Positions 1 to 64,000 of a DNA stretch of 64,000 nucleotides are shown here, piece by piece. The stretch is from Acidimicrobiia bacterium (GTDB lineage Bacteria > Actinomycetota > Acidimicrobiia > Spongiisociales > ZC4RG35): contig JACCTH010000044.1 in the NCBI GenBank assembly GCA_013812505.1, forward strand, positions 1-64,000, read 5' to 3'. Position numbers and translations under genes: made by a program. The notes beneath the pieces were generated by a model. It did no database searches. It saw only the letters and a list, made by a program, of their open reading frames with translations, and had not been told where the DNA came from. Positions within the stretch are counted from its first letter, which is position 1. Every line of letters starts with the position of its first letter.

Positions 1-89
1 GGTCGCTAGACCCTGTTGTGTCATAAGCGTGCTGCCGATAACCAGGGTGCAAGCCGAAAGATCGGAAACGCTACAAGAAGGAGGTCTAA

Positions 90-275
90 ATGCTTGCTTT
101 GTGGACCAAGGCCCTCGACTGGGCCAAGGACGAAGAGCGTGGAGCGAGCATGGTGGAGTACGCCCTCCTGGTCGTGCTGATCGCCATTATCGCCATCGTT
201 GCCATCCGCCTCGCCGGAAACAATGTCTCCAGGACCTTCTCAAACGTCGGCACGCAGCTCAGCGGCACCAACTAA
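90..275 (+). CDS. flp: Flp/Fap pilin component (class IVb prepilin)
   Basis: 61 aa; prepilin-type motif EERG|ASMVEYALL with Glu at +5 followed by a hydrophobic helix; AGGAGG-type SD upstream. Confidence 0.93.
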   Translation: MLALWTKALDWAKDEERGASMVEYALLVVLIAIIAIVAIRLAGNNVSRTFSNVGTQLSGTN

Positions 276-299
276 CTGAGCTCAAAGAAACGAAGTCAA

Positions 300-329
300 A
301 GAGGGACCCCAACTCGGGGTCCCTCTTTG
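300..329 (+). terminator. Rho-independent-like terminator after flp
   Basis: Perfect 11-bp stem AGAGGGACCCC(AACTC)GGGGTCCCTCT followed by TT. Confidence 0.85.
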
Positions 330-412
330 CATTGCATCCAAAAATTGGGGGCGTTGCAGTGAGTGTGTCCGGGTTGGCGGCGAGAGTCCCGTAAGAGCTG
401 GTTCGGTGGTAA

Positions 413-434
413 TTATCCGGTGACAACCGGATAA
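413..434. other. Perfect intergenic hairpin
   Basis: TTATCCGGT-GACA-ACCGGATAA, 9-bp stem with tetraloop, followed directly by GGAGGT. Confidence 0.5.
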
Positions 435-699
435 GGAGGTCCCGGCTGTTCGACAAGTGTCTCCCGACTGGGATTGGGATCCTCGCCTGGAGAGCTCGGT
501 TTTCCGCACCCCAATTTGGCCCGCCGGCGGAACCCGCCCTCCAGTCAATTCGGCACCCGACGTGCGTTTACCGGCGCTGCGGTCTCCGGCGCGGTGGTAC
601 CACATCAACAAAGGAGAGAAAAGAAAGCTGGGGTGCGCCGGCACGTGGATGGGACCCGCCTCGACCGGGGCCCATCGCCTCTCCCGAGTCCGTTCAACG

Positions 700-778
700 A
701 AATTCGTCCTCACAAGCACGAGCACGACACGCTATGGGACAAATTATGAAAACAGGTTTCGCGTGGGGACAAATTACG
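700..778. repeat. Dispersed intergenic repeat, copy A
   Basis: 79 nt, about 72/79 identical to 28025-28103; contains two GGGACAAATTA words 30 nt apart. Confidence 0.85.
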
Positions 779-810
779 TCGCACCGGGCGGGTGCGGCCG
801 GGGTGCGGCA

Positions 811-2187
811 CTAGCTCGAGCGGAGTTCCACCCCTGGCGCCACCAGAATCACAAAGGTTTCGTCGGAGTACTTCTCGTTCCAGCCGGACCGGACCAGCGC
901 CTCGGCCAGCGGGTCCGCCTCTTTGATCAGAGCCTCCTCGATGCCCATCGAGGTGAGCTCAGCTTCCCAGTCGCCGCCTGCGTTGCGGGTCTTGATGAAA
1001 TCAGCCACGCGCTGACCGAAGAGCTCGGCCCGATCGTCGATGTATACCTGGCGATCGGGACCGTAGGCATAGATGAGAAACCCTCCCGTAGTGTCGTCGT
1101 GGAAGACGCGATCCGACACAAGTTGCCGCGAGGCTTCGATCGGGAAATGCTCTGGGTCCAGCCGAGTGTTGCGAGCAAGCAGGAACGGCAGCGAAAGGAC
1201 GGTCAGGCCGATTACGGAATTGATCAAGCGCCGACCAGGCGACTCACTCCGCAGTATGCGGGGATCGCCTACGCCGGCAGCCGCAAGCGCGACCAGCGGG
1301 ATCAGCGCTAACCATCCAAAAGGCAGCGACCTTGCCGACGACACGGCCAAATAGAGAAAAGGCACGAGGAACCACAGAGCGCGCCAGGTAGGTCGTTGAC
1401 CACCCGGCCGGCCGATGAGGGCGATGAGGAGGCCGAGGAGGAAAATGAACCCCGACAACGCGCCAAGATTGGTTGGAGCCCATTCGGTGATGAGGCCTAA
1501 GAATTCACGCGCCCGGATGAAGTCGATCAGGATCTCGAGCACACCCCAACCATGCGCCGTGAAGAGCGCCGCTATCGACATCGGCACTATTTGCTGGCCT
1601 AACCGCCAGTTGCGTTGATAGATCGCCCAGAGCAAGACGAATAGCACTCCCAGCGGCCAGCCCCCGTGGACGGCTGCCCAAACCCAACTGATCAAGGGCA
1701 GGGTCCACCACAGCCGGTGCTCGAGCGCCACCAGCAAGGTGAGCACGAAGAACAGGAGCGAGAAGAGCGATGGCCGCGGGTTCAGGTAGGGCGCGATCAC
1801 GAACGCCGACGCAGCAAGCAGGCCCGCCATCCAAAACATCGATTTCGACTGCTGGCGGAAGACGAGGCCAATCGTGATCAAGAGCAAGACCCCGACGGAC
1901 ATGTTCAGCGCCCAAACAAAGTTGAGGCCGAAAAGTCCCTCGAGCCACCCGTAGGCGAGCTCCGCCAGCCAAGACTGGGTCCGCCAGAGGATGTCAGGTG
2001 AGTTGAACGAGAACGGGTCGGCGACCAGCACCTCGCCCGCGTCGATCTGGAGGGTGCCTGCCCGCACATGCCAGAGGAAGGAGTTGTCGCGAATTGGGAG
2101 TCGGGCGACGAGGCCGACGACCATCCAGGGGATCAGGAGAACGACGTGCCGGAGGGCCGGGAACTCGCTCCTTTTGGCGAGGGTCAA
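811..2187 (-). CDS. Polytopic membrane protein, possibly GT-C-like, in the tad locus
   Basis: 458 aa, many hydrophobic segments; stop overlaps the gene order of the tad operon (4-nt overlap with tadC end). Confidence 0.65.
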   Translation of the reverse strand: MTLAKRSEFPALRHVVLLIPWMVVGLVARLPIRDNSFLWHVRAGTLQIDAGEVLVADPFSFNSPDILWRTQSWLAELAYGWLEGLFGLNFVWALNMSVGVLLLITIGLVFRQQSKSMFWMAGLLAASAFVIAPYLNPRPSLFSLLFFVLTLLVALEHRLWWTLPLISWVWAAVHGGWPLGVLFVLLWAIYQRNWRLGQQIVPMSIAALFTAHGWGVLEILIDFIRAREFLGLITEWAPTNLGALSGFIFLLGLLIALIGRPGGQRPTWRALWFLVPFLYLAVSSARSLPFGWLALIPLVALAAAGVGDPRILRSESPGRRLINSVIGLTVLSLPFLLARNTRLDPEHFPIEASRQLVSDRVFHDDTTGGFLIYAYGPDRQVYIDDRAELFGQRVADFIKTRNAGGDWEAELTSMGIEEALIKEADPLAEALVRSGWNEKYSDETFVILVAPGVELRSS

Positions 2188-3104
2188 GTATTGGCGAAAG
2201 CCGAGGCGATCTGGATGCCGGCGGGACCTAGCAAGACCACGAACAGCGCCGGGAAGATGCAGAACACCAACGGGAAGACGATCTTCACCGGAGCCGCAAA
2301 CGCCTTCTCCTGCGCCCGCTGGCGCCGTTTGATCCGCATCTCGTCGGCCTGGACGCGGAGCACCCGAGCGATCGAAACGCCGAAGGCCTCCGCCTGCATC
2401 ATCGCCAGCAAGAAGGAGCGGAGTTCGTCGAGGTCGGTCCGTTCGGAGAGATGACGCATGGCTTCTTTCCGGGCCAGCCCGACTCGGGTTTCCTGGAGCA
2501 TCCGGAAGAACTCTTCCGACAAGGGCCCGGGAACGGTTTGCACCACTCGCGCCAACGCCGAGTCGAATCCGAGACCGGCTTCGACGCTGATCACCAGCAT
2601 GTCGAGCACATCGGGCAGCGCCTTTTGCATGGTCTTGCGCCGATCACCGATCTTGCGGGCAAGCCAAGCCTCCGGAGCAAAGAAACCGAGGATGGTCGGG
2701 AAGAACACCAGCATGATGGTCTGTGTGAAGGACGCCGCCAATGGGCGAGCAAAGAACGCCAGCAAGATCCCGGCCAGAGTGGTGAACACCTTGATAACGA
2801 CAAACGAGGGACCATCGAGATTGACGGGGCTGCCGGCCAGGACCAGCTTCCGCTGGACGTTGTTGAGATAACCCACCGGGGTGAAGCGATTAAAAAACTT
2901 GCCGAGGCCGATGATCACCGGGGCAATGGCTCGTTCAGACAGGGTTTTGGAGAGCTGCTGCTCGCGAAGGGCGTCGCGCCCGTACATCCCGAGCCGATCC
3001 ATGGACGCCTTCTGCGCCTTGACGACGCCGTTTCCAACCCAGAGGAACAGGGCAACAGCGGCGACAAAGACCGCCGCCACTGGGAAGAGGAGAGCGGGTT
3101 CCAT
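2184..3104 (-). CDS. tadC: Type II secretion system F family protein TadC
   Basis: GspF/TadC-like pattern (LPDVLDMLVISVEAGLGFDSALARV... ALFVVLLGPAGIQI); adjacent to tadB and tadA. Confidence 0.88.
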   Translation of the reverse strand: MEPALLFPVAAVFVAAVALFLWVGNGVVKAQKASMDRLGMYGRDALREQQLSKTLSERAIAPVIIGLGKFFNRFTPVGYLNNVQRKLVLAGSPVNLDGPSFVVIKVFTTLAGILLAFFARPLAASFTQTIMLVFFPTILGFFAPEAWLARKIGDRRKTMQKALPDVLDMLVISVEAGLGFDSALARVVQTVPGPLSEEFFRMLQETRVGLARKEAMRHLSERTDLDELRSFLLAMMQAEAFGVSIARVLRVQADEMRIKRRQRAQEKAFAAPVKIVFPLVFCIFPALFVVLLGPAGIQIASAFANT

Positions 3105-3108
3105 TTTC

Positions 3109-5055
3109 TTATACCTCGATGTTGACTATGCGACGGAGCCAGTAAATGCCGGCCAGCATCATCACCACCCCGGCGATGACCGCAATGATGCCGTAGGTGT
3201 TGGCGAACAAGATCATGATGTAGGGACGATTCGAGGTGTAGAGGAACAACGCCATCACAAAGGGCAGGGCACCCAGAACGATGGCGGAGATTCGTCCCTC
3301 TGCGGTCAGAGCGCGAATCTCTCCCTTGAGCCGGTTGCGCTGGCGCATCGTCTCGGCGACGGTTTGCAGTACCTCGGCCAGGTTGCCACCAACTTCCCGT
3401 TGAATCTCGACTGCCATGACCGCCCACTCGAAGTCCTGAGACTGGGTGCGGGTGGTGATCCCTTGCAGGGCCTGGACCACCGGCCGGCCCAACCGTGCTT
3501 CGGCAATGGCCCGGCCGAATTCGCGCGCCGTTGGGTTGGGAGCTTCACTTGCCACTGCTTCAACGGCCTGGAGCAAGGAGTATCCGGCTCGGAGCGAGGT
3601 GCTGATAAGGGTGAGCGTGTCTGGCAGTTGATTCTCGAAGCGACGCTTTTCCCTCTTGCCAAGGAAGTTGAGGATGAAGACCACGAGCAGGACCGCGAAC
3701 CCAAACGCGATACCTCCCGAGATTGGGTTCCGGGTGAACAGCGCGGTCAGGATCCCGAAGACGACGCTCAACCCGAAGGCACCGGCGATCGCTTCCCCAG
3801 CCGACAGCGGAATGTTCGCTTGCTCAAGAGCGCTGTTAACTCCCGACAGCAAACCTCGGCGGCGCACCTCTTCTTCTGCTCGCTGGCTGAACAGGCGCAG
3901 GATCGGCAGGCGTTCGAAGACTGAGCGCTTCTCCTCCGCCCCCCGCTTTCCGTAAGCCTCGAGGCGTCGCTTGAAGACCGCTCCGGCGTCCTCGTTGCCC
4001 CGGCCAAAGAGGATGAAGATGAAGAGCCCAATCGCCAACCCCAGCCCCAAGGCCGAGATACCGATCATCGCGGTCGGCGATGCTGGCAGCCGAGACTCGA
4101 TCGTGAACGGCTCAGCGGCGGCAAAGGTGGTCGTGGTGGCAGGGCCGGCCGTGGAGGTGGTTGCCCAGCCGGGCACCGGCTCGGTGGTGACCGCGTTGAG
4201 GTCTCCGTAAGTAATCAAGAACTCGACTGGGCCAGCAGTGTTGATCGGGCTGTTAAAACGCAACACGAGAAGGTTGTTGATCTCGCGCTGGATCTGCTCA
4301 TAGAGGCCTGAAAGCTGCTCAGGGTCGGTGGTGGAAAGAAAGAGTCCATCACCGGCCTCGGCGACCTGGCGGATCGCGTCGGGCGCGAACTCGGGCGACT
4401 CGAGCGCCACCCCAAAGATCCGCACGGGGTTCTCGGGGTTGTTGATGGCGCCGAGCACGTCCTCGGTGGTGGCGACGCTGGCGGTGTCGGCGCCGTCGGA
4501 CAGAACGATGATGTTGCGCCGGAGCGTCTGCGCTTGCACTTGATCGAAGAGGTTGACGGCCTGGATCACGCCATCGTTGAAGGCGGTCTCCCCGGCTGGC
4601 TCAAGTGCTTCGATCCGAGCGACGAGGTCGGCGGCGGTGTTCGTGAATCCAGCCACGGTCTGCACGGTGTCGGCAAAGGTGACGATGGCGATGAAGTCGC
4701 CAGGTCGTTTCTGGTTGACGAAGTTGGCGGCGGCCACCTTGGCGGCCTCCATCGGGGCACCCTGCATCGAGCCTGACACGTCAATCACCAGCACGATCCC
4801 GACCGGCTCGAGCGAGGACGCCAATGGCTCGACGACGAGGTTTGAGACCTCCTGACCGTTGGTCGTAACGCTAATCAGGGCGGGGTCGAGAGTTTCCTCG
4901 AGGTTGCGGAACTCGACTACGACACTCGTTTGCCCGTCTTCGGCATAACGAATCGGATCGACCTTGACGATGTCCATGCCTGCTTCAGTCTGGGCGAGCG
5001 CCAACGACGGCAAAAGCCCGAGGACCAGCGTGAGGACGAGGAAGAAGCGTTTCAC
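3109..5055 (-). CDS. Signal peptide + VWA domain + TadB fusion
   Basis: N-terminal signal sequence; MIDAS-like DVSGSMQG; C-terminal TadB-type T2SSF region (LPDTLTLISTSLRAGYSLLQAVEAVASEAPNPTAREFGRAIAEARLG). Confidence 0.88.
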   Translation of the reverse strand: MKRFFLVLTLVLGLLPSLALAQTEAGMDIVKVDPIRYAEDGQTSVVVEFRNLEETLDPALISVTTNGQEVSNLVVEPLASSLEPVGIVLVIDVSGSMQGAPMEAAKVAAANFVNQKRPGDFIAIVTFADTVQTVAGFTNTAADLVARIEALEPAGETAFNDGVIQAVNLFDQVQAQTLRRNIIVLSDGADTASVATTEDVLGAINNPENPVRIFGVALESPEFAPDAIRQVAEAGDGLFLSTTDPEQLSGLYEQIQREINNLLVLRFNSPINTAGPVEFLITYGDLNAVTTEPVPGWATTSTAGPATTTTFAAAEPFTIESRLPASPTAMIGISALGLGLAIGLFIFILFGRGNEDAGAVFKRRLEAYGKRGAEEKRSVFERLPILRLFSQRAEEEVRRRGLLSGVNSALEQANIPLSAGEAIAGAFGLSVVFGILTALFTRNPISGGIAFGFAVLLVVFILNFLGKREKRRFENQLPDTLTLISTSLRAGYSLLQAVEAVASEAPNPTAREFGRAIAEARLGRPVVQALQGITTRTQSQDFEWAVMAVEIQREVGGNLAEVLQTVAETMRQRNRLKGEIRALTAEGRISAIVLGALPFVMALFLYTSNRPYIMILFANTYGIIAVIAGVVMMLAGIYWLRRIVNIEV

Positions 5056-6431
5056 CGTGGGGCGAACTCGTTGGCGCGCCGGGCGAACGGCTCGGGGTCG
5101 AAGAGGTCGGCGGGAAGGCGGATTCCCAAGTCCTGCAGATGTTCGGAGAAAGTCGGCCGGATCCCGGTGGCCTTGAGCCGGCCGAGGAACTTGCCGGTGT
5201 TCTCCTCGACCCCGGCACCAAAGTCGAACAGGAACAAATCCTGGAGGGTGATGATCTCGCCCTCCATGCCTTCGACCTCGGTGACATGGGTGACGCGACG
5301 GGTGCCATCTTTGAGACGGCTGACGTGAACGATGAGGTCGACCGCCGAAGAGATCTGCTCTCGGATTGCTCGGATCGGCAGGTCATAGCCGGCCATCAGC
5401 ACCATGGTCTCGATACGAGACAAGGTGTCACGGGGGCCGTTGGAGTGGATCGTGGTCAGCGAGCCATCGTGGCCGGTGTTCATGGCTTGGAGCATGTCGA
5501 GCGCTTCGCCACCGCGACACTCGCCGACCACGATCCGGTCGGGTCGCATGCGGAGGCAGTTGCGGACCAGGTCGCGGATCGTGATTTGGCCCTTGCCTTC
5601 GATGTTCGCGGGGCGGGCCTCGAGCGTGAGGACGTGGTCCTGATGGAGCTGGAGCTCGGCGGCGTCTTCCACGGTGACAATCCGCTCGTCGTCGGGGAGG
5701 TAGCTCGAAAGCACGTTCAGGGTCGTGGTCTTCCCTGACCCGGTGCCACCCGAGATGATGACGTTGAGCCGGCCGCGGACGCAGGCGCGCAGGAAGTCGG
5801 CGGTGCGTTGTGTATAGGTTTGGAAACGAACCAGGTCCGCCTCGGTGAACGGATCAACTGCGAACTTACGAATTGTTAAGAAGGGCCCGCCGATCGCCAA
5901 CGGGTGGATCACAGCGTTGACGCGCGAACCGTCCGGAAGGCGAGCGTCCACGAGCGGGGTCGCTTCGTCGACGCGGCGACCCACCTGGCCGACGATCTTG
6001 TCGATGATTCGGCGAAGGTGGACGTCGTCGACAAATCGAACATCGGTTTTGACGATCTTTCCTCGTTGCTCGCAGTAAACGTCATAGGGCCCGTTGACCA
6101 TGACTTCGGTGACCTCAGCATCATTGAGCAGAGGATCGATCGGGCCGTAGCCGAGAACATCGGAGGCGATCTCGTTGAGAAGCTGACGACGATCGCTCAT
6201 CGTTAGCGGTACGCCCTGCTCTTGGTCGATCGCCCACTCCAGCATCTCCATCACCCGAAGTCGTAGCTCCGCGTCGGACATCTGTCGGTCGTAGAGAGTG
6301 GGGCCGAGCTCTTCGACCACCTTGAAATGGAGACGACCCCGAAGCTCGGTGAGAGCGTCGTTGCGATTGGTCGATATTGACGAAAGCTCGTTCCGGCGAG
6401 CCGCCGCTACACGGTCAGCCAATGTAGACAT
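5052..6431 (-). CDS. tadA: Secretion ATPase TadA/CpaF
   Basis: Walker [42 protein letters not shown]. Confidence 0.95.
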
Positions 6432-6462
6432 CAGTTACCTTCCCTTTCGGGTCCTTCGTGAC

Positions 6463-7647
6463 TCACTTTCGGCGCAGAAATCCTTTGCCTGAGGATGGTT
6501 CTGGGACCGGGCCGGCGATGAGCTCAGCCACGGTTTCGAATCCCTTCGCCACCCGCGACTTCGGCGCCGATTCCACGACCGGGTTTCCCTCGTTCATCGA
6601 AGCAGCCACGGCTGCATCAGAAGGAACGGCCGCGCTGAGGGACATCTTGAGAGCGCTCTCGATCTCCTTGTCATCGAGCCGAGCTTTGGCGTTGGACCGG
6701 TTGAGAACCAACTTCACCTTGCTGGTAGGGAACTTGAGCAGGCGCAAAGTCTCCAAGGCGAGCTTGGCGTTCTTCACCGACGGCAGATCCATGTCGACTA
6801 CCTGCAGAACCGTGTCGGCCCTTTCGAGCAGCGAAAGCAGAAGCTCGTCGAGCATCGAGGCTGTGTCGACGATGACGTAGTCGTACCTTTCCCGCAACAG
6901 ACTCACGACCGTCAGCAACGACTCCGTGGAAATATCGTCAGCGAATGCCGGCTCGAGGGGGGCCGCCATCACCTTGAGCCCGCTTGGATGGTCGGTCAAG
7001 AGGGACTCCAACAGCGACCCGTCGAGATGGTGGAGCTCATGGGCCGCGTTTACAAGGGTGAAACGAGGCTCCAATTGGAGGACGAGGCAGACATCACCGA
7101 ACTGAAGGTCAGCGTCGACCAGCGCCACCTTCTTGCCCGGGTACCGGGTGAGAAGGATGGCGAGGTTGGTGGCGGTGACGGTCTTCCCGGACCCGCCTTT
7201 CGCCGACATGACGATGATGACCTGGCCCTCTTGCTTCTTGTCGCTGCTGACCGGAGGAGGCACCGCCGCCGTCCGCCGTTTGAGGACATCGTTGGAGAAC
7301 TGGGCGATCGCATCCTCGACTTTTTGCTCGGTGAGTGGTGCTTCGATTACCTCCGAAACCCCGGCTCGCATCGCCGAGCGCAAGAGCCCGGAGGTGACCT
7401 CGTCGGCCACGGCGATCAGAAGAAGTGACGGATCCTCGTTGCGGAGCACCCGGACGGAGTCGATCGCTGCCTCATTGGCGATGGAAGGGCCGAGCAGCAC
7501 CATCCGCAACGCCCCGCCCTCGATGGCGTTGACGGCTTCGCTTATTGTGCGGGCAGTCGGCAACCGGCCCTCGAAGAGCTGTTTGGCTTCATCGATGAAC
7601 CCGGCGTCCTCGTCGACTACCAGCAAATTGTTCTCGGTTATGGACAC
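6463..7647 (-). CDS. tadZ: Pilus assembly ATPase TadZ/CpaE
   Basis: Receiver-like N-terminus plus ParA/MinD-type MSAKGGSGKTVTATNLA and DADLQFGD. Confidence 0.9.
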   Translation of the reverse strand: MSITENNLLVVDEDAGFIDEAKQLFEGRLPTARTISEAVNAIEGGALRMVLLGPSIANEAAIDSVRVLRNEDPSLLLIAVADEVTSGLLRSAMRAGVSEVIEAPLTEQKVEDAIAQFSNDVLKRRTAAVPPPVSSDKKQEGQVIIVMSAKGGSGKTVTATNLAILLTRYPGKKVALVDADLQFGDVCLVLQLEPRFTLVNAAHELHHLDGSLLESLLTDHPSGLKVMAAPLEPAFADDISTESLLTVVSLLRERYDYVIVDTASMLDELLLSLLERADTVLQVVDMDLPSVKNAKLALETLRLLKFPTSKVKLVLNRSNAKARLDDKEIESALKMSLSAAVPSDAAVAASMNEGNPVVESAPKSRVAKGFETVAELIAGPVPEPSSGKGFLRRK

Positions 7648-7676
7648 GTTCGGTCCTGGTCCTTGCCTTTTCTGTC

Positions 7677-8588
7677 CTAGTTCCCGAAGATGTCGTCGAC
7701 CAGGTCGCCGGCGAACAGGGTCTCAATGGTGACGCCTTGCGTCGCCACCTCGACGAAGTCGGCGGGTACCAGGGTCAGCCAAACCGACCCGTTCTCGGAA
7801 GCAAAGGCGATTCGCTCGGCCTGCTCTGGGGTCACCTCGAGAGTGAAGATCGTCTGCGGGATTTCCTCTTCCTGAGCTACCTCGGTCGTGATCGGGTTCC
7901 CGTCGGCGTCCACCTGCGGGTTTACGACTGGCGCGGTGTCGCCTTCCTCCTGACGGACGTCGGTGGCCACGGCCAGCACCGGCAGCCCTTGGAGCACGAA
8001 CCGGGTGTAGGTGATCGTTTCCGAAACCTCCTCGGCGGCAGCCCCGGTCTCGGCGGTCGTTGTCTCGGTTGGGATACCGAAGATCGGCGAGTTCGTTGGG
8101 ATCTGATTGAACTCGATGTCGAGGGTCACGATCAGGTTGATCATGTCGCCCGGGCGGATGAATCCGTTCACCCCGCGGACGGCGTCAGTCGAGATAGTGA
8201 TTGCCTGCTTTCCGGAGGGGATCAACTCCGACATCGGCTGCAGGTCGACGGTGAGCTGAGCCCACTGGGTGTCGACGATGATCTCGTTGCTGTTGATCGG
8301 ACCCACCGCAAGCCGGCCGCTCAACACCGCGTTGAGCTGCTCTTCTGAGGCGACGGCGCCTTCGGGCAGGTCTTCGCGATTCTCCTCGGATTGAACGACG
8401 AGGCCCGACTGAAGCACCTGGGACCCTTGCGAACCTTCTGGGATCAAAGCTCCGGCGCGGTAGACGGTGACCTTCTGTCGATCACGCTCGACGTCGGTGC
8501 GGATGCCATTCAGGAACTGAAAGACCGCAAACGCGGCAACCCCGGCCAAGACCAGAGCTACCAACAAAACCAACGCTCTCCTACCCAT
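7677..8588 (-). CDS. cpaB: Flp pilus assembly protein CpaB/RcpC (SAF domain)
   Basis: N-terminal TM helix, SAF/RcpC pattern (FIRPGDMINLIVTLD), position in tad operon. Confidence 0.88.
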   Translation of the reverse strand: MGRRALVLLVALVLAGVAAFAVFQFLNGIRTDVERDRQKVTVYRAGALIPEGSQGSQVLQSGLVVQSEENREDLPEGAVASEEQLNAVLSGRLAVGPINSNEIIVDTQWAQLTVDLQPMSELIPSGKQAITISTDAVRGVNGFIRPGDMINLIVTLDIEFNQIPTNSPIFGIPTETTTAETGAAAEEVSETITYTRFVLQGLPVLAVATDVRQEEGDTAPVVNPQVDADGNPITTEVAQEEEIPQTIFTLEVTPEQAERIAFASENGSVWLTLVPADFVEVATQGVTIETLFAGDLVDDIFGN

Positions 8589-8820
8589 CCAGGACTCCTT
8601 GTCGAAATTGGATCGTTCGGGGGATCACCCCCGGGAACCGGCCCTCACAAATAGCTAGTTCGCTTCTTTCTTCGACCCGCTGACTCCCTGGCTTGAGCGT
8701 TCTTGCGGAAGGCTCGCTAAGGAAGACGGCGTGGGAGAGAGTGCTCGGAGGGAGCTGGAGAAATCTGAGTGCTGGGCGAGGTCCTGGGGCTCGCCTCGAC
8801 TAATTGATGGGCGCGGTCGA

Positions 8821-10323
8821 TCAGCGCCGGCCGATGCCGCGCTCTTTGAGCTCCTGCAGGATGGCCTCAAGTGAGGCGTCTACCGCGATTGGCTCGGGTT
8901 CGGCGGCCGTCGGTCCGAACTCACGCTCGAACTCGCGCTTGGCCGGACGTTTGGCGGCGCCACTCTGGGGCGCGGTCGATCGTTCCTGCCAATCGGGTAA
9001 CGCCTGTTTGATCGAAAGGCTGATGCGCCTGCGCTCGTCTTCCTTCTCAGTGATCTTGACCCGCACTGGCTGGTTGATCGAGAGCTCGAGCTCGGGCGAC
9101 TCGACGCGGTGAATGGCGATCTCGGACACGTGGACCAGTCCCTCGACACCATCGGACACCGAGACAAACGCACCAAAGGGCACCGTCTTCGTCACCAGGC
9201 CATCGATCACATCGCCCACATTGTTCTGGCGGGAGAAAACCTCCCATGGATCCTCGAGAGTCTGCCGAATCGACAGCGAAATCCGCTCCCGCTCCCGATC
9301 GACTTCGAGGACCTTGATGTTGACGTCGTCCCCAACTTTGACCATCTCCGATGGATGCGAGATGTGCTGCCATGACATCTCGGAAACGTGGACTAGCCCG
9401 TCCATCCCACCGAGGTCGACAAAAGCGCCAAAGTTCACAACTGATGAGACGACCCCCGCTCGGACTTCTCCGACGTGTAGGTCGTCAAGGAAAGCGGCGC
9501 GCTGTTCGGCTTGCTCTTCTTCGAGGTAAGCGCGCCGGGAAAGAACTACGTTGTTGCGATTCCGGTCCAACTCGATGACCTTGGCTTCGATCTCGGTGCC
9601 GATGAACGGATCGAGATCGCGGACGCGACGAAGGTCAACCAACGAGGCGGGGAGGAATCCGCGAAGGCCGATGTCGACAATCAGTCCGCCCTTGACCACT
9701 TCGATAACCGTGCCTTTGACCGTGCCTCCGGCTTCGGTGACCTCAGCCACCCTGCCCCAGGCGCGCTCGTACTGCGCCCGCTTCTTGGAGAGGATCAACC
9801 GTCCCTCGTCATCCTCTTTATTGAGGACGAGAGCCTCGACCTTATCGCCAACGGAGACGATGGTCGAGGGGTCAACGTTTGCTCGAATCGAGAGCTCCTC
9901 GATGGGGATCAGACCCTCCGACTTGTAACCGACATCGATCATCGCCCCATCGGCGTCAACTGAAACGACCGTGCCCTCGACGATGTCACCCTCGCGAAAC
10001 TCAATGACCGTTTGGTTGATGGCGGCCTCGAAGTCGTCGATGTCGTCTGGCAGCTCATCGACGCTGGGCGGGACGATCACCTGGCGAGGTTGCGCCGCTT
10101 CGGCACCGGTCCCTTCGACTTCGGTCTCTTCGACTTCGGTGGCTTCGACTTCGGTGGCTTCCGATTCAGTCGCTTCGGGCTCGGTCTCTTCGACGGCGCC
10201 CGCTTCGGGTTCGATCGCTTCGGGTTCGGTCGTGTCGGGACCTATTGACTCGGGCTCGTCTGCGGCCTTCGCCAGTGCGTCGGGCGCCTCTGGGGACGGC
10301 GCGTTGTCGATATCGGTGGACAT
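8821..10323 (-). CDS. rpsA: 30S ribosomal protein S1
   Basis: Four S1 domains (GEVRAGVVSSVVNFGAFVDLGGMDGLVHVSEMSW etc.); start placed at the ATG at 10323 after a GGAGG; acidic N-terminal extension. Confidence 0.93.
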   Translation of the reverse strand: MSTDIDNAPSPEAPDALAKAADEPESIGPDTTEPEAIEPEAGAVEETEPEATESEATEVEATEVEETEVEGTGAEAAQPRQVIVPPSVDELPDDIDDFEAAINQTVIEFREGDIVEGTVVSVDADGAMIDVGYKSEGLIPIEELSIRANVDPSTIVSVGDKVEALVLNKEDDEGRLILSKKRAQYERAWGRVAEVTEAGGTVKGTVIEVVKGGLIVDIGLRGFLPASLVDLRRVRDLDPFIGTEIEAKVIELDRNRNNVVLSRRAYLEEEQAEQRAAFLDDLHVGEVRAGVVSSVVNFGAFVDLGGMDGLVHVSEMSWQHISHPSEMVKVGDDVNIKVLEVDRERERISLSIRQTLEDPWEVFSRQNNVGDVIDGLVTKTVPFGAFVSVSDGVEGLVHVSEIAIHRVESPELELSINQPVRVKITEKEDERRRISLSIKQALPDWQERSTAPQSGAAKRPAKREFEREFGPTAAEPEPIAVDASLEAILQELKERGIGRR

Positions 10324-10448
10324 GAGTAAGTGGTTTTCCTCCAAAAGGGATTTACGTCCAACAGATGCCGTTGGAGCCTGTTCAGACTAACAGCCGATGG
10401 GGATCATGGGTCAGACACCGATGCCGGATACCAGATCTGAAATCTGAC

Positions 10449-10505
10449 AGCTCGGCGCAGCCGAGCGAATCTCACATCTCAAGCTCGGCGCAGCCGAGCG
10501 AATCT
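10449..10505. repeat. Twin direct repeats, each with a perfect hairpin
   Basis: AGCTCGGCGCAGCCGAGCGAATCT at 10449-10472 and again at 10482-10505; each has stem CTCGGC/GCCGAG with loop GCA; just downstream of the polA stop. Confidence 0.85.
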
Positions 10506-10510
10506 GTGAT

Positions 10511-13120
10511 CTACTTGACTTCGGCGAGGTTGGAGCCAGTGGAAGTGTCGACGACAAGAGGAACGGCGAGCTCGACGACTCCTTCCATTACCTCAGTGGT
10601 GAGGGCGATGGCGAGGTCGAGCTCCCCGGGGGGAGCTTCGAGAATCAGCTCGTCGTGGATCTGGAGAAGCATTGCCGTTTCCAGACCACGGTCGCGCAGC
10701 GCTTGATCAAGGTCGATCATCGCTCGCTTGATGATGTCGGCCGCGGTGCCTTGCACCGGCGCGTTGAGCGCCATTCGTTCCCCCATCTGGCGGATGCGAA
10801 AGTTGTCGCTCTTTAGCTCGGGCAGATACCGCCGCCGGCCGAACAGCGTCGTCGTGTAACCCTGGTTGCGAGCCTGGGTCACGACGCCATCCATGAACGC
10901 CTTGACGTTGGGGAACTGGGCGAAGTACTCGTCGATGTGGTGGCGGGCGTCATCGCGGCTGATTCCTAGGCGGTCGGCGAGTCCGAACGCTTCCATCCCG
11001 TACAGCAGCCCAAAGTTGATCGTCTTCGCCCTTCTGCGCATCTCGGTTGAAACCAGGCCGGGTTCAACCGCGAACACTCGGCTGGCGGTGGCAGTGTGGA
11101 TGTCGATGTTGGAACGGAACGCGTCCACCAAACCCGAGTCGAGGCTCATGTGAGCGAGGACGCGCAACTCGATCTGCGAGTAGTCAGCTACGAGAAAGGT
11201 CCACCCTTCCCTTGGGATGAAGGCCCGCCGTATCGTCCGGCCGGTGTCAGAACGGACAGGGATGTTTTGGAGATTGGGACTGTCGGAGGAAAGGCGACCG
11301 GTGGTAGCCGCCATCTGGTTGAACCGAGTGTGGATGCGCCCATCGCGCGTGATCAGCGGCAGGTAGCCATCGACATAGGTCGAGCGAAGCTTCTCCAACT
11401 CGCGGTATTGGAGGAGATGCTGCACGAGGGGATGGTGCTCGGCCAGCTTTTCAAGCACGGAGGCATCGGTGGAAGGGGCACCCGTTGAAGTCTTCTTAAG
11501 CACCGGCAAACCCAAGCGCTCGTAGAGAATCTCGCGGAGCTGGTTGGTCGAGTTGACGTTGAATGGCTCCCCGGCCGCCTCATGAATCCGACGCTCGAGC
11601 TCCGAAAGACGGCTGCGAAGCTCGTATCCCATTTCCTCGAGGTAGACGCGATCGACGCCGATCCCTTCGTGTTCCATCCGCGCCAGGACGGGTACGAGCG
11701 GCAGCTCGAATCGTTGATAGAGCTCAAGCTCATCTCGGACGGAAAGCTCGTCGGTGAGGCTCGCCGCCAGCCGGGCAATGGCTTCCACTCTGCGACCCGC
11801 GGCATCAAGGTCTGGGCCATCGTCGAAATCGAGCGTTCCTTGCACCACTGGGGTCTCGGAGTCGACGGAGTCGAGCTCGAGCCGGAGATAACGAGACGCC
11901 ACCGAGGCCAGGTCATACTCGCGAGTGGCGGGGTTGAGCAGATAAGAGGCGAGGGCGGTGTCGAACTCGAGGCCAAGAAGTTCGTAGCCGGCGGCCAGGA
12001 GGTTGCGGATCAACTCTTTACCGCCGTGCGTGTACTTGGGGAGGTCGGGATCGCTTAGGGCTTCACGCAATGGTTCCAAATTGGCGATGGCGACCGCGAC
12101 GGCCTCGCCTTCGCCCTGATAGACCGCCAGCCCCCAGTCAGCAATAGAGTCCAAAACCAGCGGGTCGTTCTGGGCCAGCTTTTCGATCGCGGGGGGATCG
12201 GTGAGGTGAGCGGTTTCGGTCGACAACACCGCGCCCTCTCTGGCCGAGCCGGCGCCCTCGACCTCGAGCAGGTCTTCCCAAAGGCTGTAGAACTCCAGGC
12301 TTTCGAAAAGTTGTTTGGCGGATTCCCGGTCCCACTCACCGCGTCTCACGGCATCGAGGTCGAGCGAGATGTCGAGATCGCGAACCAGCTTCATGAGCCG
12401 CCGATTAAGAAAGGCCTGCTCCCGCCACTGGGCGAGGTTCTGCCGAAGGCGCGGCGTCAACTCCTCGAGGGCGTTATAGACGCCTTCGAGGTTCCCGTGG
12501 TCGGCAACCAACTTGGTCGCGGTTTTCTCCCCCACCGACGGCACCCCGGGAAGATTGTCCGAAGTGTCGCCCCGCAGGGCCGCATATTCGACGTACTGGT
12601 CGGGTCGGATCCCATAGCGGTCGCGGATATACGTTTCGTCGGCGACAACCACATCGGTGATACCCCGACGGGTATAGAGCACCTTTAGGTGGTCATCAAT
12701 GAGCTGAAAGGCGTCGCGGTCACCGGTCACCAGCAGCACGTTCCAGCCTTGCTCGCGGGCGATTTCCGAAACCGTCGCGATCAGGTCGTCGGCTTCAAAC
12801 CCCTCCATCCGCAGCTCGGGCACTTGCAATGCCTCGAGCACTGCCCCAATCAAAGGGAGCTGAGTCCGGAAGGCATCGGGAGCAGCGTTCCGAGTGGCCT
12901 TGTAGTCGGCATACTCGGTCGTGCGGAAAGTTTGGCGAGAGACGTCCCACGCCACGACCACCGCGTCGGGGTGATGGTCGCCGATCAGCTTGATCAGCAT
13001 GCGGGTGAAGCCGTAGGCAGCGTTGGTGACCTGACCGGAGGAGGTGGCGAGATCGGGTGGAAGGGCGAAGAAGGCGCGGTACGCGATCGAGTTCCCGTCG
13101 AGCAGCGCCAGGGTTGGCAT
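10511..13120 (-). CDS. polA: DNA polymerase I
   Basis: 5'-3' exonuclease N-terminus and family A polymerase motifs (VADYSQIELRVLAHMS, RRRAKTINFGLLYGM, LLQIHDELILEAP). Confidence 0.97.
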   Translation of the reverse strand: MPTLALLDGNSIAYRAFFALPPDLATSSGQVTNAAYGFTRMLIKLIGDHHPDAVVVAWDVSRQTFRTTEYADYKATRNAAPDAFRTQLPLIGAVLEALQVPELRMEGFEADDLIATVSEIAREQGWNVLLVTGDRDAFQLIDDHLKVLYTRRGITDVVVADETYIRDRYGIRPDQYVEYAALRGDTSDNLPGVPSVGEKTATKLVADHGNLEGVYNALEELTPRLRQNLAQWREQAFLNRRLMKLVRDLDISLDLDAVRRGEWDRESAKQLFESLEFYSLWEDLLEVEGAGSAREGAVLSTETAHLTDPPAIEKLAQNDPLVLDSIADWGLAVYQGEGEAVAVAIANLEPLREALSDPDLPKYTHGGKELIRNLLAAGYELLGLEFDTALASYLLNPATREYDLASVASRYLRLELDSVDSETPVVQGTLDFDDGPDLDAAGRRVEAIARLAASLTDELSVRDELELYQRFELPLVPVLARMEHEGIGVDRVYLEEMGYELRSRLSELERRIHEAAGEPFNVNSTNQLREILYERLGLPVLKKTSTGAPSTDASVLEKLAEHHPLVQHLLQYRELEKLRSTYVDGYLPLITRDGRIHTRFNQMAATTGRLSSDSPNLQNIPVRSDTGRTIRRAFIPREGWTFLVADYSQIELRVLAHMSLDSGLVDAFRSNIDIHTATASRVFAVEPGLVSTEMRRRAKTINFGLLYGMEAFGLADRLGISRDDARHHIDEYFAQFPNVKAFMDGVVTQARNQGYTTTLFGRRRYLPELKSDNFRIRQMGERMALNAPVQGTAADIIKRAMIDLDQALRDRGLETAMLLQIHDELILEAPPGELDLAIALTTEVMEGVVELAVPLVVDTSTGSNLAEVK

Positions 13121-13389
13121 CAGCCGTGCAGTTGTGACATCAACCGCGTCTTGGTCTCCTCGAGTTGACGCTGACGCAGCGCGATGTCCTGGGCGAGACG
13201 CTTGAATCGCGTCACCTCGGCCCGCGTGGACAATGCCTCGAGCCGATCGATCCCCATCGCGGCATCGCGTTGAGCGTCGTCGTTGATGTGCCGATGGGCT
13301 TCGAGCTCTGCTTCGACGAGCCGCCGTTGGGTTGCCAGGGCTTCTAACTCGTCGAGCACCTTGAGCAACTTCTTCTCCACCCGCCGCAT
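13120..13389 (-). CDS. Small coiled-coil hypothetical protein
   Basis: 89 aa Glu/Leu/Arg-rich helical ORF directly upstream of polA. Confidence 0.5.
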   Translation of the reverse strand: MRRVEKKLLKVLDELEALATQRRLVEAELEAHRHINDDAQRDAAMGIDRLEALSTRAEVTRFKRLAQDIALRQRQLEETKTRLMSQLHG

Positions 13390-13476
13390 TTGGCTCAGGT
13401 TAAAGCGTTCTGTGGGCTGGGATCGCTGTTGTACAACGATGCGAACCCAGGGGTCGCATTAACCTCTTGCGCTAGC

Positions 13477-13560
13477 GCCGGAGTGTCGAAATTGGCAGCC
13501 GAGATGGACTCAAAATCCATTGTGGGAAACCACGTGCGGGTTCGAGTCCCGCCTCCGGCA
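13477..13560 (+). tRNA. tRNA-Leu (anticodon CAA)
   Basis: Acceptor GCCGGAG/CTCCGGC, anticodon loop CT-CAA-AA, long class II variable arm, T-arm GCGGGTTCGAGTCCCGC; CCA not encoded. Confidence 0.95.
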
Positions 13561-13743
13561 CGAAAGCCTCTCGCTGAAAGCAAATACTCAAATGACTAGC
13601 CCCTTCGTTCTATCGTCACGTTTGCAACGGCCACTGGAGTCCTTTCATTCTTTGCCGCATCCCCCCACTCCCCCACTCCCTGGCTCAGGATGATCGGGCG
13701 ATGAAGGTGGCCGTTGCTTTTTTGTCCCGGAGGTGAAGGCTCT

Positions 13744-14532
13744 TCAGCTCAATGCGGCTTTGAATTCAGCGACGGCTGACTTCAATGCGACCGCTGCGGC
13801 CGCGGCGTTTTCGGCCTCGAGGACTTTGCGAACGAGGACGGTGCCGATGATCACCCCGTCGGCGAGGTTCTTCACCGTCGCCGCTTGTTCCGGCGTCGAG
13901 ATCCCCACCCCGAGCACCAGAGGAACATCGGTTTGGGCGCGAACCCTTTCGCTGAGCGAGGCCACATGGGGGCTGATCGAGGTGCGCTCCCCCGTCACCC
14001 CCATATCGGTCACTCCGTATATAAAGGCGGGATTGGCGTCGGCAACGCGGCCGATCCGTGCATCGGTCGTGGTCGGTGAGACGAACTGCACCAGACCGAG
14101 CCCTTCGGCGAGACAAGCGGCGGCCAACTCTGAGCTTTCTTGGAGCGGAAGATCAGGGACGATGATTCCGGCGCCACCACGTTCGGCGAGGTCGGATGCG
14201 TATTGCGTCCAGCCGGTTTGCATCACCGGATTGACATAGGTCATCGCCAACACCGGTTTGCCGGTTCGCTTGGCCACCTCTCCCACAATGTCGAGGGCCA
14301 CGGCGCGGTTGGTGCCGGCTGCGAGGGCAATCTCGCTCCCCTTCATGATCACCGGTCCATCCATCAGCGGGTCGGAATAGGGAATTCCCACCTCGAACCC
14401 GTCAGCTCCGGCTTCGGCCATTGCTTCGAAAAGCCTCACCGAGTCGGCGGGAGTGGGAAGGCCCGCAGTGAGGAATGGAAAGAGGGCGGTTGCGGACCCG
14501 AATGCCGACCTGATGGCGGCGAAACCGCTCAT
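13744..14532 (-). CDS. trpA: Tryptophan synthase alpha subunit
   Basis: [32 protein letters not shown] overlap with trpB stop. Confidence 0.95.
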
Positions 14533-15710
14533 GTGGCCCGGGAACGAGCGATCGTCTGCAGGTCCTTGTCGCCCCGACCCGACAGGCAAACCAGGACTGT
14601 TTCGCCGGCGAGGCGGGCCGCGTTTTTACTCACCCAGGCGAGGGCGTGAGCAGACTCGAGCGCCGGGATGATCCCTTCGGTGCGCGAGAGCAGGTCAACT
14701 GCCTCGAGGGCTTCGAGATCCGTGACGGCTTCATAGGCCACCATCCCCGAATCGAACAGATACGCATGCTCGGGGCCAACCCCGGGATAGTCGAGGCCTG
14801 CCGAGATGGAATGGGCCTCCATCACCTGGCCTTCATCGTCTTGCAATAAATAGGTGCGGGTGCCATGGAGGACGCCGGGCCGGCCGGCGATGATCGAAGC
14901 CCCGTGTTTGCCAGTCCCGATCCCTTCGCCGGCGGCCTCGATCCCGACGAGCTCGATCTCCGTTTCGAGCAGTGGATAGAAAAGCCCGATCGAGTTGGAA
15001 CCACCGCCGACACAGGCGACCGCAACATCACACAGCTCCGATCCGAGTTGGGTCAGACACTCTTCCCCGATCACCCTTTGAAACTCGCGCACCATCCAGG
15101 GGAAGGGATGAGGACCAACGGCTGACCCGATGATGTAATGGGTGGTGTCCACCGTTCGCACCCAATCCCGCATCGCTTCCGAGACCGCATCCTTGAGAGT
15201 GCCGGCTCCGAAGCTGACCGGGATCACTTCGGAGCCGAGCAACTCCATCCGCTGCACGTTGAGGGCCTGGCGCTCGATGTCGACCGTTCCCATGTACACC
15301 TGGCATTCGAGGCCGAGCGCAGCTGCGGCTGTCGCCGTCGCCACTCCATGCTGACCGGCCCCGGTTTCGGCGATGACCCGAGGCTTTCCCATCCGCCGGG
15401 TGAGCAGCGCCTGGCCGATGGCGTTGTTGATCTTGTGGGCTCCGGTGTGCGCCAGGTCCTCGCGCTTGAGCAGCAGCCGCACCCCGAGCGATTCGGAAAG
15501 GCGACGCGCTTCGAACAAGGGGGTGGGGCGGCCGACGAAGTTGGCCAGCCAACGCTCATACTCGGCTTTGAAATCGGGATCGTTCCAGGCGCGCTCGAAC
15601 TCGTCGGCCAACTCGCCGAGCGCCGGCATCAATGTCTCTGGTGCAAAGCTGCCTCCGTAGTCGCCAAACCGGCCGTTGGCGTCTGGCCGTTCCAAGCGGC
15701 CCGTTTTCAA
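14529..15710 (-). CDS. trpB: Tryptophan synthase beta subunit
   Basis: [40 protein letters not shown]. Confidence 0.97.
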
Positions 15711-16303
15711 TTCGACTCCCGAACCGCTTTGGCAAAGGCAGCGATCAGCTCAGGGTCCTTTTGCCCGGGCCGGACCTCGACTCCGGAGGAGACGTCGACT
15801 CCAAACGGATGCCGGCGCGCGATCAGCGGTCCGACGTTTTGCGGGGTGAGCCCGCCGGCCACCACGTACTCGCGCTCGGTGTCTGGCAACTGGTCAGGAT
15901 CGAGACGCGCTCCATTGGCAATGCCGTTCGGATTCTTGGAATCGAACAAAGGGAACTGGGCGGGCGGGACCCGTTGCCATTCGTCGTGGAGGGCAAGCGG
16001 CCGCAGCACCATCAAGCCAACTCCCGTGGCGGCCTCGGCTGACTCCGCGGCGAAGCGGCCATAAGGTTGCACACCGGTGGCACCAGTCCGGAGCGCCGCG
16101 GCCACCAGCGCGTCCGGGTCGAGGTCATGGGTCAACAGAAACGTCTTCTGCTCGACGCGAGCGATGAGCTCCGCCGCCAGGTGAAGGCTGATCGCCCGGG
16201 GAGAGGTCGGCACTAGGACAAAGCCAAGGGCATCGACTCCTGCCTCCGCAGCGGCGTCGGTGTCGGCGTGATTGGTCAGTCCGCAGACCTTGAGCCAGGT
16301 CAG
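15707..16303 (-). CDS. trpF: Phosphoribosylanthranilate isomerase, probable CTG start
   Basis: Reading frame continues upstream of the tracked ORF as (L)[38 protein letters not shown]; no ATG/GTG/TTG there, but a CTG overlaps the trpC stop (CTGA). Confidence 0.85.
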
Positions 16304-17064
16304 ACCGAAAGCTCCTCGATCAGCGCGGTTGGGTTCGCGCTGCGTACGAGAGCCTCACCAACAAGCACGGCGTTATAATCGGCCTCTCGCATCCGAATGG
16401 CGTCGGCCGTCGTTCGAACGCCCGACTCCGCCACCCTGACTGGCACCGATTCCAGCAAAGGCGCGAGCTCCTCTGCTACTCCAAGATCAACCTCGAACGT
16501 GGCCAAGTCGCGATTATTGACTCCCACGATGCGGGCGCCGAGGTCGACCGCTTGCCGGGCTTCGTCGGCGCTGTGAACCTCCACCAGGGCTTCGAGCCCT
16601 GCGCGGTGGATGTCGTCGAGCAGGCCCACCACGTCGTTCGGGGTGAGGGCCGCCATGATCAAGAGCACAGCCGACGCTCCCATCGCCCGCGCCTCCCACA
16701 CCTGGATCGATTCGAGAACGAAGTCTTTGCGGAGGATGGGCAGGTGGGTCGCTTCCGCTGCGGTCATGATGTCGGCCGGATCGCCATCAAAGAAAGCAGG
16801 CTCCGTGAGGACGGAGAGGGCGGCCGCACCGCCGGCGGCGTATTGGGTGGCCAGGGACGAAACGTCGAGGGCCGGGACCAGCTGGCCGCGCGAAGGCGAG
16901 CGCCGTTTGATCTCGGCAATTACGGCCAGGTGCGGTCGGTCGGCGAGGGCAGACAGAAACGGACGCGGCTCGGATACGGTTTCGGCTCGCGCCATCACCG
17001 CCCCCCGGCGAGCCCGGAGATCTACCACCCGGTCGCGAGTTGCCTCGAGAATCCGATCAAGCAC
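16300..17064 (-). CDS. trpC: Indole-3-glycerol phosphate synthase
   Basis: AEIKRRSPSRGQL, LRKDFVLESIQVWEARAMGASAVLLI, VGVNNRDLATFEVD; GTG start at 17064 suggested by family N-terminus (ORF open to 17145). Confidence 0.95.
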   Translation of the reverse strand: MLDRILEATRDRVVDLRARRGAVMARAETVSEPRPFLSALADRPHLAVIAEIKRRSPSRGQLVPALDVSSLATQYAAGGAAALSVLTEPAFFDGDPADIMTAAEATHLPILRKDFVLESIQVWEARAMGASAVLLIMAALTPNDVVGLLDDIHRAGLEALVEVHSADEARQAVDLGARIVGVNNRDLATFEVDLGVAEELAPLLESVPVRVAESGVRTTADAIRMREADYNAVLVGEALVRSANPTALIEELSV

Positions 17065-17117
17065 CAGTCGATGGTAAGCATCGCATGTGACCTGGAAATC
17101 GATTCGGGTCTTCGGGT

Positions 17118-18689
17118 CTAGTTCCCGATCACGACCGCCTCCCACGGGGCGAGGACCTTGGGCGCGGGTTCCCCGATCAGGGCCGGGCTGGTGGAGACGA
17201 GCACCGTGCCGGTGAAAGGTTGGGGATGCTCGCCGGACGAGAGGTTGACGGCGACCGAGACCTTGTCACCGTCGGGCGCGACCCGCTTGTAAGCGAGCAC
17301 TGCTTTGTCGGGTGGTTCCAGCACGATCCCCCCTGAGTTGAGCGCAGGTGTCAGCCGGCGAAGCGCCAGCAGCGCGCGGTAGAGCTCGAGCGTGCTCGCC
17401 GGGTCGCCGAGTTGCGATTCGACGTTGACCGTGGCGGTGTTGGAGTTGGTCGGGAGCCAGGGGGTCGTGGCCGATGAGAAGCCACCGGCCGGGTCCCATT
17501 GCATTGGGCTCCGACAACCATCCCGACCCCAACCCGGCTTCCGGAGTCCAGCCGGATCGCGTTCTTCGCCGATCAGGATTGGTAACTCGGTCATCCCCAC
17601 TTCATCGCCGTAATAGAGAGTCGGAGTGCCTCGCAGGGTCAAGAGCAGCACGGCCATCGCCCGAGCTTCGGCGAGTCCGCCCAGCCTCGTGGCCATGCGC
17701 GGCTCGTCGTGATTGCCGGCGACCCAATTCGGCCAGGCACCCTCGGGGATCGCCCCCTCCATGCCGGTGATGATGTTCCTGATCTTGATCGCATCGGTTC
17801 CCGCGGCCAGAAGAGCGAAATTGAACGGCATGTGGAGCTCGTCGCCCTCTCCGTACCAACTCGCCCAGCTATCCCAGTCCCATTCGTGGATCTCCCCGAC
17901 TGAATAGCGCTCTTGGTAGCTGTCGAGCAAGGCTCGAAACTTGCCATAGATGACGTGCATGTCCGTTTGCCGATCGTCGTGGATGTGTTCTTGGGCAGAC
18001 CAGATCGGATCGAACTTGTGCGTCGTCGGATCGATCACCAAAGCTTCGGGGTTGTCACGCAGGTAGGCGTCTTTCACCGCCCGCCTGGCGACATCGATCC
18101 GGAAACCGTCAACTCCGCGATCGAGCCAGAACCGAAGGACATCGAACATGGCTCGCTCCAGCTCGGGATTACGCCAGTTCAGATCGGGTTGGGAGGCCAG
18201 GAACGAATGCAGGTAGTACTCACCGGTAGTCGGGTGCTTCGTCCACGCCTTCCCGACAAAGATGGACAGCCAATTGTTGGGCAGGGAACCATCGGCTTTC
18301 TCGGGCCGCCAGATGTACCAGTCTCGCTTGGGATTATCCCTGTTGGAGGCCGACTCGATGAACCAAGGGTGGCGGTCGCTCGAGTGACAGATGACGTAGT
18401 CGACGATCACTCGCAGATTGCGCGCATGTGCCTCCTTGACGAGCAGGTCGAAGTCGGCGAGATCGCCGTACATCGGATCGACATCGACGTAGTCGGCAAC
18501 GTCGTAGCCGAAGTCGTCTTGCGGTGATGGATAGTGCGGCGACAGCCAGATCGCATCGACCCCCAGCGTCTCGGACAAATAGTCGAGCCGGCTGATGATC
18601 CCCTGGAGATCACCGACGCCATCTCCGTTCGAATCGGCGAAGGACCGGGGGTAAATCTGATAGACGACGCCTGATTGCCACCACAGCAT
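17118..18689 (-). CDS. GH13 alpha-glucosidase / oligo-1,6-glucosidase-like
   Basis: VYQIYPRSFADSNGDGVGDLQGI, DGFRIDVA, GEIHEW, VAGNHDEPR. Confidence 0.93.
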   Translation of the reverse strand: MLWWQSGVVYQIYPRSFADSNGDGVGDLQGIISRLDYLSETLGVDAIWLSPHYPSPQDDFGYDVADYVDVDPMYGDLADFDLLVKEAHARNLRVIVDYVICHSSDRHPWFIESASNRDNPKRDWYIWRPEKADGSLPNNWLSIFVGKAWTKHPTTGEYYLHSFLASQPDLNWRNPELERAMFDVLRFWLDRGVDGFRIDVARRAVKDAYLRDNPEALVIDPTTHKFDPIWSAQEHIHDDRQTDMHVIYGKFRALLDSYQERYSVGEIHEWDWDSWASWYGEGDELHMPFNFALLAAGTDAIKIRNIITGMEGAIPEGAWPNWVAGNHDEPRMATRLGGLAEARAMAVLLLTLRGTPTLYYGDEVGMTELPILIGEERDPAGLRKPGWGRDGCRSPMQWDPAGGFSSATTPWLPTNSNTATVNVESQLGDPASTLELYRALLALRRLTPALNSGGIVLEPPDKAVLAYKRVAPDGDKVSVAVNLSSGEHPQPFTGTVLVSTSPALIGEPAPKVLAPWEAVVIGN

Positions 18690-18698
18690 CGAGCGAGA

Positions 18699-19478
18699 CT
18701 AGGGGTTGGCGCCGAGCACTTGGCCCTTTCGCTCGCCAACCAGGATTTGATCCCCAGGCTCGACTCGCCGGTGGAGGAGGCCCAAGCCGATCACCTTGCC
18801 GGCATCGGAGGCAATAGACGTCAGGCTGCCGACGGCCTCGCCGTCGACCTCAACCACCGCGGGGGCAGTCACCGGTCCGTCGAGCTCGACCCGTCGCAGG
18901 TTGCGATTGACCCTCCCCTGGCGTGAGTCGAGCCGGGCGACAAGCTCTTGGCCCAAGTAGCAGCCCTTGGTGAACGACACCGCCTCACCCAACAGACCGG
19001 TTTCCTGGGGAATCGTTCGCTCGTCAACATCAAGCTCCATCACGGGTTCCCCGGCTTCGATACGCGCCAACGCCCACTCATTTTCGGATATCTCCTCCCA
19101 TCCCGGATCAACGGTGGAAAAGCCGCGCACCCGATCCCCCAGGTCTGCCTCCACGGCGCCCGGAGGAATGCCGTCGAGGAAAGCCAACGCTCCGGCTATG
19201 GGGCTGATGCCGGCCTTGACCCGGATCTTGTAATGAGAAAGGTCGGCGGCCACCCGCTCCCCCAGGCCGGCGTCGGTGTAGAGGTCGACCCGCTCCTCGG
19301 TCCCTGCCACCCAAAGCAAAGCCCGCAGCTTGCCTTGCGGTGATAGGAGAAAGGAGCGCAAGCCGCGGGTCGGGTGGAGCTCGGCCAGGTCCTGGCTCAA
19401 GAGTCCGTCGAGAAACCGGCGCGAATCGGGCCCTTCGACTCGAACCAGCTCGAAACGATCCCTGATCTTGCCGCCCAT
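18699..19478 (-). CDS. ygfZ: YgfZ/GcvT-like folate-binding protein
   Basis: Signature KGCYLGQELVARLDSRGRV-like (FTKGCYLGQELVARLDSRQGRVNRNLRRV). Confidence 0.88.
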   Translation of the reverse strand: MGGKIRDRFELVRVEGPDSRRFLDGLLSQDLAELHPTRGLRSFLLSPQGKLRALLWVAGTEERVDLYTDAGLGERVAADLSHYKIRVKAGISPIAGALAFLDGIPPGAVEADLGDRVRGFSTVDPGWEEISENEWALARIEAGEPVMELDVDERTIPQETGLLGEAVSFTKGCYLGQELVARLDSRQGRVNRNLRRVELDGPVTAPAVVEVDGEAVGSLTSIASDAGKVIGLGLLHRRVEPGDQILVGERKGQVLGANP

Positions 19479-19483
19479 CGGAT

Positions 19484-20941
19484 TCACACCTGCCTCGCTG
19501 AGGCGACGGCCGACAGCGCGGCCGCCGCTTTGTTCATCGTCTCTTCGTATTCGAGTTGGGGCGCCGAGTCGGCGACGATGCCTGCTCCCGCTTGCACCCA
19601 TGCGTGTCCATCGGCCACCACCACGGTTCGCAGGCAGATGGCCGTGTCGACATTGCCGCTGAAATCGATGTAGCCCAAGGCTCCTGCATAGGGGCCGCGC
19701 GCGACGGGTTCAAAACGATCGATGATCTCCATCGCCGCCACCTTTGGGGCCCCGCTGACAGTGCCGTGCGGAAACGTGGCGCGCAGCACATCGACCGCCC
19801 CGACTTCGGGGCGCAGCTTGCCGGAAACGCCCGAGACCAGATGCATCACGTGGGAGTAACGCTCAACCTCCATCAGATCATCCACCGCCACGGAGCCAAA
19901 CTCGCAAACGCGTCCCAAGTCGTTGCGGGCCAGGTCGATGAGCATCACATGCTCCGCCCGTTCCTTGGGATCGTTACGGAGCTCGTCTTCGAGGATGGCA
20001 TCCGCCTCGGGCGAGACTCCCCTTGGTCGAGTCCCGGCAATAGGACGGCTGTAAACGATTCCGTCGCGAACTCTCGTCATCAGCTCCGGAGACGAGCCTG
20101 CGATCGCCAAACCGTCCATCCGATAGAAATAGAGGAACGGCGATGGATTGATCAAACGCAGCGCCCGATAGATCGCAAATGGATCACCGGCAAAAGGGAT
20201 CCCCAACCGCAACGAGAGCACGACTTGAAACGCCTCACCTTGCCTGATCAGCTCTTTGATCGCGGTGACAGAAGCCGCGAATTCGGTGGCAGACATTGTC
20301 GAGCTGACGTTGCCCGCGGGAGGCTCGGGACGATCGAACGCTTTGGGGGCATAGCCCCGGGGCAGCCCTAGACGAGCGGTCGCGGCGTCGAGCGCAGCCA
20401 CCGCTTCTTCATACTGCGCTTCCGGATCAGCTCCGATCCGCACGTTCCGGACAAGCGTGAGGGATTGCTCGGCTCGGTCAAAGGCGGCCAGGCTTCCGAC
20501 TGCCTGCCACGCCATCTCGGGAAGCTGACGATCGTCAAGGGGACGGTTGGGCAAATGCTCGACGTAGCGAACGCAGTCATATCCGAGAAATCCGACCAAC
20601 CCCGAGTGCAGGGGCGGCAAGCCTTCGAGGCTCGGAACTCGAAATCGGTCGACCAGCGTCTCCAAAGCATCGATCGGTGAGCTTCCGCTGGTCGGCTCGG
20701 TTGAAACAAGCGTGCCCTCAGTTGAGACAACCGAAAACAAGGGATCCCAGCCGAGGAATGACCACCGCGCCCAGTTCTCGCCACCCTCAACCGATTCGAG
20801 CAAGAAGCCAGGTCCGTCACCCACGAGCTTCTCGAAGGCGGACACCGGGGTTTCTCGATCGGCCAGGATCTTCGTCCAAACCGGGACCAGCGAGTAGTGC
20901 TCGGCGAGGCGGAGGAACTCAGCCTTGCTGGGCGATGTCAT
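19484..20941 (-). CDS. trpE: Anthranilate synthase component I
   Basis: Chorismate-binding motifs (PIAGTRPRG, DELRNDPKERAEHVMLIDLARNDLGRVCEFGSV, FPHGTVSGAPKVAAMEIID). Confidence 0.94.
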   Translation of the reverse strand: MTSPSKAEFLRLAEHYSLVPVWTKILADRETPVSAFEKLVGDGPGFLLESVEGGENWARWSFLGWDPLFSVVSTEGTLVSTEPTSGSSPIDALETLVDRFRVPSLEGLPPLHSGLVGFLGYDCVRYVEHLPNRPLDDRQLPEMAWQAVGSLAAFDRAEQSLTLVRNVRIGADPEAQYEEAVAALDAATARLGLPRGYAPKAFDRPEPPAGNVSSTMSATEFAASVTAIKELIRQGEAFQVVLSLRLGIPFAGDPFAIYRALRLINPSPFLYFYRMDGLAIAGSSPELMTRVRDGIVYSRPIAGTRPRGVSPEADAILEDELRNDPKERAEHVMLIDLARNDLGRVCEFGSVAVDDLMEVERYSHVMHLVSGVSGKLRPEVGAVDVLRATFPHGTVSGAPKVAAMEIIDRFEPVARGPYAGALGYIDFSGNVDTAICLRTVVVADGHAWVQAGAGIVADSAPQLEYEETMNKAAAALSAVASARQV

Positions 20942-21735
20942 ACGGTTGCCAAGCGCTCAAGGAAGGGGATGCTGGTGATGATGTTGCTAAAGAACGACGA
21001 CAAGCGACTCAGGTTGCCAGTCAACATCACAACCCCGAAAACGGCCAAGAGCACACCTGAGGCGATGTTGATGGTGCGCAAGTGCGGCTTGATTCGACCG
21101 AGAAGCCGAAAGAGCCCGAGCCCCGATAGCAGGAACGGGAGCCCGAGCCCGAGCGAATACGCGACGAGCAAGGTCACGCCCTGCACCAACGTCTCCTGGG
21201 TGGCGGCGGTCGCCAGCACCACCGTCAGGATCGGTCCGATGCATGGCGTCCAACCAAAGGCGAAGGCCGCTCCCATCACTGGCGGAGCCCACCGACCCAA
21301 ACGCGATGGCCTCACCACGGGTCGATAGTCGCGTCCGAGCGGGCCAAGCGCAGCCCGAGACGACCACGCCAGATAGACGAGGACCAGCCCGAACACCGCG
21401 ATCACCACTCCCGCCACGCGGGAGGCCAGATTGAGATTGGACGCGAGGAAGCGGCCGAGGGTGGTCGCGGTGGCGCCGAAGGCGGCAAAAACGATCGTGA
21501 ATCCAGCGATGAAAAGCGCGATCACCGACAACAGCCGGCGGGTCGACACCTCGCCGCTTTGCAGGGCGTCGACCGAGTAGCCCGACATCATCGAGAGATA
21601 TCCCGGGAGCAGCGGCAGGACGCAGGGCGACAGGAAGGAAATGACACCGCCGCCGAAGGCGATGATCAGTTGCAAGGCGAGGGCGGCGTCGGCCAAGGCA
21701 AGATTCCTGTCTGATCCCTGCGACCATGTTCCCAC
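20938..21735 (-). CDS. ccdA: Cytochrome c biogenesis protein CcdA family
   Basis: GGGVISFLSPCVLPLLPGYLSMMSG and FGWTPCIGPIL. Confidence 0.9.
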   Translation of the reverse strand: MGTWSQGSDRNLALADAALALQLIIAFGGGVISFLSPCVLPLLPGYLSMMSGYSVDALQSGEVSTRRLLSVIALFIAGFTIVFAAFGATATTLGRFLASNLNLASRVAGVVIAVFGLVLVYLAWSSRAALGPLGRDYRPVVRPSRLGRWAPPVMGAAFAFGWTPCIGPILTVVLATAATQETLVQGVTLLVAYSLGLGLPFLLSGLGLFRLLGRIKPHLRTINIASGVLLAVFGVVMLTGNLSRLSSFFSNIITSIPFLERLATV

Positions 21736-21835
21736 GATCGGCCAACCACTAGAAAACCAAGCACAAAAGCCGCGCCGCGCTGGGCTGCTTACGCCCTTCC
21801 TGCCGGCGGCCCGTTTTCAGCCCAGCGAGCGATCG

Positions 21836-23071
21836 GTGATCGTGACGATGTGGCTGGTCGGGCTGACCCAGGGTTTCGCTCAGGCGCAGCCCGCGGCCAC
21901 CTTGCCCTTTACGCGCAGGGCGCTCGGTCTCGATGAGGCCGCGATGAGCTCGCTGCTTGCCTGGGCCCGACTCGGAGCGGTCGTCGCCGTGGGCCTCTCG
22001 ATTTGGGCAGACCGTCGCGGCCGCCGCCGGCCACTCCTCGTTGCATACTTCCTTCTCATCGTGGCTAGCGCCTCGAGCGGTTTCGCCACTGGACCGCTGG
22101 GATTTGGAATGGCTCAAGCCGTCGTCCGTGGCGCTACCTCGGGATTGTCCGCTTTGGGAGTGGTCTGGCTGGCCGAAAACATTGGACCGCATGTGCGAGC
22201 GTACGGAGTCGGCCTGTACGGAGCGGCCGGCAGCTTGGGCGCCGGGATTGCCGTCCTCGGTTTGCCCTTGGCCGATCTCGATTGGCGGCTTCCCTATTTC
22301 GCCACCGGCATTGGCATCGTGCTCTTGCCGATACTCGCTCGCCGAGTCGCCGAGTCGCCGCGCAATCGGACCGCACCGCCAGCGACGACCCGAGTCGGCG
22401 ATCCTCGTCGCTTCCTTCGGAATCGGGTGTTCCTGCTGGCCGGAGCGGCTGCGTTGCTTCCGGCCGCATACTCCTCGCTTGGGCTTTCCTTCCTCACCGA
22501 GCGCCTGGTCGGTGGTCTTTCCCTCTCGTCGGGGCAAGCGGCAGCGATGACGTTGGCGGCCGGCACGATTGGTGGCGTTGGCTTCTTTCTAGGCGGGAGG
22601 ATGGCCGACACTTGGGGCCGGCGGCCGGCGACGGTGATTGCTCTTTTGGCGATCCTCATCGGAGGTATCGGCGTGTTCCATTTACGATCGCCCGTCCCGC
22701 TCTTCATCGCGCTGGTTATCTCGTCGTATGGATCGTTTGCCTACGTCCCGTCGGCCTTCAGCCGTCGAGCCGAGCTGTTCGAGCGGGAACAGCGGGCGAC
22801 CGCCGCCGCCACCCTTACTTGGGTCGCGACGATCGGCTCAACGATCGGGCTGGTGACGGGCGGACTGTTGATCAGGCGTTTGGGCTTGACCGCGACCATG
22901 GACGTGCTGGCTGTGGGGGTGATGCTGGCGGTGGTCGTCGAGTCCTTGCTACCCGAGACCAAGGGTCGTTCGCTTGAACCCGCCCCAGACCAACACCCCG
23001 AGCCGGCCGAGCACCATCGCCCCCACCGCCACCCACACGCCGGCCAATCCCCATCCAAGTCGGGGGATTAG
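21836..23071 (+). CDS. MFS transporter
   Basis: MFS motifs (WADRRGRRRPLL, LPETKGRSLEP); start uncertain; 3' end overlaps the convergent MATE gene. Confidence 0.85.
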   Translation: MIVTMWLVGLTQGFAQAQPAATLPFTRRALGLDEAAMSSLLAWARLGAVVAVGLSIWADRRGRRRPLLVAYFLLIVASASSGFATGPLGFGMAQAVVRGATSGLSALGVVWLAENIGPHVRAYGVGLYGAAGSLGAGIAVLGLPLADLDWRLPYFATGIGIVLLPILARRVAESPRNRTAPPATTRVGDPRRFLRNRVFLLAGAAALLPAAYSSLGLSFLTERLVGGLSLSSGQAAAMTLAAGTIGGVGFFLGGRMADTWGRRPATVIALLAILIGGIGVFHLRSPVPLFIALVISSYGSFAYVPSAFSRRAELFEREQRATAAATLTWVATIGSTIGLVTGGLLIRRLGLTATMDVLAVGVMLAVVVESLLPETKGRSLEPAPDQHPEPAEHHRPHRHPHAGQSPSKSGD

Positions 23072-24265
23072 GAGAAGAACGGCGCCGGCCAGGGCCGCGC
23101 CGATGGCGGTCGAGAGCGCCATCCTGCGCAGCCGCAACTGCCCTAGGACCACCCCGTCGAGCACCCACAACCACGCAGAGACGATTGCAAACGTCGCGAC
23201 GATTGGCGTAGTCGAATGAATCTGTTGGGTCACCGCCTCATTGGGGGCGAAGGCGACGGCGAGAGGGCTTGCAGCGACGAGCCAGAAACCGGTCAAGACG
23301 ACTCCAACGACGGTCCCCCAGAACAAGAGCCGCCGGATCATCTCGGAGTCGTCGGCCCGGCGCCCGGCGGCTTCGGCGACCAAAGTTTGAGCCGCGATCG
23401 CCAGACCGTCAACCACCATCGCGGTGAGGAACCAGGTTTCTCGCACCACCTGATGAGCGGCGAGCTGAGCAGTGCCGAGGCTGGCGGCGCTAGCCGTGGT
23501 GGCGGCGAGGGTGAGAACGAGGAGGAGCGTGCGCATCGTCACCCAACCACCGGGGCGGAGGAGAGCGGCCAATCCGGAACGGCTGATTGCGATCATCGAG
23601 AGGCTCTCCACCCGCGTGCGGAGACGGGTCAACAACAGCATCGCCCCGAGGTACTGGGCGATTAGCGAGGCGAGCGCAGACCCGGCCACCCCCAAACCCA
23701 GACCAAAGATGAAAAACCAGTTGAGCCCGATGTTGACGACGTTCGCGAGCAAGGCGACTAACAACGGCGTTCGGGTGTCGGCGAGCCCGCGAAAACCGCC
23801 ATGGGCAGCAAGAGTCACCAACACAGCAGGGGCGGCAAAAGCTCGGATCCGCAGATAGTCAAGGGCTGGACCTCGTACCCCGGGGCCCGCCTGCATGACG
23901 TCGAGGAGCAGGGAGGCGAGCAGCACCAGCAACGCGGTCGCCAGCACCCCGAGCAATGCTCCGAGGACGACCGCCCGACTAATCACGGCCTCGGCTTCGC
24001 GTTGGTCGCCCGCGCCCACCGCCCGCGCCACGAGCGGGGTCGTCACATAAGCCAGGAAGTTGAAGACGACAAAAGCAAAGCCGAAGATTGCTCCGTTGAC
24101 ACCGAGGGCGGCCAACGCCTCGGGTCCTAATCGGGCGACGAAGGCGGTGTCGGCCAGTGACAGCAACGGGTCGGCGGCGAGCGCCCCTACCGCGGGGATC
24201 GCCAAGGCGAAGATCCGCCGATCGATCTGTCTTAAGAACCCAGTCTTTTCAGACGAGCGGTTCAC
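22949..24265 (-). CDS. MATE family efflux transporter
   Basis: IPAVGALAADPLLSLADTAFVARLG; GTG start at 24265 overlaps the nth stop (GTGA). Confidence 0.9.
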   Translation of the reverse strand: MNRSSEKTGFLRQIDRRIFALAIPAVGALAADPLLSLADTAFVARLGPEALAALGVNGAIFGFAFVVFNFLAYVTTPLVARAVGAGDQREAEAVISRAVVLGALLGVLATALLVLLASLLLDVMQAGPGVRGPALDYLRIRAFAAPAVLVTLAAHGGFRGLADTRTPLLVALLANVVNIGLNWFFIFGLGLGVAGSALASLIAQYLGAMLLLTRLRTRVESLSMIAISRSGLAALLRPGGWVTMRTLLLVLTLAATTASAASLGTAQLAAHQVVRETWFLTAMVVDGLAIAAQTLVAEAAGRRADDSEMIRRLLFWGTVVGVVLTGFWLVAASPLAVAFAPNEAVTQQIHSTTPIVATFAIVSAWLWVLDGVVLGQLRLRRMALSTAIGAALAGAVLLLIPRLGWGLAGVWVAVGAMVLGRLGVLVWGGFKRTTLGLG

Positions 24266-24996
24266 GGTCCGTACGAGGTTCGCTTGAGCGGCCAGCGGCA
24301 GATGCGATTGAGCTCGCACACCCGGCACAGCGGTCGTTGCGCGTCGCAGATATCGCGGCCGAACTGGATGAACCGCATCGAGACGCCCACCCACTCCTTC
24401 CGCGGGTAAAGGGCGCGCAGATCCATCTCGATCCGGACCGGGTCAAGCGACTCGGTGAGGTCGAGCCTCCCCGCGACCCGACGCACATGGGTGTCAACCG
24501 CGATCGCGGGTCTGGCAAACGCCTCGGTGAGAATGACACTGGCGGTCTTGCGGCCGACCCCGGGAAGAGTGACGAGCTGGTCGAGGTCGTTGGGCACGAC
24601 CCCATCGAAGCGCTCAACCAGAGCGGCGCTGAGCTTGATGATCGACTTTGTCTTCTGCCGGAAAAACCCGGACGAGTGGATGATCCGCTCGACCTCCTCA
24701 GGGTCGGCAATGGCAAGGTCGGTCGGAGTTGGGTAACGGGCGAAGAGGATCGGCGTGATCCGGTTGACGTTGTCGTCCGTGGTTTGCGCCGACATGACCG
24801 TTGCGACGAGTAGTTGCCAAGGATCAGCGAAGGCGAGCGCCGTGCCGATTTCGGGGTAGCGACGTTTGAGGCGATCGAGGATCGTGCGGGCTCGCCGCTT
24901 GGCTGACGCGCTCGGAGTCGGCGACGGCAACGGCGGCTTGGGCACCCGGCTGATGGTATTGACTCGATCTAGCCTTCTCGCCCCGAAAGGACGCAT
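24262..24996 (-). CDS. nth: Endonuclease III
   Basis: HhH motif LPGVGRKTASVIL, catalytic VDTHVRRVAGRL, FeS cysteines C-x6-C-x2-C-x5-C. Confidence 0.95.
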   Translation of the reverse strand: MRPFGARRLDRVNTISRVPKPPLPSPTPSASAKRRARTILDRLKRRYPEIGTALAFADPWQLLVATVMSAQTTDDNVNRITPILFARYPTPTDLAIADPEEVERIIHSSGFFRQKTKSIIKLSAALVERFDGVVPNDLDQLVTLPGVGRKTASVILTEAFARPAIAVDTHVRRVAGRLDLTESLDPVRIEMDLRALYPRKEWVGVSMRFIQFGRDICDAQRPLCRVCELNRICRWPLKRTSYGP

Positions 24997-25871
24997 TGCG
25001 CCGATCAACTCTCGCCGGTCTCGCGATCACGTTGGCCTCGTTCCTGTTTGGGACCACGTTCGTTGTAATCAAAGACGCGGTGGCGGTCTTCCCGCCGATC
25101 TCCTTCGTCGCCTGGCGGTTCCTGCTTGGAGGCCTGGTGCTGACCCTGATCGCCCTACCGAGCCGTCGCCCGCTCCCCGGCTACGTTTCGATCTGGCGTG
25201 ATGCGGCCATCGCCGGAGCACTGCTCTTCCTGGGTTACGCCTTCCAAACCGCCGGTCTGACCACCACCGGAGCGTCGAACTCGGCGCTGATCACCGGCCT
25301 GTTCATCGTGATCACACCTTTGCTAAACGGACTGTTCGCCCGTCGATTGCCTCGTCCTTTCGTCCTCCTTGGCGCCTTGATCGCGTTTTTCGGGGTGTAT
25401 CTGCTCACTGCAGAACCCGGAGCCCGATTTGTCACCGGCGACTTGCTCACGATCGGCGCGGCCTTCTCGTTCGCCGGCCACATCCTCGCCCTCGACCGGT
25501 TTGCCCACCGCCACCCAATCGTCCTGTTCACTGCTTACCAACTCCTTGTTACCGCCGTGCTGGCTCTGCCCGCGGCACTTGTCACCGAGGGCCTCCCGTT
25601 TCCGAGCCGGCGCGAGGTGCCGGCGTTGCTTGTCACCGCCATCGGCGTTTCCGCCGGGGCCTACCTGCTCCAGATCTGGGCGCAGACGGTGATCGGACCG
25701 GCGCGAACCGGGGTCTTGCTGGCCCTGGAACCAACCTTCGCCGTCGCCACGGCCGCGGTCGTGCTCGACGAGCGACTCTCAGCTCGGGGATGGGTCGGAG
25801 CGGGCTTGATCGTGGGGGCGATCTTCCTTGTTATCGCTCGCGGCGAAGAGTCGCTCAAAACCGCGTATTAG
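24996..25871 (+). CDS. DMT superfamily (EamA) transporter
   Basis: Ten hydrophobic segments, duplicated EamA pattern; TTG start. Confidence 0.9.
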   Translation: MRRSTLAGLAITLASFLFGTTFVVIKDAVAVFPPISFVAWRFLLGGLVLTLIALPSRRPLPGYVSIWRDAAIAGALLFLGYAFQTAGLTTTGASNSALITGLFIVITPLLNGLFARRLPRPFVLLGALIAFFGVYLLTAEPGARFVTGDLLTIGAAFSFAGHILALDRFAHRHPIVLFTAYQLLVTAVLALPAALVTEGLPFPSRREVPALLVTAIGVSAGAYLLQIWAQTVIGPARTGVLLALEPTFAVATAAVVLDERLSARGWVGAGLIVGAIFLVIARGEESLKTAY

Positions 25872-25929
25872 CCGAACCTAAGGTATGGGTGGTTGCATAG
25901 CCACCAAAATCGCCTTAAGAATGAGCCAC

Positions 25930-26181
25930 TCAGCGTTGCAAGCGGCGGTAGAGGTGGGTGGCGAGCCGGATGATCGCCACCACCACCATCAACGACACCA
26001 CCAGGTAAACCGCCAACGTCGGTCCGGCGGTGAACCGTTCCGGGCAGGCTTGCAGCCCGCCTGCGCAGAGGCCGTAACCAGTCCCGCCGCCGACCAGATC
26101 CAAGAGCACGAGGACCGGCAGCGCCGCCACCACCAAGGCGGCCACGACGAGCACCAGGATCAAGAGCCTGAGGGCGAGCAT
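25930..26181 (-). CDS. Small membrane protein, unknown function
   Basis: 83 aa with two hydrophobic segments; convergent to the EamA gene. Confidence 0.5.
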   Translation of the reverse strand: MLALRLLILVLVVAALVVAALPVLVLLDLVGGGTGYGLCAGGLQACPERFTAGPTLAVYLVVSLMVVVAIIRLATHLYRRLQR

Positions 26182-26234
26182 CGCCGGTCACGGTACCGAG
26201 TCCGACGTGTCATCTCGGTAAACTCCACGGCCGC

Positions 26235-27851
26235 TTGTCCTACTACGAGGAACCATTCACACCCGCGGAAGCCGAGGTCCTCGGTCGGTTCTTCACCAAC
26301 GTCGACCGGCCGGTTTTCGCCCTTATCAACCTGCCCGAGGTCGTCAAAGGCGCCCTCTTCGCTCGCTACTCGCGCTCGGCCAAGTCGGTCCGGCGACTCT
26401 TCCTCGATGAGTTCGTCAACGACCCTGAATCCGGGATCGCCGCCATCGCGAATACGAGTGACCCGCTGGTCGACCACAAGCGCGCCGAGGACTTGTATCG
26501 GCGCGTGTTCTTCGAATACGGCGACGACTCGGTGGCTCAGCTCGGCGGCGTCCACCTCGCTTGTGAGCAAGCCTCCAACATCCTGACGAAGGTCCTCGAG
26601 TGGGGACGTCTCGCCTCCTACCTCGAACAGTCGACTCGCTACATCGCCTACGACGCGCTGCTTGGAGATCGCTATCGATACCTGGTGCCCGCCGAAATCG
26701 AGAAGGCCGGTCTCGGCCCCGGGTATCGAGATTTGATGGAAGGCATCTTCAAGACCTATCGAGGAATGGTCAGCACGATGACGGATTACTTCGAGCGTCG
26801 GTTCCCGCGCAGTGAGAGCGACTCCAAGTTCGCCTGGACCGCATCGATCAGAGCGAAGGCATGTGACACCGTACGCGGGCTGCTGCCAGCGTCAACTTTG
26901 TCCAATGTCGGCATCTACGGCAGCGGCCAGGCCTATGAGATGGCATTGGTGCGGATGGCCGCCCATCCCCTCGCCGAAGTGCGGGACTACGGGGAGATGA
27001 TGCTCACCGAGCTGCGCAAGGTGATCCCCTCGTTTCTCACCCGGGTCGATCTCCCCGATCGAGGTGGTGCGTGGAGCGATTACCTGCGGGCCGGCCGCGA
27101 GGCAATCGAAGCCATCGCTCCGCGCTTTGGCGACGACCACCAAGTTGGCGAGGCAGGTCAGCAAGTCGAATTAACCGACTGGGATCCCGACGGTGAGCTG
27201 AAGCTGGCTGCGGCCGCGCTCTATACGGGTTCGGATTTGTCGGACCTCGAACTTTCCGACTACGTCAAAGGGCTCGGTCTCGAGCAGCGGAGCGAAGTGA
27301 TCGCCGCCTTGATCGGGGACCGCGGCAATCGGCGACACAAACCGGGTCGGGCGCTGGAGCGGATCGTCTATCGATTCGATGTCGTCTGCGACTTCGGCGC
27401 CTTCCGCGACCTGCAACGTCATCGGCTGATGACGATCGAATGGCAGCGACTGGGCACGAGGCTCGGTTACCAGTGTCCACCCGAGCTCGAGGACGCAGGT
27501 GTAGCCCCTGACTTTCGCCGGGTCATGGAACAGGCCGGCGAATTCCATCAGAAAGCCCTCAGTGCCGTCGGCCCCGATGGCGCCCAGTACGTGGTCCCGT
27601 TTGCGTTCCAGATCCGCTTCGTCGTGGAGATGAACGCCCGGCAAGCATTCCATCTGATCGAGCTGCGGTCCCAGCCCGCAGGTCACCCCTCGTATCGCCA
27701 GGTGGTATTGGAGATGCATCGCCGCATCGACGAGGTCGCCGGCCACCACTCCGTCGCCGAGGCAATGAAGTTCGTTGACTATTCCGAGGTGGAGTTAGAA
27801 CGGCTGGCGAGCGAGCGGCGCGCCGAACAACGTCGCCTCGGCTCGTCCTAA
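26235..27851 (+). CDS. Two-domain ThyX-like (FAD-dependent thymidylate synthase family) protein
   Basis: 538 aa with two ThyX-like halves (WGRLASYLEQSTRY; RHRLMTIEWQRLGTRLGY). Confidence 0.8.
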   Translation: MSYYEEPFTPAEAEVLGRFFTNVDRPVFALINLPEVVKGALFARYSRSAKSVRRLFLDEFVNDPESGIAAIANTSDPLVDHKRAEDLYRRVFFEYGDDSVAQLGGVHLACEQASNILTKVLEWGRLASYLEQSTRYIAYDALLGDRYRYLVPAEIEKAGLGPGYRDLMEGIFKTYRGMVSTMTDYFERRFPRSESDSKFAWTASIRAKACDTVRGLLPASTLSNVGIYGSGQAYEMALVRMAAHPLAEVRDYGEMMLTELRKVIPSFLTRVDLPDRGGAWSDYLRAGREAIEAIAPRFGDDHQVGEAGQQVELTDWDPDGELKLAAAALYTGSDLSDLELSDYVKGLGLEQRSEVIAALIGDRGNRRHKPGRALERIVYRFDVVCDFGAFRDLQRHRLMTIEWQRLGTRLGYQCPPELEDAGVAPDFRRVMEQAGEFHQKALSAVGPDGAQYVVPFAFQIRFVVEMNARQAFHLIELRSQPAGHPSYRQVVLEMHRRIDEVAGHHSVAEAMKFVDYSEVELERLASERRAEQRRLGSS

Positions 27852-27995
27852 GAAAGCTTCGAGGGGGTCGGATCGGGGCGCGGGCGGGCCTTCAACGAAG
27901 ATGAGCATTCGCTCCCCGGCCTCGTCCCGCCATTCTTCAACCACGAAGAAGGCCCGGACCTCTGGGTCAGCGGTGCCGGTATCCCCCTGTCCCAA
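27795..27995 (-). CDS. Possible small protein, convergent with and overlapping the ThyX-like gene
   Basis: 66 aa with protein-like stretch FVVEEWRDEAGERMLIFVEGPP; start lies inside repeat copy B. Confidence 0.3.
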   Translation of the reverse strand: MGQGDTGTADPEVRAFFVVEEWRDEAGERMLIFVEGPPAPRSDPLEAFLGRAEATLFGAPLARQPF

Positions 27996-28103
27996 AATTT
28001 GTCCTGTGGCGAAACCTCAAAACCAAATTCGTCCTCACAAGCACGAGCACGACACGCTATGGGACGGATTATGAAAATCGGTTTCCTTTGGGGACAAATT
28101 ACG
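27990..28103. repeat. Dispersed intergenic repeat, copy B
   Basis: 28025-28103 matches 700-778; left flank AAAATTTGTCCTGTGGCGAA is shared with copy C and inverted in copy D. Confidence 0.85.
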
Positions 28104-28141
28104 GTGGCGACGTTTGCAAGGCTCCCTGATAATTTGAGGTC

Positions 28142-28363
28142 ATGGCTGAGCTCGATATAGACGCACTCATCGCCCGATACCGACAACGCGCACAGGCGGT
28201 GAAGGAGAGGGGACTGCCGCCGGTCGCCGGTGACGAAAGAAAGCTCCTGATCGAACAGGCCGAGAAGGACTTTCTCGACTATGCGTTGATCGCGGCGGCG
28301 AGTTGGACAGTCGAGGGCGACGAGCTGATCCTGCGCATCCCCCTCCACCCTCAAGCATCCTGA
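28142..28363 (+). CDS. Small conserved-type hypothetical upstream of the ArsA/Get3 pair
   Basis: 73 aa, directly precedes and is co-oriented with the ATPase genes. Confidence 0.65.
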   Translation: MAELDIDALIARYRQRAQAVKERGLPPVAGDERKLLIEQAEKDFLDYALIAAASWTVEGDELILRIPLHPQAS

Positions 28364-28378
28364 GGGGAGCCCGAGCTC

Positions 28379-29212
28379 ATGACCAGGCTGATCCTGGTGT
28401 CCGGCAAAGGGGGGGTGGGAAAGTCGGCCCTGGCGGCAAGCCTGGCCCTCGCCCACCATCGAGCCGGCGCTCGAGTGCTGGCGATCGATGTCGCCGCCAC
28501 CGGAGGTTTGGCTGCGCATCTCGGAGTGGCCTCGCTGGCCTTCAAAGCGCAGACGATCAAGACCGGACTCAACGCCCTGGCGGTGGACCGCTCGAAAGCG
28601 TTGATCGAGTACCTGCAAGTGCAGGTGGGGATGCCTGGTCTCGGCACGCTCGGGCCGGCCGCTCGGTTCTTCGACGCCCTCGCCTCGACTGCGCCCGGGG
28701 TGCGCGAAGTCGTCACCTTGGGCAAAGTCGTGTGGGAGGTCAAAAAGAAGCAGTACGACGTCGTGGTCGCCGATTGCCCTCCGACCGGTCAGGTCACGGG
28801 CCTGTTGCGTGCGCCGGAAACCGTCTCTTCCTTGGTGCCCGCCGGGCGCATCCGTCAGCAAGCCGAATGGATGTCAGAGATCCTTCGTTCACCGAAACGA
28901 TCCGAGTTGATCGTGGTGACGCTCGCCGAAGAGTTGCCAACCATCGAAACCGAAGAGACCATGTCCATGCTCGACGAGTCGAAGCTCATCGGGTCGACGA
29001 TGATCGTCACCAATCGAGTCCTGGGGCGGTTGCGTACCGAGGCGAAAGGTGTGGACGAGGTAGCTGAAGCAGCCGCGCTCCATCGTTCGCTCTTTCACAG
29101 CCAGCAGGAATGGCTCGAGCGGCTTCCCCCTCGTAAGAAGTTTCCGTATCTCTTCGGGGTCTTCACCGAGAGCGAGATTGCGGCCCGACTATCCGACCTC
29201 TGGGGCGAGTGA
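28379..29212 (+). CDS. ArsA/Get3-like ATPase, subunit 1
   Basis: VSGKGGVGKSALAASLALAHHRAG; VVADCPPTGQVTGLLRAP switch-like motif. Confidence 0.88.
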   Translation: MTRLILVSGKGGVGKSALAASLALAHHRAGARVLAIDVAATGGLAAHLGVASLAFKAQTIKTGLNALAVDRSKALIEYLQVQVGMPGLGTLGPAARFFDALASTAPGVREVVTLGKVVWEVKKKQYDVVVADCPPTGQVTGLLRAPETVSSLVPAGRIRQQAEWMSEILRSPKRSELIVVTLAEELPTIETEETMSMLDESKLIGSTMIVTNRVLGRLRTEAKGVDEVAEAAALHRSLFHSQQEWLERLPPRKKFPYLFGVFTESEIAARLSDLWGE

Positions 29213-30231
29213 TGGCGAAAGCTGTGATCGTCACCGGGGCCGGAGGGGTGGGGAAGACCACCGTGGCTGCCTCGTTGGCGGTGCGGGCCGCCAGCGAAGG
29301 CAAGGAAACCCTGGTGCTCACGGTTGATCCTGCTCGGCGGCTGGCCTCCGCGCTCGGCGTCAAGCTGGGGGGCCGGCCGGTGCGCCATCCGGAAGTCCCA
29401 CGGTTATGGGGGGCGATGATCGATGGTGCTGCGTCTTGGATCACAGTCGCCCGTCGCCACGCCGACCCGGCAGTGGCCGACCGGCTCGTCAACAACGAGT
29501 TCTTCGAGGCGGCAACTGTCCACTTCCCGGCCAGCCAGTCGTATGCAGCCGCGGAAGAGGCGGCCACCTACATCGATTCCTTGCGATGGGATGTAGTTGT
29601 AATCGACACACCTCCGGCGGCGGGAGGGATCGAGTTCTTCACCGCCCCGGCCCGGATGGCCGACCTCGTGGGCGGCCGGCTGTTGCGGCTTCTCACCGGC
29701 GGACGCATCCCCGGGCGGAACGCGCTATTTAATAGGGGGGCGCGACCACTGCTCCGCTTTGCGGACCAGCTCCTCGGAGCCGATCTGCTCGAACGGGTGG
29801 CACTCTTCCTGATGGACCTCCGCAGCACCTATGACGGGGTCGCGAAACAGTCGAAGCGCATCGAAGCACACTTTCGCCGAGCGGCCACCCTGGTCGTCAC
29901 CACCGCCGATCCGGCGCCGCTCGCGGAAGCGGCGCGGTTCTTCGAGGAGTTGCCGGAGGTGGCCGCGCCACCGGTGGCCGTGATCTTCAACCGAACTCTC
30001 CCCGCCAGTTGGGCGCAGGCCGAAGTGCCGGCTCGCACCTCGGCCGAGCTGGCCGACAACCTCCATCGCTGGGGAGCCGAGTCGCAGCGCCAACGCGATG
30101 CCCGCGCCGGCTTTGCGGCTCGTTTCACCGCTCCCCTCTGCACGATCCCCTGGCTGGCCGAATCCCCGACCGAGCTTGCGGGCTTGCGGTCGATCATCGA
30201 CCTTGCCGACGGGTTGCCGCGGCTCTGGTAG
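29209..30231 (+). CDS. ArsA/Get3-like ATPase, subunit 2
   Basis: VTGAGGVGKTTVAASLAVRAA; VDPARRLASALG; VVIDTPPAAGGIEFF; ATGA-type overlap with subunit 1. Confidence 0.9.
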   Translation: MMAKAVIVTGAGGVGKTTVAASLAVRAASEGKETLVLTVDPARRLASALGVKLGGRPVRHPEVPRLWGAMIDGAASWITVARRHADPAVADRLVNNEFFEAATVHFPASQSYAAAEEAATYIDSLRWDVVVIDTPPAAGGIEFFTAPARMADLVGGRLLRLLTGGRIPGRNALFNRGARPLLRFADQLLGADLLERVALFLMDLRSTYDGVAKQSKRIEAHFRRAATLVVTTADPAPLAEAARFFEELPEVAAPPVAVIFNRTLPASWAQAEVPARTSAELADNLHRWGAESQRQRDARAGFAARFTAPLCTIPWLAESPTELAGLRSIIDLADGLPRLW

Positions 30232-30259
30232 CGCGATTCCAGACCGATAACCTTCTCGG

Positions 30260-31024
30260 ATGACTTCGGCGGCTTTCTTCGACCTCGACCGGACCCTGAT
30301 CTCGGGCGCCTCGGTCTTTCCTTTCGGGGTCGAGGCGTGGCGGGCCGGATTGCTCAAGAATTCCGACATTGCCAAATACGCCGCCGGGGCGCTCGCCTTT
30401 CTGGCGTTCGGGGACAAGGGCGTCAAATCCGAGGGGACCCGAGCCGCGATCCTGGGCCACGTCGACGGGGTCTCAGTCGAGATGCTGGACGAAGTGTCAG
30501 CGAAGGTGCTGCCCAAGCTCATCGACCGCGTCCGGCCGGAATCTCACAAGCTTTTGCAAATGCATCACGATGCCGGGCGGGAAATGTGGATCGTCTCGGC
30601 CTCTCCTTACGGAATCGTTGCACCGCTGGCCGACACGCTCGGCATGACCGGCGCCATTGCCACCAGAGGAAAGGTAATCGAAGGCCACTACTCCGCGGAG
30701 CTCGAAGGGCCGTTCGTCTACGGGGCAGGCAAGGCCGACGCCATCGCCCGCCTCGCCACGGAACGGAATTACGACCTGGTGGCGAGTTACGCCTACTCCG
30801 ACTCGATCTCCGACCTCCCCATGCTCGAGTTGGTCGGGCACCCGGTGGCGGTGAACCCCGATAGCCAGCTCGAGAACACGGCCCATGATCGCGGCTGGCC
30901 GGTGGTGATCTTTGCCCGTAAGACGAAACGGGCGATGGCCCTCGGTCTCGGCACCACCGCCGCCGCCGGGGCCCTCGCCGGGACCTACGCCCTCGGCCGC
31001 CACCACGGCAAACTCCGAACCTAG
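30260..31024 (+). CDS. HAD-IB family (SerB-like) hydrolase
   Basis: FFDLDRTLISGAS, IVSASPYGIVAPLA, YAYSDSISDLPMLELVGHPVAVNPD. Confidence 0.9.
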   Translation: MTSAAFFDLDRTLISGASVFPFGVEAWRAGLLKNSDIAKYAAGALAFLAFGDKGVKSEGTRAAILGHVDGVSVEMLDEVSAKVLPKLIDRVRPESHKLLQMHHDAGREMWIVSASPYGIVAPLADTLGMTGAIATRGKVIEGHYSAELEGPFVYGAGKADAIARLATERNYDLVASYAYSDSISDLPMLELVGHPVAVNPDSQLENTAHDRGWPVVIFARKTKRAMALGLGTTAAAGALAGTYALGRHHGKLRT

Positions 31025-31052
31025 CGACCCGGATCGCAAAAGAATTTGGCCA

Positions 31053-31484
31053 ATGGTCGATTTCGGCTTCGTCCTCAACGACACGATCTCGCTTCGCCAG
31101 GGGGCCCGAGACGGAGCGCGGCATGCGGTCGTCAGCAACGTAGGCACCAACTCGAGCTGCACCCTCACCGGCTTTGCCGGCGTGGACGGCTCCGACACCG
31201 ACCGGATCTTTTGCCTGGTCAAGGAGCGAGTCGGGCTCAACCACACCAACATTCGGGTAAAGATCGATTTCGAGACAACTTTCACTGCCAAGAAGTCGCT
31301 GGCGGTCTGTGTCATGTACCCGATCAGATCGGTCTCGGGGCTCTCGGCCCCATTCCTGAGCGGCGCTTTCAAGACCGAGGTGCAAATGCGAATCGAGGAA
31401 ACCAACGTGGTCATCACCGAGGCGCAGGAGACAGCGCTCACCGGTCAGAACTGGAGCTGGTGCGTAGCTGAGGTCACCTCTTGA
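31053..31484 (+). pseudogene. TadE-like pilus protein lacking its N-terminal transmembrane segment
   Basis: TadE-like body MVDFGFVLNDTISLRQGARDGARHAVVSN... but no hydrophobic N-terminal helix; the HAD stop lies 28 nt upstream. Confidence 0.7.
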
Positions 31485-32700
31485 ACGAGCAGTCCCGGGA
31501 GCAGGGCGCGGCGATCGTCCTGGTGGCGTTCGCCCTGGTCTTCCTCGGTGGGCTGGCGGCGATCGTGGTCGATGTCGGCTACGCCCGTCAGGTGCGACGC
31601 CAAGCGCAAAACGCTGCCGATGCGGGTGCGCTCGCCACCGTGGTCGATTACAACGGCACTCCCGCCACCGAGAACGCCGCGCGCGCGCGGGCGGTCGAAT
31701 ACGTGGAGGACAACGGATTCTCCTCGGGAAATGCCACCGTTGCGATCAGCTTCTTGACCAATGCCGCCGGCGACCCGTGTGTGCGAGCGACGATCAGCAA
31801 TCGCCTAGTGCCGACTTCGTTCGGCAGATCATCGGTGTTAATTCGCTGAACGTCGGCGCCAGCTCCACCGCCTGCCAGCCGCCCGGCAATGTCACCCTGC
31901 CGGGGCTCTTTGCCGGCGGCACCTGCACCGGGCCCGGTAAGGCCATGGTCCTGTCCGGAAACGACAACAAGATCGAGGGTGGCGTCCACAGCAACGCCGA
32001 TGCGAAAGAGAACGGCAACAACAACACCCGAGTCAGCGGCAACGCCACGTATGTCACGAATCCTCTTGACATCTCTGGCTCCGGAGCCCATTGGTGGACG
32101 GGAGCGACGCATATCTCTGCGGTGCCCTGGCCGATGGCGTTCAATATCGCCGACTTCGCTCCCGGTGGCTCGAGAGCGGTTGCCGCCGCCGGAAACTACT
32201 TCAGCTTTACCGGCGACCAGGTCCGCAACGGCGCCGTCAATGCAGGGATCTACTACACCACCGGGAAGTGGGAGCTGACTTCGGTCACGGTGACCCCGTT
32301 CAACGGCCGCACCGGGGCGACCTTCGTCTCGTCGGGCGGGTTGATCGACCTGAAAGGCAACGTCAACATCCGGCCCTACTCGGGAATCCCCGAACGGTTG
32401 GTCCTTTTCACGAATTGGAACGATGGCAAGACGGGCAACAACCGATGTGATGCAGAAGTCCTGAAGCTCAGCGGCAACTGCAACCATTTCGACGGCGTTG
32501 TCTAGGTTCCCAATGGGTCATATCGGGCATCCGGCGAGGGAAACGGGAACGACCACGCCGGAGGCTCGTGTGGTGCGAGTCCCTCCAACACCTACGCCGG
32601 GGGCATAATCGCCTTTGGGGTGAATATCAGCGGCAACTTCAACCTCCATCGGGGCGCGAGCGTGCCCTACGGCCAAGGCAGCCCCTACCTCTCGGACTAG
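31481..32700 (+). pseudogene. TadG-like protein disrupted by a -1 frameshift (about 31816) and an in-frame TAG (32503-32505)
   Basis: Frame 1: EQGAAIVLVAFALVFLGGLAAIVVDVGYARQVRRQAQNAADAGALA...VRATISNRLVPT; continues in another frame as FVRQIIGVNSLNVGASSTA...DGVV*VPNGSYRASG...PYGQGSPYLSD*. Confidence 0.8.
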
Positions 32701-35700
32701 ATCACCGCTCCTGGACCGAGCAACTCCTTGAGCTCGGCGTAGAAGGTCGAACTGGGGCTCACCCGGTGGCTGTCATCGAAACGCAGGACTTTGTGGGTGT
32801 CACCAGACTCCAGATGGAGCATCACCGAAGCGGCTCCAGGGTGGTTCTGGAGAATCGATTTGAGTTGGTTCACCAGCCGAGCCGACACGGCTCGGGCAGC
32901 GATCTTGAGCCGGACCGTCGCGTCGGTCCGCAGCTTCACTTCGCGAATAGATTTCGCCCGGAACTTGCGCTCGTCCCCCCGCTGGTCGAGGGTGCCGTCG
33001 ACGAGGACGATGGCGTCGGGGTTGACCAGTTGGCCGAACTCAGCGGTGGTGCGCGGGAAGGCCATCACTTCGATCGACGAGTCGAGATCTTCGAGTTGGA
33101 AGAAAAGGATCAGCTCGTTGTTGCGGGTAAAGCGTCGTGAGATCGAACCGACGAGGCCGCCGATGGTCGCGGCAGAACGGTCCGGAAGCTCGACGAGCGA
33201 GCTGATCGGGCTCGCCTCGGCGACAAGCACCGAGCCCACCATCAACAGCGGATGATCGGACACATAGAGACCGAGCATCTCTTTCTCGAACCCGAGCCTG
33301 ACTTTGGGTGACCATTCGTCGCGGGCTAGTTCGACTGGCACCGGGGCAACCTCAGCCGCATCGGCGCCAAACAACGAGAACTGACCGAGGTCCTCGTTGC
33401 GCCGGCGCTCGATCGTGCCTTCGAGGATTTCCTCGAAAGCCAAGAACAGGCTCTTGCGGCTGTGCCCCATCCCGTCGAAGGCGCCCGCCTTGACTAGCGA
33501 TTCGACGGTCCGTTTGTTGAGGGCGAGCATGTCAACCCGATTTGCAAAATCAGAGAAATCGACGAACGGCGCCTCCTGTCGAGCCGCAATGATCTTCTCT
33601 ACCACCCCCTCACCGACGTTCCGGACCGCCGACAAGCCGAATCGAATCTTGCCGTCGCTCACGATGAAATCGACATCCGACTCGTTGACGTCGGGAACGA
33701 GCACGTCGATGCCCTGGTTGCGGGACTCGGCTAGATAGATGGCGGTCCGATCCTTGTCCTTCTTGGTGGCGGTGAGCAGGGCCGCCAAATACTCGGGGGC
33801 GTAGTGGGCCTTCAGCCAGGCGGTCTGATAGGCCACCACCGCATAGCAGGCGGCGTGCGCCTTGTTGAAGCCGTAACCGGCGAACGGCTCGATGGCGTCG
33901 AAGATCCCCGCTCCCACCTCGCGGAGATAGCCCTGATTGACACAGCCGGCGATGAACTTGGCGCGATGGGCAGCCATCTTTGCCTTGACCTTTTTTCCCA
34001 TCGCACTGCGCAGCTCGTCAGCTTCCGCCATCGTGTACCCAGCCATAGCCTGGGCGGCCTGCATCACCTGCTCCTGATAGACCATGATTCCGTAGGTGTC
34101 GCGCAGAAACGGCTCCAGCGCTTCGTGGGGAAATCCCACCGCCTCACGCTGGTTCTTGCGCTCGGCATAGGCGGTGTGCATGTTGGCTGCCAAAGGCCCG
34201 GGCCGGTAAAGCGAGATCAACGCGATGATGTCTTCGAAGCGGTCGGGCGCCAGATTTCGGACCAAGCTCCGAAGGCCCGTGCCCTCGAGTTGAAAGACCC
34301 CGACCGTGTCGCCCCGACGCAGGAGCTCGAACACCGCCGGGTCGTCAAATCCTTTCTGGTCGATATCGACGTCGATCCCTTTCCCGTCTCTGATCAGTTC
34401 CAAGGTGCGTTCGATGATCGAAAGGTTGCGAAGGCCGAGGAAGTCCATCTTCAGCAGTCCGAGCGCGGCGATTCCCTTCATCTCGTACTGGGTGACGACT
34501 TCGGCTTCCTCCCCCTTGCGCTGGACCGGCACGAGCTCGGTGAGCGGGGCGGGGGTGATGACAACGGCCGCGGCGTGAATCGAGTCCTGCCGACGCAAAT
34601 TCTCGAGGCCGCGCGCCATGTCGATCACTTCTCGCGCCGCCTGGTCGGTCGCATAGAGAGAGCGAAGCTCGGACGCCTTGTCGTGCTGATCACGGTCCTC
34701 TCGAGAGGCGTCGGCCGGCAGCTGATCGAGAACCAGCTTGAGGCTCGCTTCTCTTCCGAGAATCGGCGGGGGCATTGCCTTGGCCAAGCGATCGCCAACC
34801 GCATACGGGTGACCCAATACCCGGGCTGAGTCGCGCAGCGCCTGCTTGCCCTTGATCGTCGAGAAAGTGACGACTTGCGCCACATGATCCGAGCCATATT
34901 TCTCGGCGGCATATCGAATGACCTCGGAGCGATAACGCTCATCGAAATCCATGTCGATGTCCGGCATCTCCCGGCGCCCGGGGTTGAGGAAGCGCTCGAA
35001 GATGAGGCCGTAGGCGATCGGGTCGAGATCGGTGATGCGAAGCGAATAGGCAACGATCGAGCCGGCGGCCGAGCCGCGGCCGGGCCCAACCCGAATCTTG
35101 CGCTCACGGGCGAAGCGAATCAGGTCCCAAACGATGAGGAAATAGGCGGGGAACCCCATTTCGGTGATCACCGCCAGCTCGCTTTGGATCCGTTCGACGG
35201 CCTCGGTGGGAAGAGGATCTCCATAACGCTCCCGAGCGCCTTGCTCGACTAGGTGACCGAGGTAGCTCTCCTCCGTGAATCCGGCAGGGACCGGGAATTG
35301 CGGGAGAAGGTAGGTCCCGAACTCGAGAGTCACCTCGGCCCGCTCCGCCACGAGCAACGTGTTGTCGCAGGCGTCGGGGTAGAGGTCGGCCGGGAAGAGC
35401 TCTCGCATCTGGGCCGCTGACTTGAGATAGAACTCCTGGGCATCGAACTTGAACCGGTTGGCCTCGTCGCGGTTGGCCCCGGTCTGTATGCATAACAGCA
35501 CGTCGTGAGCGTCGGCCTCATGGCGGTGGGTGTAGTGAGCGTCGTTGGTCGCCAGCAATGGTGCCCCGATCTGACGGCCGATCTCGAGCAGGTCCGGGGT
35601 CACCTGCCTTTGGGCCTCGAGGCCGTGATCCATCACCTCGATGTAGAAGTTCTCCTGACCGAAGATGTCCTGGTACTGAGACGCAGCCTTGAGGGCGGCG

Positions 35701-36206
35701 TCGAAGTCGCGCACTGCTCTTCGCCCACCTTCCTCGCGGTTCGCATCGGGCGCCAGGTGACGGGCCACAGGCCCGCTCAAACAGCCCGAGGTGGCGACGA
35801 TGCCTTCGGAAAAGCGCGCCAAGAGGTCGGTGTCCATGCGCGGCTTGTAGTAGTAACCCTCGAGGTAGGCGAGCGAGGAAAGTTGCATCAGGTTGCGATA
35901 GCCCACCTGGCTTGTCGCCAATAGGGTCATGTGCATCCGGACGTTCTCCGCCGCTCGCGGCCGGTCAAACCGGGACCCATCAACTACGTAGGCCTCGATG
36001 CCGATGATCGGCTTGATCCCGGCGCCCTTGGCAGCCTGGTAAAAGTCGACGACTCCGTACATCACCCCGTGATCGGTGATCGCAACGGCCGGTTGCCCGT
36101 CTGCTGCTGCCGCTGCGACCACATCGTTGACCCGGGCGGCCCCATCGAGCATCGAGTACTCAGTGTGGAGATGGAGGTGGGCGAACGACGCCCCGGAAAA
36201 CGACAA
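32697..36206 (-). CDS. dnaE: DNA polymerase III alpha subunit
   Basis: PHP start FAHLHLHTEYSMLDGAA, PDIDMDFDERYR, GYGFNKAHAACYAVVAYQTAWLKAHY. Confidence 0.98.
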   Translation of the reverse strand: MSFSGASFAHLHLHTEYSMLDGAARVNDVVAAAAADGQPAVAITDHGVMYGVVDFYQAAKGAGIKPIIGIEAYVVDGSRFDRPRAAENVRMHMTLLATSQVGYRNLMQLSSLAYLEGYYYKPRMDTDLLARFSEGIVATSGCLSGPVARHLAPDANREEGGRRAVRDFDAALKAASQYQDIFGQENFYIEVMDHGLEAQRQVTPDLLEIGRQIGAPLLATNDAHYTHRHEADAHDVLLCIQTGANRDEANRFKFDAQEFYLKSAAQMRELFPADLYPDACDNTLLVAERAEVTLEFGTYLLPQFPVPAGFTEESYLGHLVEQGARERYGDPLPTEAVERIQSELAVITEMGFPAYFLIVWDLIRFARERKIRVGPGRGSAAGSIVAYSLRITDLDPIAYGLIFERFLNPGRREMPDIDMDFDERYRSEVIRYAAEKYGSDHVAQVVTFSTIKGKQALRDSARVLGHPYAVGDRLAKAMPPPILGREASLKLVLDQLPADASREDRDQHDKASELRSLYATDQAAREVIDMARGLENLRRQDSIHAAAVVITPAPLTELVPVQRKGEEAEVVTQYEMKGIAALGLLKMDFLGLRNLSIIERTLELIRDGKGIDVDIDQKGFDDPAVFELLRRGDTVGVFQLEGTGLRSLVRNLAPDRFEDIIALISLYRPGPLAANMHTAYAERKNQREAVGFPHEALEPFLRDTYGIMVYQEQVMQAAQAMAGYTMAEADELRSAMGKKVKAKMAAHRAKFIAGCVNQGYLREVGAGIFDAIEPFAGYGFNKAHAACYAVVAYQTAWLKAHYAPEYLAALLTATKKDKDRTAIYLAESRNQGIDVLVPDVNESDVDFIVSDGKIRFGLSAVRNVGEGVVEKIIAARQEAPFVDFSDFANRVDMLALNKRTVESLVKAGAFDGMGHSRKSLFLAFEEILEGTIERRRNEDLGQFSLFGADAAEVAPVPVELARDEWSPKVRLGFEKEMLGLYVSDHPLLMVGSVLVAEASPISSLVELPDRSAATIGGLVGSISRRFTRNNELILFFQLEDLDSSIEVMAFPRTTAEFGQLVNPDAIVLVDGTLDQRGDERKFRAKSIREVKLRTDATVRLKIAARAVSARLVNQLKSILQNHPGAASVMLHLESGDTHKVLRFDDSHRVSPSSTFYAELKELLGPGAVI

Positions 36207-36230
36207 GGTTGTAGTTTTACCAGCAAGATT

Positions 36231-36289
36231 TCGGATTCCAGATCCCAGACGCCAGATTCCCGATCTGGTATCTGGTATCTGGTATCTAG
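36231..36289. repeat. Iterated heptamer ATCTGGT tract
   Basis: GATTCCAGATCCCAGACGCCAGATTCCCG followed by (ATCTGGT)x3 ATCTAGA, abutting the rhomboid stop. Confidence 0.85.
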
Positions 36290-37110
36290 AGAAGGACCGC
36301 CGCTACCGCCGCCATCGTCACCAGAACCGGAACAAACCAGTAGCGGCGGGCTGGCAACCGGGCCCAGACCTCGCCGATCAGGATCCCCGCCGCCAGGCCG
36401 CCCAGATGGCCCTGCCAGGAAATCCCGGGAAGGATGAACGGGAGGGCGATGTTGATCGCCAGCGTGACCCAAAGGCTCGACAACAGGCTCCTGCCGAAAG
36501 CGGTGTCACGCTGGCGGTAGGCCGAGTCGAGCCATAGCCCGAAGAACCCGAAGATGGCGCCCGAGGCTCCAACCAGGACGTCCCTCTCATCGCCGAAGTG
36601 GTAGGCGAACGCGCCTCCCATCCCAGCCGCCGCCAGATAGAGGGCGAGAAAGTTGAATCTGCCGTACCTGACCTCGACGGCCGGGCCCAGTTGATACAAG
36701 GCGAACATGTTGAAGGCAATGTGGGCGGCTGAGCCGTGCTGGAGAACTGGACTGAAGATCCGCCACCATTCTCCGCGGGCGATCCGGGAATTGGCCTGGG
36801 CAAAGGTGAAAAAGAGCCTGTCGTCCAGATCAGGCGAGACAAAAGACAGGACATAGGCCACCACGGTCACCGCGATGACCGCAAAGGTGACCGGCGCCGC
36901 TTGCCGTAGCCGGCCGGGCCGCTGCGTCGGGATCACTTTTTGCCCGCCGCGGTCGCGGGCGCATTCGGGACAGAACTGGCCGACCGTGGCTTCGACCGAG
37001 CACGACCCACAGATCGGGCGCTCGCAATTCGAGCATCGCAAACCGGTAGGACGATCGGGATGCCGGTAGCAAACCGAAGTCCCTGCTTCCGGCACGGCGG
37101 GTTCTGTCAT
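36286..37110 (-). CDS. Rhomboid family intramembrane protease with N-terminal zinc-binding (B-box-like) segment
   Basis: CYRHPDRPTGLRCSNCERPICGSCSVEATVGQFCPEC; GASGAIFGFFG catalytic serine motif. Confidence 0.92.
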   Translation of the reverse strand: MTEPAVPEAGTSVCYRHPDRPTGLRCSNCERPICGSCSVEATVGQFCPECARDRGGQKVIPTQRPGRLRQAAPVTFAVIAVTVVAYVLSFVSPDLDDRLFFTFAQANSRIARGEWWRIFSPVLQHGSAAHIAFNMFALYQLGPAVEVRYGRFNFLALYLAAAGMGGAFAYHFGDERDVLVGASGAIFGFFGLWLDSAYRQRDTAFGRSLLSSLWVTLAINIALPFILPGISWQGHLGGLAAGILIGEVWARLPARRYWFVPVLVTMAAVAAVLL

Positions 37111-38021
37111 GTCTGCAAAATACCGATTCTCTGGAGTATTCCCGCCAGCACCGGCGGAAGCGGAGCCTCAAACGCGAGGCCTTGGCCAGTGACGGGATGA
37201 AGCAATTCAAGCTTGCGGGCATGGAGAAACTGGCGACGGATCGAGAATGGGTCCGGCTTGCGGCTGTAGGTCCGATCTCCCACGACCGGATGGTCGATGG
37301 CTGCTAGGTGGACGCGTATCTGGTGGGTGCGCCCAGTCTCCAAGGTCAGCTCGAGCAGACTCAGCCCGGCGGCGGTTCCGACGAGCCGGTAGTGGGTGCG
37401 AGCGGGCCGGCCGTCGCTTGCAATCCGCTGTCGCGTCGGATTGGTGGGGTCGCGGCCGATCGGCGCGTCGATCGATCCGGTGGGCATCGCCATCTCTCCG
37501 TGGACTAGGGCCAGATACTGCCGTTTAATCCGCCGGGCGGCGAGATCGGCAACCAACCGCTCATAAGAAGCCCGGTTCCGGGCGACGAGCAGCAGGCCCG
37601 AGGTCTCTTTGTCGAGCCGGTGGATCAGGCCCCAGCGACCGGGTTGCCCGACACCCTCGATCTCGGGGAACCGGGCGAGCAGTCCGGCCGCCAACGTCCC
37701 CCCGGATTGACCGGCGCCGGGGTGGACCACGACCCCAGCGGGCTTGTCGACGACCACCAAGTCGTCGTCCGCAAACACCACCGTGAACGGGACCTTCTCG
37801 GGGACGAGTCCCGCCTCCGCAGGCAAGATGGGGAAGTCGAGCACTCCCCCGTCAACCCGTTGATCCGCCGCCACCGGCCGCCCGTCGACACTTACGTTCG
37901 CCTCGGACTCGATCATTTGTCGGGCTGTCTGCCGGGAGACGCCGGCGAGCACGGCGACGATCTTGTCAGCCCTTTCTCCGCTCAGGTCGGCCGGGATGGA
38001 CACCGATCTTCGGTCCGTCAT
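37107..38021 (-). CDS. rluD: RluD-type pseudouridine synthase
   Basis: IHRLDKETSGLLLVARN, TGRTHQIRVHLA. Confidence 0.92.
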   Translation of the reverse strand: MTDRRSVSIPADLSGERADKIVAVLAGVSRQTARQMIESEANVSVDGRPVAADQRVDGGVLDFPILPAEAGLVPEKVPFTVVFADDDLVVVDKPAGVVVHPGAGQSGGTLAAGLLARFPEIEGVGQPGRWGLIHRLDKETSGLLLVARNRASYERLVADLAARRIKRQYLALVHGEMAMPTGSIDAPIGRDPTNPTRQRIASDGRPARTHYRLVGTAAGLSLLELTLETGRTHQIRVHLAAIDHPVVGDRTYSRKPDPFSIRRQFLHARKLELLHPVTGQGLAFEAPLPPVLAGILQRIGILQT

Positions 38022-38533
38022 CGGCCCCTAGGCAAAGACCCGAAGAGCAGCACGACGATGGCGATGGAAACCGCCGAGTCGGCGATATTGAAGGTGGGCC
38101 AGTAGGGCAATTGGATCCAGTCGATCACCCTCCCGTCGAGGAAGCCGTCGCCGCGAATGATCCGATCGGCGAGATTGCCCAGAGCTCCACCAATGACCAT
38201 GCCGAACGCGATGACCTCCGCCCGCGGGTGGGCCTTGGTCAACGCGTAGGCGATGAAGCCGCAGGCCAACACCGCCGCCACCCCAAAGAAGCGACCCGCA
38301 TTTTGGAAAAGCGAGAACGCGGCCCCTGAGTTCTCGCTGAAACGAAAGATGAGAATTTCTCCGAGGATCGACTGCGGCCCGCCGGCGAAGGCGGCCTCAG
38401 CCCAACGCTTGGTGAGCTGATCGGCAATCAGGATCACCAACGCAATCGCGTACGCGATGTACGCGTTTCTGGCCGGGGCGAGGTTGGCCCTGGCTGGTTC
38501 CGAGCTCAAGTCCGGCGGGCGCAGGACACGCAT
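38018..38533 (-). CDS. lspA: Lipoprotein signal peptidase
   Basis: ILIADQLTKRWAE, GGALGNLADRIIRGDGFLDGRVIDWI, FNIADSAVSIAI. Confidence 0.95.
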   Translation of the reverse strand: MRVLRPPDLSSEPARANLAPARNAYIAYAIALVILIADQLTKRWAEAAFAGGPQSILGEILIFRFSENSGAAFSLFQNAGRFFGVAAVLACGFIAYALTKAHPRAEVIAFGMVIGGALGNLADRIIRGDGFLDGRVIDWIQLPYWPTFNIADSAVSIAIVVLLFGSLPRGR

Positions 38534-38877
38534 TCGGTGGCGTAGGGCAGAACCTCGAGGCGCGCCACCGGAATCTGGGTGCCGCAGCTCTCGCAGATCC
38601 CATAGGTGCCGTCGGCCACTCGTCCGAGGGCTCGCTCGACTCTGCGTAGAAGGTCGACCGTGTTCTGTCCGAGAGATAGCTCCTTCTCGAACTCGAAGTT
38701 CATCGACCCAGCTTCGGCGCTGCCAGGATCGGGGCTGCGCTCAGCTGAAGTCTCGGTCTGTCGAGCCTCCTCCAGCTCGCGAACGTGTTCCGCGATCATC
38801 CGCTCAAGGCGAATTCGCTCCGATTCGAGCTGGTTCCTGAACTTCTTCAGGGTGTTGGCGGCGAGTTTTCTTGCCAT
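38506..38877 (-). CDS. TraR/DksA family zinc-finger protein
   Basis: GTYGICESCGTQIPVARLEVLPYATECVSCARR. Confidence 0.92.
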   Translation of the reverse strand: MARKLAANTLKKFRNQLESERIRLERMIAEHVRELEEARQTETSAERSPDPGSAEAGSMNFEFEKELSLGQNTVDLLRRVERALGRVADGTYGICESCGTQIPVARLEVLPYATECVSCARRT

Positions 38878-38997
38878 TCCTTCCGAACGCTCACCTGGGG
38901 CGGCGAAACGATAGTGACCAGCAGGATTAATCAATCGGCACCCTCGACGGTCAAACCGGCCGGGAAAAGGGGGTCATTTCCTTAAACTCCCCTCCCC

Positions 38998-41900
38998 ATG
39001 CCCGCGTCGAGTTTCAAACCGGTCGGTTCCCAGGTCGATTTTCCGGCCCTGGAACGGGAAATCATCGCCCTTTGGGACAACCTCGACGCCTTCTCGCAAT
39101 CGATCGAAAGGCGGGCGGCCGCGCCCGAGTACGTGTTCTACGACGGGCCGCCCTTCCCGACCGGCAGCCCGCATTTCGGCACCCTGCTCGCGTCGGTGAT
39201 AAAGGACGTCGTTCCCCGCTATTGGACGATGCGGGGCTTCCGGGTGGAACGGCGTTTCGGTTGGGACACCCACGGCCTGCCGGTGGAGATGGAAGTCGAA
39301 AAGCAGCTCGGAATCTCCGGCCCCCGCCAGATCGCCGAGTATGGGATCGACCGGTACAACGAGGCGTGCCGGACCATGGTGCAGGCCAACACCGAGACCT
39401 GGCGTCGGGTGATCAGCCGGATCGGGCGTTGGGTCGACATGGACAACGACTATCGGACGATGGACGTCGATTTCATGGAAAGCGTCTGGTGGGTTTTCCG
39501 CCAGCTTTGGGACAAGGGGCTCGTCTACCGGGATTTCAAAGTGCTCCCCTACTCCTGGGGGGCGACGACCCCGCTGTCCAATTTCGAGGTCAACCTGGGC
39601 GGCTATCGAGAGGTCGAGGACCCATCGCTCACCGTTCGCCTCGAAGTCGTCGACGGCCAAGGCCCGCTCCGGCCGGGCGACAACTTGCTCATCTGGACCA
39701 CCACGCCGTGGACACTTCCCTCCAACCTGGCGGTGGCGGTCGGCGACGACATTGATTACGTCGCCTTCGACGAGAATGGAAAAAGGCACTGGATGGCCGC
39801 GGCCCGCCTCATCGCCTACTTCAAGGAGCCTCCGCCGGTGGTAGCCGAGGCCAAAGGGATGGACTTGTTGGGCGCCACCTACTTGCCTCCGTTCGACTAT
39901 TTCGGGGAGGAACGGGATCGCGGAGCGTTCCAAGTCATCTCGGGGACGGAAGTCTCGACCGAGGAGGGAACCGGGATCGTTCACATGGCCCCGGCCTATG
40001 GCGAGGCCGACTTCGCCGCGCTGGCCGCCGCCGGCCTGAACGTCCTCGTCGACCCTGTCGATCTCGAGGGCCGTTTCACGGAGGCTGTGCCTGACATAAC
40101 CGGTCAGAACATCAAGGACGCCGATGCGACGCTGGTCGGTTTGTTGAAGGAAGCAGGACTCCTCTTTCGTAACGAGCGCATTCGTCACCAGTACCCCTAT
40201 TGCTATCGCACCGACACGCCGCTCATGTACAAAGCGATTCCCACTTGGTTTGTGCGGGTTGAGTCGTTGCGCGACCGATTGGTGGCATTGAACGATGAGG
40301 TGCATTGGGTGCCGGACTACGTCGGCAGCCGTCGATTTGGGAACTGGCTAGCTGATGCGCGCGACTGGGCCGTTTCCCGCAACCGCTACTGGGGCTCCTG
40401 CATCCCGGTGTGGGAGTGTCCGCAGGGTCACATGAAATGCGTCGGGTCGATCGATGAGCTAGCCGAGCTCAGCGGCGTGCGTCTTGAAGACCTGCACAAG
40501 CACTTTGTCGACCCGGTGACTTTTTCCTGCCCCGAGTGCGGCCAAACGATGACCCGGGTTCCCGAAGTCCTCGATTGCTGGTTCGAATCCGGTTCGATGC
40601 CTTACGGCCAGGTGCATTACCCGTTCGAGAATCGGCAGCGCTTCGAGGCAACCTTCCCGGCCCAGTTCATCGCCGAGGGCCTCGATCAAACTCGCGGGTG
40701 GTTCTATACCCTCCATGTCCTCGGCACCGCGCTGTTTGACTCCCAGGCGTTTCGCAATTGCGTTGTCAACGGCCTCATCCTGTCCAAGGACGGGCGCAAG
40801 ATGTCGAAGTCGCTCAAGAACTATGACGACCCGGCCGAGCTCTTGGAAACCTATGGGGCCGACGCGTTGCGGGCCTACCTGATCAACTCGCCGGTCCTGC
40901 GCGGGGAGACGTTGAAATTCCAGAACGAAGCGATCCGTGAGGTCACTCGTACCGTCTTGCTCCCGCTGTGGAACGCCCACTCGTTCTTCACCACCTATGC
41001 GCATGCCGACGGGATCACCATTGCCGATCTGGCCGAGGCGCCGCCGCCTGAGCATCGGCCCGAGCTCGACCGCTGGGTGCTGTCAGTGCTTCAAAGCCTG
41101 ATCGCCGAAGCCAACACCCAGATGGAGGGCTACTACCTATACAACGTGGTCCCCTCGGTGCTGGCATTCGTCGAGGACCTGACCAATTGGTACGTCCGCC
41201 GGTCGCGCCGCCGCTTCTGGAGGCGCCGCGGCGAGGACGACGCCGACAAGCTCTCCGCGTTTGCGACCCTTTACGAGGTGATGACAACCTTCATCGCGGT
41301 GGTGGCGCCGGTGCTCCCGTTTCTGTCCGAACGGATCTATCAGGACCTGGTTGCCACGGTCGATGGGAATACGGTTCGCAGCGTCCACCACCGCGACTAT
41401 CCGCTCGCCGACGCCTCCTTGATCGACGACGAGCTGGAGCGCTCGATGGCAACGACGCGGACCGTGGTGAGCCTCGGTCATGCGCTTCGTAAACAGCACC
41501 AGGTGAAAGTGCGAAGACCGCTCCGTTCTCTCACGGTGATCAGCCACGATCCCGCGGTGGCCGCGGCAGTTCTGGCTCATGTCGAGCTGATCGCTGGGGA
41601 GCTGAACGTCAAGAAAGTGGAGGTAGCCGAGAGCGGCGAGGGGCTCCTGCGCTTGTCAGCCAAACCGGACTTCTCCCGGTTGGGACCCCGCCTCGGCGCT
41701 CGCGTCAAAGAGGTGGCATCGGCCATTTCCGAGCTCACTCCCATTGAGATCGAAGGGCTCCTCGATGGCCAGGGCATCGAAATCGGCAGCACAACCATCA
41801 CCGCCGCCGATCTGGTGATCGACCGCCAGCCCGAAGCCGGCCTGGCGGTGGCCAACAGCGACCTCGTGGCGGTAGCACTCGACCTCACCTCCGACCCGGG

Positions 41901-42177
41901 GCTCGAAGCCGAGGGACTGGCACGGGAGTTTGTCAGCCGTGTACAGCGGTTGCGACGTCAGCAGCAGCTTGAAGTCACGGACCGAATCGAGCTCGACTGG
42001 TGGACCGACAATCGATCGCTAATCGAGGCGGTGAACGCTCATCGCGACCATGTGATGGCCGAGCTGCTTGCGACTGACCTTCGCGTGGTCGACGACCTCG
42101 CCGATCATGAAGTGGACCCCCTCGAGGGGAGCACGCTGCGGGTTCGCATTCGCCCGGGCGGGCAAATCGCTGGTTAG
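38998..42177 (+). CDS. ileS: Isoleucyl-tRNA synthetase
   Basis: FYDGPPFPTGSPHFGTLLAS and KMSKSLKNYDDP. Confidence 0.98.
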   Translation: MPASSFKPVGSQVDFPALEREIIALWDNLDAFSQSIERRAAAPEYVFYDGPPFPTGSPHFGTLLASVIKDVVPRYWTMRGFRVERRFGWDTHGLPVEMEVEKQLGISGPRQIAEYGIDRYNEACRTMVQANTETWRRVISRIGRWVDMDNDYRTMDVDFMESVWWVFRQLWDKGLVYRDFKVLPYSWGATTPLSNFEVNLGGYREVEDPSLTVRLEVVDGQGPLRPGDNLLIWTTTPWTLPSNLAVAVGDDIDYVAFDENGKRHWMAAARLIAYFKEPPPVVAEAKGMDLLGATYLPPFDYFGEERDRGAFQVISGTEVSTEEGTGIVHMAPAYGEADFAALAAAGLNVLVDPVDLEGRFTEAVPDITGQNIKDADATLVGLLKEAGLLFRNERIRHQYPYCYRTDTPLMYKAIPTWFVRVESLRDRLVALNDEVHWVPDYVGSRRFGNWLADARDWAVSRNRYWGSCIPVWECPQGHMKCVGSIDELAELSGVRLEDLHKHFVDPVTFSCPECGQTMTRVPEVLDCWFESGSMPYGQVHYPFENRQRFEATFPAQFIAEGLDQTRGWFYTLHVLGTALFDSQAFRNCVVNGLILSKDGRKMSKSLKNYDDPAELLETYGADALRAYLINSPVLRGETLKFQNEAIREVTRTVLLPLWNAHSFFTTYAHADGITIADLAEAPPPEHRPELDRWVLSVLQSLIAEANTQMEGYYLYNVVPSVLAFVEDLTNWYVRRSRRRFWRRRGEDDADKLSAFATLYEVMTTFIAVVAPVLPFLSERIYQDLVATVDGNTVRSVHHRDYPLADASLIDDELERSMATTRTVVSLGHALRKQHQVKVRRPLRSLTVISHDPAVAAAVLAHVELIAGELNVKKVEVAESGEGLLRLSAKPDFSRLGPRLGARVKEVASAISELTPIEIEGLLDGQGIEIGSTTITAADLVIDRQPEAGLAVANSDLVAVALDLTSDPGLEAEGLAREFVSRVQRLRRQQQLEVTDRIELDWWTDNRSLIEAVNAHRDHVMAELLATDLRVVDDLADHEVDPLEGSTLRVRIRPGGQIAG

Positions 42178-42878
42178 CCGCGCTCCCAAGGCCGGGAGGT
42201 GACCCGGGACTCGGCTTCCTGTGCCTCCGACGGAGCGTTGTCGGACTCCGGGAAGATGTCGGAGAAGGATGGCGCCATCTCTTCCTCGACCGTTTGGTCA
42301 CTGGGACCGTCGACTTCGTCATCCGGTGACATCGAGTCGAAGTCGTCGAGCAGCTCCTCTTCGGATTTGCCCTCGGAGGCGGCCAGGTCGCCACGCTCGC
42401 CCAGACCGGACCTGGCCTGCGCGATCTCGGTATCCATCTTGTCCACCTCGGACCCAACTGCGTTTGTCAGGTCGGTGAGACTGGTACGCAGGGAAGCGAC
42501 CCGATCCGACATGCTGGCGACCTCAGACTGGAGCCGCTGGCGCTCGGAGTCACGTCGGGCAGACAAGCGCGACGCCTCTGCGGCCGCGTCTCGTCGAATG
42601 CTGTCAGCCTCGGTGCGGGCTTCATCGAGGAGACGATCGGCCGATCGCTGAGCGGTGAGTATGGCCCGCGAGATCTCGGACTCGTCGCCGCTCTGCTTGG
42701 GCGAAGTCCCTTCCGTCTCGAGCACCCTGATCTTGTCTTGCGCTTCGCGCAGGCGCTGCTCATAGCCGCGCAACGTTCCGACGATTTCATCGAGGAAGTC
42801 GTCAACTTCGTCCATCTGATAGCCGCGCAAGGCCTGTGTGAATGCCTTCTGTTCGACATCGATTGGAGTCAGATTCAT
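42174..42878 (-). CDS. divIVA: DivIVA domain protein
   Basis: LTPIDVEQKAFTQALRGYQMDEVDDFLDEIV followed by coiled coil. Confidence 0.93.
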   Translation of the reverse strand: MNLTPIDVEQKAFTQALRGYQMDEVDDFLDEIVGTLRGYEQRLREAQDKIRVLETEGTSPKQSGDESEISRAILTAQRSADRLLDEARTEADSIRRDAAAEASRLSARRDSERQRLQSEVASMSDRVASLRTSLTDLTNAVGSEVDKMDTEIAQARSGLGERGDLAASEGKSEEELLDDFDSMSPDDEVDGPSDQTVEEEMAPSFSDIFPESDNAPSEAQEAESRVTSRPWERG

Positions 42879-43003
42879 TGCTCACCTCTCAGAGACTTGG
42901 CTACGACATTACGTGGTCTGCCAACTCCGGCCAAGCACCAATCGCAACCGTTCTGTGGGCCGGTATCCGTGTTGGACACGCTGCGAACCCAGGGTTCGAG
43001 TTT

Positions 43004-43255
43004 TCAACAGATCCAACCGGAGAGGAGACGGAGGCCGAAGAGGAGGATCAGGGGGGTGAGGTCGATGGCGGCGGGGCCCAGGCGGAGTGGGGGGATCACC
43101 CGCCGCATCGGCAGGATCACCGGATAGATGATCCGGTCCAAGAAGACCTGGACGCGTCCCAGCGGGTGGACCGAGGAGACGCGCACCCAGGAGAGGATGA
43201 CCCAGATCAGGATGGCCCAGGTGTAACCCAGGATCAGATAACAGACGACGATCAA
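43004..43255 (-). CDS. YggT family protein
   Basis: ILIWVILSWVRVSS...FLDRIIYPVILPMRRVIPPL, between divIVA and sepF. Confidence 0.88.
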   Translation of the reverse strand: MIVVCYLILGYTWAILIWVILSWVRVSSVHPLGRVQVFLDRIIYPVILPMRRVIPPLRLGPAAIDLTPLILLFGLRLLSGWIC

Positions 43256-43258
43256 GGA

Positions 43259-43894
43259 TCAGTCTTCGTCAGCTAGCTCATAGACCCCAAGGCGTTGTAA
43301 CCGGCGCCGCTCATCCCGACTCAAGGTCACTCGTGGCGGCAACACGATCACCAAGCCTTCGCCGACTTTGCTCATGGTCCCGTCGAGGGCGTATATCAGC
43401 CCACTGCCAAAGTCGATCACTCGCCGAACCAAGTCGGGTTCGGTACGCCGCAAGTCGAGCACCACCGGGACCTTGTCGCGAACCCGGTCGGCCAGGATCT
43501 TGGCGTCGCCGAACTCTTCGACCAGCACGATGTCGGCTTGGACATCGACCGGCCGCACCGCTCTCACTGGTGAGTCAACCGAGTCGCCGGGCCGGAAGGC
43601 CGTGGTTCGAGAGTTGGCGCTCGGCGGCTCTACCCGCCGACCCTCCACTCGTGCGAAAGTGTCGATCGGGCGGGAGTCGTCACGCCTCGGGTCACGGCGA
43701 TAGCCGCCGCGCGAATCCGATTCGGGATCGTCTTCCCAGCTCGCCCGTCCGCTCCGGTTCGAGTCGCCCCATTGACCCTCAGACCGGCCGGAGCCTCGCG
43801 ACCGGCGAGAGTCCTCGTTCATCGAGTCTGATTCATCTGGGTCTTCGTCAACAAGACCCAGATAGACGAGAGCTTTGGAGAAGAGAGATGCCAT
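43259..43894 (-). CDS. sepF: Cell division protein SepF
   Basis: VPVVLDLRRTEPDLVRRVIDFGSGLIYALDGTMSKVGEGLVIVLP; start at MASLFSKALVYLGL. Confidence 0.93.
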   Translation of the reverse strand: MASLFSKALVYLGLVDEDPDESDSMNEDSRRSRGSGRSEGQWGDSNRSGRASWEDDPESDSRGGYRRDPRRDDSRPIDTFARVEGRRVEPPSANSRTTAFRPGDSVDSPVRAVRPVDVQADIVLVEEFGDAKILADRVRDKVPVVLDLRRTEPDLVRRVIDFGSGLIYALDGTMSKVGEGLVIVLPPRVTLSRDERRRLQRLGVYELADED

Positions 43895-43946
43895 GACTTG
43901 GGGCCCCTTTGCGAGGATGTCCTTGGGTGGGTCTTTTTGGGGTGCC

Positions 43947-44606
43947 TTAGTTTGGCACTGGGCCAAAGATAGCCCGGCCAACTCGGACAATTGTGGCTCC
44001 AGCGGCCACCGCGACTTCGAAGTCGTCGGTCATCCCCATCGATAGCTCGCTGGCGTCGGGGATCAGTTGGGTGACCTCGGCGCCGATCTCGGCCAGTTGC
44101 CGGAAATAGGGCGCCGCCTCTTCGGGCGCCGCGACTGGTGGCGGGATCGCCATCAGCCCCTTCACCTCGATGCCCAAAGCCCGCGCTTTTAAACACAGCC
44201 CGACAGCTTGGCCGGGGTCGACCCCGTGCTTTTGGACTTCTCCTCCGATTCTCACCTGCACTAAGACCGGTGGCGGCGACCCTGGGCCCTTCACCCACGC
44301 TGGGCCCAGCTCGGGCCGGTCGAGCGAATGCAGCATCCCCACGATTGGACGCACGATTCTCACCTTGTTCGTCTGCAGCGGTCCAATGAAATGCCAGGTG
44401 ATATCGGAGGGCAACCGATTCACTTTGGCGGCCAGCTCTTGCGCGCGATTCTCGCCGAAGTGCTTCTGGCCCTGCGAATACAAGACGCCTATCTCCTCGA
44501 CCGGTCGCTCCTTGGTGACCACGACCAACGTGACGGACTCGGGTTGGCGTCCCACTGATTCGGCGGCGCGGGCGATACGCGCCCGCACCGAGTCGAGCCC
44601 GGTCAT
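43947..44606 (-). CDS. YggS family PLP-binding protein
   Basis: VTLVVVTKERPVEEI, HFGENRAQELAAK, WHFIGPLQTNK, LSMGMTDDFEVAVAAGATIVRVGRAIFG. Confidence 0.93.
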   Translation of the reverse strand: MTGLDSVRARIARAAESVGRQPESVTLVVVTKERPVEEIGVLYSQGQKHFGENRAQELAAKVNRLPSDITWHFIGPLQTNKVRIVRPIVGMLHSLDRPELGPAWVKGPGSPPPVLVQVRIGGEVQKHGVDPGQAVGLCLKARALGIEVKGLMAIPPPVAAPEEAAPYFRQLAEIGAEVTQLIPDASELSMGMTDDFEVAVAAGATIVRVGRAIFGPVPN

Positions 44607-45214
44607 CGCTCAAGCCAGGCCAGGGCCGCCATGCGGCCGGGCGAGCCGTCACGGCGATGGCTCAAGAACGCTGAATCGTGAAACGTGCATCCGCCCGTCC
44701 TTCGCACCTCGAGCTCCTCCAATTGGGCGGTGATGATTCCGATGAGATCGACAGAGGTTGTGCCCCAGGTGGTGGTGGCGAGGTCTCCGGGAAACAACCG
44801 GGCGACCTCCTCACCCACCTCGAAGCAGCAGGGCCCGATGGCCGGGCCAATGTGGGCGACGGTCGGTGCGATCCCGGCCGCACGCATCGCCGCGACCAGA
44901 TTGGGGACCACTTCGGCATGCGCCCCCCGCCAGCCGGCATGGGCGACGCCAACCCCACCTTCGCCGCCGATCACCACCCCAGCGCAGTCGGCGGTGAGCA
45001 CGGCCAATCCCAGGCCGGGGGTGGTGGTGAAGACTCCGTCTGCCTCGCCGGCTTCGCCCGCTGTCGAGGCCTCGACGACGTGATCCCCGTGGACCTGGCG
45101 CAGGGTGACCCAGGCTTGGGGAGCGCCAATCCCTGACGCCCAAACCCGGCGAGCGCTCAGATCCCCGCGCAAATCGCCGTCGGCCGCTTGGCTAAATCCG
45201 ACCCCGAGCTTCAC
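44603..45214 (-). CDS. pgeF: Peptidoglycan editing factor PgeF (YfiH family)
   Basis: [40 protein letters not shown]. Confidence 0.92.
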
Positions 45215-46257
45215 CCCTGAACGAATGACGGAATATCGACCGCGTCCCCTGGGCGGGTGGAACCCGACCGGGTGGAGCCGCGCTTGCGATCGAACCCGGC
45301 GGCGATCACGGTGACTCGCATCTCTTCGCCGAGGCTGTCATCGATGATCGCGCCGAAGATGATCTCGGCGTCCTCGTCGGCGTGCTCGGCAACGGTTTGG
45401 GCTGCCTTCGTCGCCTCGTGCAGCGTCATCGACGTCGGACCGGCGACCGACAGCAACACCCCGCGCGCGCCCTCCATTGAGGTCTCGAGCAGCGGCGAGG
45501 AGATCGCCCTTTGGGCGGCTTGCCCGGCGCGCTCGTCTCCGGTGCCGCGGCCGATACCCATCACCGCGGTGCCGGCGTCTGACATGACGGTCTTGACATC
45601 AGCGAAGTCGACATTGATCAAACCGGGCGTCGTGATCAGATCGGTGATTCCTTTCACCCCGTTCATCAACACATCGTCGGCCAACCGGAAGGTCTCGGTC
45701 ATTGGGGCCTTGGGGTCGGCGACGTCGAGCAAGCGGTCGTTGGGAATGACGATCAACGTGTCGACGGCCTCCCTTAGTCCCTGGATCCCCTGCTCGGCGT
45801 GGAGGGCGCGGCGACGACCCTCGAACCCAAACGGACGCGTGACAACCCCGACCGTCAACGCTCCCAAGCTGCGGGCCACCTCGGCTACTACCGGCGCCCC
45901 ACCGGTGCCGGTGCCCCCGCCTTCGCCGGCGGTGATGAAGACCATGTCGGCCCCTTTCAGCACCTCTTCCAACTCGGAGCGATGACCATCGGCCGCCGCC
46001 CTGCCCACCTCGGGGTTGGCTCCCGCGCCGAGGCCTCGCGTCACCTCGCGGCCAATGTCGAGCTTGACATCGGCATCCGACATCAGCAGGGCCTGCGCAT
46101 CGGTATTGAGGGCGATGAACTCGACCCCTCTCACCCCGGCCTCGATCATCCGGTTGACGGCGTTGACCCCGCCGCCTCCGACACCCACGACTTTGATCAC
46201 CGCCAGGTAACCGGCGGGTTGGGTGACACTGCGTTGACTCGCTCTAGACGCGCTCAT
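45211..46257 (-). CDS. ftsZ: Cell division protein FtsZ
   Basis: [35 protein letters not shown]-terminal peptide DIPSFVQG. Confidence 0.98.
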
Positions 46258-46343
46258 ATCTCGATCTCCAATTGAGGGGAAGGTTGGAAGTTGAAGTAGA
46301 GGTTTAGCCCGTGACTAGTCGGTTGTAAACCCTGTAGCCTTAA

Positions 46344-46356
46344 GTTCAACTTGAAC
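46344..46356. promoter_or_regulatory. Palindrome in the ftsZ 5' region
   Basis: Perfect 6-1-6 palindrome GTTCAACTTGAAC in the 362-nt ftsQ-ftsZ gap. Confidence 0.4.
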
Positions 46357-46403
46357 GTCATACTTGTGTCTTCCCGGGGGTTAGTTGTCTCACCGGACGC
46401 GTC

Positions 46404-46515
46404 ACCGTAATTTGTCCTCACCGGAACGGTCCAGACCAAATTCGTCCTGTGGCGAACGAATACCGTTCGCCAAGGATACAGAACGAAAAGGGCGTTCGTG
46501 TGGGGACAAATTTCG
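46404..46515. repeat. Dispersed intergenic repeat, diverged copy C
   Basis: GTAATTTGTCCTCACC, CCAAATTCGTCCTGTGGCGAACGAA and GTGTGGGGACAAATTTCG words. Confidence 0.65.
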
Positions 46516-46619
46516 CTGAACGGGACAGAGGCGGATCGGCTCGGCCAAGCCGGCTTTCCTTTCCTTTGTCGATGCAGTGATCGAAGCTGCGCCAAGGGGT
46601 CGGACTCTTCCCGATTGCT

Positions 46620-47372
46620 CTACGCAGGAATGATGGCGGGGCGGGAGGGGGCGATCAGGTTGATGATCGAGCCGGGGACAAGCGACTGGCGAAGGAGCGC
46701 GTTGAGGACGCGAGCCTTTTCGGCCATGTCGATTGCCCGCCCTAGCCGAGCCTCATATCCGCCGACCATCGCCCAGAGCTCTTCGCCTCGTACCTCGACG
46801 CGGGCCCCGGCAAAAAGCAGCGGATCGAGGTTGGAAGCGAATTCGAGCGCGCCGAGAAGGGCCGCTTGCTCGACGGGGTCGATGATCACCTGCGGCATTC
46901 CGGAGCCTGGTTCGCCGGCCGTTTCGAGCACCACCGCATCGACTCCGACCAGCGCCCACTCGGTGCCGTTGACGATCCACGCCACCGGGAGCCGGAGCGT
47001 AACCCGGATCCGCACCTGATGGGGCCAGACCAGATCAACCTCGGAGGCGAGGACCCGCGGGTCGGACTTGAGATTGGCCTCGACGACGGATGGCTTGACC
47101 GTGACCAGCGGTTGTCCAAGGTCGATCCCTGCTTCGGAACGAAGCTCTGGAACCAGGTTGGGCAGGGCGCCCTCGACGCTGATTTCGGTGACCGCCAGGA
47201 GCGGCGAACGAAAAAGCCAAACCACCAATCCCGCGAAGAGAGCGAAGAGCAAAAAAATTCCCAAGCGCGACAGGCTCGAGCGGGCCCGTCCCTCGGCGAC
47301 TTCGCGCCGGCGTCGGAGCAGACGGCGGTCGATCTCGATCACGTCGTTGAGTTGTTTCGTCGGGCTCATCAT
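46620..47372 (-). CDS. ftsQ: Cell division protein FtsQ (POTRA)
   Basis: Single TM helix followed by AVTEISVEGAL POTRA start; ATGA overlap with murB stop. Confidence 0.88.
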   Translation of the reverse strand: MMSPTKQLNDVIEIDRRLLRRRREVAEGRARSSLSRLGIFLLFALFAGLVVWLFRSPLLAVTEISVEGALPNLVPELRSEAGIDLGQPLVTVKPSVVEANLKSDPRVLASEVDLVWPHQVRIRVTLRLPVAWIVNGTEWALVGVDAVVLETAGEPGSGMPQVIIDPVEQAALLGALEFASNLDPLLFAGARVEVRGEELWAMVGGYEARLGRAIDMAEKARVLNALLRQSLVPGSIINLIAPSRPAIIPA

Positions 47373-48280
47373 TTCTCCGCGTTTTCGAAGTGGCCGACGA
47401 ATTGGATCTCGGGCTCGAGCTGGATGCCGGTCTCGCTCCCAACGATCGCGGCCACTTTCTTCACCAAAAGGTAGACGTGGCTCGGTTCGGTGCCTGGCAT
47501 TGCGACAAAGAAGTTGGCATGCTTCGCCGATACCTCGGCCCCGCCGATGCGGAGCCCCTTCAATCCGAGTGAGTCGATGATCCTTCCCGCCGAGTCGCCC
47601 GGCGGGTTCTTGAAGACCGACCCGGCATTGAGCGTTCCTCCCGGTTGATAGAGACGACGCCAACGAGTGTGCTCGCGGATGAGCTCGAGACCGGGGGCGG
47701 GGTCACCCTCGCCAGCTTGGAAGGTTGCCGACAGCACGACGTCGGTAGCCGTGACAGAGGTGTGGCGGTAGGTCATGTCGAGAGCGAATGCATCCACGGC
47801 TGCGGTCTTGCCGGTGAGCAGGTCGAAGACCACGGCCGACTCAAGCACGTCGACCATCTCGGTGCCGAAGCAGCCCGCGTTCTGCCGAACCCCTCCCCCG
47901 GCACTGCCCGGCACCCCGATGAGGAATTCGAGCCCGCGACGACCGGCCGCTGTCGCGGTCCGAGCGACTTGCGGGAGCGGCACGATTCCACCCACCGTGA
48001 CCCTTGCTCCCGCGTCCAACTCGATACCGCCAAACTCAGGCCCGAGCCTGATCGCCAGGCCGTCGAACCCAGCCTCGGAGATCACGAGGTTGCTACCTCT
48101 GCCCAGCACCAGCACCTCCCGCGTTTCTTCGGCCAGCACCGCCGCGACCGCAATGAGGTCGTCCGACGTCGCGGCATCCAACAAGAACGCCGCCGGTCCG
48201 CCGAGCCGATAGGTGGTGAGCCCGCTCAGGTCGACCCCGGCCTGTACGCGACCCTCGGTGACGAGCCGGGCGAGAGTCAT
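47369..48280 (-). CDS. murB: UDP-N-acetylenolpyruvoylglucosamine reductase
   Basis: TTYRLGGPAAFLLD, VLGRGSNLVISEAGFDGLAIRLG, GVPGSAGGGVRQNAGCFG. Confidence 0.95.
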   Translation of the reverse strand: MTLARLVTEGRVQAGVDLSGLTTYRLGGPAAFLLDAATSDDLIAVAAVLAEETREVLVLGRGSNLVISEAGFDGLAIRLGPEFGGIELDAGARVTVGGIVPLPQVARTATAAGRRGLEFLIGVPGSAGGGVRQNAGCFGTEMVDVLESAVVFDLLTGKTAAVDAFALDMTYRHTSVTATDVVLSATFQAGEGDPAPGLELIREHTRWRRLYQPGGTLNAGSVFKNPPGDSAGRIIDSLGLKGLRIGGAEVSAKHANFFVAMPGTEPSHVYLLVKKVAAIVGSETGIQLEPEIQFVGHFENAEK

Positions 48281-49689
48281 TCCCGGGACCTCACCAGACG
48301 CTCGGCGATTTCTGTGGCGGCGAGGGTGATGTCGCCCGCTCCCATGATCAGAAGAAGGTCCCCCGAACGCAGTCGTGCCGTGACGACGGCGGCGACCTCG
48401 GCGCGATGGGGCACATAGACGACTTCCCCACCTGCGTTCGCCACGGCGATCGAGATCAGCTCCCCAGTGACGCCGGGGACCGGGCTCTCGCGGGCGGCGT
48501 ACACGTCGGTGACAATGGCGAGATCGGCTGCCGCCAAGGCCTCTCCGAACTCGTGGAAGAGGGCTTGAGTCCGCGAGTAGAGATGCGGTTGGAACAGGGC
48601 GACCAGCGCCCCGGTGCCTTCCCCCAGCCGGAGCCGGCCAGTGGCAATTGTGGTCGCGACCTCGGTGGGATGGTGGGCGTAATCGTCGATGATTGTCACT
48701 CCCCCGAGGAAGCCCCGCAGCTCAAAGCGGCGCTTGACCCCTTTGAACCTGGCGAGGCCCGCCACCGCCCGCAGCGGGTCGTAGCCCAGCTCCGCGACCA
48801 GACCGAGGGCACCGGCAGCGTTGACGGCCAGGTGACGTCCCGGTTGCGGGATGTGCACCGGAACCGCCCTCTCGCGCGGTCCGACCAGCTCGAAGTCAAC
48901 CGCGCTGGGCCTGAGCGTGAGCGACTCGATCCGCCAGTTCGCGTCTTGGTTGAAGCCATAGGTGAGAGCATCGGTGGTGAGGGCCAGCCGGCTCGCACCG
49001 TCGTCATCAACACACGCCAGCACCGGCCCTGCCACTGCCGCGGCGACGCGCGCATAGGCCGCCTCCATCGATTGGACGTCGCCAAAGTAATCGAGGTGCT
49101 CGGACTCGACGTTGGTGACCACGAGGCCATCCAACGAGAGATGCTCGAAAGTTCCGAAGGCTTCGTCGACCTCGAGGACCAGAAGCGGATCAGGCCCGTA
49201 ATGGGCATTGGTCCCAAGTTCGATCATCTCCCCACCGGTGACGAAGGAGGGATCGATTCCCAGCGCCTGCGTGAGGAGCGTGAGGAAGGCGGTGGTGGTC
49301 GTCTTGCCGTGGGTTCCAGTGGCTCCAATCGTCCGCACAGCTCCGGTTATGGCAGCCAGGAGGTCGGGCCGCTTCCAAACCGGAACCCCGGCGGCTGCCG
49401 CCGCTTTGAGCTCAGGATCGGTCTCCGGCACCGCCGACGAAGCCACCACCAGCTCGACGCCGCCCATCCGTGTGGGCCGGTGACCGGACCAGGTTTCGAT
49501 TCCGAGCGCCGCCAGCGAGTCGAGCTCGAGACCAGCCCGAAGGTCGGAACCGGTGATCACCCATGGGCTTTCCCCGTGGGGGCCGCGCGCCTGATGAAGC
49601 AGCTTGGCGAGAGCGCTCATTCCCGCCCCGGCGATGCCGACCAGGTGAATCCGTCTCGTCGATCTCAGCGCGGAGCCGGTGAGAGTCAT
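48277..49689 (-). CDS. murC: UDP-N-acetylmuramate--L-alanine ligase
   Basis: HLVGIAGAGMSALAKLL, GATGTHGKTTTTAFLT. Confidence 0.96.
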   Translation of the reverse strand: MTLTGSALRSTRRIHLVGIAGAGMSALAKLLHQARGPHGESPWVITGSDLRAGLELDSLAALGIETWSGHRPTRMGGVELVVASSAVPETDPELKAAAAAGVPVWKRPDLLAAITGAVRTIGATGTHGKTTTTAFLTLLTQALGIDPSFVTGGEMIELGTNAHYGPDPLLVLEVDEAFGTFEHLSLDGLVVTNVESEHLDYFGDVQSMEAAYARVAAAVAGPVLACVDDDGASRLALTTDALTYGFNQDANWRIESLTLRPSAVDFELVGPRERAVPVHIPQPGRHLAVNAAGALGLVAELGYDPLRAVAGLARFKGVKRRFELRGFLGGVTIIDDYAHHPTEVATTIATGRLRLGEGTGALVALFQPHLYSRTQALFHEFGEALAAADLAIVTDVYAARESPVPGVTGELISIAVANAGGEVVYVPHRAEVAAVVTARLRSGDLLLIMGAGDITLAATEIAERLVRSRE

Positions 49690-50753
49690 GGGCCGGCCTC
49701 TTTCAAGAGCGCCTCGGCTATGTCGAGAGCCGCCCGCGGTCGGGCAAGAGTCGCCGTCGCGGCAGCCATCTCCGCGCGTTGGCCAAGTGCGTCATGCACC
49801 AGCGCGGGCACTCGCTCGAGCTCGTCCTCAGAGACCACCATCGCCGCCCCGGTCTTGGCGACTGCCCGGGCGTTGGCCCACTGATGCTCACCCGAGCCGA
49901 ATCCCCCCGGGATCAATACGGCTGGGGTGGCGGTGGCGGTGTACTCAGCGACGACCCCGCCGGCGCGAGCCACCACCAAGTCGATGGCTGCGTAGAAGAG
50001 CTCGATCCGCGTCTCGAAGCCACGGACAATCCAGGGGCTTGAAGCCGCAGCGGCCAGCCTTGCTTGCTCGTGGGCATGGGCAGGGCCGGCAAGGTTGAGG
50101 ATGGTGTACGCCGGCTTGGTGTTGGCGAGCTGTTGGGCAACGCGGTTGAGCAGGGCGGCACCCAAACTCCCTCCCATCACCCCAACCACCGGCTGGTCAT
50201 CGGGGATGCCGAAGTGTTGCTTGGCGATTGGACGGAGGGCGGAGCGGTCGAAAGCCGAAAGGCTCTCCCGGATCGGGTTGCCGACCCACTCCTGGCGCTT
50301 GAGCCCGGCGGTGTGAGGGAAGGAGGTGAAAACCCGCTCTGCCCAGAGGCTGCAAAACCGGTTAGCCAATCCTGCCTGCGCGTTTTGCTCGGCGAGGTAT
50401 AGCGGAACCGGCCGTCGCCTAAGCGCGAGAGCGGCGGGAACGGTCACATAACCGCCGAGGCCGAGGACGGTCGCTACCGACCGCTCGTCGAGAATCCGAG
50501 CCACAGCCCGAGCGGCGCGCCGCACCACCGCCGGCAAAGCAAGATTGGACGGCGCCATCCTGCGTTTGAGCCCTGCCAGCTCGAGGGGGATGAAAGGAAA
50601 ACCGGCGGCTGGATAGACCTCAGCCTCGAGGCGCCGGCCTCCGATAAAAACGACGTTGTCCTGGGCGACTCCCAGGGCCACCAAGGCCTCGCCGACCGCG
50701 AGCCCGGGGAACACATGGCCACCCGTTCCGGCGGCGGCGATGAGTATCGTCAC
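49686..50753 (-). CDS. murG: Undecaprenyl-PP-MurNAc-pentapeptide GlcNAc transferase
   Basis: IAAAGTGGHVFPGLAVGEAL, VARAGGVVAEYTATATPAVLIPGGFGSGEHQWANARAV. Confidence 0.96.
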   Translation of the reverse strand: MTILIAAAGTGGHVFPGLAVGEALVALGVAQDNVVFIGGRRLEAEVYPAAGFPFIPLELAGLKRRMAPSNLALPAVVRRAARAVARILDERSVATVLGLGGYVTVPAALALRRRPVPLYLAEQNAQAGLANRFCSLWAERVFTSFPHTAGLKRQEWVGNPIRESLSAFDRSALRPIAKQHFGIPDDQPVVGVMGGSLGAALLNRVAQQLANTKPAYTILNLAGPAHAHEQARLAAAASSPWIVRGFETRIELFYAAIDLVVARAGGVVAEYTATATPAVLIPGGFGSGEHQWANARAVAKTGAAMVVSEDELERVPALVHDALGQRAEMAAATATLARPRAALDIAEALLKEAGP

Positions 50754-50763
50754 GATCGATCGA

Positions 50764-51930
50764 TTAGGGGCGTGAGCGAACGAGACCTTGGCGAGCGATA
50801 CTGATCAACACCCCGACCCCGGCGAGACAGGTGATCAGGGCGGTGGCGCCGTAACTGACGAACGGCAAAACGATGCCGGTGATCGGCAGCACGCCGAGAA
50901 CTCCCCCGATGTTGGCCAGCGCTTGAAACGAGAGCCAGGCGGTGATGCCCGCCGCCACCATCCGGCCAAAACGGTCCGCGGCGCGACTGGCGATCGACCA
51001 TCCGCACAGAGCGATCAGGAGGCAGAGGGCGATCACGCCAAGCCCTCCCACGAGGCCGGTCTCCTCGCCAACGATCGCGAAGATGAAATCGGTGTGCGCA
51101 TTGGGCAGATATGACCAGCGGGCTCGACTTGCCCCTAGCCCCACTCCGAAAAGCCCTCCCTCCGCCATCGCGTAATACCCCTGGATGACTTGGTAGCCGG
51201 TCCCGCTGGGATCGGCCCAAGGATCGAGGAAGGAAGTGATCCGTTCCATCCGATAGGAAGCTCCGATCGCCAGGAGCAGGGCGCCGGCCACGGCGATCGT
51301 GGCCAGGCCGGCGACATAGCGCATCGGGGCGTTCGAGACGAGGATGACCGCCATTGCCGCCGCCACCACTACGAGGGTGGTCCCAAGGTCGGGTTGGAGC
51401 ATGATCAAAAGCGAGGTGCTGCCGACAATTTGATAGATCGGCGTCAGAAAGTGGTGGCGATTATCAAGGAGATTGCCTTTCGACTCGAACATCGCCGCAA
51501 GGGCGATCACAACGGCCAGCTTCGAGAGTTCCGAAGGCTGAAACGTAACGAATCCGAGATCGAGCCAACGCGTCGACCCGTTCCGGGCCAGACCGACGAG
51601 CTTTACCGCCACCAGGCAGCCCAAGCTGATCACGAAGAACGGCAACGCAAACCGGCGATAGACCTGATAGCGGATGCGAACTGCCGCGATGAGAACGAAG
51701 AGCCCGATCACAAGGCCGAACATCTGCCGCTTGAAGTAGAAGAACTGGTCGGCGGCATCGGCCAAGCCCCTGACGGAGCTCGCCGAGATGAGCTCGCCAA
51801 GCCCGATCACGAGCAGAACAAAGACCGCCGCCAACAAAACGGAGATGAGCCGGCGGTTGATCGCGTGTGACTCTTCGCGCCGCCGGGCCGCGTAGCGGAC
51901 GCGGGCGATCGAGGTGACGCTCCCCGTCAT
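50764..51930 (-). CDS. ftsW: Lipid II polymerase FtsW (SEDS)
   Basis: SEDS pattern (LGFVTFQPSELSKLAVV, HTDFIFAIVGEETGLVG, LPFVSYGATALI). Confidence 0.94.
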   Translation of the reverse strand: MTGSVTSIARVRYAARRREESHAINRRLISVLLAAVFVLLVIGLGELISASSVRGLADAADQFFYFKRQMFGLVIGLFVLIAAVRIRYQVYRRFALPFFVISLGCLVAVKLVGLARNGSTRWLDLGFVTFQPSELSKLAVVIALAAMFESKGNLLDNRHHFLTPIYQIVGSTSLLIMLQPDLGTTLVVVAAAMAVILVSNAPMRYVAGLATIAVAGALLLAIGASYRMERITSFLDPWADPSGTGYQVIQGYYAMAEGGLFGVGLGASRARWSYLPNAHTDFIFAIVGEETGLVGGLGVIALCLLIALCGWSIASRAADRFGRMVAAGITAWLSFQALANIGGVLGVLPITGIVLPFVSYGATALITCLAGVGVLISIARQGLVRSRP

Positions 51931-53240
51931 TGGCTACTCCCGACGGCCGTTCCTCGGATCACCGCTTGAGCAGCGGCGATGAACGCGTCGCCGCGAGCGG
52001 CGAAGTCCGTGAACATGTCAAAGCTCGCGCAACCGGGGGCGAGGAGGACGGTGTCCCCCGGCTGCGCAATTCCTGCCGCGATCGCGACTGCTTCCGCCAT
52101 CGAGCCGGCACCGAGCCCGCGACCGCTTCCGGCCGCCGCGATCAACACTGGCGCCGCCTCCCCGATCGCCACCACCGCGACGACGTTCTCGGCGTGGGCG
52201 AGGGGAGCAATATCGAGGCCCTTGGCGAGCCCGCCTGCGATCAGGACTACCCGTCCGAAGCTGCGAATGCTGGCCAGCGCGGAATGAGGATTCGTGGCCT
52301 TGGAGTCGTCGACGAAGTCCACCCCGCTCCCTTGGCCGACAAATTGGCGGCGATGGGCTCCGGGCCGGAACCGAAGACAAACCTCGGCCACCGCTTCCAC
52401 GCTGGCACCGCCCTCGAGGGCCGCGACCGCCGCAGCAGCCAAGTCGACGACAAGCGTCGGATGATCCGATGGCAACTCGGCCATTGCCACCGACACTCCT
52501 GGAAGCACCAGCTGCCCTCTCTCGGGGCCGCTGCCGCCGGGCGGCCGACGATGGCCCGAAACCGGGTGCAGGCGGGAAGGGGCAGCCGCAACGGCTTTCA
52601 CCGCTCCTTCATCGTCGGCATCGAAAATCAGCAGGTCGCTTCGGTCCTGGTTAGCGAAGACCTTCGACTTGGCGGCGACATAGGCCCCGAAAGACGGATG
52701 CCAGTCGAGGTGGTCGGGGGAAATGTTCAAGAGCACGGCCGCCGAGGGATGAAAGGACTCGGTCAGCTCGAGTTGAAAGCTCGAGACTTCGACCACCAGG
52801 ACGTCGTGAGGTTTGCCGACCGAGTCCGAGAGGGCGGTGCCGATATTGCCAACCGCCGCCGTGTCGTAACCAGAGCTTGTCAGCATTTCGGCGGCGGCCT
52901 CGGAAACTGTGGTTTTGCCGTTCGTGCCGGTGACCGCGATCACCGGGACTTCGAGATGCCGCCAGGCGAACTCGATCTCGCTCCAGACGATGACCCCGGC
53001 TTCTCTGGCATCGGTGATCGGCGCTGCCCGGAGGGGAATGCCCGGACTGGCAACCGCCAGCTCAACTCCGAACAACAGGTCGCGATCCCACCTGCCGTTG
53101 ACGACCGCAACCCCTTCTCCGATCAACGGCAAGCCTGCCCCGCTTTCCCGGTCATAGACGGTGACCTCATGACCCAGACGGACACCCAGACGAGCGGCGG
53201 CAAAGCCCGAAGTTGCCGCTCCCAGCACCAGCACCTTCAC
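51927..53240 (-). CDS. murD: UDP-N-acetylmuramoylalanine--D-glutamate ligase
   Basis: KVLVLGAATSGFAAARLG, AVTGTNGKTTVSE; GTG start at 53240. Confidence 0.95.
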   Translation of the reverse strand: MKVLVLGAATSGFAAARLGVRLGHEVTVYDRESGAGLPLIGEGVAVVNGRWDRDLLFGVELAVASPGIPLRAAPITDAREAGVIVWSEIEFAWRHLEVPVIAVTGTNGKTTVSEAAAEMLTSSGYDTAAVGNIGTALSDSVGKPHDVLVVEVSSFQLELTESFHPSAAVLLNISPDHLDWHPSFGAYVAAKSKVFANQDRSDLLIFDADDEGAVKAVAAAPSRLHPVSGHRRPPGGSGPERGQLVLPGVSVAMAELPSDHPTLVVDLAAAAVAALEGGASVEAVAEVCLRFRPGAHRRQFVGQGSGVDFVDDSKATNPHSALASIRSFGRVVLIAGGLAKGLDIAPLAHAENVVAVVAIGEAAPVLIAAAGSGRGLGAGSMAEAVAIAAGIAQPGDTVLLAPGCASFDMFTDFAARGDAFIAAAQAVIRGTAVGSSQ

Positions 53241-53242
53241 GG

Positions 53243-54298
53243 CTAGACCGTCAATCGCAGGAAATCGGCGTAGAACAGACCTAACCCCAGCGCTACCCCC
53301 ATCCCGGTGAGGATCCAGAAACGGATCACCGTGGTGGTCTCGGGCCACCCTCCCAAATCAAAATGGAAATGGATCGGCGCCATGCGAAACACCCTCCGGC
53401 CGGTGGCGCGGAAGCTGGCCACCTGGATCATCACCGACAGCGTCTCGGCCACGTATATGGCCCCCAACACGACCAGAAGAAGATGGGTGTTGGTGAGCAG
53501 CGCGAGCGCGGCGAGCAGTCCGCCGATAGCCTGAGCACCGACATCGCCCATGATGATTTGGGCGGGAGGCGCGTTCCACCACAGGTAGCCCAGCAAGGCG
53601 CCGAACATTGCCGCCGACACCACCGCCAGGTCGAGGGGGTTCAACGACTGGTAGACCTCCTCATTGCGGAACTGCCAAAACGCGATGATCGTGTACGCCC
53701 CCGTCACCAACGCCGCGCTGCCCCCGGCTAGACCATCCATCCCGTCGGCCAGGTTCACTCCGTTGGCAGCGCCGGTGAGCATGACCAGGGCCCACAAGAC
53801 AAAGAAGACCCCGAGATCGAGACCGAGCGGGCGCACAAAGGAGATCTCGGTGCTCACTCCTTCGTTAGGACCGTCTTGCAGGGCCACCACTGCGAAGACA
53901 ATCGCGATCAGGAGCTGGAGCCCGAACTTGGCTCGCTTGTTGAGCCCGTCTGAGTGTTTGCGAACAAATTTGACGTAATCGTCGAGAAAGCCAACGAGGC
54001 CCATGCCCACCATCGCCATCACCGCCAAGAGACCTCCGGCTTCGAAGGAGATGAATTGAGGGCGAAAGCCCCCGTCCAGGGTGAACAAACGAAAGTGGGC
54101 GACGAGATAGGCGATCACGGTGGCCCCCACGAAGATGAGGCCGCCCATGGTGGGGATTCCATGCTTGTGGGCGTGCATCGTGATCTCTTCTTGGATGAAC
54201 TGACCGATTGATCTTCGGCGTAGGACCCTGATGACGAAGGGAGTGCCAAAGATCGAGAGCCCGAGCCCAACGGTGGCGGCGATCAGCAGGCTGATCAC
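53243..54298 (-). CDS. mraY: Phospho-MurNAc-pentapeptide translocase
   Basis: HGIPTMGGLIF, DDYVKF, NLADGMDGLAGG, MAPIHFHFDLGGWPE. Confidence 0.97.
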   Translation of the reverse strand: MISLLIAATVGLGLSIFGTPFVIRVLRRRSIGQFIQEEITMHAHKHGIPTMGGLIFVGATVIAYLVAHFRLFTLDGGFRPQFISFEAGGLLAVMAMVGMGLVGFLDDYVKFVRKHSDGLNKRAKFGLQLLIAIVFAVVALQDGPNEGVSTEISFVRPLGLDLGVFFVLWALVMLTGAANGVNLADGMDGLAGGSAALVTGAYTIIAFWQFRNEEVYQSLNPLDLAVVSAAMFGALLGYLWWNAPPAQIIMGDVGAQAIGGLLAALALLTNTHLLLVVLGAIYVAETLSVMIQVASFRATGRRVFRMAPIHFHFDLGGWPETTTVIRFWILTGMGVALGLGLFYADFLRLTV

Positions 54299-55725
54299 TG
54301 CTCGGGCTCCGCGGCGAGGCGGGCCAGGTGCTCGCGGGCGATCTCCTGATCGGAGAACGGATACATGACGCCGAAGATCTCTTGGGTCGTCTCGTGGCCC
54401 TTGCCCAAGATCAGGACAATGTCGCCGGACGCCGCCGCGGCGAGCGCGGTGGCGATAGCCTCCCGACGCTCGACAATCGCCATCACCGCCGAGTTGACGA
54501 CGCCGGACATCACCTCGTCGATGATCTGACCAGGGTCCTCGCTACGCGGATTGTCGGAAGTGACGATCACCAGGTCGGCGGTCGCCGCGGCCCGGCCCAT
54601 CTGCGGACGCTTGCCTTGGTCACGCTCGCCGCCGGCGCCAACGATCACTATTACCCGCCCGCGGGCGAGCGTGCGGGCGGTGTCGACGACGGTGGCAATG
54701 CCTTCGGGGGTGTGGGCGTAGTCGACCACAACCTTTACGCCCGCCGAGCCGGAGACAAGCTCGAAGCGACCGGGCACGGCACGCAAAGAGGCGATGCCGG
54801 CGGCGATCGCGTCGACGTCGATGCCGGCGAGATGAGCGCAGGCCGCAGCCACCAAGGCGTTGGCGAGGTTGAACAGCCCGGGAAGGTTGACGCGAGCATC
54901 GGCCTCGCCGTCGGGCAGCCGCAATCGGAATTGGGTTCCCTCTTGGTCGGGACGCACCTCGGTCGCCGAAGCCGGGTGATTCCAACCCACCAGCAGCGCG
55001 TCCGGGTGCGCCTCCGCCAGGCGGGTCCCGTAGTGGTCCTCCGCCCAGATCACCTGCGCCTGGGCCATATCGAGGAGCTTGGCCTTGGCCTGAAAGTAAG
55101 CCTCCATCCCGCCGTGAAGGTCGAGATGATCCTGAGAAAGGTTCGTAAACGCGCCAATCGCAAAAGAGGTCTCGGCCACGCGGTCGAGGGCGAGGGCGTG
55201 GCTCGACACTTCGGTGGCAACCCAGTCGGCGCCGCCGTCCCGCATCTCTGCGAGCAGGCGTTGAAAGTCGGTGGCCTCGGGCGTGGTGTGAGGATTGACG
55301 AGGCGTTTCGTGCCGAGTCGCGTGTCGACGGTGCCGATGAGCCCGCAGGATCGTCCGGCGGCGGTGGCGATCGCTTCGAGCAGAAAGGTGACCGTGGTCT
55401 TTCCGTTCGTCCCGGTGACGCCGATGACCTCGAGCGTGCGCGACGGGTGGTCATAGATCTCCGCCGCCAACCGGGGCAAAACCGCCCTCGTGGCGCTCAC
55501 TCGCAAAAGGGGAAGCGTGCTGGTCACCGGTTCGGAGACGCATAAGGCAGTCGCCCCGTTCGCCTCGGCTTCGTCGACGAAAAGATGTCCATCTGATCGG
55601 CGGCCGGGGACCGCTACGAACAGGCTCCCTGGCTCGACCCGTCTGCTGTCGATCGTGGCGTGGGAGACCCAGGTTTCCGGGTCACCGGTGAGTTGGCCCG
55701 AGGTGAGCTCGGCTAAGAGTCCCAT
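54295..55725 (-). CDS. murE: UDP-MurNAc-tripeptide synthetase (probably meso-DAP-adding)
   Basis: GVTGTNGKTTVTFLLEAI; specificity motif SDNPRSEDP (DNPR); GTGA overlap with mraY. Confidence 0.95.
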   Translation of the reverse strand: MGLLAELTSGQLTGDPETWVSHATIDSRRVEPGSLFVAVPGRRSDGHLFVDEAEANGATALCVSEPVTSTLPLLRVSATRAVLPRLAAEIYDHPSRTLEVIGVTGTNGKTTVTFLLEAIATAAGRSCGLIGTVDTRLGTKRLVNPHTTPEATDFQRLLAEMRDGGADWVATEVSSHALALDRVAETSFAIGAFTNLSQDHLDLHGGMEAYFQAKAKLLDMAQAQVIWAEDHYGTRLAEAHPDALLVGWNHPASATEVRPDQEGTQFRLRLPDGEADARVNLPGLFNLANALVAAACAHLAGIDVDAIAAGIASLRAVPGRFELVSGSAGVKVVVDYAHTPEGIATVVDTARTLARGRVIVIVGAGGERDQGKRPQMGRAAATADLVIVTSDNPRSEDPGQIIDEVMSGVVNSAVMAIVERREAIATALAAAASGDIVLILGKGHETTQEIFGVMYPFSDQEIAREHLARLAAEPEQ

Positions 55726-55729
55726 CGGC

Positions 55730-57472
55730 CTACCCCCCTTGCGCATCGGGTGTCACCCCCAGCCGGTGGAGGGCTTGTTCCATCACCGTCGCGAACGCGG
55801 GGGCGGCAGCCGTGCCCCCGGTCCGAAACTCGAAAGCCGGGCTGTCAACCACCACTGCTACCACTACCTGCGGGTCGTCGATTGGGGCCAGGCCAACAAA
55901 GCTGGCCATCGTGATGTCGGTGTACCGCCCGTCGTCGCCAAGCTTGTTGGCGGTCCCGGTCTTCCCTCCCACCATGTATCCAGGAATCTGCGCGGAGATG
56001 CCAGTCCCGATCTCGACCACTTGCGCAAGCAACTGGCGCATGGTCGCCGCAGTCGCCGCACTCACGACCCGGTGGCTTGCCACCTCGGCCGTCTCTGCCT
56101 GGCCGGTCGGTCCATGGCGGCTGATGACCAGATGGGGCTGCATCCAGATCCCGTCATTTCCGATCGCCCCATAGGCGGCCGCCATCTGTACGGCAGTGGC
56201 GGCGACGCCGTATCCGATCGCAGCCGAGATCGGGCAGGTTTGACAGCTCGGATCGCGGTTGATGAGCCCGGTTGCCTCGCCGGGGAAGTCGAGCCCGGTC
56301 CGCTGCCCGAAACCGAAATCGTCGAGGTAGCCGAAGATGTGGTCGCGATCGAGAAGCTGGGCCACCTTGATCGTCCCCACATTGGACGATTGCCGGAAGA
56401 TCTCCGCAACGGACATGTCATGGGTCTCGTGCGATTCGAAATCGGAATAGCACCCGTAGACCTCGTCTGTGTCGCTCTTGCACGCACCTTCCCTCAGCTC
56501 GATCTGATCGGGAACCGCGCCGATGACTGTGTTCGGCGAAACGATCCCATCCTCGATCGCCCCGGCAATCGTGATGAGCTTGATGGTCGAGCCGGGCTCG
56601 TACATGCCGCGCACCGCAAAGTTGGCGAAGCTCGTTCCGTCGGATGCAACCCGGCTTTGCGGATCGAAGGTAGGGGCACCGGCTACGGCGAGGATCTCTC
56701 CGGTCTCGACATGCATGGCGACGATCCAGCAGCCGCGTGCGCCGGTCGTCACGAGCGTTTCCTGACAGGCCGCTTCAGCCGCGTATTGCGTTGGGATATC
56801 GATCGTGGTGACGAGGTCGTCACCGGGGACGGCCGGAGTCGAGCTCGATGGTGCCCAGGGAATTGGGACGCCATCGGGGGCCGACTCGTAGGTAAAGGTG
56901 CCGGGAACGCCGCGCAAGGCCTCCTCAAACTCGTGCTCGATGCCCTCGCTCCCGATCCCGTCGACGTTGACAAATCCGACCACCTGAGACGCGACGCTGC
57001 CAGAGGGATAAACCCGCTTTGCTTCCTCGTGGGCGTGCACACCGGGTAGACCGAGCGAGAGAACCTGTTGGGCAATGTCAAGCTCAACTTGGCGACGAAC
57101 GTAGACAAAACCGGTGCCCGAATTGATGTCGGCCAGGAGCTGGGCTGCATCGACCCCCAACAGCCCCCCCACCTGTTGGGCGACGAACAGCGGCTCGGTT
57201 AGCTCGACGGGCTTGACGAAGATGCTTTCGGCTTCGACGGTCATCGCCAGGGGGTCGCCGTTGCGGTCGAAGATGTTGCCGCGTTGGGGCAGCAGCACCT
57301 GCTCGGTCCGGCGCTGGCCGACCCCTTCCGCTGCCAGGTCGGCGGCCTCGACCACCTGCACCTGATAGAGCCGGAAACCCATCGCAACCCAGGCTCCGGC
57401 CAAGGCGATCCCTAGAAGGGCAATCCGAAGGTGGGGAACGGTGAGCTTGCGGCCGGCCCGGCGGGCGGCCAC
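55730..57472 (-). CDS. ftsI: Division transpeptidase FtsI/PBP
   Basis: MYEPGSTIKLITIAG (SxxK), QSSNVG (SxN), GGKTGTANK (KTG). Confidence 0.95.
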   Translation of the reverse strand: MAARRAGRKLTVPHLRIALLGIALAGAWVAMGFRLYQVQVVEAADLAAEGVGQRRTEQVLLPQRGNIFDRNGDPLAMTVEAESIFVKPVELTEPLFVAQQVGGLLGVDAAQLLADINSGTGFVYVRRQVELDIAQQVLSLGLPGVHAHEEAKRVYPSGSVASQVVGFVNVDGIGSEGIEHEFEEALRGVPGTFTYESAPDGVPIPWAPSSSTPAVPGDDLVTTIDIPTQYAAEAACQETLVTTGARGCWIVAMHVETGEILAVAGAPTFDPQSRVASDGTSFANFAVRGMYEPGSTIKLITIAGAIEDGIVSPNTVIGAVPDQIELREGACKSDTDEVYGCYSDFESHETHDMSVAEIFRQSSNVGTIKVAQLLDRDHIFGYLDDFGFGQRTGLDFPGEATGLINRDPSCQTCPISAAIGYGVAATAVQMAAAYGAIGNDGIWMQPHLVISRHGPTGQAETAEVASHRVVSAATAATMRQLLAQVVEIGTGISAQIPGYMVGGKTGTANKLGDDGRYTDITMASFVGLAPIDDPQVVVAVVVDSPAFEFRTGGTAAAPAFATVMEQALHRLGVTPDAQGG

Positions 57473-57474
57473 GA

Positions 57475-57924
57475 CTATGGAGCCTCTCCGGCCTCTAGCT
57501 CGGCCGGCGGCGCGGAAGCAGGGCCGGTCAGACTGGCGGCAAACCGATTCATGTCGGCCCAGCGGGGATCGCTCATCGTTTCTGAGACGACCCCTTCGAT
57601 TACGAGCTGTTCGTTTTGCTGGGGAAAGACCATGCCCAGCTGCTGGGCGAGGGGCGCAATTCGAGCCGGTGATTCAAGACGGGCAATCTCCAGTCGGAGC
57701 CTTTGGTTGAGCGACCTGGCGTCGGTGAGGCTGCGCTCGATCCGGTCAAGCTCAATCGCCGTGTTGTCGAGCGACGTGCGCACGAGGACCATTCCCAGGA
57801 AGGCCACCACCGCGAGCAGCGAGAAGACCGTCCACGAGAGAAGACGGGGACGGGGTTTGCGGCTGCTCACCACCGAGAGACCCGGACGGACCCGTGCGTT
57901 GGGGCGCGCGCTGAGGGCGGTCAT
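57475..57924 (-). CDS. FtsL-like septum protein
   Basis: Single TM then LxxxE coiled coil between rsmH and ftsI; ATGA overlap with rsmH stop. Confidence 0.75.
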   Translation of the reverse strand: MTALSARPNARVRPGLSVVSSRKPRPRLLSWTVFSLLAVVAFLGMVLVRTSLDNTAIELDRIERSLTDARSLNQRLRLEIARLESPARIAPLAQQLGMVFPQQNEQLVIEGVVSETMSDPRWADMNRFAASLTGPASAPPAELEAGEAP

Positions 57925-58913
57925 GCCGCGACGCGCTCCACGGCTCGCAGCCGAGCCGAGCGCGAACGCGGGTTGTCGGCAACTTCGTCCGCCTGGGGTC
58001 TGATGACCCCTCGCGTCAACAACCGGTAATGAGCCTCGGCGCCACAGCCGCACACCGGCATGTCCGGAGGGCAAACGCAACCATTGGACGCCTCTCGAAA
58101 GAGTTTCTTCACCAGCCGGTCCTCGAGCGAGTGATAGGCGATCGTGATGCACCGACCATTGACGGCCAGCAACTCGAGGGCTTGACCAACCCCCGAGCTG
58201 ATGGCGTCGAGCTCGGCGTTGACCGCCATGCGCAGCGCCTGGAAGGTCCGGCGGGCGGGATGACGGCGTCGCGGCCCCGACCGAGGTGTCGCCGCTTCGA
58301 TGACGGCCGCCAGCTCGGTGGTGGTACGGAGCGGTCGTTTCGCGACGATCGCTTTCGCTATCCGGCCGGCCGCCGGTTCCTCGCCCAGACGACGAAGCAA
58401 GGATGCCAAATCCGGTTCGGGGAGGCCGTTGACCAAATCGGCCGCCGTCACCGGCGTGCTGGGATCCATGCGCATGTCGAGTGGACCTTCAAGGCGGTAG
58501 GAGAACCCGCGAGCGGGCTCGTCGAGGTGATGAGAAGAAACGCCGAAGTCGAAGAGAACCCCGACGGGTGCGCGAACTCCTGCCTCTGCCAGGATCTCGC
58601 CCAGGTGGGCGAAGTTTCCTGAACGAACTTCGATATCCATCGCTTCGGTCCTCCTCACCTCAGCTGCCCGGGCTACAGCCTCGGGATCGCGATCGATACC
58701 GAGAATTCGGTATCCGCGCCCGAGGCGATCAGCCAGCTCCCTCGCATGACCCCCTCCGCCGAAAGTGGCGTCGACCACCACCCCGACGGGGACCTCAGCC
58801 ATGAGCTCCTTGACGGTCCCGGCCAAAACCGGCCGGTGATACTCCTTCTCTTCCTCTTGGTGCTCCGGCTCCTGGTCCTGGGTCATGGCCAGCCCCCCGG
58901 GCGCTGGCACCAA
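57921..58913 (-). CDS. rsmH: 16S rRNA m4C1402 methyltransferase RsmH/MraW
   Basis: HRPVLAGTVKELM, DATFGGGGHARELADR, FDFGVSSHHLDEPARGFSYRLEGPLDMRMD, ITIAYHSLEDRLVKKLFRE. Confidence 0.96.
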   Translation of the reverse strand: MVPAPGGLAMTQDQEPEHQEEEKEYHRPVLAGTVKELMAEVPVGVVVDATFGGGGHARELADRLGRGYRILGIDRDPEAVARAAEVRRTEAMDIEVRSGNFAHLGEILAEAGVRAPVGVLFDFGVSSHHLDEPARGFSYRLEGPLDMRMDPSTPVTAADLVNGLPEPDLASLLRRLGEEPAAGRIAKAIVAKRPLRTTTELAAVIEAATPRSGPRRRHPARRTFQALRMAVNAELDAISSGVGQALELLAVNGRCITIAYHSLEDRLVKKLFREASNGCVCPPDMPVCGCGAEAHYRLLTRGVIRPQADEVADNPRSRSARLRAVERVAA

Positions 58914-58974
58914 AGGAAGCGGGCGGAGTCAGGGGCCTTCCGTTGGTTACCGGGGGGCTGGCGATGATCCAGGG

Positions 58975-59424
58975 CTAAGAGGCGGTCACCCCTTTCTGGT
59001 TGTCCTCCGCGATTTTCTGTGCCAGTTCGGCGCGGGCGATGGCGTCGTCGCGTGCGAACTTCTCGAGATTCCAGATCTCGGCGAAGCGATTAGCGCCGGA
59101 GATCATGACCTCTGTCCCAATGCTGATGTCAGCCATACCTCGCAGCAATTCGTTGATCACCACGCGACCCGCCTTGTCCAAGGATTGCTCACTCGCGGAG
59201 TTGGCAAAAAGGCGGACTCGGCGACGAATCTCCGGAGTCGGCGCGGTCGCCTCCTCGCGGTCGAGATAAGCCTGGTACTGGTCGGGAAGGTTGATCCGAA
59301 GCTGCCCGTCGATCCCCGGCGAGATGATGCACTTGCCGGTGTCTTCAAACTGTTTACGTATGCCCGACGGAAGCACGACGCGTCCCTTCTCATCGATCGA
59401 ATGGATGTACTTGCCGGTGAACAT
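58975..59424 (-). CDS. mraZ: Transcriptional regulator MraZ
   Basis: MFTGKYIHSIDEKGRVVLPSGIRKQF; repeated AbrB-like fold with DKAGRVVINELLR. Confidence 0.96.
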   Translation of the reverse strand: MFTGKYIHSIDEKGRVVLPSGIRKQFEDTGKCIISPGIDGQLRINLPDQYQAYLDREEATAPTPEIRRRVRLFANSASEQSLDKAGRVVINELLRGMADISIGTEVMISGANRFAEIWNLEKFARDDAIARAELAQKIAEDNQKGVTAS

Positions 59425-59468
59425 CTACAGCGGTCCCTCAAATGCACACGCTCCTCAGGTGCTTCGCC

Positions 59469-59497
59469 ATCATGCCCCACTTCCTCCCACTTGTCAA
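59469..59497 (-). promoter_or_regulatory. mraZ promoter with embedded MraZ-box-like repeats
   Basis: On minus strand TTGACA-N17-CATGAT; the 17-nt spacer contains GTGGGAGGAAGTGGGG (10-nt periodic GTGGG). Confidence 0.75.
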
Positions 59498-59726
59498 TTA
59501 TTTCCCCCCACCTTTCTTTCTTTCCCGTTTCTCCCCCGTCCGGGGGGAGTGGCAGCCGACGAAGGAGGCGGACGAAGGGAGCGGTCGATTGACGCAAGGA
59601 AGGCGGGTTCCATCTCGACGCGCGCTCAACGGAACGACTTCTCGCGCGTCAATTGACGGCCCCACTTCCCCCGTCCAGCTCACAACCGAATCATCAAAAG
59701 GAAGCTGACCCCACCTTGTTCCCGAC

Positions 59727-59770
59727 ATAATTTGTCGCCACAGGACGCATTTCGCGTACGCGGGGAGTTT
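59727..59770. repeat. Dispersed intergenic repeat, fragment D
   Basis: CATAATTTGTCGCCACAGGACGCATTTCGCG; CGCCACAGGAC is the reverse complement of GTCCTGTGGCG in copies B and C. Confidence 0.55.
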
Positions 59771-59891
59771 GCGGGATCAGATCCAGGTAAAGCGACACTT
59801 CCCCCGGGGGAGAAACAGCCGGCACCGCTTCGGCGTCTCTTGTCTTATGTCTTCGAGTCTCTGAGTCTTCGGGCGTTATTCTTTTGGTGGG

Positions 59892-60389
59892 ATGGCCGCT
59901 TCGTTGATTCTCAATGCCAGTTTCGAGCCGTTGTCGGTGGTTTCGAGCCGACGAGCGGTGGTTTTGGTTGCCCGGGGAAGGGCGCATGTGATGGCCGAAC
60001 GAGACGAGGTTTGGCACTCGGCGAGCATGGACATCCGGGTCCCATCGGTGATCAAGCTGACCACTTACGTCAGGGTCCCATACGAGCGGGCAGTGCCGGT
60101 CAGCCGGAGAGCCGTCTTTGGACGAGACGAGCACTCTTGCCAGTACTGCGGCGGCGCCGCCGAGAACATCGACCACATCCTCCCCCGGTCGCGAGGCGGC
60201 CTGCACACCTGGGAAAACGTGGTTGCTTGCTGCCGGCGGTGCAACCTCCGCAAGGGTGACCGCCTGCCCGGCGAGGTTGGCCTCACTCTGGCCCGACGCC
60301 CCACTGTCCCCCACCGCCACACCTGGATCTACGCCAGCGCCGGCTTCGCTCTTGACCCTTCCTGGCAACCTTATCTGCTGACCGCATGA
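59892..60389 (+). CDS. HNH endonuclease family protein
   Basis: CQYCGG...ENIDHILPRSRGGLHTWENVVACCRRCNLRKGDR. Confidence 0.93.
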   Translation: MAASLILNASFEPLSVVSSRRAVVLVARGRAHVMAERDEVWHSASMDIRVPSVIKLTTYVRVPYERAVPVSRRAVFGRDEHSCQYCGGAAENIDHILPRSRGGLHTWENVVACCRRCNLRKGDRLPGEVGLTLARRPTVPHRHTWIYASAGFALDPSWQPYLLTA

Positions 60390-60393
60390 GCGG

Positions 60394-61251
60394 TCAGGCG
60401 ACCAACCCGCGGTTACGGCGGAGACGGCGTTCGACCGCGCCGAAGATGATGTCGACCAGGATGCCGATGATCAACACGACGATCATGAACGCCTGCAGCC
60501 CGTCAGAGTCGGAGAGCTCACGGGCGAATTGGAGCTGAACGCCGATTGATGGGCGGGCGGCGATGATCACCAGGATCTCGCCTGCCATCAGGGATCGCCA
60601 AGCGAACGCCCAGCCCTGTTTGAGCCCGCCGACATAGCTCGGAAGCGCAGCTGGGAGGACGACGTGTCTCCAGGCGGTCATCCCCCGCGCGCCCAGCATA
60701 CGACCGGCGCGGAGAAGCACCGGAGGTATGTGGTCGACGCCGTTGATCAGACCGTTGGCGATCGAGGGAGCGGCTCCAATGAGAACCACAAAGAAGATCG
60801 CCGTCTCAGTGAGGCCGAAGAGCAGAATCGCTAATGGGAACCAAGCGATCGAAGGCATGGTCTGGAGGCCGGTGATCAGCGAGCCCACCGCCCGCCGGAA
60901 CACGCTGCTTTGGGAGACGGCAAGGCCCACGACCGTGCCGATGCCCATCGCCACCGAGAATCCGATCACGGCCCGCCGCAGCGTCGTGGCAATCGCCACC
61001 CAAAACCGATCGGTAGTTGCCAGCTCTCCGAGCGTCTCGAACACCTCGTAGGGCGGGGGGAGCACGAAGCGCTCTTGCCAACCGCTCAGGACAACCAATT
61101 CCCAAACCACCAGTGCCATTGCGACAGCTGCCAGTTTCGGCCAGGCGGACCGCCAAAGCCGGCGGGCGAGGCTGTCGGTGGTGCCAAGGGGAAGCTCGAG
61201 TCGATCCAGCCCGCGAATGTCCTTTTCGAGCAGGGTGCCGCGATCAGACAT
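60394..61251 (-). CDS. ABC transporter permease (SsuC/TauC type)
   Basis: GIGTVVGLAVSQSSVFRRAVGSLITGLQTMPSIAWFPLAILLFG. Confidence 0.9.
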   Translation of the reverse strand: MSDRGTLLEKDIRGLDRLELPLGTTDSLARRLWRSAWPKLAAVAMALVVWELVVLSGWQERFVLPPPYEVFETLGELATTDRFWVAIATTLRRAVIGFSVAMGIGTVVGLAVSQSSVFRRAVGSLITGLQTMPSIAWFPLAILLFGLTETAIFFVVLIGAAPSIANGLINGVDHIPPVLLRAGRMLGARGMTAWRHVVLPAALPSYVGGLKQGWAFAWRSLMAGEILVIIAARPSIGVQLQFARELSDSDGLQAFMIVVLIIGILVDIIFGAVERRLRRNRGLVA

Positions 61252-62017
61252 GGGAACGCACCTGCTCGAGCAGCCGCTCGGTGACCTGGGCGGCGATCTC
61301 AGTCACTTCCGGCGAGTCAAGGCGGCGCGGTCGCAGAAGGTCGACATCGAACTCGTCGACCACGCGTCCCGGCCGGCTCGACAACAACACAACCCGATCG
61401 CCGAGCCGCACCGCTTCGCGTACATCATGGGTGACGAAGATGACCGTGAGCCCGGCCTCCTGCCAAATCCGTTCGAGCTCATCGTGGAGCACGGTGCGGG
61501 TCATGGCATCGAGCGCTCCGAAAGGCTCGTCCATGAGCAGGATGTCGGCATCTTGGGCAAGCGTTCTCGCCAAAGCCGTACGTTGTTGCATCCCGCCGCT
61601 CAGCTCATGGGGCCGACTCTTACCAAAGTCTTCGAGATGGACGATTCGAAGCAGCTCTTGCACCCGGCTCCGATCGGGACGGGCCTTACGAAAGCGCATC
61701 GCCGTTTCGATGTTTCGCTCAACTGTCAGCCAGGGGAACAATGCGGGCTCTTGGAACATGAGCCCTACTCGACCCTTGGCAGCAATCGATCCTTTGTCGA
61801 TCCGGTAGATGCCAGCGATCAGATTGAGGAGCGTGCTCTTCCCGCAGCCCGACGCCCCGACGAGGCATACGAACTCGCCTCGGCGGATCGAAAGGGACAC
61901 GTCCTCGAGGGCAGCGACCGCCGAGTGGCCATCGCCGTAGGTCTTGGAAACTCCGAGAACCTCGACCGCCCGGTCTGTTGCTCGCGCCGACTCCGTCACA
62001 CGCACTGCCGCGGTCAT
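61244..62017 (-). CDS. ABC transporter ATPase (SsuB/TauB type)
   Basis: GASGCGKSTLLNLIAG, LSGGMQQRTALARTLAQDADILLMDEPFGALDAMTR. Confidence 0.95.
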   Translation of the reverse strand: MTAAVRVTESARATDRAVEVLGVSKTYGDGHSAVAALEDVSLSIRRGEFVCLVGASGCGKSTLLNLIAGIYRIDKGSIAAKGRVGLMFQEPALFPWLTVERNIETAMRFRKARPDRSRVQELLRIVHLEDFGKSRPHELSGGMQQRTALARTLAQDADILLMDEPFGALDAMTRTVLHDELERIWQEAGLTVIFVTHDVREAVRLGDRVVLLSSRPGRVVDEFDVDLLRPRRLDSPEVTEIAAQVTERLLEQVRSHV

Positions 62018-63033
62018 GACGACACCTCAACGCGTCCGAGCGGGGCGAGGATCTCGTTGAGCGCTTCGAGCGCGTAGATGCCATCGAGATCGAAGGGCTC
62101 GAGTAGCCCGACAGCTTCGGCGTTAGCAGCCGACTGACGAAGTGAGCTGGCGAGCGGGTCCAGGGTGAAGGTCAGGTTCGCCCAGGCACCGGTCATCACC
62201 TCCGGGGCCAAACTGCTCCCCGTTAGTGACTCAATGCTGTCGTTGACCACCTGCTGGGCACCGGCGGGGTCCTGTTCGATGGAGTCAACGGCGGACACCA
62301 GTCCGCGCAATATCGCGGCCACCACTTCTGGGTTCGCTTCGAGGAATTCCGTCCGCACTATCAGATGGGTGGTCACGAATGCGCCGTCCGGCCAGAGGTC
62401 TCTTTCGTCGACCAAGATCTCGCCGCCACCCTCCAGGACCAACCGCGTTGCCCACGGTTCGGGCACCCACGCCCCGTCGATGTCACCGCTCACGAACGTC
62501 TCCAGGCTTTGCGAGTTCGACTGCGGAACGATCGAAACGTCGCCCCCTCCTTCGAGATCAGCCGTGACACCGTGCGACAGCAGCCAGGCGCGCAGGGCAA
62601 CGTCCTGAGTGTTGCCAAGTGAAGGAGTTGCCAGCGTCGCTCCGGCGATCTCACCGGAGGCCGCGATCTCGGGGCGTACAACCAACGCCGCTCCTCCCGA
62701 GGTCGTACCGGCGACGATCCGGATCGCAGAGCCATCCGATTGGGCATGAGCGTTGATCGCCGGATTCGGTCCGATGAAAGACATGTCGAGCGCGTCCGCG
62801 AAGAGGGCTTCGACCGCTTCGGTGCCGGCGTTGAAGGTGGAGGTCTCAAGCCGCACCGACCCCAGCTCCTCCTCGAACAACCCCTGTTCAACTCCGATCA
62901 GCGCCGGAGCATGGGTCACGTTGGGGAAATACCCCAGCCTCACGACCTCGACCTCTGATGCCTGTGCTCCCCCGCAGGCGCCCAGGCCGATAGCCAGCGC
63001 CACACCAAGGAATCGAAACCGCCCTTTACCCAT
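62014..63033 (-). CDS. ABC transporter substrate-binding lipoprotein (SsuA/TauA/NMT1-like)
   Basis: Lipobox LGAC; LGYFPNVTHAPALIGVEQGLFEEELG. Confidence 0.9.
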   Translation of the reverse strand: MGKGRFRFLGVALAIGLGACGGAQASEVEVVRLGYFPNVTHAPALIGVEQGLFEEELGSVRLETSTFNAGTEAVEALFADALDMSFIGPNPAINAHAQSDGSAIRIVAGTTSGGAALVVRPEIAASGEIAGATLATPSLGNTQDVALRAWLLSHGVTADLEGGGDVSIVPQSNSQSLETFVSGDIDGAWVPEPWATRLVLEGGGEILVDERDLWPDGAFVTTHLIVRTEFLEANPEVVAAILRGLVSAVDSIEQDPAGAQQVVNDSIESLTGSSLAPEVMTGAWANLTFTLDPLASSLRQSAANAEAVGLLEPFDLDGIYALEALNEILAPLGRVEVSS

Positions 63034-63055
63034 CTGATCCTCCCACTCCCATAAT

Positions 63056-63105
63056 GTCGACTTAAAAAGTCAACTTTGTCACCAATCGAAGCTAACCTGT
63101 CGACA
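63056..63105. promoter_or_regulatory. Candidate operator region between the ABC operon and the Rrf2 regulator
   Basis: GTCGACTT-AAA-AAGTCAAC (7/8 arm match, 63056-63074) and TGTCGACA palindrome (63098-63105). Confidence 0.45.
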
Positions 63106-63130
63106 AGATGTCGTCAATGCCAAATCGATC

Positions 63131-63601
63131 ATGTGGATAAGCCGGAAGACCGATTACGCGACCCGAGCGGTGCTCGCCCTGGCGATCGCGTCCGGAAGGT
63201 CGCTCAAATCGCACGAAATTGCCGAGAAGACCCACATCCCGCCGTCGTTCTTGGAACAGATCATGGGCCAGCTTCGCGGTGCCGGCATTGTTCGATCGGA
63301 GCGAGGGCCGGGCGGCGGCTACCGGCTCAACCACCCACCGCAGGAAATCACGCTCGAGAGAATCGTCCGAATCTTCCAGGGCCCGCTCGCCCCGATCTCG
63401 TGCGCAACTCGCACGGCGCCCGAGCCATGCCCGATGGAGGTCATGTGCTCGCTCAAGGAAACTTGGGAGGAAGTCCGCGACGCGACGATCGCCATTCTGG
63501 AGAGAACCGACTTCGAAAAGCTCGCGAATCGAGCTGGAGGGCCGTGGCTGGAGATTTCAGATAAGAGACAAAAGACAGAAAGTCTGAAGTCTGAAGTCTG
63601 A
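63131..63601 (+). CDS. Rrf2 family transcriptional regulator with three C-terminal-half cysteines
   Basis: ISRKTDYATRAVLALA, IPPSFLEQIMGQLRGAGIVRSERGPGGGYRL; C-x8-C-x5-C. Confidence 0.92.
   Translation: MWISRKTDYATRAVLALAIASGRSLKSHEIAEKTHIPPSFLEQIMGQLRGAGIVRSERGPGGGYRLNHPPQEITLERIVRIFQGPLAPISCATRTAPEPCPMEVMCSLKETWEEVRDATIAILERTDFEKLANRAGGPWLEISDKRQKTESLKSEV
63552..63601. repeat. Iterated TCTGAAG-type tract at the 3' end of the Rrf2 gene
   Basis: GATTTCAGATAAGAGACAAAAGACAGAAAGTCTGAAGTCTGAAGTCTGA. Confidence 0.8.
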
Positions 63602-63657
63602 TCTTCTGAGCTTTAGCTCAGAAGATCGTGTCTTCGCCCTCGGCGTTAGCCGAGGGC
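63600..63657. terminator. Tandem hairpins between convergent genes
   Basis: GATCTTCTGAGC-TTTA-GCTCAGAAGATC (12-bp perfect stem) and GCCCTCGGC-GTTA-GCCGAGGGC (9-bp perfect stem). Confidence 0.8.
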
Positions 63658-63969
63658 TACGGCCACCGCGCGGTCGAGGGCGTTGGTCCAGCCGCTCGTA
63701 ACCACCGCTGCTCCGGCCGTCACCTCACCGTCGACCGAGGCCAAGACGGTGAGAATCCGCCAGCTGCCGACCTGGTCCAAGCCGATCCACAGAATCTCGG
63801 CATCGGAGTGGCCGGTGAGTTGGGCGCGAGCCTTGCCGACGGCGCGGGCGGCCGCCAGCGGGGTCGGATCGACCAGGTTGATCACCGCTTCGCCGGCCCC
63901 TTTGACCTCGACTCGCAACAGTTGGCCGGCTTCCTCGATCTCCGTCACCAATTCGTCGGCGGCGAACAC
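63646..63969 (-). CDS. Hypothetical protein, probably continuing past the window edge
   Basis: 107 aa open frame with protein-like composition; convergent to Rrf2. Confidence 0.55.
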   Translation of the reverse strand: MFAADELVTEIEEAGQLLRVEVKGAGEAVINLVDPTPLAAARAVGKARAQLTGHSDAEILWIGLDQVGSWRILTVLASVDGEVTAGAAVVTSGWTNALDRAVAVALG

Positions 63970-64000
63970 CCGGCTGAAACCCGGGGTAACAGTCTCCGGA

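Follow-up and report, generated by a model that had tools for sequence, protein, structure and literature searches.

A Tandem thyX Gene in the Acidimicrobiia Window

We analysed a window of 64,000 nucleotides from an Acidimicrobiia bacterium (contig JACCTH010000044.1, positions 1 to 64,000 of the forward strand), which carries a tandem thyX gene followed by a pair of ATPase genes (Table 1). The PF02511 (Thy1) model matched the product in two stretches, at approximately residues 65-266 and 317-502 in a six-frame search, with 127.4 bits against the Pfam gathering cut-off of 24.8, and this score and the predicted ThyX fold place the protein in the Thy1/ThyX superfamily. With the thyX equivalog model TIGR02170, it scored 51 bits, below the cut-off of 87.9 for canonical ThyX, and it is therefore an atypical ThyX. 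The initial annotation had described a two-domain ThyX-like protein on the basis of two motifs, and both are present in the 538-aa protein, WGRLASYLEQSTRY at residues 123-136 in half 1 and RHRLMTIEWQRLGTRLGY at residues 395-412 in half 2. The canonical arrangement RHR(x7)SxR was not found within one domain of this protein or of its 154 relatives, where RHR lies in half 2 only and SxRY in half 1 only.

Table 1. Features of the tandem thyX gene and its neighbours in the window. Residue counterparts are numbered as in Thermotoga maritima (Tm) ThyX.
Feature	Coordinates	Strand	Evidence
Tandem (double) thyX, 538 aa, TTG start codon, stop codon included	26235..27851	+	ORF, Pfam, TIGR, AlphaFold
Half 1, putative dUMP-side ThyX domain, residues 1-300	26235..27134	+	Canonical ThyX profile match (98.9), AlphaFold
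LPEVVKGALFARYSRS, residues 33-48, conserved N-terminal segment of half 1; S46 and R47 in 154/154	26331..26378	+	Alignment
GDDS, residues 96-99, half 1, counterpart of canonical GHxS	26520..26531	+	Alignment, profile
WGR, residues 123-125, half 1, degenerate counterpart of the FAD-binding RHR	26601..26609	+	Alignment, profile, AlphaFold
YLEQSTRY, residues 129-136, half 1, retained dUMP/catalytic side	26619..26642	+	Alignment, profile
RGLLP, residues 214-218, half 1	26874..26888	+	Alignment, profile
M241, half 1, lost position of the catalytic R174	26955..26957	+	AlphaFold, alignment
Half 2, putative FAD-side ThyX domain, residues 301-538	27135..27848	+	Canonical ThyX profile match (99.2), AlphaFold
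RHR, residues 395-397, half 2, FAD-binding motif (R78 H79 R80)	27417..27425	+	Alignment
NAR, residues 467-469, half 2 (N163 A164 R165)	27633..27641	+	Alignment
ELR, residues 476-478, half 2	27660..27668	+	Alignment
Two ArsA/GET3-type ATPases (BagA/BagB-like), slot markers and not parts of the enzyme	28379..30231	+	Profile matches, synteny

The Two Halves Have Lost Complementary Residues

Residue conservation was scored in 154 non-redundant double-ThyX relatives, with identities down to approximately 20%. A profile-profile alignment of 18 canonical ThyX sequences with each half (probability 98.9 for half 1 and 99.2 for half 2) fixed the residue register, and the same register follows from the strands and helices of the AlphaFold model. 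A direct profile comparison of half 1 with half 2 gave no useful signal (probability 14.5).

According to the initial annotation, half 1 has lost the RH but keeps the E.S.RY side of the signature, and half 2 keeps RHR but has lost SxRY; this pattern recurs in all 154 relatives. In half 1, E131, S133, R135 and Y136 (E86, S88, R90 and Y91 in Tm) and R214 (R147) are each conserved in 154/154 sequences, as is S99 of the GDDS motif (T/S55), while D97 of the same motif is replaced by H in distant phage and plasmid copies. The half 1 counterparts of R78, H79, R80 and R174 are W/R, G, mostly R and M/L, respectively, with M in 116/154 and L in 36/154 at the R174 position, although the adjacent R240 is an arginine in 135/154, and other gapping could place an arginine there. 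In half 2, the R395, H396 and R397 columns are each found in 154/154, as is R478, the counterpart of the dUMP-activating R174, and the positions of E86, S88, R90, Y91 and R147 are occupied by W, R/P/K, S/T/G, P/T/V and Q/P/S. N163, R165 (R469) and H169 are retained in half 2 in 143, 147 and 139 of the 154 relatives and are lost in half 1.

The split is wider than the signature motif, with R147 kept in half 1 only and R174 in half 2 only, and R80 is the sole residue of the split set that is widely kept in both halves. It persists in jumbo-phage and Bacillus-plasmid copies at 20-26% identity. With the split residues invariant (154/154), the pattern of residue loss is far beyond chance. In half 2 of the three plasmid copies from Bacillus and Paenibacillus, RHNR takes the place of RHR. 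A pseudoenzyme was considered and rejected because the catalytic residues are invariant.

Both Halves Are Predicted to Adopt the ThyX Fold

Structure prediction, which the initial annotation had proposed as a check, gave a full ThyX fold in both halves, with all of the ThyX strands and helices modelled in each (AlphaFold with 113 relatives, pLDDT 93.2, pTM 0.91). An AlphaFold run with 12 sequences only had modelled half 1 poorly (pLDDT 73), and this was solved by the use of 113 sequences. A Foldseek search of the PDB matched T. maritima ThyX with a TM score of up to 0.75 on the target; it returned single-domain ThyX only, and no double ThyX was found among the solved structures. A single-sequence search of the PDB reached E ~ 0.3 at best, so that profile and fold methods were needed.

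The Partition of Residues Follows the A and C Subunit Roles of Canonical ThyX

One active site of canonical ThyX is built from residues of three subunits, A, B and C, where subunit A gives RHR and R199 in the M. tuberculosis (Mtb) enzyme (R174 in Tm), subunit B gives S71 and R190 (T55 and R165), and subunit C gives Q103, S105, R107 and Y108 (E86, S88, R90 and Y91) (PMC6514825). R174, S88, R90 and Y91 are catalytically important, R174 activating dUMP and S88, R90 and Y91 assisting the use of the flavin-bound methylene (PMC8316439). In the double ThyX, the A-role residues all lie in half 2 and the C-role residues all lie in half 1; the A- and C-role ligand residues that have a Tm counterpart are all present in the chain (8/8) and invariant among the 154 relatives. 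The B-role counterparts are divided, with T/S55 represented by S99 in half 1 and R165 by R469 in half 2, so the A and C roles are cleanly separated between the halves, unlike the B role. As judged from the alignments, this partition of the A- and C-role residues is what a composite site would predict. Since the groups expected to activate dUMP and to assist the methylene lie on different halves, neither half should be able to catalyse alone, provided that the chemistry is the same.

Alternatively, one half might be catalytic, with a complete but diverged site, and the other a structural or regulatory pseudo-domain. Canonical ThyX does match half 2 alone by sequence, but S88, R90, Y91 and R147 are not conserved in half 2, and their invariance in half 1 (154/154) would be unexpected for a passive pseudo-domain, which makes such a division extremely unlikely.

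We therefore favour a composite site: two ThyX copies would have fused into one flavin-dependent thymidylate synthase and shared out its tasks afterwards. Half 1 would bind dUMP and contribute S133, R135 and Y136, the counterparts of the methylene-transfer helpers, whereas half 2 would hold FAD through its RHR and supply R478. Because canonical sites already draw on different subunits of the homotetramer, a fused chain could lose, at each site, the half that the other copy supplies. Two such chains would most likely pair as a pseudo-tetramer in which two composite sites work and two others are dead, and a site could form within one chain or across two chains. We thus infer a tandem dimer with probably two composite sites, compared to four in the canonical homotetramer. 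The suggestion in the initial annotation that the halves jointly form a single composite site is favoured as regards the composite by the match between residues and subunit roles, whereas the single site would become two per tandem dimer.

The Double ThyX Is Very Probably the Thymidylate Synthase of the Cell

The assembly containing the window (2.82 Mb, 93% complete) has only one PF02511 gene, the double thyX. The search for a canonical thyX or a thyA elsewhere in the genome, also proposed initially, found neither with the Pfam models, at a completeness (93%) that leaves room for a missed thyA. ThyA makes dihydrofolate and needs dihydrofolate reductase (DHFR), whereas ThyX does not. Among 149 Acidimicrobiia genomes with a completeness of at least 85%, 120 carry a double ThyX, 14 a canonical ThyX and 11 ThyA only, and the four that lack any synthase are all 85-89% complete. 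The 14 canonical-ThyX genomes all belong to one genus with genomes of ~1 Mb. ThyA was found in 3/120 double-ThyX genomes compared to 11/15 genomes without ThyX (p = 1e-10), one of the three matches being in two pieces and one weak, and DHFR was found in 4/120 double-ThyX genomes compared to 7/11 ThyA-only genomes (p = 9e-7) and in none of the 14 with canonical ThyX; the genomes are related and not phylogenetically independent, and both p-values overstate their independence. Since ThyA needs DHFR and ThyX does not, the rarity of DHFR alongside the double ThyX fits ThyX chemistry. Four genomes of one genus in the order to which the window belongs (G080, G122, G127 and G148) carry ThyA and gave no DHFR match (PF00186) in 4/4 cases, and they may have another dihydrofolate reductase.

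We also compared the chromosomal slot of the gene (window positions 24262-36206) with that of thyA-folA. The gene order in the double-ThyX relatives is MatE, nth, EamA, double thyX, bagA, bagB, (HAD), dnaE. Three further genera of the same family (genomes G013, G083 and G042) carry thyA-folA there, flanked by nth or EamA on one side and by bagA-bagB-HAD-dnaE on the other, and in a fourth genus (G034), thyA-folA is located ~5 kb off, beside ccdA. Double thyX and thyA-folA have replaced each other in place. The adjacent genes had been described initially as not being folate genes, which is true here, but thyA-folA fills the same slot in three related genera. The ArsA/GET3-type ATPase pair, related to the mycobacterial BagA/BagB, is conserved beside thyX or thyA across the family. 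One genome (G105) carries both thyA-folA (G105:C8:48396-49669) and a double ThyX, and it is a possible intermediate of the exchange. From the phyletic complementarity and the exchange in place, the double ThyX is predicted to replace ThyA and to make DHFR dispensable.

A different flavin-dependent role, also raised in the initial annotation, is disfavoured by these results. A ThyX-derived enzyme could serve another purpose, for example, UMP methylation as in PolB of polyoxin biosynthesis, without being the thymidylate synthase of the cell, and PolB (PDB 4p5b) appeared in the Foldseek results for the first AlphaFold model, which indicates that the ThyX fold has been put to other uses; the score under the thyX equivalog cut-off also speaks for this reading. 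However, most hosts of the double ThyX have no other thymidylate synthase candidate that was found, it and ThyA almost never occur in one genome, it is replaced in place by thyA-folA, and it behaves as a housekeeping-type gene across the Acidimicrobiia, outside any biosynthetic cluster, so we consider another role highly unlikely. In a further reading, which we consider very unlikely, the site is composite but certain hosts can do without it, owing to thymidine salvage or a second synthase: thymidine kinase occurs in 51/120 double-ThyX genomes and G105 has two synthase systems, but 66 double-ThyX genomes, including that of the window, have neither ThyA nor thymidine kinase. In summary, the double ThyX is very probably the thymidylate synthase of the cell, with its activity predicted from comparative evidence, and we are confident in its interpretation as a fused two-copy ThyX with divided roles and a composite site, for which catalysis, dimerisation and the number of sites are deduced.

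A Single Fusion Accounts for a Widespread Family

A scan of contigs matched at least 588 stretches, which indicates that the double-ThyX family is common. Relatives were found in the Actinomycetota, Chloroflexota (Dehalococcoidia and others), Acidobacteriota and Bacteroidota (Parabacteroides and Prevotellaceae), as well as on viral contigs, on a Parabacteroides plasmid, on Bacillus and Paenibacillus plasmids of ~200-230 kb, in jumbo phages of Vibrio and Tunturiibacter and in the Microcystis phage LMM01. A tree built from 29 double proteins, split into their halves, and 18 canonical ThyX places the first halves in one clade (100/100) and the second halves in another (100/98), so a single fusion accounts for all copies; long branches make the internal order of the tree uncertain.

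Several of the mobile copies deserve a separate mention. On the Bacillus licheniformis and Paenibacillus plasmids (~210-230 kb, classed as non-mobilizable), the double ThyX is very divergent, whereas the copy on the 278-kb Parabacteroides distasonis plasmid NZ_OY725790.1 is 47% identical to that of the window. The Vibrio and Tunturiibacter jumbo phages and LMM01 encode a double ThyX, one copy of which is labelled merely as a hypothetical protein, and the full-length matches in the viral library were just a 461-residue protein and the LMM01 thymidylate synthase. The sequence CAMDSG010000010.1, titled Bifidobacterium breve, contains an Acidimicrobiia-like double ThyX, and its title is probably wrong.

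Relation to Known ThyX Enzymes

Each half is predicted to share the fold of canonical homotetrameric ThyX, or FDTS (T. maritima TM0449 and M. tuberculosis), and every A- and C-role residue of these enzymes is present once per chain; the expected chemistry is the same, with DHFR unneeded. The double ThyX differs in its two fused domains, each of which misses a complementary part of the site. PolB, the UMP/dUMP methylase of Streptomyces cacaoi, has the ThyX fold in common, but it is a single-domain protein of antibiotic biosynthesis, and the double thyX lacks such a context. The ThyX of Chlamydia trachomatis, a candidate member of this family, may also be of double length and is reportedly enzymatically active. 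Griffin et al. 2005 is cited for this enzyme in PMC8316439.

The synthases of LMM01 (PHROG 36506) and of the Vibrio and Tunturiibacter phages are collinear double ThyX proteins with the same split residues, approximately 22-28% identical over the matched parts, and they keep the GHxS histidine in half 1. Literature searches with partial coverage for a composite or duplicated ThyX returned only Valas and Bourne 2009, in which a domain-duplicated ThyX of Chloroflexi is called uncharacterised, the Chloroflexi except Dehalococcoides have only the duplicated ThyX, and no mention of a divided active site was found (PMC3224940). These duplicated proteins belong to the same family, as the Chloroflexota copies share the split residues. 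Within the same partial coverage, no paper was found that describes how the losses complement each other, that the pattern is invariant or that it matches the subunit roles. Hence, the duplication has been on record since 2009, and the split active site appears, tentatively, to be undescribed.

What a Divided Site Would Imply

We think it likely that each active site of this family is obligatorily built from specialised, fused dUMP and FAD halves, an arrangement that would have been fixed early and carried as a unit through four phyla, plasmids and jumbo phages. If this is true, the fusion let a four-site homotetramer shed half of its catalytic residues, and the family would offer a clean natural example of a shared-site oligomer that was subdivided after fusion. 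Databases label these genes 'FAD-dependent thymidylate synthase', and such ordinary annotation hides a protein in which no domain has a complete active site. The handling of dUMP and that of FAD would lie on separate, independently mutable halves of this ThyX, which makes the subunit contributions, half-site behaviour and methylene transfer directly testable. The locus exemplifies an in-place swap of ThyX with ThyA-DHFR and, by all comparative signs, many environmental bacteria, which together form a large group, would have in the double ThyX an essential enzyme of DNA-precursor supply.
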